DNA of 25,136 bases. It comes from a virus. Below the pieces are notes generated by a model, which searched no databases, had not been told where the DNA came from, and saw only the letters and a program-made list of their open reading frames with translations. This document shows, piece after piece, positions 1 through 25,136 of the stretch (the stretch's first letter is position 1; every line of letters starts with the position of its first letter). The position numbers were made by a program, and so were the translations under genes. The stretch is from IMG/VR virus record IMGVR_UViG_3300003937_000191, positions 1 through 25,136 of that record, one strand, 5' to 3'.

Positions 1-1
1 C

Positions 2-391
2 ACAGCAGTCCCATTGATTGATTTTGTTAAAGAACACTTCGGTGACGATTGGGGCATTTGCTCTAGTCCACTACGTGGTGATACAAAGAACTCTGCTTTC
101 TGGAAAGAAGAATGGTTGAGGAAAGAGGGGTTTATGCCTAAAAAAGAGAATCTAATCTTCACTCACAATAAGGCAAAATTCGCAACTACAAACGGATTTC
201 CAAATGTTCTTATTGATGATAAGCCATTAAACATAAAGAAATGGCAGGCGAAGGGTGGAATTGGAATTCGATATCAAGCAAACGAAGACAGTCTTCAAGC
301 ACTGTTAGCGGCTTTGATGTTTCAAAAGGCTCTTTTAGGTACGTTGGAGAATCTACCAAATGACGAACAAGCAGTTCCTGCCATAGCATAA
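2..391 (+). CDS. HAD-superfamily 5'-nucleotidase-like protein, C-terminal part (5' end outside window)
   Basis: The frame is open from base 2, so this is the C-terminal part of a gene that begins before the window; the first possible start inside (TTG at 14) is not the true start. The stretch CSSPLRGDTKNSAFWKEEWL, the lysine in FTHNKAKF and the acidic pair in VLIDDKPLNIKKW followed by GGIG match the second half of HAD-fold deoxyribonucleotidases, where a core Ser/Thr, Lys and two Asp complete the active site. The nucleophile motif DxD should lie upstream. Such an enzyme would remove phosphate from (deoxy)nucleotides, in keeping with the nucleotide-metabolism genes downstream. Another HAD phosphatase role is possible; substrate unknown. 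Confidence 0.6.
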   Translation, partial: TAVPLIDFVKEHFGDDWGICSSPLRGDTKNSAFWKEEWLRKEGFMPKKENLIFTHNKAKFATTNGFPNVLIDDKPLNIKKWQAKGGIGIRYQANEDSLQALLAALMFQKALLGTLENLPNDEQAVPAIA

Positions 392-456
392 AATTTCAAA
401 ATGTGGGTATGTCTGTCGACCACACAAAAAAGCGTAGACGTTATATAGGAGAATAT

Positions 457-678
457 ATGTTAGATAAAATCTTAAATGGAGTATCTGGTGCCAAGGAAGT
501 CGGCATCTCTTTAATTGCGTTGGCAATTGTTTTACAAATCACATTCGGTGGAACCGTACCTTTCTTGGGCGGTGATGTTATCGGAACAGTGATTGGCATT
601 GTTGACCAGTTAGGCTCCGCAGGACTTGTTGGTCTGATTTCGGCAGTTGTATTGTGGAAGTTGTTTAGCAAGGACTAA
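457..678 (+). CDS. Small two-helix membrane protein, holin-like
   Basis: 73 residues from ATG 457, chosen because TATAGGAG lies just upstream; a GTG at 403 would add 18 residues but has no ribosome site. There are two hydrophobic stretches, about residues 14-38 (VGISLIALAIVLQ.. to ..VPFLGG) and 51-68 (LGSAGLVGLISAVVLWKLF), and a short charged tail KD. Size, two predicted helices and position one gene upstream of the endolysin fit a holin or pinholin that times lysis. No family was recognised, so this rests on topology and context. A strong terminator follows at 705-729. Confidence 0.5.
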   Translation: MLDKILNGVSGAKEVGISLIALAIVLQITFGGTVPFLGGDVIGTVIGIVDQLGSAGLVGLISAVVLWKLFSKD

Positions 679-704
679 GATTCATCTAGATGATGGCTAC
701 TATG

Positions 705-729
705 GGGAGACTTCGGTCTCCCTTCTTTT
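705..729 (+). terminator. Rho-independent terminator, UUCG tetraloop
   Basis: Seven-bp stem GGGAGAC (705-711) / GTCTCCC (716-722) closed by TTCG, followed by TTCTTTT. It ends the upstream transcript just before the promoter at 743-770. The same stem core recurs in the terminators at 12498 and 25081. Confidence 0.9.
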
Positions 730-742
730 CTGAAATTAAAAT

Positions 743-770
743 TTGACAAACGTGAGAAAGATGGTATAAT
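743..770 (+). promoter_or_regulatory. Sigma-70-type promoter, 16-bp spacer
   Basis: TTGACA at 743-748 and TATAAT at 765-770, preceded by TGG. The expected start point is about 777, essentially at the ATG at 778, so the transcript would be leaderless or nearly so. Confidence 0.85.
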
Positions 771-777
771 ATTGATT

Positions 778-1050
778 ATGAGTAAATTAAGTAGTATGAG
801 TAAGTTAGAGAGTGTCGTTTATAAACGGCTACTCACACAAGTCCTCGAATGGACAGCGACAGTTATTGTTATGATAGGTGTTGGAATTAATGCCTTAGGA
901 CATCATCCAGAGGGTCCGATTGTTATGACGTTTGGTAGTCTGCTCTGGGTAATCGTTGGTGTACGTTGGAAAACTGCATCTATTATAATTACAAACACAG
1001 CGATAGCGATAGTCACAATCGTAGGATTATCTTTCTATTACTATGGATAA
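778..1050 (+). CDS. Small integral membrane protein, unknown function
   Basis: 90 residues from ATG 778. The TTG at 772 is a weaker start, and ATG 796 (second MSK) is an alternative. The predicted promoter -10 box ends at 770, so 778 would sit at the mRNA 5' end. Three hydrophobic segments are visible: about 28-42 (ATVIVMIGVGINAL), 49-63 (IVMTFGSLLWVIVGV) and 69-87 (SIIITNTAIAIVTIVGL). The C-terminus YYYG overlaps the endolysin start by 8 bases, so the two are likely translated together. It could be a second holin or antiholin, but only topology and neighbourhood support that. Confidence 0.6.
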   Translation: MSKLSSMSKLESVVYKRLLTQVLEWTATVIVMIGVGINALGHHPEGPIVMTFGSLLWVIVGVRWKTASIIITNTAIAIVTIVGLSFYYYG

Positions 1051-1672
1051 AGGAAACAAACAATTGCTAAAATTTATAGGCTGTATAGCCTTTGCCTCTG
1101 CACTGGCATACGGTGTTGTTGCAAATGGTGGTGTCGATAAGACGGTAGATGATGTTAAAAAGATTTGGGAACCAGACAATAAACTTGTAATATTCGTCAA
1201 GAGTATGGAAAATTATCCATTACTTATGGGACGTGTTACAATGGAAGAGTATGACGATGTCGGTCATACTGCTAAAGGATATGGCACACGTTCATATCTG
1301 ATAACCGTAGATACTGAAACAGAAGCATCACGAGTGATGAAGGAAATGCTGAAAGAGGCAAATTGGTTTATAGACCGATATGTTAAAGTTCCATTGAAAC
1401 AACACGAAAGAGATGCGCTAGTATCACTAGTATATAATATAGGACCGACAAGGTTTCGTCATTCAGATGCGTTGAAGTATCTGAACGCAGGCGATATAGA
1501 AAACTTTTTAGTTCAAGCATTCGACCATAAACGGGGATTTGTTCGAGTGCGTAATAAAATACATTCTGGCTTAGTTGCTCGAAGAGCATTGGAATCTAAC
1601 ATCTTTCAGAACGGTGATGAGATGGGATTCTATTGGATTAATCTAAACCCATCTGGACACTTATCGGATTAG
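1043..1672 (+). CDS. Endolysin, GH24 (T4-type) lysozyme with N-terminal SAR-like segment
   Basis: 209 residues. It cleaves the glycan backbone of peptidoglycan for host lysis. Candidate catalytic residues follow the GH24 E-D-T pattern: Glu56 in KSMENYP, Asp71/72 in EEYDDVGH and Thr76 in TAKGYG. The Glu-to-Thr distance is about five residues longer than in T4 lysozyme. VPLKQHERDALVSLVYNIG fits the conserved second half of the family. Residues 8-30 form a weakly hydrophobic Gly/Ala-rich helix with few charges, like the signal-arrest-release segment of P1 Lyz, which would export the enzyme through Sec and hold it inactive until the membrane depolarises. It overlaps the upstream membrane protein by 8 bases. 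Confidence 0.85.
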   Translation: MDKGNKQLLKFIGCIAFASALAYGVVANGGVDKTVDDVKKIWEPDNKLVIFVKSMENYPLLMGRVTMEEYDDVGHTAKGYGTRSYLITVDTETEASRVMKEMLKEANWFIDRYVKVPLKQHERDALVSLVYNIGPTRFRHSDALKYLNAGDIENFLVQAFDHKRGFVRVRNKIHSGLVARRALESNIFQNGDEMGFYWINLNPSGHLSD

Positions 1673-1680
1673 GAGTTTTA

Positions 1681-2340
1681 ATGTCAGACTTATCATCTTT
1701 CTTATCTACTTCAGAAACTGAAGAAACTAAGACCATAGAAGTTGGCAAATATACAGTACGTAGAATAACCTATGATGATACTAAACCATTTATCTTGGAC
1801 ATACATTATGCTCATAGGATGCCATCTATTACTTACGCTTACGGTTTATTTGAAGATAGCGAGTTGATAGGAGTCGTTTCTTACGGCTCTCCTCCATCCA
1901 GAACTCTTTGTACTGGACTTGCGGGGGAACATAATCGGCCTCTAGTACTAGAATTAAATAGATTAGTTCTGAAGGATAATATCAAGAATCAAGCCTCTAT
2001 GCTCATTGGTGCATCTTTTAAACTATTGCCCAAACCAAGAATACTTGTATCCTTTGCGGATACGAACCAGAGTCATTTAGGTACTGTTTATCAGGCAACC
2101 AATTTTATGTTCACAGGGACTACAAAACCACGTACAGATATGGTTTCAGAGAGTGGTGAACACCAAAGACACGCTTTGACTTCGGACAAATCTAAACGAA
2201 GAGTAAGACATCCAAAGCATAGATATGTGTATATTATAGGTACTAAAAAGGAAAAGAAATCTTTATTAAATGACTTGAATTATAAAGTGATTCAACAGTA
2301 TCCGAAAGAAGGATGCGAAACTAATTGGTCAGAAAAATGA
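1681..2340 (+). CDS. Mom-like DNA adenine modification protein (copy A)
   Basis: 219 residues; start at ATG 1681 after TAGGAG. It has the hallmarks of the phage Mu Mom family, a GNAT-like fold that converts adenine in DNA to N6-carbamoylmethyl-adenine and blocks many restriction enzymes: HYAH at 42-45, ELNRLVL at 91-97, and SFADTNQSHLGTVYQATNF at 124-142. The 39-residue N-terminal part and the basic C-terminus (DKSKRRVRHPKHR) are its own additions; the basic tail may bind DNA. Two more Mom-like proteins lie at 7418 and 15569 and share the motifs but little else. The real chemistry and target sequence cannot be read from sequence. Confidence 0.8.
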   Translation: MSDLSSFLSTSETEETKTIEVGKYTVRRITYDDTKPFILDIHYAHRMPSITYAYGLFEDSELIGVVSYGSPPSRTLCTGLAGEHNRPLVLELNRLVLKDNIKNQASMLIGASFKLLPKPRILVSFADTNQSHLGTVYQATNFMFTGTTKPRTDMVSESGEHQRHALTSDKSKRRVRHPKHRYVYIIGTKKEKKSLLNDLNYKVIQQYPKEGCETNWSEK

Positions 2341-2504
2341 GACATATATTTGATTTAGGAAGACCTATTATGGAAGAAGATAATGGGTGGTATTATAAAT
2401 GTGATGCGGGCTACTATGCAGAATCTTCTTTATTGAGATTAACATTTGTAGTCTTTAGGCATAGACTCCATCACTTTCTTAAAGGACAAGGATTCAATGA
2501 TTAG
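2337..2504 (+). CDS. Micro-protein, 55 residues, unknown
   Basis: ATG 2337 overlaps the stop of the Mom-like gene as ATGA, so translation is probably coupled. The product (MRHIFDLGRPIMEEDNGWYY...) has an acidic aromatic N-terminal part and a C-terminal segment LLRLTFVVFRHRLHHFLKG that looks amphipathic and basic. The start of the next micro-gene lies inside its end. No family recognised. Confidence 0.55.
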   Translation: MRHIFDLGRPIMEEDNGWYYKCDAGYYAESSLLRLTFVVFRHRLHHFLKGQGFND

Positions 2505-2634
2505 AATGTGGATAAGTATTATCGGTGGTATGGGTTTATTTTTTTATTTCTTATGGACTAGTGCAAATACGGAATATAAGTTACCATCTGTTTTGTTGCA
2601 CGAAGGTGGAAATTGTGTTGAATGCGGAAAATAG
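2497..2634 (+). CDS. Micro-protein, single membrane helix plus CxxC, 45 residues
   Basis: ATG 2497 follows AAAGGACAAGGA, a good ribosome site inside the previous gene's end. Residues 4-20 (MWISIIGGMGLFFYFLW) form one membrane helix. The C-terminus ends GGNCVECGK, a CxxC pair that could bind metal or be redox active outside or inside the membrane. No family recognised. Confidence 0.55.
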   Translation: MIRMWISIIGGMGLFFYFLWTSANTEYKLPSVLLHEGGNCVECGK

Positions 2635-2646
2635 AAAGGGAGTGGA

Positions 2647-2937
2647 ATGGATGAAAAATTCAGCATTAGACGACCTCAACACTTGACGAAATGGCTAGAT
2701 GAACAAGTGTACGGGTGGGTTCACGAACAGATATGTGGATATTTCCAATGCGAAGACCCTAACGACCTTCCAGTGGAACATATGAAAGAAGTTGTACAAG
2801 AGTGGGATAGGCAGGAAAGGATTTTTCATCAAAGAGTATGCGAAGGTAAATCCTCTGATGGATATTTCTGCATTGCACTACGTAATGTAGTCCATCAATG
2901 GGAACTTAAAAACGATACACTATTGAGGGAGATTTAA
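2647..2937 (+). CDS. Hypothetical protein, 96 residues
   Basis: ATG 2647 after GAAAGGGAG. It is a soluble, charged protein rich in Trp (WLDEQVYGWVHEQ, VVQEWDRQE, VVHQWELKN) with four Cys spread through it (VHEQICGYFQCED, RVCEG, GYFCIAL). The spacing does not form a standard zinc ribbon. It sits in a run of tightly spaced small genes. Function unknown. Confidence 0.65.
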   Translation: MDEKFSIRRPQHLTKWLDEQVYGWVHEQICGYFQCEDPNDLPVEHMKEVVQEWDRQERIFHQRVCEGKSSDGYFCIALRNVVHQWELKNDTLLREI

Positions 2938-2940
2938 ATT

Positions 2941-3099
2941 ATGAATTTTATATTATCATTTTTCTTTGCAGTAATTTTTGTAGTTGGTGGAGTCTTTGTA
3001 TACGATACATATAAAGGACGGACATTTGCAAAAAGTCTGGGCGAGTCAATCCTTTTGGATATTGCTCAAGTAAAAGAATCTGCTTGTGATGAGAAATGA
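2941..3099 (+). CDS. Micro-protein with N-terminal membrane helix, 52 residues
   Basis: ATG 2941 lies 3 bases after the previous stop, with GAGGGAGA upstream. Residues 2-20 (NFILSFFFAVIFVVGGVFV) are strongly hydrophobic. The remainder (YDTYKGRTFAKSLGESILL...) is polar. Its end overlaps the start of the Na/Pi transporter gene by about 11 bases, so the two may be co-translated. Function unknown. Confidence 0.55.
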   Translation: MNFILSFFFAVIFVVGGVFVYDTYKGRTFAKSLGESILLDIAQVKESACDEK

Positions 3100-3574
3100 G
3101 GTAGTAGTGGGAAATTTACCAAATCTTGATTCTCTTTATTTACACGAGCAACCCTACTTTAAGATTATCGTAGGACTGATTATATTTTATGTAGGATTAA
3201 AGATGTTTGCGGGTGGGATGAAATCGCTTGGACACGTAGAGCAATTGACACCTTTTATCGCTAATCCGTATTATATGTTTTTAGGGGGAATTTGTTGTAC
3301 CCTTCTATGGCAATCATCTTCATTATCGACTACTGCAATTGTCGGATTAGTGGCAAGTGGGATGCTACCATTGCCATCCGCAATTGCGGCAGTTTTAGGA
3401 GCGAACATTGGAACAACAGGAACTATCTGGTTAGCAGGACTATTTGTGACAGACGGCCTTCCGAAGGGCGAGACATTGAGAATAGCGATTGCTCACACTG
3501 GTGTGAATTTACTTATGGGGCTATCACTACTTCCTTGGGTAAATCACATAGCGAGGTTTTTGCAAAAAATATAA
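3089..3574 (+). CDS. Na+/phosphate cotransporter-like protein, single-repeat (half-size)
   Basis: 161 residues from ATG 3089 (GTG 3086 also possible). The signature of Na/Pi cotransporter family II (PF02690 type) is clear: WQSSSLSTTAIVGLVASGML (74-93) and AAVLGANIGTTGT (100-112). Bacterial NptA and animal NaPi-II proteins carry two inverted copies of this QSSS...GxNIGTT unit plus further helices. Here there is only one, with helices near 25-42, 61-75, 82-105, 113-122 and 131-150. A functional transporter would therefore need to dimerise or work with a host protein. The likely role is phosphate entry during infection, which is inferred. The gene is followed by a late-type box and a sigma-70 promoter for nrdA. 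Confidence 0.8.
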   Translation: MRNEVVVGNLPNLDSLYLHEQPYFKIIVGLIIFYVGLKMFAGGMKSLGHVEQLTPFIANPYYMFLGGICCTLLWQSSSLSTTAIVGLVASGMLPLPSAIAAVLGANIGTTGTIWLAGLFVTDGLPKGETLRIAIAHTGVNLLMGLSLLPWVNHIARFLQKI

Positions 3575-3577
3575 ATA
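3570..3577 (+). promoter_or_regulatory. Possible T4-type late promoter box TATAAATA
   Basis: Exact TATAAATA overlapping the end of the Na/Pi gene and lying 10 bp upstream of the sigma-70 promoter at 3587. In T4-like phages this box alone defines late promoters. It could add late transcription of nrdAB, but a chance match in AT-rich DNA is possible. Confidence 0.35.
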
Positions 3578-3586
3578 GTTATTCGC

Positions 3587-3615
3587 TTGACAAGCAAGTA
3601 TTTTTCCTGTATAAT
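3587..3615 (+). promoter_or_regulatory. Sigma-70-type promoter for nrdAB, 17-bp spacer
   Basis: TTGACA 3587-3592 and TATAAT 3610-3615, full consensus with the optimal spacer. The expected start is about 3622, giving an 80-base leader that contains the hairpin at 3642-3681 before nrdA at 3702. Confidence 0.9.
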
Positions 3616-3641
3616 AACCTACAAAACTAAAGAAAAACAAC

Positions 3642-3681
3642 TGCCCTTCATAGTGCGAGATATAAGTATTATGCAAGGGCA
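3642..3681 (+). promoter_or_regulatory. 5'-leader hairpin upstream of nrdA
   Basis: TGCCCTTCATA (3642-3652) pairs with TATGCAAGGGCA (3670-3681), giving 11 bp with one bulged C at 3674 and a 17-base loop. There is no T-run, so it is not a simple terminator. It ends 11 bases before the GGAG ribosome site, so it could stabilise the mRNA or modulate initiation. Confidence 0.6.
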
Positions 3682-3701
3682 AGATTAATATTGGAGCAGA
3701 A

Positions 3702-6041
3702 ATGGTCGGAATAAGTGAGATGCAAGTAAGAAAGAGAGATGGTTCGCTAGAGAATCTGGATTTTGATAAAATCCATAAAATGTTAGAATGGTGTAGTAAT
3801 GGATTGAATGTGTCAGTTTCGGACACAGCAATATCGGCTCAAATAAAAATAGTTAACAAGATATCTTCGTCAGATATTCAGCAAACGCTTATCAAATCTG
3901 CGGCTGAAAAGATATCCACAGAAAGTCCAGATTATGATGTTTTCTCTGGGCGGTTGCTTGTGACGAATATGCGTAAACAGGTTTATCATAATATCAAGCC
4001 AACTCCATTCGGAGAATATATTAAATCCCACGTAGACCGTAAATTATATTCACCAACGATTTTGGAGAAATACTCAGATGAGGAGATTGAAAATCTTGGC
4101 TCTTTTCTAGATTATGATAATGATATGAACCGTGGATACGCTTCTATCATCCAATTAGAATCAAAGTATTTGCTCAAAGACGTTAAGAATGATATGCTTC
4201 TGGAAATGCCACAGGAAACTTTTATGATTATTCCTATGGTTATCTTTGCGGATGAGAAGAAAAACAGAACACAGTTAGTCATAGATTTTTATAATGCACT
4301 AAAGAATGATGAAATGAGTTTGCCTACACCAGTTATTTCTGGTGTTCGTACTCAACTCAAAATGTTCTCTTCTTGTTGCAAGATAAAAATGGGTGACGAT
4401 GCAGAATCAATATTAGCAACTGAATATGCTACGTCTTTGATGACAAGTCAGAGAGCAGGCATAGGTATTGATATGGGTCCTGTTCGAGGAGTTCTGGCAC
4501 CTGTAAAGAACAACACTGTTAAGCATACTGGTGCATTGCCGATTCTTAAAGCAATCGAATCTGTATCCAAACAATTTACACAAAATTCATTAAGGACTGG
4601 AGCAACCGTAGTCAATTATCCTATTTTCAATTGGGAGATTATGGATGTCTTGGAGTACAAGAACAACCAAGGCTCCAATACTACACGAGCAAGATTTATT
4701 GATTACTCTATAGGTATCACGAGTTTATTCATTGAGCGATTGATGAAGAAACAGGACTTTACTCTATTCTCATCTGAGGAAGTTCCAGAACTATTCGAGC
4801 AATACGGAAAAGGTAAGAAGTTTGATGAAGCATATAAGATGTATGAGAACAAACGAGGAATCAGAAAGAAGACCTTACCCGCATCCGAAATCTTCAATAA
4901 ATTAATTAAAGAACGAGTAGGAACGGGCAGAATCTATATTCATTTCATAGACAATATTAACAATCAGGGAATGTTCACAGAACCAGTCACACAGACGAAT
5001 TTATGCTCAGAAATCTTCCTTCCTACCAAACCAATGAAGTTTGAAGGACTCAAAAGGACTAAATACGAGAAGATAGCAGATTATGACAGGGATAATGGGA
5101 TGATAAGTCTTTGTATCCTCGGCTGTATTAACTTCGGAAAGTTGCAGAACATCACTAGATTGGATGCGTTAACCGCTTTAATGGTTCGCTTTCTTGATAA
5201 TCTAATTGATGTGCAAGAATATCCACTAGATGCGGCCGAGTATCCTACAAGAGCATATCGATTCCTAGGTATTGGAATATCTGATTTCGCCCACTTTCTT
5301 GCCAAGAATGAAGCACGTCTAGGGACTGTAAAGTCTCTTGAATTGACACATAAATGGGCAGAACGGTTTCAGTATGGCTTGATTAAAGCCTCTATGAAAT
5401 TGGCAAAGGAACGTGGTGCTTGTGAAGCATTTGAATTTTCAAAATATTCTCAGGTCAAGTTTCCTATAGACACGTACAATAAAAATGTTGACAAGATACA
5501 GGAGAATAAGTTATTATGTGATTGGGAACATCTAAGGAAAGAAGTTAAGAAGCACGGAATGCGAAATTGCACATTATCAGCAATTCCTCCGACTGCTAGT
5601 TCAAGCCTAGTTTCCAATTCAACCCAAGGCATTGACCCAATACAGTCAGTGACAGATACATTTGAATCTGCCGCATATACGGTAAGAAGTCTAGTTCCCG
5701 ATTGGGATAAAGAAGACTACTATATGAAGGCTTGGGAATTTCCTAATAACGATAGTTCAGAATATATCAAATTGATGGCAGTTGTTCAGAAGTTTATTGA
5801 CCAAGGAATGAGTACCAATCAATGGTATGACTTAACGAAGATAGAAGGAAAGGTGTTAGACAGTAATAGAGTAAAAAGAGATATCCTAACAGCGTACAAA
5901 TATGGACTGAAAAGTCTGTACTACATTCGCTCAAAAGATAAAGAAAACACGAGCGAGACGTTGACCAATTTAACAGGACTTCCAGATGAAGTTCCTGTAG
6001 ATGATGGCGAAGCCTGTGAGGGTGGTGCGTGTGCTATATAA
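3702..6041 (+). CDS. nrdA: Ribonucleoside-diphosphate reductase, class Ia, alpha (large) subunit
   Basis: 779 residues, close to the usual length (about 760). It reduces ribonucleoside diphosphates to deoxy forms together with NrdB. An N-terminal ATP-cone (about residues 5-95: VRKRDGSLENLDFDKIH...) suggests allosteric activity control. Catalytic residues are present: Cys225 in MFSSCCKIK and Cys471 in ISLCILG (the redox pair), N433-L-C435-S-E437 (thiyl radical Cys435), Tyr740-Tyr741 in SLYYIRS (radical transfer) and Cys772/Cys777 in CEGGAC (C-terminal shuttle). A second Cys at 226 beside the active-site Cys is unusual. ATG 3702 has GGAG five bases upstream. It forms an operon with nrdB, 15 bases downstream. 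Confidence 0.97.
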   Translation: MVGISEMQVRKRDGSLENLDFDKIHKMLEWCSNGLNVSVSDTAISAQIKIVNKISSSDIQQTLIKSAAEKISTESPDYDVFSGRLLVTNMRKQVYHNIKPTPFGEYIKSHVDRKLYSPTILEKYSDEEIENLGSFLDYDNDMNRGYASIIQLESKYLLKDVKNDMLLEMPQETFMIIPMVIFADEKKNRTQLVIDFYNALKNDEMSLPTPVISGVRTQLKMFSSCCKIKMGDDAESILATEYATSLMTSQRAGIGIDMGPVRGVLAPVKNNTVKHTGALPILKAIESVSKQFTQNSLRTGATVVNYPIFNWEIMDVLEYKNNQGSNTTRARFIDYSIGITSLFIERLMKKQDFTLFSSEEVPELFEQYGKGKKFDEAYKMYENKRGIRKKTLPASEIFNKLIKERVGTGRIYIHFIDNINNQGMFTEPVTQTNLCSEIFLPTKPMKFEGLKRTKYEKIADYDRDNGMISLCILGCINFGKLQNITRLDALTALMVRFLDNLIDVQEYPLDAAEYPTRAYRFLGIGISDFAHFLAKNEARLGTVKSLELTHKWAERFQYGLIKASMKLAKERGACEAFEFSKYSQVKFPIDTYNKNVDKIQENKLLCDWEHLRKEVKKHGMRNCTLSAIPPTASSSLVSNSTQGIDPIQSVTDTFESAAYTVRSLVPDWDKEDYYMKAWEFPNNDSSEYIKLMAVVQKFIDQGMSTNQWYDLTKIEGKVLDSNRVKRDILTAYKYGLKSLYYIRSKDKENTSETLTNLTGLPDEVPVDDGEACEGGACAI

Positions 6042-6056
6042 CAAAGAGGAAGCATA

Positions 6057-7220
6057 ATGGCTAAAATATTTGAATTGGGCGAGACAGTAAATAGCAAAAA
6101 TACTAGACTGTTTCTAGGTAAAGATAGTTCACGCAGAAATATCCAGACTTATCACGACCCGAAATATAAGTGGATACTAGATTTTGCAGAAGAATTACGT
6201 GCAATGGGTAACTGGTCAAAGAATGAAATCGACCTCTCGAAAGAGAAACGAGACTTTGACGGACTAGATGATGCAGGAAGACATATCTTTGAAGCGGGCT
6301 TGAAATTCGCAATAACATTGGATTCCTGTGCAGGACGTGCGCCTTTGGAACTGTTTAATAAGGGTGGAATATCCAATAACCCAGAATGGGAATTGTATAT
6401 CACGAATCACCAGAATAATGAATTACTGCATTCAGAATCATATACAGAAATGGTTCGAGCAGTCTATAATAATGTTGATGAATTTATTGATTCAATCATA
6501 TCAGATAAGTATATACAGAATCGTGCTTCAAGCATTCTAAGTGCCTTTGATTGGTCTACGAGTGTATTTGAGAAGAACGAAGCAAACCAGACATCTATCG
6601 CAAATGGCGGGAAGAAAATCTTTCCAGAAATTAATGATAAGATGATTAAGAAGGCTGTCTGGAAATCAGCATTGACTATTAATATGTTCGAGGGAATCCG
6701 TTTCTTTGCCACATTTGTGACAAATTGGAGTTTCTCTGAACAACCAGTCAAGTTGATGCAGGGCTGTAGCAATATATTTAAGTTAATTGCTAGAGACGAA
6801 ATGATACATTTGGATGTATTTCAGCGTGTAATTTTGATGCTGAGAAAAGAGAAATCAGAAGGCTTCCAAGATGTTATTAAGGAAACCGAAGATGAAACTT
6901 ATGAGATGTTCAAAGTAGCATATGACGAAGAGATGGAATGGATTGATTATCTTTTCTCGAAGGGTACACCACTAATTGGTATGAACGCTACAATTCTAAA
7001 GAGTTATATGGATTACATATTTATTGTCCGAATGAAGAATATCGGAATGGACCCGTCCAAAATAGGACTAGTCAATGGAGCATATAATCCTGTCCCGTGG
7101 GTTGATAATTATCTTGATTCTAGCAACGTAAAATCCGCACCTCAAGAGATTGAGTCCGTGAATTATGTTGCCTCAATCGACATCTCTAAAGATGAAGATT
7201 TTGCAATGGATGATTTATAA
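6057..7220 (+). CDS. nrdB: Ribonucleoside-diphosphate reductase, class Ia, beta (radical) subunit
   Basis: 387 residues; ATG 6057 after AAGAGGAAG. It houses the di-iron centre and stable tyrosyl radical that activates NrdA. All ligands align with the E. coli protein: Asp89 (TLDSCAGR), Glu122 and His125 (NNELLHSESY), Glu212 (MFEGIRFF), and Glu248/His251 (ARDEMIHLD). The radical Tyr is Tyr129. The C-terminus ends EDFAMDDL, an acidic tail of the kind that docks into the alpha subunit. It needs ferrous iron for assembly, which links it to the FTR1-like iron permease gene at 17231. It shares the promoter at 3587 with nrdA. Confidence 0.97.
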   Translation: MAKIFELGETVNSKNTRLFLGKDSSRRNIQTYHDPKYKWILDFAEELRAMGNWSKNEIDLSKEKRDFDGLDDAGRHIFEAGLKFAITLDSCAGRAPLELFNKGGISNNPEWELYITNHQNNELLHSESYTEMVRAVYNNVDEFIDSIISDKYIQNRASSILSAFDWSTSVFEKNEANQTSIANGGKKIFPEINDKMIKKAVWKSALTINMFEGIRFFATFVTNWSFSEQPVKLMQGCSNIFKLIARDEMIHLDVFQRVILMLRKEKSEGFQDVIKETEDETYEMFKVAYDEEMEWIDYLFSKGTPLIGMNATILKSYMDYIFIVRMKNIGMDPSKIGLVNGAYNPVPWVDNYLDSSNVKSAPQEIESVNYVASIDISKDEDFAMDDL

Positions 7221-7236
7221 ATGGAAGGATTTAAAA

Positions 7237-7428
7237 ATGTTAAGATTATTGTTGATACTATGTTTGGTATTTGCAGTGGCGGGATGTGCGATTGTTCAAA
7301 CAGCAATCGGTTCGCTTATAGGTAATGTAGGTGCAGATATCATAAAAGAAGAAAAATACTTTTCAAGTAAAGAAAAACCTGAGGAGGATAATTCACCTTT
7401 AAAAGTGATAAGTAAAGATGAAGACTAA
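7237..7428 (+). CDS. Small predicted lipoprotein
   Basis: 63 residues. ATG 7237 was chosen because GGAAGGAT lies 7 bases upstream and a signal peptide then begins directly: MLRLLLILCLVFAVAGC, with lipobox VAGC and Cys17 as the lipidation site. The mature part is about 46 residues: a Gly/Ala/Ile segment (IVQTAIGSLIGNVGADII) and a charged tail. Phage lipoproteins of this size may act in superinfection exclusion or lysis; there is no direct evidence for either. It overlaps the next gene by 11 bases. Confidence 0.7.
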   Translation: MLRLLLILCLVFAVAGCAIVQTAIGSLIGNVGADIIKEEKYFSSKEKPEEDNSPLKVISKDED

Positions 7429-8035
7429 TCTGCAAGGATGGTATGTAAAAAGAGTAAGCCGCACTGATATAACAAAATTTATTGAGGACTGGCATTACTC
7501 AAAATCTATCAATGGATGCAGGTCAGAATATTGTTATGCTCTTTACGACCAAGAAGACGAAATGAAAGGTGCATTGTTTTACGGTGGTATGGCAATGGCT
7601 AATCAGTGGAAAAAGTACGGAGAACAAGAAGACGATGTTATTGAGTTAAGAAGGTTATGTTGTGTTGATGACACTCCAAAAAATGCAGAAAGTTTTTTAA
7701 TTGGAAGGTCACTTAGGGAATTAAAGAAAGACTGGGGTGGCAAGCCATCTGGAAGCCATAATAAACTGGGTGGAAAGATAGTAGTAACCTATGCAGACAA
7801 AGAATACGGTCATACAGGAATTGTCTATAGAGCATCAAACTTCAAACAAGTTGGAGAAACAAAAAGCCAAAGAGTCATAATATATGGCGATAAGAGATAC
7901 CACGATAAAACAATAAGAACTAAGTACAAAGGTAAATTAAAGCCTTACGCAAAAAGAATTAAAGATGCGTTAGAAACTAATGAAGCGTATTACAAAGACA
8001 CAAAAGGTAAAGTAGCATATACGTATAGATTTTAA
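7418..8035 (+). CDS. Mom-like DNA adenine modification protein (copy B)
   Basis: 205 residues. Shared family motifs: WHYSKS at 25-30, IELRRLCC at 75-82 and VTYADKEYGHTGIVYRASNF at 123-142. The C-terminal third is very Lys/Arg rich (RTKYKGKLKPYAKRIKD) and may contact DNA. The region between the motifs carries SGSHNKLGGK, absent from copies A and C. There is no strong ribosome site; the ATG at 7418 overlaps the lipoprotein gene, so coupled translation is likely. By family knowledge it would modify adenine in phage DNA (Mu Mom reaction), but a different acyl group or target is possible. Confidence 0.8.
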   Translation: MKTNLQGWYVKRVSRTDITKFIEDWHYSKSINGCRSEYCYALYDQEDEMKGALFYGGMAMANQWKKYGEQEDDVIELRRLCCVDDTPKNAESFLIGRSLRELKKDWGGKPSGSHNKLGGKIVVTYADKEYGHTGIVYRASNFKQVGETKSQRVIIYGDKRYHDKTIRTKYKGKLKPYAKRIKDALETNEAYYKDTKGKVAYTYRF

Positions 8036-8055
8036 AATTGAGGAGTAACTAGATT

Positions 8056-8246
8056 ATGGAGTTTATAACCAGATTGAAAAAGAAATTTGAAAAACAGATT
8101 ATAAAGAAAAGGACGAAAACGAAAAAGCAAGGGCAGATGCGACTGAGATTAGATTAGAATATCTTGTTCAGACGATAAGAGAATGTATTAAAAAAGTAGA
8201 TAATGAAGGAGCAATTGAATGGGCGAAAAAGAACAATTTATTTTAA
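8056..8246 (+). pseudogene. Small charged protein gene interrupted by a -1 frameshift at an A5 run
   Basis: ATG 8056 (AGGAG at 8040) opens MEFITRLKKKFEK and then stops after 33 codons in a compositionally poor frame. The -1 frame from about 8091 continues with a protein-like sequence, DENEKARADATEIRLEYL, then VQTIRECIKKVDNEGAIEWA to a stop at 8244-8246, and has no start codon of its own. The switch point coincides with GAAAAAC (8089-8095). The simplest reading is a one-base indel in a homopolymer, either a true mutation or an assembly error. A programmed -1 shift is less likely because the site is not a full slippery heptamer. The restored product would be about 63 residues. Confidence 0.5.
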
Positions 8247-8560
8247 AACCAATAGGTGACCAAGTAGCAATTATTCGGGATGAGATTAAGGATAAAACCG
8301 AATCTGGAATAATGTTACAGAGTGCAAATACGATAGTTCCGGGATGCGGTACTGTATTTGCTATTGGGCAGTTTGTTGAAGAAGTTTGTGAAGGAGATAC
8401 GGTGTATTTCTCAGCGATGAAACAAGCACGTGAGAACACTACAATCGAAGTTGAAGACCAAGAATTTTTAATAATTAAGGAAGAAGACCTATTTTGTACG
8501 GTTCGGAAGACGAAAACTAAAGACAATCTAGTACATTTAGTAGAAGGCGCACCAGTGTGA
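8219..8560 (+). CDS. GroES / gp31-like co-chaperonin
   Basis: 113 residues; ATG 8219 with AAGGAG 7 bases upstream. The GroES beta-barrel pattern is visible: LKPIGDQVAIIRDE (strand 1), a mobile loop KTESGIMLQSANTIVPGCGT (26-45) for GroEL contact, GTVFAIG, EGDTVYFS, and the end EEDLFCTVRK. T4 gp31 replaces host GroES to fold the major capsid protein, and a similar role is likely. The mobile loop keeps the hydrophobic IML triplet. The C-terminus (NLVHLVEGAPV) is longer than in GroES. It overlaps the frameshifted gene by 28 bases. Confidence 0.85.
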   Translation: MGEKEQFILKPIGDQVAIIRDEIKDKTESGIMLQSANTIVPGCGTVFAIGQFVEEVCEGDTVYFSAMKQARENTTIEVEDQEFLIIKEEDLFCTVRKTKTKDNLVHLVEGAPV

Positions 8561-8576
8561 TGACTTAATACATCCG

Positions 8577-8600
8577 TGAGAGGTCACGGTTAACCTCTCA
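8577..8600 (+). other. Intergenic hairpin
   Basis: TGAGAGGT (8577-8584) / ACCTCTCA (8593-8600), 8 bp with an 8-base loop and no following T-run. It lies between the GroES-like gene and the 79-residue gene. It may be an mRNA processing or stability element. Confidence 0.5.
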
Positions 8601-8634
8601 ACAACTATGAACATTTCAACTCAGGTGTCCAGAT

Positions 8635-8874
8635 ATGGAGAAGAAACCAGAAGATTTAGGATATGGTGTAACAATGGAAGAAGTAGAACAGGTCTTCCTA
8701 AAAGGCACACAAAAAGAGATACTAGAAAGAGCCATTGGTATTTTAGAGGATACTCAAAGTCAGCATAAACGAGGACACCAGACATTAGATGTATGTTTTA
8801 ACCTAGAAATAGTCAAAATAATGCTCAAAAAAGGGCAAAAAAAGTCGAAAAAAGGGTTGACAGGAGTGGCTTAA
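8635..8874 (+). CDS. Hypothetical protein, 79 residues
   Basis: ATG 8635 after CAGGTG. It is mostly helical and charged (MEEVEQVFLKGTQKEILERA), with a Lys-rich C-terminus (MLKKGQKKSKKGLTGVA). The promoter at 8857-8885 lies across its stop, so the next gene is separately transcribed. No family recognised. Confidence 0.6.
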   Translation: MEKKPEDLGYGVTMEEVEQVFLKGTQKEILERAIGILEDTQSQHKRGHQTLDVCFNLEIVKIMLKKGQKKSKKGLTGVA

Positions 8875-8885
8875 TCGGGTATAAT
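8857..8885 (+). promoter_or_regulatory. Sigma-70-type promoter, 17-bp spacer
   Basis: TTGACA 8857-8862 and TATAAT 8880-8885. It overlaps the end of the preceding gene and drives the glycine-zipper protein at 8922. Confidence 0.85.
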
Positions 8886-8921
8886 ATGGGTATAAATTGA
8901 TAAAATAGGAGAAAATCCCTT

Positions 8922-9548
8922 ATGAAATATACTTTAACAGCGATGCTATCTACAGCATTATTGATGTTTTCTGGAACATCCAAGGCAGGAATTGTTCCTG
9001 TAGCGATTGAGAAGCCGAATACCCCAGTAAAAAAGGGGTTATATAAACCCATTCTGGTTATGCTAGGATTAGCAACGCTATTCACCGCAAATACTGCACA
9101 CTCAGCCGGTTCCAATATAGTTCAATTTGAGCAATGGGCGCAAATCGTCAATGTCGAAGCAGTCTGGAAACACGATACTACCACTCACAATCACTGTACC
9201 AAACAAAACACGTCAATCCAACATTCAAATGACCACAATCCCTCTAACGAAATCCTAGGGGCGATTATCGGAGGTGTCATTGGGAATAAATTAGGAAAAG
9301 GTGATACGGGTGCGACTATTGTAGGAGCAATCGGAGGCGGGGCAATAGCAAACAAGATGGAAGATGGACATACCCATAATCAGACGATTACTGTTTGTGA
9401 ACCCCATACCACAATTACCAAAAGACGAAATGTGGCTTATTATATCGTCACTTATTCCTTAAATGGTAAGCAATTTATAGTACACGAGTACCAAAAACCG
9501 AGACATATGGAGAAGAAAGTGACAGTTAAGGTACAAATCATCTATTAA
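8922..9548 (+). CDS. Exported glycine-zipper (17-kDa surface antigen-like) protein
   Basis: 208 residues; ATG 8922 with AGGAG upstream. It begins with a signal peptide (MKYTLTAMLSTALLMFSGTSKA) and, unusually, has a second signal-like stretch at about 43-62 (PILVMLGLATLFTANTAHSA). Residues about 108-144 form a glycine-zipper 2TM unit (NEILGAIIGGVIGNKLGKG, then GATIVGAIGGGAIANKM), as in the Rickettsia 17-kDa antigen family that inserts in outer or inner membranes. The rest is His/Thr rich (HDTTTHNHC, HTHNQTITVCEPHTTITK) with Cys pairs. A role in envelope alteration or superinfection exclusion is possible but inferred. Confidence 0.7.
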   Translation: MKYTLTAMLSTALLMFSGTSKAGIVPVAIEKPNTPVKKGLYKPILVMLGLATLFTANTAHSAGSNIVQFEQWAQIVNVEAVWKHDTTTHNHCTKQNTSIQHSNDHNPSNEILGAIIGGVIGNKLGKGDTGATIVGAIGGGAIANKMEDGHTHNQTITVCEPHTTITKRRNVAYYIVTYSLNGKQFIVHEYQKPRHMEKKVTVKVQIIY

Positions 9549-9569
9549 TGAGATAGGAGACTTAATGAA

Positions 9570-9773
9570 ATGTTTACGACAATATTGGCCTTTTTGGTTG
9601 GGTCTGTCGTGGGTTATTCAGTAAGTGAGAAAACTTCATATGCTAGACATTTTAGCAAATTCGAGAAATTACTGAAGTTGGAGCGAAATGCCCACAAATG
9701 GGACGGATACAGTACTAAGGGATTAGCGGGGATGAACAAAAAGAAAAAATACAATATCATTAAAGAGAGGTAA
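9570..9773 (+). CDS. Small membrane-anchored basic protein, 67 residues
   Basis: ATG 9570, with AGGAGA 9 bases upstream. The N-terminal helix (ILAFLVGSVVGYSVSE) would anchor it. The remainder is cytoplasmic-looking and basic (KFEKLLKLERNAHKW, MNKKKKYNIIKER). An overlapping ATG at 9565 gives only 19 codons and is not preferred. Function unknown. Confidence 0.6.
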   Translation: MFTTILAFLVGSVVGYSVSEKTSYARHFSKFEKLLKLERNAHKWDGYSTKGLAGMNKKKKYNIIKER

Positions 9774-9790
9774 AAAAGACGAAAAAGGGC

Positions 9791-9819
9791 TTGACAAAAC
9801 CCCATTTTCCTAGTATAAT
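9791..9819 (+). promoter_or_regulatory. Sigma-70-type promoter, 17-bp spacer
   Basis: TTGACA 9791-9796 and TATAAT 9814-9819. Predicted start about 9826, which coincides with an ATG of a six-codon mini-ORF (MNGDKK) that ends inside the GTG start of the next gene. The mini-ORF is probably incidental, because GGAG within it serves the GTG. Confidence 0.85.
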
Positions 9820-9842
9820 GTACTTATGAATGGAGATAAGAA

Positions 9843-10052
9843 GTGAAGAAAGAGACTTTACGTTCCACCCAGAAAGCAATGGTTTTGAAGAAAACCAAGG
9901 ATAAATTAACGGAGTTGAAGGACAGAAAGATGACTCCCAAAAAGGCAAATTTAGTTAAGAAATTAAAAGGATTATTGAAGTGGCACGAGCGAAAAAGTCA
10001 CGCTCCAAAAAGAAAGAAGAACGAGGTTAAACGAACAGTAAATGATGAGTGA
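9843..10052 (+). CDS. Small highly basic protein, GTG start, 69 residues
   Basis: GTG 9843 with GGAG 7 bases upstream; there is no ATG nearby in frame before residue 13. About one third of the residues are Lys or Arg (LKKTKDKLTELKDRKMTPKK, APKRKKNEVKR) and there is no hydrophobic segment. It could bind nucleic acid or host RNA polymerase, but no family was recognised. The end overlaps the HD-domain gene by 11 bases, suggesting coupled expression from the promoter at 9791. Confidence 0.6.
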   Translation: MKKETLRSTQKAMVLKKTKDKLTELKDRKMTPKKANLVKKLKGLLKWHERKSHAPKRKKNEVKRTVNDE

Positions 10053-10635
10053 TGTTATGACACAGTTGAGTACAGAAGAATGGTTATTGATTGATAAAGC
10101 GGAAAGGTTCGCCACTGAAGCGCACGAAGGACAGATGCGTAAAGGGGGAAAAGACGTTCCGTATATCACTCACCCATTAGCCGTAGCCGAAATCCTCAAG
10201 GATGTTGGTGCGACCACTAAAGAAATTGTGTCTGGTCTTCTTCACGATATTGTAGAAGATACTGGTAAGACTCTTGGAGATATTGCAGAGACTTTCGGTG
10301 ATGAAGTAGCAGTTACAGTAGATTATGTGACAGAAGCAGATAAGTCTACAAAATGGAAAGAGCGTAAAGCGAAATATATTACTAGGTTAGGTACTGCACC
10401 CTATAGTGCCGTTCTAGTAGCGAGTGCGGATAAACTGCACAACGCAAGGGATACTCTCGAAGATTATCGCAAATATGGTGACGATGTTTGGAGTATGTTT
10501 AACAGTCAGAAAGATAGTCAGTTTTGGTACTATAAAATGCTCATAGAAATCTTTGAGGCTAGGAAAATCCCAGAGAAAATAGTCGAAGAACTAAAAGTCA
10601 TTCTGACTAGGATTCACGATAGGTTTATCGTATAA
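10042..10635 (+). CDS. HD-domain (p)ppGpp hydrolase-like protein (SpoT/MESH1 type)
   Basis: 197 residues from the ATG pair at 10042; ATG 10057 is an alternative. It matches the hydrolase domain of RelA/SpoT proteins and the single-domain MESH1/SAH enzymes: Tyr-Ile-Thr-His44-Pro-Leu-Ala-Val-Ala, the HD pair His68-Asp69 in LLHDIVEDT with Glu72-Asp73, VDYVTEADK, and Asp130 with Asn134 in ASADKLHNARD. These are the Mn-binding and substrate-side residues of the family. No synthetase or TGS domain is present. It would remove the 3'-pyrophosphate of (p)ppGpp, or of related nucleotides, and relax the stringent response during infection. Other HD phosphohydrolase substrates are possible. Confidence 0.8.
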   Translation: MMSDVMTQLSTEEWLLIDKAERFATEAHEGQMRKGGKDVPYITHPLAVAEILKDVGATTKEIVSGLLHDIVEDTGKTLGDIAETFGDEVAVTVDYVTEADKSTKWKERKAKYITRLGTAPYSAVLVASADKLHNARDTLEDYRKYGDDVWSMFNSQKDSQFWYYKMLIEIFEARKIPEKIVEELKVILTRIHDRFIV

Positions 10636-10638
10636 ATA
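10631..10638 (+). promoter_or_regulatory. Possible T4-type late promoter box TATAAATA
   Basis: Exact TATAAATA across the stop codon of the HD gene. It would produce a leader of about 80 bases with two hairpins before the gene at 10726, the only promoter-like signal in that gap. Confidence 0.45.
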
Positions 10639-10640
10639 AT

Positions 10641-10700
10641 ATTGTAGGAACACTCCTACAATAAAACGAAGACTTGGTATAGTAATATATCAGGTCTTTC
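10641..10700 (+). other. Two tandem hairpins in the leader of the 79-residue gene
   Basis: Hairpin 1: ATTGTAGGA (10641-10649) / TCCTACAAT (10654-10662), 9 perfect bp with loop ACAC. Hairpin 2: GAAGACTTG (10668-10676) / CAGGTCTTTC (10691-10700), about 9 bp with one wobble and one bulge. Neither has a terminator T-run. The ribosome site AGGAG follows at once. Confidence 0.55.
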
Positions 10701-10725
10701 TACACACTACACACAGGAGAAAAAA

Positions 10726-10965
10726 ATGTCAGATAAATCAAAGACACCATACGAACTACGTTTTAATATGTACGAAGCAGGATTAGAAAGACTCAAAGAG
10801 GCTTTTTATTCTAAAGTAGAAGCCAACAGGCAGGAACGAGATGAACATTACGAGTTAAGTGACAAGGGTTATTTAACTCAAGAAGAACCTGTTTTTCCTA
10901 CTGCCGAAGATGCCATCAAAGAAGCCAAGTTAATTATGGCTTTTGTCAATGGTGACAAGCAGTAG
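10726..10965 (+). CDS. Conserved-looking small protein, 79 residues
   Basis: ATG 10726 after CAGGAG. It is soluble and acidic: TPYELRFNMYEAGLERLKEA, then a Tyr/Gly turn and PVFPTAEDAIKEAKLIMAFV. The TPYE-R opening and FPTxEDAIxxAKxxxxFV ending resemble a small protein family I associate with marine T4-like phages, but I cannot name it. The two hairpins and the TATAAATA box upstream suggest late expression. Confidence 0.65.
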   Translation: MSDKSKTPYELRFNMYEAGLERLKEAFYSKVEANRQERDEHYELSDKGYLTQEEPVFPTAEDAIKEAKLIMAFVNGDKQ

Positions 10966-11059
10966 CGAAACTGATGAAGTTTTCATAGGAACAAGAGAAT
11001 GGACTATTAATCTTTTCGGAGGCTATGCAAGATGGAAATGGGCAACTGGAAATGGATGA
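10949..11059 (+). CDS. Possible micro-protein, 36 residues
   Basis: ATG 10949 lies inside the end of the previous gene; GTG 10952 is also possible. The product (MVTSSSETDEVFIG, then TREWTINLFGGYARWKWATG) is protein-like and aromatic rich, but has no clear ribosome site. It overlaps the next micro-gene. Confidence 0.35.
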   Translation: MVTSSSETDEVFIGTREWTINLFGGYARWKWATGNG

Positions 11060-11112
11060 CCCTTATGTTTGTTATGGGAATCCTTTTCGGCAAATACGTT
11101 TGCGGAGCATAA
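11032..11112 (+). CDS. Micro-protein, 26-residue membrane peptide
   Basis: ATG 11032 preceded by GGAGG at 11018-11022. The product MEMGNWKWMTLMFVMGILFG plus KYVCGA is one hydrophobic helix with a Cys near the end. Its stop (11110-11112) touches the 5' edge of the tmRNA acceptor segment, so the two may share a transcript. Confidence 0.45.
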   Translation: MEMGNWKWMTLMFVMGILFGKYVCGA

Positions 11113-11114
11113 TT

Positions 11115-11410
11115 CGTTAACAGCGTAAATTTAGTATCGGAGGTTTCACAGGACGAGGGTGCGAATCCCTCCACCTCCACCATAAGAGTCCTTGAGCGGT
11201 CTAGTACGGTTTAAGGGCTTTTATGATGGGGGTGATTTAGGAATCGACTGGTTATACAATGATATTATTCGCTCGACCTACTATACAAAAGTCGTTAAAA
11301 TACGTATAAATAAATGTAACTGGCAATACAGATACATACGCACTAGCGGCATAGAGACCACTAGTTGAGGATTTCCGAGGGGTTACCTTATAACCAAATA
11401 ACCCCTCACA
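11115..11410 (+). ncRNA. ssrA: Circularly permuted (two-piece) tmRNA gene
   Basis: The 3' half comes first. T-arm GAGGG-TGCGAAT-CCCTC (11155-11171) is followed by acceptor strand CACCTCC (11172-11178), discriminator A and encoded CCA (11180-11182). After a 45-base intervening segment, itself an imperfect 10-bp hairpin (11184-11193/11213-11222), the 5' half starts with GGGGGTGATTTAGGAATCGA (11228-11247), the tmRNA 5' signature. The acceptor stem pairs over 7 bp with G3-U70 (11230/11176), the alanine identity element. Helix P2 forms between 11261-11267/11132-11138 and 11270-11273/11122-11125. Pseudoknot PK1: 11274-11277/11291-11294 and 11282-11286/11304-11308. Then the tag frame, helix ACTAG/CTAGT around the stop, and a 9-bp hairpin (GAGGGGTTA/TAACCCCTC). 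Outer ends are approximate. Confidence 0.92.
11322..11354 (+). other. tmRNA proteolysis-tag reading frame
   Basis: The resume codon is GGC at 11322 after GTAACT. The tag GNTDTYALAA ends with TAG (11352-11354), which lies in the loop of the helix at 11342-11346/11360-11364, as in other tmRNAs. The C-terminal ALAA is the ClpXP/ClpAP-recognised ending found in E. coli (ANDENYALAA). A Gly first codon is less common than Ala. Confidence 0.9.
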
Positions 11411-11660
11411 GAATTAAAAAACCGTGTCTGAGAGGTTTAGATTCTTGTTAGTGACCGATTGAGATAGAATAGAGGCTCAATTCGCCAGTCCTTAGAATCG
11501 ATTAAAGGGGATACCTAGTAGATGTAAAAAATCTTCCCCCGAATGGTTGTTTACGGTGCAACCAACGAATTTATGAGAGAGATGCCTTCGGGACTTTCTT
11601 GTGAATGTAGGGAGAGTTCTTAATTATGAGGCTCTCAATTTAAAACTTGCTTATATAAGG
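11411..11660 (+). other. Structured non-coding stretch downstream of the tmRNA
   Basis: About 250 bases with no convincing reading frame but dense hairpins: GATTCT (11440-11445) / AGAATC (11494-11499) enclosing CGATTGAG (11456-11463) / CTCAATTCG (11476-11484); GGGGAT (11507-11512) with ATCTTCCCCC (11531-11540); TGGTTG (11544-11549) / CAACCA (11559-11564); and GAGAG (11612-11616) / CTCTC (11632-11636). It could be the 3' part of the tmRNA precursor, a separate small RNA, or the leader of the Hsp20 gene. Confidence 0.5.
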
Positions 11661-11668
11661 AGAAAATT

Positions 11669-12115
11669 ATGACTAGGCAACTTACCACAGCACAGGGGTT
11701 TTTCGACCCTTGGACACACCAATCCTTCGGACTTGATAATATCTTTCAAGCGATGGAGCAATTCCAAAATCAACCAAACCACCAGAAGTACCCTCCGTAC
11801 AATATCGTCAAAAATGATGATAACTATGTACTAGAGTTCGCTCTTGCGGGATGGTCTATGGACGAATTGAAACTTGTACTTGAGAAAAATGTCCTGACAG
11901 TTTCAGGCCAAAAGGCTGAAAGTCAAACAGAAGGTGAAAGCAATTTCGTTCATCGGGGCATAGCAAACCGTTCATTCCAAAGTCAATTCACAATAGGTGA
12001 TAGCGTTCACGTTAAGAATGCTGATTTAGTTAATGGTGTATTGACGATTAATATGGACATTGTTATACCAGAAGAGGACAAGCCGAGAACTATTGATATC
12101 GGCTCTCAAGCCTAG
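11669..12115 (+). CDS. Small heat-shock protein, Hsp20/IbpA family
   Basis: 148 residues; ATG 11669 after ATAAGGAG. The alpha-crystallin domain spans about 42-140: PPYNIVKNDDNYVLEFALAG, then MDELKLVLEKNVLTVSGQK, FVHRGIANRSFQSQFTIGD, and NADLVNGVLTINMDI. The N-terminal arm (FFDPWTHQSFGLDNIFQAM) is typical of IbpA-like proteins. It would hold unfolded proteins in the cytoplasm; Hsp20 genes are frequent in T4-like cyanophages. The C-terminal I-x-I/V motif appears as IDIG. Confidence 0.93.
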   Translation: MTRQLTTAQGFFDPWTHQSFGLDNIFQAMEQFQNQPNHQKYPPYNIVKNDDNYVLEFALAGWSMDELKLVLEKNVLTVSGQKAESQTEGESNFVHRGIANRSFQSQFTIGDSVHVKNADLVNGVLTINMDIVIPEEDKPRTIDIGSQA

Positions 12116-12134
12116 GTTGGTGTAAGACGTACTA

Positions 12135-12159
12135 GAGAGGGCGGGTTGTTCGCCCTCTC
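12135..12159 (+). terminator. Possible terminator or mRNA hairpin after the Hsp20 gene
   Basis: Nine perfect bp, GAGAGGGCG (12135-12143) / CGCCCTCTC (12151-12159), loop of 7. There is no T-run after it, so it is a weak terminator, processing site or stability hairpin. Confidence 0.5.
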
Positions 12160-12188
12160 ATCGAACTGATTGCAGAAGGATTTATAAG

Positions 12189-12413
12189 ATGTTTGTATTA
12201 TTTTTGATAGGTGCAACTTCACTTTTTGCAGTAACCAACTCCGAAGCCTTGAATGCTTTTAAAGCAGAACAGGATTTGGGTGCCGAATGGCACTATGTAG
12301 GAAAACAGGCAGTTGACCCGAACGCAAAATCTATTGCGATTGAAGGGGAAATTGACGGAAAGCCAACGGATGTTATTTACTGGAAATTGAAAATGCCTGA
12401 CGAGACTAAATAA
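12189..12413 (+). CDS. Small exported protein, 74 residues
   Basis: ATG 12189 after AGAAGGA. The N-terminal hydrophobic segment FVLFLIGATSLFA resembles a short signal peptide. The mature part (about 58 residues) is polar, with the Trp-containing segment LGAEWHYVGKQAVDPNAKSI and a C-terminus VIYWKLKMPDETK that looks like beta strands. No family recognised. It is the last gene before the convergent terminator. Confidence 0.6.
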   Translation: MFVLFLIGATSLFAVTNSEALNAFKAEQDLGAEWHYVGKQAVDPNAKSIAIEGEIDGKPTDVIYWKLKMPDETK

Positions 12414-12497
12414 CTGTATGACTTCGACACTTATAGGCATCCATTAGAGTTATAAGCCCTATAGCCGTCAAACAATTACACTCGCAAGGAGTTAAAG

Positions 12498-12524
12498 GGG
12501 GAGACATTTTGTCTCCCCTTTTTT
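12498..12524 (+). terminator. Strong terminator between convergent genes
   Basis: GGGGAGAC (12498-12505) / GTCTCCCC (12511-12518), 8 bp with loop ATTTT, followed by TTTTTT. On the minus strand the same stem is followed by only CTTT, so it may stop both strands with bias to plus. It shares the stem core with the terminators at 705 and 25081. Confidence 0.92.
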
Positions 12525-12886
12525 CATTGAGCAATTCTATTGAGTAATTTTTGTGTTCTTTTAGATGGTTTGTTAGTAAGAAACCAAGCGTTTCGTCCAT
12601 TGTCATAAGGCGGGGATTTATTCACTGAATCGTATTGTTCTCTTGTAGCATCTATCCTATTTCCAGACTTATCCTCTAACCACCAATGCGTAATACCATC
12701 TTCATCTTTACCCCAATGTGGGCGATATGGATGGTCACGTTCTAAGAGATAATATATACATTCTGTAGCAACATAACAATGTCCAAACATTGGATTTGTT
12801 TTGTTTGTCTCTCTGTAAATTGGTTTGAGTAAATCTGGGGAAAGGTTGGATTGTACTTTTTGTACGAGGTTTTCAATTTCATTCAT
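12524..12886 (-). CDS. Putative Cys-His-Asp (papain-like) protein, 120 residues
   Basis: The minus-strand start at 12886 follows AAGGAAAA. The order GHCYVATECIYYLL (Cys37), ITHWWLEDKSG (His67), NRIDATREQYD (Asp79) fits a compact papain/NlpC-like catalytic layout and resembles a recurrent but uncharacterised phage protein family with GHCYVA...HWFL...DPTxxQF. It could be a peptidase or amidase acting on peptidoglycan, given its place in a membrane and lysis-type cassette, or a transglutaminase-like enzyme. No signal peptide is visible. Function inferred from motif order only. Confidence 0.6.
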   Translation of the reverse strand: MNEIENLVQKVQSNLSPDLLKPIYRETNKTNPMFGHCYVATECIYYLLERDHPYRPHWGKDEDGITHWWLEDKSGNRIDATREQYDSVNKSPPYDNGRNAWFLTNKPSKRTQKLLNRIAQ

Positions 12887-12899
12887 AATATAATTTTCC

Positions 12900-13415
12900 T
12901 TATTTAAATGGTTCCCATTTCTTCTTCTGCGGCTTGAGGGGAGCGGCTTCGTCTATAAATTCAGGTTCTACTTCAGGTTCAGGTTCAGGTTTCTTTTCTT
13001 CAGGGGATTTTTCAGTTTTTTTTAGCGTGTTTTCTGGGGGTTTCTTGACGGGAACCGATTCTATTACCTTACAGGTGTAAATTTTCCCATTCAAATTAGA
13101 GCATTTGAATACTTTTTCTAAGTCACCTACTTGGTGATGTTGCATTAGATGAGTATTGATTAGTGCCTGCCCTAGATTATTCTCTAAGTGGATATGTCCA
13201 TCAGGTGCGCTCGAAAGGGAATCCTCAGGCATCGTTACCGTCTTCACCTCTTCGGACTTTAATTGTTGTGTTAGCAGAGAACAAGCCGTGATACTCGAAG
13301 CACAGGCAACGAAAAACATAGCCCAAAAAACAGACTTATTGAACCAAGAAGATTCCTCTGCCTCTATCTGTTTCTTTCTCTGGGGTTTCCGTTTGACTGC
13401 TTGGGTTCGTGCCAT
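12900..13415 (-). CDS. Membrane-anchored, Pro/Glu/Lys-rich periplasmic protein, 171 residues
   Basis: Minus-strand start at 13415 with AAGGA upstream. A basic cytoplasmic N-terminus (KRKPQRKKQ) is followed by one helix (SVFWAMFFVACASSITAC) at about 28-45. The outer part has a Cys pair (KVFKCSNLNGKIYTCKVIES) and a long low-complexity tail rich in Pro, Glu and Lys. The topology resembles TonB-like or i-spanin-like proteins that reach across the periplasm. A spanin role is possible next to holin-like genes but is not demonstrated. Confidence 0.6.
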   Translation of the reverse strand: MARTQAVKRKPQRKKQIEAEESSWFNKSVFWAMFFVACASSITACSLLTQQLKSEEVKTVTMPEDSLSSAPDGHIHLENNLGQALINTHLMQHHQVGDLEKVFKCSNLNGKIYTCKVIESVPVKKPPENTLKKTEKSPEEKKPEPEPEVEPEFIDEAAPLKPQKKKWEPFK

Positions 13416-13494
13416 TATTTAATTCCTTACTTTGTTGATTTCTTAGAAGTCTCTTCTTTCGCCTTCTTTGCTTTTGCCTAGCCTGTTTACTCAT
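13336..13494 (-). CDS. Doubtful small basic reading frame, 52 residues
   Basis: Minus-strand ATG at 13494, product MSKQARQKQRRRKKRLLRNQ and on. It fills the 85-base gap between two genes but has no clear ribosome site and overlaps the 171-residue gene by 80 bases. It may be real and very basic, or chance. Confidence 0.25.
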   Translation of the reverse strand: MSKQARQKQRRRKKRLLRNQQSKELNNGTNPSSQTETPEKETDRGRGIFLVQ

Positions 13495-13500
13495 ATAAGT

Positions 13501-14118
13501 TTATTCATTTTCATCCCATTTCAAGTTTCTTTTTCTATGCCCGTTCCAAGCGAGAAACCCGCCCATTCTTAGGGCATAATATGCCAAATAGTTCAGGATA
13601 AAGAATCCGTTAATCTTAATATTGATATCCCGGAAAGTTTCGTCCATCCATTTCTGGTCTTTATCTCCTATTGTCGGATTCGGAGAACCCGCTTTTGTAG
13701 GATTATGAGTCGAATAACGGAGAGTTTTGTACTTGTATCCGTAGTCGTGAATCAATCCACCAATAAGAAGAACTCCCATCGGGCTTAACCAAGACCTGAA
13801 AAATTTAGGAACACTTGCTCCGTCAAATACGAATCCTTTTGGGATTATGTATAATCGTCTGTCTATCTTGTAGGTAAAGTCCTGAGTTAATTCCCATTTG
13901 CGGGTGTTCATTAACCATATCCAGATTGCTCCAAAGAATCCTTTGCCTGCTGTTTTAATAGGCAATGGTTTCATATGTGGCATACCATCGGTTATTTTAA
14001 AGTTAATTCCTTTATGATTCTTTTCTGAAATTCCGAAAAGGAACCTTAGAACTAACGCTACGGCTACTATCACTCCGAAAAGAGTGAACTGCCAATACTG
14101 TATCATTATATCTGTCAT
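13501..14118 (-). CDS. DUF1353-family protein with N-terminal membrane helix
   Basis: 205 residues; minus-strand ATG at 14118 after AGGA. A membrane segment lies at about 10-30 (QFTLFGVIVAVALVLRFLFG). The DUF1353 core follows: YIIPKGFVFDGASVPKFFRS (90-109) and GLIHDYGYKYKTL (121-133), where the Asp, His and Asp are the invariant residues of the family. DUF1353 proteins occur widely in phages and gene-transfer agents, often near lysis or tail genes. The function is unknown, though a metal-dependent enzyme is suspected. C-terminal hydrophobic segment about 172-190. Confidence 0.75.
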   Translation of the reverse strand: MTDIMIQYWQFTLFGVIVAVALVLRFLFGISEKNHKGINFKITDGMPHMKPLPIKTAGKGFFGAIWIWLMNTRKWELTQDFTYKIDRRLYIIPKGFVFDGASVPKFFRSWLSPMGVLLIGGLIHDYGYKYKTLRYSTHNPTKAGSPNPTIGDKDQKWMDETFRDINIKINGFFILNYLAYYALRMGGFLAWNGHRKRNLKWDENE

Positions 14119-14134
14119 ATTATTTCCTATTTAT

Positions 14135-14320
14135 TTACTTTCTCCTTGGGGCTTTGCCAGTGTGAATTAGTTGGTCGTACACAAATTCCCAATCATCTTT
14201 ATACTCTGTTTTTGCATAGAGCATATATTGTTTATTTTTCTCTGGGTATGCAAAGAACTTTTTAAAAAAACTACCAATTTCTCTCCAAAAGAGAGTATTC
14301 CTACTCACCAATTCCATCAT
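14135..14320 (-). CDS. Hypothetical protein, 61 residues
   Basis: Minus-strand start at 14320 (double ATG) after AAAGGTG. It is aromatic and basic: LFWREIGSFFKKFFAYPEKN, ending IHTGKAPRRK. It has no true membrane helix but an amphipathic N-terminal half. It lies 11 bases downstream of the three-helix holin-like gene and is likely co-transcribed. Function unknown. Confidence 0.55.
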   Translation of the reverse strand: MMELVSRNTLFWREIGSFFKKFFAYPEKNKQYMLYAKTEYKDDWEFVYDQLIHTGKAPRRK

Positions 14321-14331
14321 ATCACCTTTAA

Positions 14332-14769
14332 CTATTTTCGATTAACTGCCGCTGTACCAAAATAAAAACCCAATACATTCATAATTGCATATGGCAACAA
14401 GTCTGGAGTTACTACTCCTGCTAACTGTTTCCATTCATTTGTATCCCAAGTGAAATCAAATAACCACAATTTAAATCCGTGAGTCACCTCAGTCAAAACA
14501 TTCGTATTTTGTTGGAACAATACAGGCGCAACTAAAATAAATGCCGCCATAGCCATCAAACAAACGACAATAAACTTCCTTGCCCACTTCGCACTCTTCG
14601 TCTGCATTTTTGCGGCACGAGAATGGGATTTTTCCTGTACTTTTAAGAGGTTCAATGTTGCAAGGTTCCTGTCGGCTTCGTCCTGCCGAGCATCTGCCTT
14701 CATTTTCATATATCCACCCAGAATAGTGGATGCAATCATTGATATGACCTCTAATGGTATTCCAAACAT
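14332..14769 (-). CDS. Three-helix holin-like membrane protein
   Basis: 145 residues; minus-strand ATG at 14769 after GAAGGAG. Predicted helices at about 5-21 (PLEVISMIASTILGGYM), 66-85 (FIVVCLMAMAAFILVAPVLF) and 124-141 (LLPYAIMNVLGFYFGTA), joined by a charged coiled-coil-like segment (ADARQDEADRNLATLNLLK). This resembles the three-TM holin family seen in marine phages and gene-transfer agents. It would form the membrane lesion that starts lysis. It is the first gene after the minus-strand TATAAATA box. Confidence 0.65.
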   Translation of the reverse strand: MFGIPLEVISMIASTILGGYMKMKADARQDEADRNLATLNLLKVQEKSHSRAAKMQTKSAKWARKFIVVCLMAMAAFILVAPVLFQQNTNVLTEVTHGFKLWLFDFTWDTNEWKQLAGVVTPDLLPYAIMNVLGFYFGTAAVNRK

Positions 14770-14795
14770 ATTAATTCATCTCCTTCATTAATAAC

Positions 14796-14803
14796 TATTT
14801 ATA
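14796..14803 (-). promoter_or_regulatory. T4-type late promoter box on the minus strand
   Basis: Minus-strand TATAAATA, 26 bases upstream of the holin-like ATG, with no TTGACA partner. This is the T4 late-promoter pattern, and it is the only promoter found for the minus-strand cassette 14769-12524. Confidence 0.65.
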
Positions 14804-14826
14804 TGGAAAAAAGGCTTAATTTATGC

Positions 14827-14855
14827 TTGACTTTACTGTTCGTCTCAGGTATAAT
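14827..14855 (+). promoter_or_regulatory. Sigma-70-type promoter, 17-bp spacer
   Basis: TTGACT 14827-14832 and TATAAT 14850-14855. It is divergent from the late promoter at 14796-14803 and drives the plus-strand run starting at 14907. Confidence 0.8.
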
Positions 14856-14906
14856 GTACCTGATAGAATTAAACTAAATACAACATCAATGAGAATGAGA
14901 AGCATT

Positions 14907-15176
14907 ATGAAAACTTTACTAAAAATAGTCCTATTTCCATTCAAAGTGGTAATAGGGACAATCTCTTGGTTGACAGGCGGTTGGGCAGACAGTCTAGCGA
15001 ATAAATTTAGACTGCAAGAAAAAGCAGAGAACTCTCGCATTCGTGCGTGGGCTGATTCTCTTACTGGATGGAAATACTGGGCTTGGCAAATTGGTGCAGG
15101 ACTGGTGATAATATGTGTGTTTGAATACATATTTGGTCTAGTGGGATATACTATATTACCGTGGAGAATGTTTTAA
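14907..15176 (+). CDS. Small membrane protein, 89 residues
   Basis: ATG 14907 was chosen because the promoter predicts a transcript start near 14862 and GAGAAG lies just upstream; ATG 14889 would add six residues, and a TTG further up lies before the promoter. Helices at about 3-21 (LLKIVLFPFKVVIGTISWL) and 61-82 (WQIGAGLVIICVFEYIFGLVGY). The middle is charged (RLQEKAENSRIRAWADSL). No family recognised. The end overlaps the spurious GTG of the next frame. Confidence 0.6.
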   Translation: MKTLLKIVLFPFKVVIGTISWLTGGWADSLANKFRLQEKAENSRIRAWADSLTGWKYWAWQIGAGLVIICVFEYIFGLVGYTILPWRMF

Positions 15177-15178
15177 TT

Positions 15179-15553
15179 ATGGATTACAATGCTGATTTTA
15201 GATATGACCTTGAATGGGGTCAAATGGGAGAACAGGTTGTCGCTGATATCGTAGCAGGCGATAAAACTGAAGTGAAGTCTGAGCGTGATATGTGGGTAAG
15301 AACTGGCAATCATTTTGTCGAAACCGAATCCAGAGGAAAGCCATCTGGCATATGCACAACACAGGCGAAGTATTGGAGTGTCAATTTCTTTCAGAATGAC
15401 AAGTTTATGTTCAATGTGACGTTGACTGTCGAGAATATGAAAGCAATTGTGTATGAGAATCGCAAGAAAAAGGTAAGTGGCGGTGATGATAATACGAGTC
15501 GGGGAGTACTAGTTCCTATAAAAGACTTGATTCAAGTGTGGGATTATCTGTAA
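15179..15553 (+). CDS. PD-(D/E)XK nuclease-like protein
   Basis: 124 residues from ATG 15179; GGAG lies 12 bases upstream, and GTG 15161 would overlap the previous gene. The fold signature is visible: Glu18 in WGQMGEQVVADI, Asp28 and Glu31-Val-Lys33 in GDKTEVKSERD, then RTGNHFVETESRGKPSGICT and TTQAKYWSVNFF. This matches a small phage family of predicted restriction-endonuclease-fold proteins (resolvase or nicking-type nucleases). It may process replication intermediates or host DNA. The neighbouring Mom-like gene raises the idea of a self-versus-host DNA pair, which is inference. Confidence 0.7.
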   Translation: MDYNADFRYDLEWGQMGEQVVADIVAGDKTEVKSERDMWVRTGNHFVETESRGKPSGICTTQAKYWSVNFFQNDKFMFNVTLTVENMKAIVYENRKKKVSGGDDNTSRGVLVPIKDLIQVWDYL

Positions 15554-15568
15554 ATATGGAGGGTAGAA

Positions 15569-16189
15569 ATGTCTAAGTCTGACTATAATATTCGTTCCAT
15601 TTCTAAGATTGAATGTACTGACTTGTTGCAAAAACATCACTATCTCACAGGTCTATCACGAGGATTTAAGTCTGGTGATAACTATGGACTAATGTATCCT
15701 GACGAAGAAGTTGACTTCTTTAAAACAAACAAAGCACCTGACAAAGTTGTAGGTGTATGTATCTTTACTTGCCTACCTGTACCTGAGTTGGCGAAAGGTA
15801 TGTTTGGTCTAGATAGAGATGACCAAGACGGGTTCTATGAATTGAGTCGACTAGTGCTTCATCCAGACCATCAAGCGAGTGAACATAATTTGGCGGGATG
15901 GTTTGTGGCTAGGGCTATTAAGGAATTGAAAGAAAATAACAACGTAAGGGCTATATTGTCCTACGCTGATAATGACTACCACTCTGGCACAGTTTACAAA
16001 GCGTTAGGTTTTGACTATTATGGACTGACGGATGTCAAGACGGATTTTTGGATAAAGCAGGACGATGACACGTATATCAAACATAGCAGAGGTCCGACCA
16101 AGCATCTTGAAGGTGAATGGAGACCTCGCTCACGCAAGCACAGATTTCTAAAGGTTTTTGACGAATCACTGGAGGTAAAATGGACTTAA
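15569..16189 (+). CDS. Mom-like DNA adenine modification protein (copy C)
   Basis: 206 residues; ATG 15569 after GGAGGG. Family motifs: KHHYLTGLSRG at 22-32, YELSRLVLHPD at 90-100 and ILSYADNDYHSGTVYKALGF at 129-148. The motif is one residue shorter before the His than in copies A and B, and the last part reads ALGF rather than ASNF/ATNF. The C-terminus is basic (GEWRPRSRKHRFLK). A long insertion (66-86) lies before ELSRL. Expected activity: Mom-type adenine modification of phage DNA, target unknown. It ends inside the next gene. Confidence 0.8.
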   Translation: MSKSDYNIRSISKIECTDLLQKHHYLTGLSRGFKSGDNYGLMYPDEEVDFFKTNKAPDKVVGVCIFTCLPVPELAKGMFGLDRDDQDGFYELSRLVLHPDHQASEHNLAGWFVARAIKELKENNNVRAILSYADNDYHSGTVYKALGFDYYGLTDVKTDFWIKQDDDTYIKHSRGPTKHLEGEWRPRSRKHRFLKVFDESLEVKWT

Positions 16190-16431
16190 CAGAATGGAAA
16201 GGGGAAAAGCAGAAACCGCGGCCTCCCGGTCCTATTGTTGCGCTTCGGCTAATGCACCAGAGACACAATTTTAAACTGGAAATAGAAGACGGGAAACAAC
16301 TATATTGGTATAATAAGGTATGTGAGGAATATCAGATGACAGGAAGCAAATGGATGGTTTATGAAGAATTCTCAGGACTTGTGGATGAATTCATTATAGA
16401 TATGAATTTAGACAGGGTTGGAATGTTATGA
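16180..16431 (+). CDS. Hypothetical protein, 83 residues
   Basis: ATG 16180, inside the end of Mom copy C with TGGAGG just upstream, so translation is coupled. Soluble; MDLTEWKGEKQKPRPPGPIV, then LYWYNKVCEEYQMTGSKWMV. It overlaps the next micro-gene as ATGA. No family recognised; its tie to the Mom-like gene is the only hint. Confidence 0.55.
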   Translation: MDLTEWKGEKQKPRPPGPIVALRLMHQRHNFKLEIEDGKQLYWYNKVCEEYQMTGSKWMVYEEFSGLVDEFIIDMNLDRVGML

Positions 16432-16514
16432 TATTTGTCGAATGGTATTGCACACAATTTGCGATAGATGACTATGGGATACAGATATGCACTGATTGGT
16501 TGGTAGTCATATGA
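16428..16514 (+). CDS. Micro-protein, 28 residues
   Basis: It starts at ATGA overlap with the previous stop and ends at ATGA overlap with the next start. Product MIFVEWYCTQFAIDDYGIQI plus CTDWLVVI: hydrophobic-aromatic, two Cys. Supported by the overlaps only. Confidence 0.4.
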   Translation: MIFVEWYCTQFAIDDYGIQICTDWLVVI

Positions 16515-16594
16515 CATTCGTAGATGCCTTTCAAATAATAGGGGTTTTCTCTATTTTCTTGTTTTTGTGTTGTTTATTTCTTGACATTGACTAG
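16511..16594 (+). CDS. Micro-protein, 27-residue membrane peptide
   Basis: ATGA-coupled to the previous frame. Product MTFVDAFQIIGVFSIFLFLC plus CLFLDID: one strong membrane helix. The promoter at 16581-16609 overlaps its 3' end. Confidence 0.4.
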   Translation: MTFVDAFQIIGVFSIFLFLCCLFLDID

Positions 16595-16609
16595 GGATTC
16601 TGCTATAAT
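16581..16609 (+). promoter_or_regulatory. Sigma-70-type promoter, 17-bp spacer
   Basis: TTGACA 16581-16586 and TATAAT 16604-16609, full consensus. Drives the run starting at 16648. Confidence 0.9.
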
Positions 16610-16647
16610 GTATCCAGTTTATTAATATATAAAGAATGGAGAAATAT

Positions 16648-16836
16648 ATGTCGGCAGTGACTTTTGAAACACCAGATTCAAGACAGCGAGTACATATGCA
16701 CAATCGGAATATCAGCGAGGAAGAGATAGAAATCTTAAAGAATGATAAATCTCCCGCCTACCCGTTGGGAAGATATTTCAAGATTCCTTATATTCAACCG
16801 TGCGAAGAACCAGAAATAATTGGCGGTTCGTACTAA
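16648..16836 (+). CDS. Hypothetical protein, 62 residues
   Basis: ATG 16648 was chosen because TGGAGA sits just upstream; ATG 16636 would add four residues and lose that site. Soluble: TPDSRQRVHMHNRNISEEEI, then PLGRYFKIPYIQPCEEPEII. No family recognised. Confidence 0.6.
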   Translation: MSAVTFETPDSRQRVHMHNRNISEEEIEILKNDKSPAYPLGRYFKIPYIQPCEEPEIIGGSY

Positions 16837-16848
16837 GAAAGGAAAGGT

Positions 16849-17022
16849 ATGACAGAAGAGGGGAATATGTCTCTTTCTCAGCATATTGAAGAGACAGAAA
16901 AGGAAATGAAAGTGCTAAAGAAAGAGATAAAACGTCTTGAAGATGTAGTAGATAAATTCAAGAAATATCACAATAATTGGCGCAATTATAAATCTCAACT
17001 TGGTTTAGGTGATGAAGACTGA
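16849..17022 (+). CDS. Small coiled-coil protein, 57 residues
   Basis: ATG 16849 after AAAGGAAAGG. Almost the whole chain is a charged amphipathic helix with heptads (HIEETEKEMKVLKKEIKRLE, DVVDKFKKYH). It overlaps the following membrane protein gene by 11 bases; the two could form a complex. Function unknown. Confidence 0.55.
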   Translation: MTEEGNMSLSQHIEETEKEMKVLKKEIKRLEDVVDKFKKYHNNWRNYKSQLGLGDED

Positions 17023-17206
17023 TGATGACCCGGGGAAACTGGAACTGTCCTTACGAATACTTGGCAACGAGATTTTAGGGTTTAAGATGATGGTAGATGA
17101 TTTCAAAATGAAATGGATGTTAGTAGGAATAATGGCTATTGGTGTCTTAGCATACATTATGGTATCATTCGGACCTCAACTTATGGAGACATTTAATGTC
17201 TCATAA
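17012..17206 (+). CDS. Small membrane protein, 64 residues
   Basis: ATG 17012 (GTG 17009 possible), overlapping the coiled-coil gene. One helix at about 36-53 (MLVGIMAIGVLAYIMVSF) after an N-terminal charged helical part. It ends 24 bases before the FTR1 gene, so it belongs to the same transcript. Function unknown. Confidence 0.55.
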   Translation: MKTDDDPGKLELSLRILGNEILGFKMMVDDFKMKWMLVGIMAIGVLAYIMVSFGPQLMETFNVS

Positions 17207-17230
17207 TTTTAACGAAGCAGAAGGAAAAAA

Positions 17231-17887
17231 ATGGAAAATTTAGTTATAACACCACTACTCACATCTCTCTTTATAATATTGAGAGAGGGGTTCGAGGCGA
17301 TGTTAATAGTGATGTTAATATTCACATATCTAGGCCGATTTAATCTAGGACACACCAAAAGAGTGTGGGTCTATGGAGGAATCTTCGCAGGAATACTTGG
17401 AAGTATTGCCGTAGCATTGGGATTCAAATTCATAGCAGGACTTACACACGCTCACGAAGAATACTTTGAATCAGTTTGTATGCTTCTAGCATCTGGAGTA
17501 TTGGGCTATCTAGCCTTCTGGTGCCACGGAGCAAAGAATCACTTTGAAGAAGATATACAGAGTAGACTATACGCTCCTTCAATATCTATCGCTTCATCAT
17601 TAGCGTTATCTTTCGCTGTTATGATAGCAATACTTAGGGAAGGATTCGAGATAGTCTTGTTTTACGCGGCTCTATTGTCATCTGCATCCGCAGATAATCT
17701 ATCAATAGTAGTCGGGGGCATTGTAGGACTTGTCGGCTTATTAGTAGCCTATAATATGCTGAGAAAAGGTATCGATAAAGTGCCTACCAAACAAGTCTTT
17801 TTATACAGTAAATATTTCTTTATCGCACTTGCGCTATATTTCGCATATGGTGGAATCAATGAATTGATTGAATTAGCGCATCATTAA
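17231..17887 (+). CDS. FTR1/EfeU-family iron permease
   Basis: 218 residues; ATG 17231 after AGAAGGA. It has two REGFE motifs, at 18-22 (ILREGFEAML) and 136-140 (ILREGFEIVL), each on a predicted membrane helix; these are the iron-translocation residues of the Ftr1/EfeU family. About seven helices: 8-33, 46-68, 82-98, 117-134, 138-151, 156-174 and 190-206. It is shorter than typical EfeU (about 275). The family moves ferric iron, usually after oxidation by a partner (Fet3, EfeB/EfeO); none is seen here, although the next gene encodes an exported protein. Likely role: extra iron during infection, for example for NrdB. Iron permeases are rare in phages as far as I know. Confidence 0.9.
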   Translation: MENLVITPLLTSLFIILREGFEAMLIVMLIFTYLGRFNLGHTKRVWVYGGIFAGILGSIAVALGFKFIAGLTHAHEEYFESVCMLLASGVLGYLAFWCHGAKNHFEEDIQSRLYAPSISIASSLALSFAVMIAILREGFEIVLFYAALLSSASADNLSIVVGGIVGLVGLLVAYNMLRKGIDKVPTKQVFLYSKYFFIALALYFAYGGINELIELAHH

Positions 17888-17902
17888 ATGAGGCTAAAAA
17901 TT

Positions 17903-18208
17903 ATGTCAGTTATTGTTGGTATTTTAATAGCATTTGGAGTATCATATCACGTATTTCCAGAAGCATACGACACAACACCGTATGCTCTGGAGTCAAAACA
18001 CGACACTTTAGTAGAGTGTCAAACAGCAAAGTCGAACTCCTTCACAATGAAGAAAGATGGCACGGTCATCAAGAATGGATTGACAGGGGTTTGTGTCGGA
18101 ACGGATTTGTACTTGAAAACCGATAAAGTTCCAGTAGGAAAGACAGTGAAGCGAGAGTACACAGAATGTGATTTTTGGGCAGGATGTTTCTTTGATTTCA
18201 GAGGTTAA
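17903..18208 (+). CDS. Exported or membrane-anchored protein following the iron permease
   Basis: 101 residues from ATG 17903, with GAGG 9 bases upstream; ATG 17888 directly after the FTR1 stop would add five residues. N-terminal helix VIVGILIAFGVSYHVF serves as signal or anchor. The outer part has four Cys (LVECQTAK, TGVCVGTD, YTECDFWAGCFF), perhaps two disulfides. No family recognised. Its position raises the idea of a partner for iron uptake, but there is no motif for oxidation or metal binding. Confidence 0.6.
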   Translation: MSVIVGILIAFGVSYHVFPEAYDTTPYALESKHDTLVECQTAKSNSFTMKKDGTVIKNGLTGVCVGTDLYLKTDKVPVGKTVKREYTECDFWAGCFFDFRG

Positions 18209-18232
18209 CAACTAAATACAAAGGAGAGTGCT

Positions 18233-18550
18233 ATGTTTGGTGAAGGAATGATTGACCCCGCAGAAATGGCAGACAAGATAAATCGGCTCAAGACTGACCG
18301 AGACATTATTATGATATATTGTCCAGAATGTTCAAAGCGAGTAGAGTTTGCAGTTATTCATCCAACTGCTGACGGGAGCCACTACCAAGGGATTAATATA
18401 CCAGAACGGATTCAGCAAATGATGGAATGGAATCCAAAAGATGTTATTTGTTATGACTGTAATAGGTATTTAACCGTAACACGAAAACTTGCCAAAACCA
18501 GACCTATGACACTTGATGTAGAAATAGGAGATAAACTAGCGGTAAATTAA
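18233..18550 (+). CDS. Zinc-ribbon protein, 105 residues
   Basis: ATG 18233 after AAAGGAGAG. Two CxxC knuckles, C30PEC33 and C73YDC76, separated by 39 residues, form a classic zinc ribbon. The N-terminal 25 residues and C-terminal TLDVEIGDKLAVN are outside it. Likely binds nucleic acid or a protein partner; no specific family recognised. It lies 3 bases from the cyclic-nucleotide-binding gene. Confidence 0.65.
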   Translation: MFGEGMIDPAEMADKINRLKTDRDIIMIYCPECSKRVEFAVIHPTADGSHYQGINIPERIQQMMEWNPKDVICYDCNRYLTVTRKLAKTRPMTLDVEIGDKLAVN

Positions 18551-18553
18551 GTT

Positions 18554-18883
18554 ATGAAAACATTGACTTATAACAGAGGAGATAAAGTAATTATTGAAGG
18601 TGATGATACTAATTTCGATGCTTACATTATCTTAGATGGAGAAGTTGACGTTACGAAAGATGGGAAATTTCTAGCAACGCTGTACGAGAATTCCCTCTTT
18701 GGTGAGATAGGATTGGTTGACAATCGACCAAGAACTGCAACCTGTACTGCTAGAACTAGATGTGTGCTTGGAGTTGTAACGAAGGAAAATTATACTAGGA
18801 TACTTGCTCATAAACCAGAGTATTTAAATCCTATAATGAGACTAGCAGTCGAGAGATTGCGTAATACACTTGAAAAAACCTAA
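18554..18883 (+). CDS. Free-standing cyclic-nucleotide-binding domain
   Basis: 109 residues, essentially one CNB (CAP_ED) domain with nothing attached. The beta-roll begins at residue 4: LTYNRGDKVIIEGD, DAYIILDGEVDVTKDG, LYENSLFGEIGLVDNRPRTA (43-62), TARTRCVLGVVTKENY. The phosphate-binding cassette keeps Gly50, Glu51 (ribose contact) and Arg60 followed by Thr61 (phosphate contact), so binding of a cyclic mononucleotide is plausible. The end is a short helix (NPIMRLAVERLRNTLEK). There is no DNA-binding, kinase or membrane domain. It could buffer or sense host cAMP or cGMP, or sequester a defence signal such as cCMP/cUMP; both are inference. Confidence 0.85.
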   Translation: MKTLTYNRGDKVIIEGDDTNFDAYIILDGEVDVTKDGKFLATLYENSLFGEIGLVDNRPRTATCTARTRCVLGVVTKENYTRILAHKPEYLNPIMRLAVERLRNTLEKT

Positions 18884-18894
18884 CGGAGTAAATA

Positions 18895-19398
18895 ATGAGC
18901 GAAATGATTGGAAAACAAAGTAAACGATTCTATGAGATTCTTGATACTATCAAAGAATTGCACGATAAGAAACGACACGATTACGGTGCAGATGAAGACA
19001 TCTTTGCCAACTTCCGATTATCTGAACAGTGTGGAATTTCCGCTTGGAAAGGCTCAGTGGTTCGGATGGGTGATAAGTATGCTCGAATAAGCAATTATAT
19101 TAAGAAGGGTGAATTCAAATTCAAAGAGGAGTCTATTAAAGATACTCTGATGGATATGGCAATTTACTCTTTGATTACTATGATTCTGTTTGAGGAAGAA
19201 GAATTTGACCAGTCTATTAAAGATGATATGAATCGTGAATGCAAAGCGGGTTTGTTAGATACACCTCCGATTATTGTTAATCAGGATTATCCCGAAGAGA
19301 CAGTTATTCCAGAACGAACAGACGATTATAAAGTAACATACACATCACGAGCGCAACCTAGTTATGCCGCGAAGATGAAAACTAAACAGGCAGAGTAG
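18895..19398 (+). CDS. Nmad1/DUF1599-type nucleotide-modification-associated protein
   Basis: 167 residues; ATG 18895 with CGGAG upstream. The conserved all-helical domain is visible: LHDKKRHDYGADEDIFANFR (22-41), CGISAWKGSVVRMGDKYARI (46-65), and KEESIKDTLMDMAIYSLIT (77-95). This matches the DUF1599/Nmad1 family (MazG-like fold; metal ligands probably Glu79, Asp83 and Asp87), found in phages with altered bases or nucleotide pools. Likely a nucleotide pyrophosphohydrolase or related enzyme acting before DNA synthesis. The C-terminal 65 residues are a less ordered acidic tail. It may work with ThyX or the Mom-like proteins. Confidence 0.75.
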   Translation: MSEMIGKQSKRFYEILDTIKELHDKKRHDYGADEDIFANFRLSEQCGISAWKGSVVRMGDKYARISNYIKKGEFKFKEESIKDTLMDMAIYSLITMILFEEEEFDQSIKDDMNRECKAGLLDTPPIIVNQDYPEETVIPERTDDYKVTYTSRAQPSYAAKMKTKQAE

Positions 19399-19452
19399 GT
19401 GAATTCTGACTGGCATTTTCAGACACAAAGGATTAAAAGAAGGAGAGAAAAT

Positions 19453-19704
19453 ATGGGACGATTTGAAAAATTCATCGAAGAAATACACAATGCAGTTGCT
19501 GAAGAAAATCAGCAAGATGAACAGGTAGTTCTTCCTTTGAAAAAGAAAATACCTGCAATGTCGGGGTTATTGAAGAAATTAGCAAATGGAGTATATGGTC
19601 AGCAAATCAAGGACTTAGGCGGTCAAGACAAGGTTGAATTGATGAAAGCCCTTGATGTTGTGATGCGAGTACTCGAAAAGAGCGAAAAAAGTAGGAAAAA
19701 ATAG
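19453..19704 (+). CDS. Small charged helical protein, 83 residues
   Basis: ATG 19453 was chosen because AGGAG is 7 bases upstream; GTG 19399 has none. Charged, helical: MGRFEKFIEEIHNAVAEENQ, GLLKKLANGVYGQQIKDLGG, KVELMKALDVVMRVLEKSEK. Ends SRKK. Function unknown. Confidence 0.6.
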   Translation: MGRFEKFIEEIHNAVAEENQQDEQVVLPLKKKIPAMSGLLKKLANGVYGQQIKDLGGQDKVELMKALDVVMRVLEKSEKSRKK

Positions 19705-19714
19705 TAAAAAAGAC

Positions 19715-19743
19715 TTGACACCTCTCTATTTCTAGTGTATAAT
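19715..19743 (+). promoter_or_regulatory. Sigma-70-type promoter with palindrome over the -10 box
   Basis: TTGACA 19715-19720 and TATAAT 19738-19743, 17-bp spacer. The 19-base sequence CTAGTGTATAATATACTAG (19732-19750) is a near-perfect palindrome (one mismatched pair) that covers the -10 box, as an operator would. Confidence 0.88.
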
Positions 19744-19776
19744 ATACTAGTATATGACAAAATAGAGAGGTATTTT

Positions 19777-19863
19777 ATGACAGTGACTAACACTTTGGTA
19801 ATTGGATTACTAGTTTTGAATGTGATAATTTGGGGATATGTAATGGGAGCAATTATATTATGA
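19777..19863 (+). CDS. Micro-protein, 28-residue membrane peptide
   Basis: ATG 19777 with GAGAGG 7 bases upstream and its own promoter. Product MTVTNTLVIGLLVLNVIIWG plus YVMGAIIL is one membrane helix. Its stop overlaps the next ATG (ATGA). Among the micro-genes here it is one of the better supported. Confidence 0.55.
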   Translation: MTVTNTLVIGLLVLNVIIWGYVMGAIIL

Positions 19864-20099
19864 TTATAACACCTGCGAATAGAGAGGCTCATTTGCGCTC
19901 AAAAAGCAAGTTTTACGTGGCGGGATGGGTTGCCTCTGAAGGCAATGAAACCCCTCAGAAACGACCTACCAATAAGAATCCAGACCATCACGAATACTAC
20001 GAAGATTATATTGCAGGATTTGGCGAGGAAAAGGCGAATGCCTATCAACTCTCCTTACCCCCATTTAATGTTGCAGTGGAAAAGACTGGTATAGTTTAA
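19860..20099 (+). CDS. Hypothetical protein, 79 residues
   Basis: ATG 19860 by ATGA overlap with the preceding peptide gene; the in-frame GTG at 19830 lies inside that gene. Soluble: REAHLRSKSKFYVAGWVASE, DHHEYYEDYIAGFGEEKANA. The second segment reads like a helix. No family recognised. Confidence 0.6.
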   Translation: MIITPANREAHLRSKSKFYVAGWVASEGNETPQKRPTNKNPDHHEYYEDYIAGFGEEKANAYQLSLPPFNVAVEKTGIV

Positions 20100-20112
20100 A
20101 AGAAAGGCAAAC

Positions 20113-20433
20113 GTGAAAAATAGATGGTGTTACCCTAAAAAGGGCAATATTGTGCTATTTTTTGCATTCTTAGGAATGCTAGGAATATCACTAACAACTG
20201 CCGCTTTCTCTGGAAAGACTGGTAGGACGATAATAACGGAAACGCATACTACTGAAATCATTGAGTTTATCCCTACTACGGACATTGAGTTCTCTCGGTG
20301 TTCTTGTGATAACTCAATTTACTGCTTGACAGATGAGCAATATACTGTTATAATGATGCAATTGGCGGCTAGAATTGAGTCTGGAGCAATGAAATCAGAC
20401 CTTCCTTGGACGATGCCGGGGAATTTGCCATAG
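20113..20433 (+). CDS. Membrane-anchored or exported protein, GTG start, 106 residues
   Basis: GTG 20113 after GAAAGG. Basic N-terminus, then one helix (NIVLFFAFLGMLGISLTTAA) at about 12-31. The outer part has Cys62-S-Cys64 and Cys70 (SRCSCDNSIYC). Two promoters lie within or just after its 3' part (20326-20354 and 20443-20471). Function unknown. Confidence 0.6.
   Translation: MKNRWCYPKKGNIVLFFAFLGMLGISLTTAAFSGKTGRTIITETHTTEIIEFIPTTDIEFSRCSCDNSIYCLTDEQYTVIMMQLAARIESGAMKSDLPWTMPGNLP
20326..20354 (+). promoter_or_regulatory. Intragenic sigma-70-type promoter, 17-bp spacer
   Basis: TTGACA 20326-20331 and TATAAT 20349-20354, full consensus, inside the 106-residue gene. It forms a tandem pair with the promoter at 20443 upstream of the metallopeptidase-like gene. 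A perfect match with ideal spacing is unlikely by chance, but activity is unproven. Confidence 0.6.
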
Positions 20434-20442
20434 AAATAAGCC

Positions 20443-20471
20443 TTGACATTCGACCAAAGAAAGGATATAAT
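20443..20471 (+). promoter_or_regulatory. Sigma-70-type promoter giving a leaderless mRNA
   Basis: TTGACA 20443-20448 and TATAAT 20466-20471, 17-bp spacer. The expected start point, 7 bases past the box, is 20478, exactly the A of the ATG of the next gene. Confidence 0.88.
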
Positions 20472-20477
20472 AGTAGT

Positions 20478-21155
20478 ATGAATGAGATACGAAACCTTGA
20501 AAGGACTCGGATGAAAGATTTGCTCAAACGAGTGAAAACCCAGATGGTAGGGCAGGCACTCTATGCTGACGAAATCCAAGCAATATTCCAAGAAGAACTT
20601 GACCCACTCGGAGTCGAGGTTACTACTCACCCATATGGAGATGATATCGGAGCCAACCAGATTACGGCAAATGGTTATTTCGATGAAACTGAATTAGAGA
20701 TGGAAGACCCTCTAATCGAAGCAGTCCTTGTAGATATTGAACTTGTTCTCATATTAAACAATGAAGACAGACCCATAACTATAAATAATAAGGATTGGAA
20801 GTTTCTTGAACATCAAGTAACTCAAACACTTGAACACGAAATGATTCATAGAGAACAGGCTAAAAAGCGTATAGGAGCAAACTATATGCCGATATATAAC
20901 CAACATATGGACGAAGAGCAAAAGCGAATTGTCTATCTTAGTGACCCTGATGAAATTGATGCTTATGCAAATGATGTAGCATTAGATTTGTTATTACACT
21001 ATACGTATATGGGTGCTTATGCCAGACTGAGAGAATACAAACAAATTAGACAGGAAGAAAGCCCTATCTTTTGTGAGTATGTCGACACGTTTGGTTGGAA
21101 TAGTGAGACTGTTCATATTCTTGTTAAGAAAGCATTAAAACGATTGGAGACGTAG
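20478..21155 (+). CDS. Predicted zinc metallopeptidase-like protein (HExxH)
   Basis: 225 residues from ATG 20478, chosen because the promoter places the transcript start there; an upstream ATG at 20406 precedes the promoter. HEMIH at 120-124 in VTQTLEHEMIHREQAKKR is a zincin motif, with a possible third ligand Glu159 in YLSDPDEIDAYANDVALDLL. The N-terminal half (residues 1-100) is acidic and contains an alternating beta-like stretch LIEAVLVDIELVLILNNED. Similar HExxH plus DPxEIxAYA proteins occur in T4-like phages of marine bacteria, with unknown substrate. It may cleave a host or virion protein. No signal peptide, so cytoplasmic. Confidence 0.75.
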   Translation: MNEIRNLERTRMKDLLKRVKTQMVGQALYADEIQAIFQEELDPLGVEVTTHPYGDDIGANQITANGYFDETELEMEDPLIEAVLVDIELVLILNNEDRPITINNKDWKFLEHQVTQTLEHEMIHREQAKKRIGANYMPIYNQHMDEEQKRIVYLSDPDEIDAYANDVALDLLLHYTYMGAYARLREYKQIRQEESPIFCEYVDTFGWNSETVHILVKKALKRLET

Positions 21156-21156
21156 T

Positions 21157-21360
21157 ATGAGCAATACCTCAAAAGATAAATTTTATAGCCAGTGTGTGGC
21201 GCAGACTCCTTGTGTTGGAAGAGACCAAATCCAATGCAAGATGAATGAAAGCCAGACTGACTGTGTAACCTGTAAACGCACATTAGCAGAAATCAAAGGT
21301 TGGGAGACTATGCCCTTTGAAGAAAGAGAAGTTATTTGTAAAGAATTGCTTGACAGATAG
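21157..21360 (+). CDS. DUF1289-like small Cys-rich protein
   Basis: 67 residues; ATG 21157 with GGAG in the end of the previous gene. The DUF1289 pattern is evident: TPCVGRDQIQCKMNESQTDC, then VTCKRTLAEIKGWETMPFEE. The first CxxxC is altered (CVGRDQIQC, with five extra residues), while the second CxxC and the RTLxEIxxW helix are intact. Probably binds zinc. The family is common in proteobacteria with unknown function; a host-derived regulator is possible. Confidence 0.65.
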   Translation: MSNTSKDKFYSQCVAQTPCVGRDQIQCKMNESQTDCVTCKRTLAEIKGWETMPFEEREVICKELLDR

Positions 21361-21378
21361 GCTTCTTTCTGTTATAAT
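21350..21378 (+). promoter_or_regulatory. Sigma-70-type promoter, 17-bp spacer
   Basis: TTGACA 21350-21355 and TATAAT 21373-21378, overlapping the end of the DUF1289-like gene. Expected start about 21385, 21 bases before the gp33-like gene. Confidence 0.9.
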
Positions 21379-21405
21379 AGTTGTAATTTAAGGAAAAAAG
21401 AAAGT

Positions 21406-21636
21406 ATGAGAAAAGTGAATAAGCAACAGGCATTCCAATTAATAATTGAGGAGAGAATGCAGGCAGGAGTTACTTATATTGATGCGATGGTAGAATATAT
21501 GGTTGAACATCAACTAGAGTCAAAGCAAGTAGCCAAACTTATATCACCCGCATTCAGACTAAAGATTGAATCAGAAGCAATAGCGAATAACCAGATTAAG
21601 GATGATGATGAAAAAGGAAGTGTTCTTCCATTGTGA
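21406..21636 (+). CDS. gp33-like late-transcription coactivator (candidate)
   Basis: 76 residues; ATG 21406. The pattern (KQQAFQLIIEERMQAGVTYI, DAMVEYMVEHQLESKQVAKL, ISPAFRLKIESEAI) resembles the small gp33 proteins of T4-like cyanophages, which bridge RNA polymerase and the gp45 clamp to activate late promoters. The location directly before the gp59-like gene reproduces the T4 order 33-59-32. TATAAATA boxes in the window need such a factor. Length is shorter than T4 gp33 (112) but typical of cyanophage versions. Confidence 0.65.
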   Translation: MRKVNKQQAFQLIIEERMQAGVTYIDAMVEYMVEHQLESKQVAKLISPAFRLKIESEAIANNQIKDDDEKGSVLPL

Positions 21637-21650
21637 ATAGATAATGATTG

Positions 21651-22271
21651 ATGACAGGATTTGAAGCATATAAACTCTATGTTTCCCTAAAGCAACATTT
21701 CAGTATACAGAACGATTATAACTACGTTAAGTATAATGGAAAAATAAAGAATATGAGTCGTTGCACTTATGATAAGCGTAATGACAGATTTTTCTTTGAA
21801 GCATTGGGGAACAAACAGAAGAAGGATTTGCTACAATATTTTGTGGCGAATTTCGCATATCACGGGAGTGATGCTGTATGGATAGGAGATTTACATAGCA
21901 AAGAGAGTGAAGATGTATACTTCAATTGGAAGAAAAGGGTACAATCTCTTTCTTACATATTTGAGGAAGATTTAAATGAAGTGAATGAGTTCCTAATAGC
22001 GAGAGGGTTAGGATTTGACAGATTGTTTGATGTAGAGGATGGAGAACATCCTATTATATTTAGATTTGTTCAACAAAGGATGATAGAAGTAGAGTCATAT
22101 ATAATTATGGATTCGGTGCTTAAATTTAGCAGTCGAATCGCAAAGAATATAGTCGACTCATATATATTCCCGACTGAGCAATATAGATATGACCGATACG
22201 CAGACTTTTTGAACTTGAGTAAGACTAAACATTATGGAGATATTATGAAAGGAGTTTTCGTCAATGCCTAG
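21651..22271 (+). CDS. gp59-like helicase loader
   Basis: 206 residues from ATG 21651. N-terminal half matches T4 gp59: FEAYKLYVSLKQHFS, YNYVKYNGKIKNMSRCTYDK, RNDRFFFEALGNKQKKDLLQ, and SDAVWIGDLHSKES. The C-terminal half is helical (VQQRMIEVESYIIMDSVLKF). gp59 binds fork DNA and gp32 and loads the gp41 helicase, and it gates leading-strand synthesis. Ribosome site weak. It is followed by overlapping genes down to gp32, as expected for a replication block. Confidence 0.85.
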   Translation: MTGFEAYKLYVSLKQHFSIQNDYNYVKYNGKIKNMSRCTYDKRNDRFFFEALGNKQKKDLLQYFVANFAYHGSDAVWIGDLHSKESEDVYFNWKKRVQSLSYIFEEDLNEVNEFLIARGLGFDRLFDVEDGEHPIIFRFVQQRMIEVESYIIMDSVLKFSSRIAKNIVDSYIFPTEQYRYDRYADFLNLSKTKHYGDIMKGVFVNA

Positions 22272-22518
22272 AATGAATGACAATGACCGCACTGAGATTA
22301 ACCTAACAAAGGTCAATCTGAAAGAAGTAGAATACACAAGTGGCGATTCAATTGGATTGAAGTTCGCCCTCAACGATGTCACCGTATCCACGGTACTACA
22401 ATACGACAATAGTTCAAACGCACGAGATGACTATCAGATGTTAATAGATATGCTGAATGCTTCTGAAGGTACAAAGAAATTACTACAGGAAACATTCACT
22501 GGAGGCGCAGGTGCATAA
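22264..22518 (+). CDS. Hypothetical protein, 84 residues
   Basis: ATG 22264 with GAAAGGAG upstream, overlapping gp59 by 8 bases. A mostly beta-type, acidic small protein: TEINLTKVNLKEVEYTSGDS, LKFALNDVTVSTVLQYDNSS, ending TFTGGAGA. Its last bases carry the ribosome site of ThyX. Position between gp59 and gp32 suggests a replication accessory role, but no family recognised. Confidence 0.6.
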   Translation: MPRMNDNDRTEINLTKVNLKEVEYTSGDSIGLKFALNDVTVSTVLQYDNSSNARDDYQMLIDMLNASEGTKKLLQETFTGGAGA

Positions 22519-23512
22519 AAAACTTGACCCACTGGGCGACAGTATTTCGTCTGTAGAACGACTACCGATTGAACCCTCAGATTTGCAAGTTGTAAATGCG
22601 GCGAGGGTATCAATGCACAAGGTACACGATAAAATTCAAGAAAAAGATGCAGGATTGGTTAACTATCTAGCGAAACATAATCATTGGACACCATTCTCTC
22701 ACGCACAATATCTAGTAGAACGGAAGATGAGTGTCAAGGATTTTGTAGTCTGGACAAACAAGAGTTCTGAGGAACAATTTGTACGGGCAATCGTAGAATG
22801 TGATTTCTCATCCTGTGATGGAACGGTTCATTTCTATGAACGTGGTTCGTTGTATGCGTTTATTAAGCACGATGTTATTACTAAAGAAATGTGGAAACAT
22901 AATCCATTGTCCCTTCGAGCATTCGATAAGAAGCCAGAGCATTGTGTTTATTCAGACAGGACTCTAAAAGACTGGACTCCAATGTTGGCTGATACTGACA
23001 ACGAATGGTGGGACAAGGAAGAAATGTATACGGGTCTAGGTTGGAACCCGCAGAAATTAAAAGTGGCACAATTCAGAATCAGGATGCCAATATTCATAGC
23101 CAGACAATGGTATAAACACCAGATAGGATTTACTCGAAATGAGGTATCCAGACGATATGTATCAGAGGATGCGGAATTTCATATTCCTACTGAATGGAGA
23201 CTACAGGCACCGAATGTGAAGCAAGGCTCTTCTAATGAAATTCACCAATATTCTGAGGATTTGGTTGGATGGATTGCAGATGCTACGGATAGAATGGACA
23301 TTAAATATAAAGAATTGATGGATGAAGAGAATGTATGCCCCGAACAGGCACGGAGCGTTCTACCTCAGTCAATGTATACGGAGTTCGTGGAGACTGCTTC
23401 GATTGATGCCTACAGGAGATTGATTGAATTGAGGCTCGACCCCCACGCACAAAATGAAGTGAGAAAATATGCAGAAAGTGTAAAAAAGTGCTTGACAAAG
23501 CCCAAGTCTTAG
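22511..23512 (+). CDS. thyX: Flavin-dependent thymidylate synthase, ThyX family
   Basis: 333 residues from GTG 22511, chosen because GGAGG lies 5 bases upstream; the open frame extends upstream to 22457 without one. It makes dTMP from dUMP with FADH2 and methylene-tetrahydrofolate. Family features: VNAARVSMHK near the N-terminus, LAKHNHWTPFSHAQYLVE, FIARQWYKHQIGFTRNEVSR and RYVS, and LPQSMYTEFVETASIDAYRR. The signature RHRxxSxNExSxRY is altered to KHQIGFTRNEVSRRY, one residue longer. It carries an insertion near 120-185 with Trp-rich text (DNEWWDKEEMYTG). The next promoter lies in its 3' end. Confidence 0.9.
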   Translation: MHKKLDPLGDSISSVERLPIEPSDLQVVNAARVSMHKVHDKIQEKDAGLVNYLAKHNHWTPFSHAQYLVERKMSVKDFVVWTNKSSEEQFVRAIVECDFSSCDGTVHFYERGSLYAFIKHDVITKEMWKHNPLSLRAFDKKPEHCVYSDRTLKDWTPMLADTDNEWWDKEEMYTGLGWNPQKLKVAQFRIRMPIFIARQWYKHQIGFTRNEVSRRYVSEDAEFHIPTEWRLQAPNVKQGSSNEIHQYSEDLVGWIADATDRMDIKYKELMDEENVCPEQARSVLPQSMYTEFVETASIDAYRRLIELRLDPHAQNEVRKYAESVKKCLTKPKS

Positions 23513-23520
23513 TGTATAAT
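23492..23520 (+). promoter_or_regulatory. Sigma-70-type promoter, 17-bp spacer
   Basis: TTGACA 23492-23497 and TATAAT 23515-23520, in the last codons of thyX. The sequence TAGTGTATAAT (23510-23520) is shared with the promoter at 19715. Drives 23560 and probably gp32. Confidence 0.9.
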
Positions 23521-23559
23521 ACTTGACAATGCTATAACTAATACAGGAGAATGCCATAG

Positions 23560-23775
23560 ATGATTGGGACTATCCACACAGACGAAGAAATAGTCGTAAA
23601 AATTAAAGCATTAACAGACGATTGCAAGGAAATAAACCGAATAAATAAGGTTATGAGAAAACGACCTAAATATACGGAATCGATAATTGATTATAAGATT
23701 GAATCGATGTATGCCCTAGCAATGGAATTAGACCGTGAAATTAACCCAATAAATCTTGAAGGAGATGATGTATGA
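23560..23775 (+). CDS. Hypothetical protein, 71 residues
   Basis: ATG 23560, with AGGAG 10 bases upstream; an ATG at 23551 gives only two codons. Charged and helical: DEEIVVKIKALTDDCKEINR, RPKYTESIIDYKIESMYALA. Ends EGDDV and overlaps the next gene as ATGA. No family recognised. Confidence 0.6.
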   Translation: MIGTIHTDEEIVVKIKALTDDCKEINRINKVMRKRPKYTESIIDYKIESMYALAMELDREINPINLEGDDV

Positions 23776-24068
23776 CAGATGAAGCAAAAAGCGAAGTACG
23801 AGTAAATACCGTACGCATTGATGGAAATGATTATGATGTGGAGACCTTGCCTTCAGTGGCTAAGATTGCCATTGAGCATTTGGTTTCTATCGACAAAGAA
23901 GTTCAGCGACTTGAAATGGCAAGAGCAGGTTTTGCTCAAGCGATTAAAGCCGTTATGGATGGGGATGAAGCACCCGACCCAGTGAGTGGAGCAAAAGTTG
24001 ATGCACCTGCACCAACCCCAGAGCCACTTAAAGTAGTTCCAGAAGCAAAGAAAACTTCGGTGAACTAA
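23772..24068 (+). CDS. DUF6447-like small protein
   Basis: 98 residues, ATGA-coupled to the previous gene. VNTVRIDGNDYDVETLPSVA, then IAIEHLVSIDKEVQRLEMAR and AGFAQAIKAV fit the DUF6447 pattern: a short beta hairpin followed by a long helix, common in marine phages. The C-terminal third is a Pro/Ala-rich linker (APDPVSGAKVDAPAPTPEP) with a Lys end. Function unknown; may act with gp32 next door. Confidence 0.65.
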   Translation: MTDEAKSEVRVNTVRIDGNDYDVETLPSVAKIAIEHLVSIDKEVQRLEMARAGFAQAIKAVMDGDEAPDPVSGAKVDAPAPTPEPLKVVPEAKKTSVN

Positions 24069-24090
24069 TGGTTCAAAGTTTCGTACAACG

Positions 24091-24119
24091 GGTAAGTGGA
24101 CACATAGTGTGTTCACACC
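24091..24119 (+). promoter_or_regulatory. Hairpin in the gp32 leader, possible autoregulatory operator
   Basis: GTGGACAC (24096-24103) / GTGTTCAC (24109-24116), 8 bp with loop ATAGT, extended by GGT/ACC across an AA bulge. It is followed by about 16 unstructured A/T-rich bases and the AGGAG site of gp32. T4 gene 32 is translationally repressed by gp32 binding a pseudoknot followed by such a tract. Confidence 0.5.
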
Positions 24120-24149
24120 TTAAATCTAATATAAAACAGGAGAAACAAT

Positions 24150-25055
24150 ATGAGTTTTGCCGCTCTTAAAAAGCGTTCTAAATCTAAAAAGGACGTAGAA
24201 TCAATGATGGACAAACTTTCGCAAGCCTCTGGTGGCACGAAAGCATCATACGTAGACGACCGATACTGGAAGTTGGAACGTGACAAATCAAGCAATGGAT
24301 ATGCTATTATTCGTTTTCTGGACTCTCCAGTAAACGAGGACTTTCCATTCGTGAAGATTTACAGTCACGGCTTCAAGGGTAAAGGTGGATGGTACATTGA
24401 GAATTCTCTCACAACTATTGGTAAGCAAGACCCAGTGTCTGAAGCCAATTCTGAGTTGTGGAATTCTGGTATCGACTCGAACAAGCAGATTGCAAGGGAT
24501 AGGAAGCGTAGGCTTCAGTATATCTCGAACATCTATGTTGTTCAAGATTCCGCACATCCAGAAAATGAAGGGAAAGTATTTCTCTTCAAATATGGGAAGT
24601 CTATTTTCGATATGATACAAGCCGCAGGTGCGCCTGAGTTTGAAGATGAGACACCAGTCAACGTCTTTAATCTATTCAGTGGAGCGAACTTCAAGTTGAA
24701 GGCTCGCAAAGCAGACGGCTTCGTGAAGTATGATAAGTCTGGATTCGATGAACCATCTCAGTGGTTGGAGTCTGAAGATGAAATGGAGACGTTGTATAAC
24801 GGCCTCTATTCTTTGACGGCTGAAATTGCTGAAGACCAGTTCAAATCTTATGATGAGTTGAAGAAGAAGTTTAACCGTACTATCGGTGCAACTACTTCGG
24901 ATACGTCTTCTTTCACTGCTGAATCAGTATCAGCACCTACTCGAAATGTAGCGGATATCGCATCCTCTGCGGCGAGTGGAGATGACATCCCAATCGGAGA
25001 TGTTCCAGAGGAAGATGACACTATGAGTTATTTCTCGAAACTAGCAGAAGCATAG
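24150..25055 (+). CDS. gp32-like single-stranded DNA-binding protein
   Basis: 301 residues, same as T4 gp32; ATG 24150 after CAGGAG. Basic N-terminal cooperativity domain (AALKKRSKSKKDVESMMDKL), OB-fold core (RYWKLERDKSSNGYAIIRFL, KIYSHGFKGKGGWYIENS, LQYISNIYVVQDSAHPENEG, KVFLFKYGKSIFDMI, NLFSGANFKLKARKADGF), and an acidic C-terminal tail (DDIPIGDVPEEDDTMSYF) for partner proteins such as gp59. The zinc subdomain of T4 (His64, Cys77, Cys87, Cys90) is not conserved: the region reads ENSLTTIGKQDPVSEANSEL and the protein has no Cys at all, only His73. It coats ssDNA in replication and repair. Confidence 0.93.
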   Translation: MSFAALKKRSKSKKDVESMMDKLSQASGGTKASYVDDRYWKLERDKSSNGYAIIRFLDSPVNEDFPFVKIYSHGFKGKGGWYIENSLTTIGKQDPVSEANSELWNSGIDSNKQIARDRKRRLQYISNIYVVQDSAHPENEGKVFLFKYGKSIFDMIQAAGAPEFEDETPVNVFNLFSGANFKLKARKADGFVKYDKSGFDEPSQWLESEDEMETLYNGLYSLTAEIAEDQFKSYDELKKKFNRTIGATTSDTSSFTAESVSAPTRNVADIASSAASGDDIPIGDVPEEDDTMSYFSKLAEA

Positions 25056-25080
25056 TCCGTCAGGATTCATTGTTTGAAAA

Positions 25081-25108
25081 GGGAGACCGTTCTGGTCTCC
25101 CTTTTTTT
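25081..25108 (+). terminator. Strong rho-independent terminator after gp32
   Basis: GGGAGACC (25081-25088) / GGTCTCCC (25094-25101), 8 bp with loop GTTCT and TTTTTTT (25102-25108). Preceded by AAAA. Ends the replication block. Confidence 0.95.
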
Positions 25109-25136
25109 ATTCCTTCTTTTTATATTTCGGGTCTTC

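Follow-up and report, generated by a model that had tools for sequence, protein, structure and literature searches.

We analysed a window of 25,136 bases, the whole of the IMG/VR virus record IMGVR_UViG_3300003937_000191, which by its sequence and predicted structure encodes a circularly permuted tmRNA at positions 11119-11407 of the plus strand, followed on the same strand by a small heat-shock protein gene, hsp20 (11669..12115; Pfam HSP20 E 6e-15; PHROG 432). The acceptor (tRNA-like) piece, delimited at 11119..11182 by the RF04321 and alpha alignments and by ARAGORN, holds the P2 5' strands, the T-arm (stem GAGGG/CCCTC, loop TGCGAAT), the acceptor 3' strand CACCTCC, the discriminator A and an encoded CCA. 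Between this CCA and G1 of the coding piece lies a 45-nt intervening segment (11183..11227) whose predicted hairpin continues the acceptor stem, as expected of a precursor cut by tRNA-processing enzymes, and which is predicted to be removed during maturation. The coding (mRNA-like) piece of 180 nt (11228..11407) begins with the acceptor 5' strand GGGGGTG, and we infer that it ends at the base of a conserved 3' hairpin. The order of parts is thus the reverse of a one-piece tmRNA (RF00023), where the acceptor 5' strand comes first and the CCA last.

Each element that a sequence-only reading of this DNA had described could be placed on coordinates. The T-arm, acceptor 3' strand and CCA do precede the coding piece, with the 45-nt hairpin segment between them, and the two acceptor strands form a 7-bp stem (GGGGGTG/CACCTCC) with a G3-U70 pair, the identity element for alanine, that is invariant in the eight sequences compared. 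The pairing of P2 across the two pieces, also part of that reading, joins 5' strands AGCG and TAGTATC (11122..11138) to 3' strands GATATTA and CGCT (11261..11273), and its P2b helix covaries among those sequences. Pseudoknot PK1 (CGAC/GTCG and TATAC/GTATA; 11274..11308), the tag frame GNTDTYALAA with its TAG stop (11322..11354; ARAGORN and coordinate check) and the P5 hairpin that carries this stop codon in its loop (11342..11365) follow in turn, and the piece closes with the 3' hairpin (11377..11407), which has a covarying stem and a conserved TTACCTTATNACCAAA loop. The tRNA-side helix adjoining P2, P2c, is weak in the window (5 of 10 pairs) and well formed in relatives.

The Rfam covariance-model check that the earlier reading had proposed returned two matches above threshold: the tmRNA_permuted model RF04321 at 11122-11354 (75.7 bits, gathering 47, E 4e-13) and alpha_tmRNA, RF01849 (54.3 bits, gathering 50). 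The beta_tmRNA model RF01850 gave 50.0 bits, below its gathering score of 84, and ARAGORN called a permuted tmRNA with the tag GNTDTYALAA. Run on bacterial permuted tmRNAs, RF04321 yields 140-158 bits (140-148 for the alphaproteobacterial two-piece form), about twice the score of the window, and on one-piece bacterial tmRNAs mostly 28-42 bits, which indicates that the window tmRNA is permuted but divergent. Sub-threshold matches of SAM riboswitch, microRNA and plastid types were set aside, as they coincide with the T-arm or hairpins by chance.

Several proteins encoded in the window place it among the T4-like phages. A gp32 marker (Pfam E 1e-40) is accompanied by the large and small chains of a class I ribonucleotide reductase, ThyX, Hsp20 and a Cpn10 homologue, and gp23 is present in related records. 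Identity to the closest isolates is about 50% for gp32 (Prochlorococcus phage P-SSM2 and Pelagibacter phage Mosig), about 41% for ribonucleotide reductase and at most 43% for Hsp20, and when the tmRNA region was compared by blastn with 50,697 phage records, only short T-arm matches came back, Mosig among them. By these comparisons the phage has no close isolate. It belongs to an uncultured T4-like marine clade, and the window and its relatives are probably incomplete metagenomic contigs. The window also encodes an FTR1-type iron permease and a protein with a cyclic-nucleotide-binding domain (17231-17887 and 18554-18883). Just 5' of the tmRNA ends a small hydrophobic reading frame, MEMGNWKWMTLMFVMGILFGKYVCGA (11032-11112), and a similar frame, MGMNKCCYKWMFMMTMIGILFGRYVCT, occurs in contig L176 (5056-5139).

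Scanning IMG/VR with the neighbouring hsp20 yielded six close relatives, all of which carry a permuted tmRNA directly 5' of hsp20; a profile scan added L015, L017-L019 and the distant L070. RF04321 matches exceeded the cut-off in 10 of 13 related phage records. Since ARAGORN missed the tmRNA of L018/L019, whose tag is ANDSYYALAA, the tmRNA counts are lower bounds. Scores with the other two-piece models vary across the clade: alpha_tmRNA gives 42 bits for L006/L007 (gathering 50), and beta_tmRNA gives 59-79 bits for L008, L018, L009 and L004, its best clade score being 79.2 and every clade member falling below the gathering score of 84.

To ask whether the helices are maintained, we compared eight distinct tmRNAs of related contigs, pairing helix strands within each sequence and, as a control, strands swapped between sequences. 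Pairing within sequences was complete or nearly so for the acceptor stem (56/56 versus 91% swapped), T-stem (40/40 versus 73%), PK1a (32/32 versus 71%), P5 (59/60 versus 71%) and the 3' hairpin (69/69 versus 50%), and P2b paired in 55/56 cases versus 57% swapped, whereas P2c (86% within versus 84% swapped) was uninformative; because helix registers were set by eye for each sequence, especially for P2b and P2c, with the other strands largely fixed by position, the within-sequence values are optimistic, chiefly for these two helices. Compensatory changes in related phages, whose absence the sequence-only reading had named as evidence against a tmRNA, were found across these eight sequences in the acceptor stem, T-stem, P2b, PK1a, P5 and 3' hairpin. 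In PK1, for instance, CGAC/GTCG becomes CAAC/GTTG and CGTG/CACG, and TATAC/GTATA becomes GATAC/GTGTC. All eight tags end in ALAA or AIAA, encoded by varying codons, whereas their N-terminal portions diverge and their full length ranges from 9 to 17 residues; the N-termini of close relatives include GNTDTY, ANTEAY, VDSETY, GNDYNY, DNVNY, ANDSYY and the 17-residue ANNADYISANRGVALAA. The compensatory changes, the invariant G3-U70 pair and the preserved tag end together show that selection maintains this tmRNA, in all likelihood as a functioning two-piece RNA that would rely on host SmpB, as no SmpB gene was found in the 13 records.

The tmRNA-hsp20 adjacency is conserved in the window clade, and the 260-nt leader between the two genes appears to contain two further RNA elements; neither this RNA-rich leader nor hsp20 directly 3' of it had been remarked on in the sequence-only reading. 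The first, at 11414..11565 on the plus strand, comprises an AACC/GGTT hairpin, a GGGG..CCCC hairpin and a GGTTGTTTACGGTGCAACC hairpin whose loop is able to pair with a 5' ACCGT; it is kept in L004, L005, L008, L009 and L018, with a reduced version in L020-L022, contigs in which no tmRNA was found. The stem of one hairpin covaries (GGTT/AACC, AGTT/AACT, GGTA/TACC and GGAA/TTCC), and in the possible long-range pairing of its ACGGU loop with 5' ACCGU both sides are altered in L022 (ACCAU/AUGGU). Rfam has no match for this RNA and its class is unassigned. Because the leader as a whole has an unremarkable fold z-score (-1.0), the case for a conserved structured RNA, which we regard as modest, rests on conservation and covariation. 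Matches to L099-L101 in a pattern scan for the leader RNA were dropped on inspection as chance.

The second element is a ROSE-like RNA thermometer leader of hsp20 (11578..11662, plus strand), with hairpins at 11578-11599 and 11612-11636 and a Shine-Dalgarno (SD) hairpin, CTTGCTTATATAAGGAG, at 11646-11662. It has a covarying hairpin, and the SD pairs with U(U/C)GCU, leaving a bulged G. The ROSE_3 model scored the window leader at 27.6 bits (E 0.0016) and that of L025 at 32.1, below the gathering score of 43. The sequence pattern of the SD hairpin occurs at 67 of 75 marine-phage hsp20 loci, whereas the remaining SD-ATG sites of these loci show it in 4 of 276 cases, and the hairpin is visible in the isolates P-RSM4, HTVC115P, Mosig and Syn30. 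Judged on pattern and pairing, the hsp20 leader of the window is a putative ROSE-like thermometer, of a type that precedes most of the marine-phage hsp20 genes compared; in the open-access literature we came upon no account of a ROSE element in a phage.

A T4-type late-promoter motif, TATAAATA, lies inside the tmRNA gene itself (11305..11312, plus strand), between PK1 and the tag and 364 nt 5' of hsp20. Of 31 phage hsp20 genes, 21 have the motif NATAAATA in the 400 nt that precede them, against 4.0 expected, and the sole copy within this distance of the window's hsp20 is the one inside the tmRNA. The sole late-promoter copy is likewise within the tmRNA in L004-L006 and L015, and L008 has CATAAATA. 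That 11305-11312 serves as an hsp20 late promoter nested in the tmRNA gene is put forward as a suggestion only, because the motif partly overlaps sequence that tmRNAs conserve anyway. A scan for sigma-70 promoters gave no more matches than in shuffled sequences.

The intervening segment ranges from 45 to 232 nt among relatives and, although that of the window is without a protein gene, several of the longer ones contain one. A gene for a 53-residue protein (pattern MKKKRVGKRGR..GW.KR.P.CT.CT.IRWMGN...) lies wholly within the permuted-tmRNA segment in L006 (4543-4704), L007 (876-1037), L015 (2010-2171) and L180 (742-903), and L181 and L182 also carry it nested in this way. The L006/L007 and L015 versions differ at 31 sites, distributed 7/5/19 over the three codon positions, with no frameshift and with 17 synonymous and 8 non-synonymous codons, a pattern that marks the gene as one under purifying selection. 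In L183-L188 the same protein is encoded by a stand-alone phage gene, and in L180-L182 the gene lies inside another tmRNA, whose surroundings differ; its nested occurrence in independent metagenomes argues against misassembly. The permuted tmRNA of L180 (~668-1060) and its counterparts in L181 and L182 have a very short pre-tag stretch, ANNSDYSSASYAIAA, apparently lack PK1 and lie away from hsp20. Unrelated open frames fill the segment in L009 (64 residues; 4264-4495) and in L070 (49 residues, MYKIVIDDGYKKYVKDKSRSK...; ~1860-2010). The 2025 tmRNA database paper singled out one tRNA within an intervening segment as unique (PMC11915505), and we found no mention there of a protein gene in such a segment; protein genes nested in the intervening segments of phage tmRNAs thus appear to be undescribed.

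Taken together, these sequence comparisons make it very probable that this phage gene specifies a working tmRNA of the circularly permuted, two-piece type. From what is known of two-piece tmRNA biology, one precursor transcript would span both pieces, host RNase P and 3' processing enzymes would excise the intervening hairpin, and the resulting pieces of ~64 nt and 180 nt would be held together by acceptor-stem and P2 pairing. Once charged with alanine by host AlaRS, this RNA would be brought by host SmpB and EF-Tu to stalled ribosomes, where translation would switch to the tag, and ClpXP or other host proteases could degrade the tagged product. As host mRNA and genome are broken down during infection, damaged mRNAs should be common, and by freeing ribosomes blocked on them a phage tmRNA would keep ribosomes available and limit damaged protein. 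The conserved placement directly 5' of an hsp20 gene with a ROSE-like leader would suit a part in protein quality control as infection proceeds. The sequence-only reading is supported in the identity it proposed, a T4-like phage with a permuted tmRNA, and in the likely function, the routing of incomplete proteins to ClpXP being inferred from the conserved -ALAA end.

A second, less likely but still appreciable possibility is that the RNA is made and charged, and works by the normal tmRNA mechanism, mainly to compete with or modify host trans-translation: the phage tag would replace the host tag, and the gain would lie in which proteins are degraded, and when. The strong divergence of N-terminal tag parts among close relatives that keep the -ALAA end speaks for such a use. 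Tag N-termini vary among bacteria too, however. The intact tag frame and its conserved end exclude an inhibitor that lacks a tag, as in phage DS6A (PMC11915505).

Far less credible than either a rescue or a tag-replacing tmRNA is a passenger gene of host origin, now decaying or used only as DNA, for example in recombination or as an attachment site. In favour of this, integration often takes place at tmRNA genes, and fragments of host ssrA can be acquired by phages (PMC9004378), but both ends of the gene are intact, its helices covary across divergent relatives, and no integrase was noticed among those window ORFs that were searched. The 3' hairpin motif TTACCTTATNACCAAA has 70 exact matches in 84,980 bacterial and archaeal genomes, none of them in a tmRNA, which makes recent capture from a sampled species unlikely. 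Tags and intervening segments differ among close relatives while the helices are kept, which also argues against passive recent capture, and we consider the passenger reading largely refuted. That a standard one-piece tmRNA or a tRNA cluster was taken for a permuted tmRNA, as the blastn similarity of the T-arm to tRNA-lysine genes might suggest, can be dismissed with near certainty, because the permuted model scores far over threshold and mostly gives one-piece tmRNAs the low scores cited above, the acceptor 5' strand lies 3' of the CCA, and the two pieces pair.

With the working two-piece tmRNA as the preferred reading, permuted tmRNAs emerge as a lasting feature, kept by selection, of a lineage of marine T4-like phages, far diverged from their bacterial counterparts. 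In this clade ribosome rescue is linked with a chaperone gene of the phage, which offers a natural test of whether phages bring a protein-quality-control module of their own. More tentatively, and with somewhat less than even confidence, we propose that the tmRNA heads a single quality-control locus, in which a rescue RNA, a new RNA and a thermometer-controlled hsp20 would be combined with a nested late promoter, and that relatives nest small protein genes in their intervening segments. If so, processing of the tmRNA precursor in these relatives would also release a small mRNA, and the nested protein genes raise the question of how a single transcript accommodates both tmRNA maturation and translation.

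The sequence-only reading had suggested that no T4-like phage with a permuted tmRNA might have been described before, which earlier reports do not support. Methylophilales phage Melnitz, a T4-like OM43 myophage, was reported in 2022 to encode a two-piece tmRNA, and ARAGORN pointed to two-piece tmRNAs in phages more widely, 53 unique ones, of which 50 were marine or aquatic (PMC9004378); SsrA is likewise already annotated in Pelagibacter phage Mosig EXVC030M (MT647606, Kyanoviridae). Permuted tmRNAs in T4-like marine phages are therefore already published, and that of the window is a new, divergent member. Apparently new are its surroundings: the hsp20 adjacency, the leader RNA, the ROSE-like thermometer and the protein genes in the segments of relatives.

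Melnitz and the window phage are both marine T4-like phages with a two-piece tmRNA, but hsp20 is the neighbour only in the window; in Melnitz, ssrA precedes a late-transcription coactivator and is reported together with a glutamine riboswitch (PMC9004378), and an Rfam scan of the window found no glutamine riboswitch or glnA-type RNA. The Mosig tmRNA (RF04321 93.6 bits, alpha_tmRNA 67.6, tag GEDNFALAA) also differs from that of the window, in that it is not beside hsp20 (tmRNA near 111.6 kb, hsp20 near 8 kb) and is without the TTACCTTATNACCAAA 3' hairpin of the window clade. A further permuted tmRNA, with no annotated feature, lies at 1440-1816 in Alcaligenes phage vB_Af_QDWS595 (L003, Schitoviridae), inside a tRNA gene cluster (RF04321 111 bits, tag ANDNVYAAAA). 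One-piece phage tmRNAs are phage-borne like that of the window but unpermuted, and the tmRNA-like RNA of DS6A is phage-borne but without a tag frame. Among bacterial forms, the alphaproteobacterial two-piece tmRNA (RF01849, Caulobacter type) shares the order of parts, G3-U70 and PK1 with the window, yet the window barely exceeds the threshold of this model and its relatives either score 42 bits or suit the beta model better; the betaproteobacterial two-piece tmRNA (RF01850) has a 3' hairpin motif, CCUU..ACCAAA, that resembles that of the window clade.
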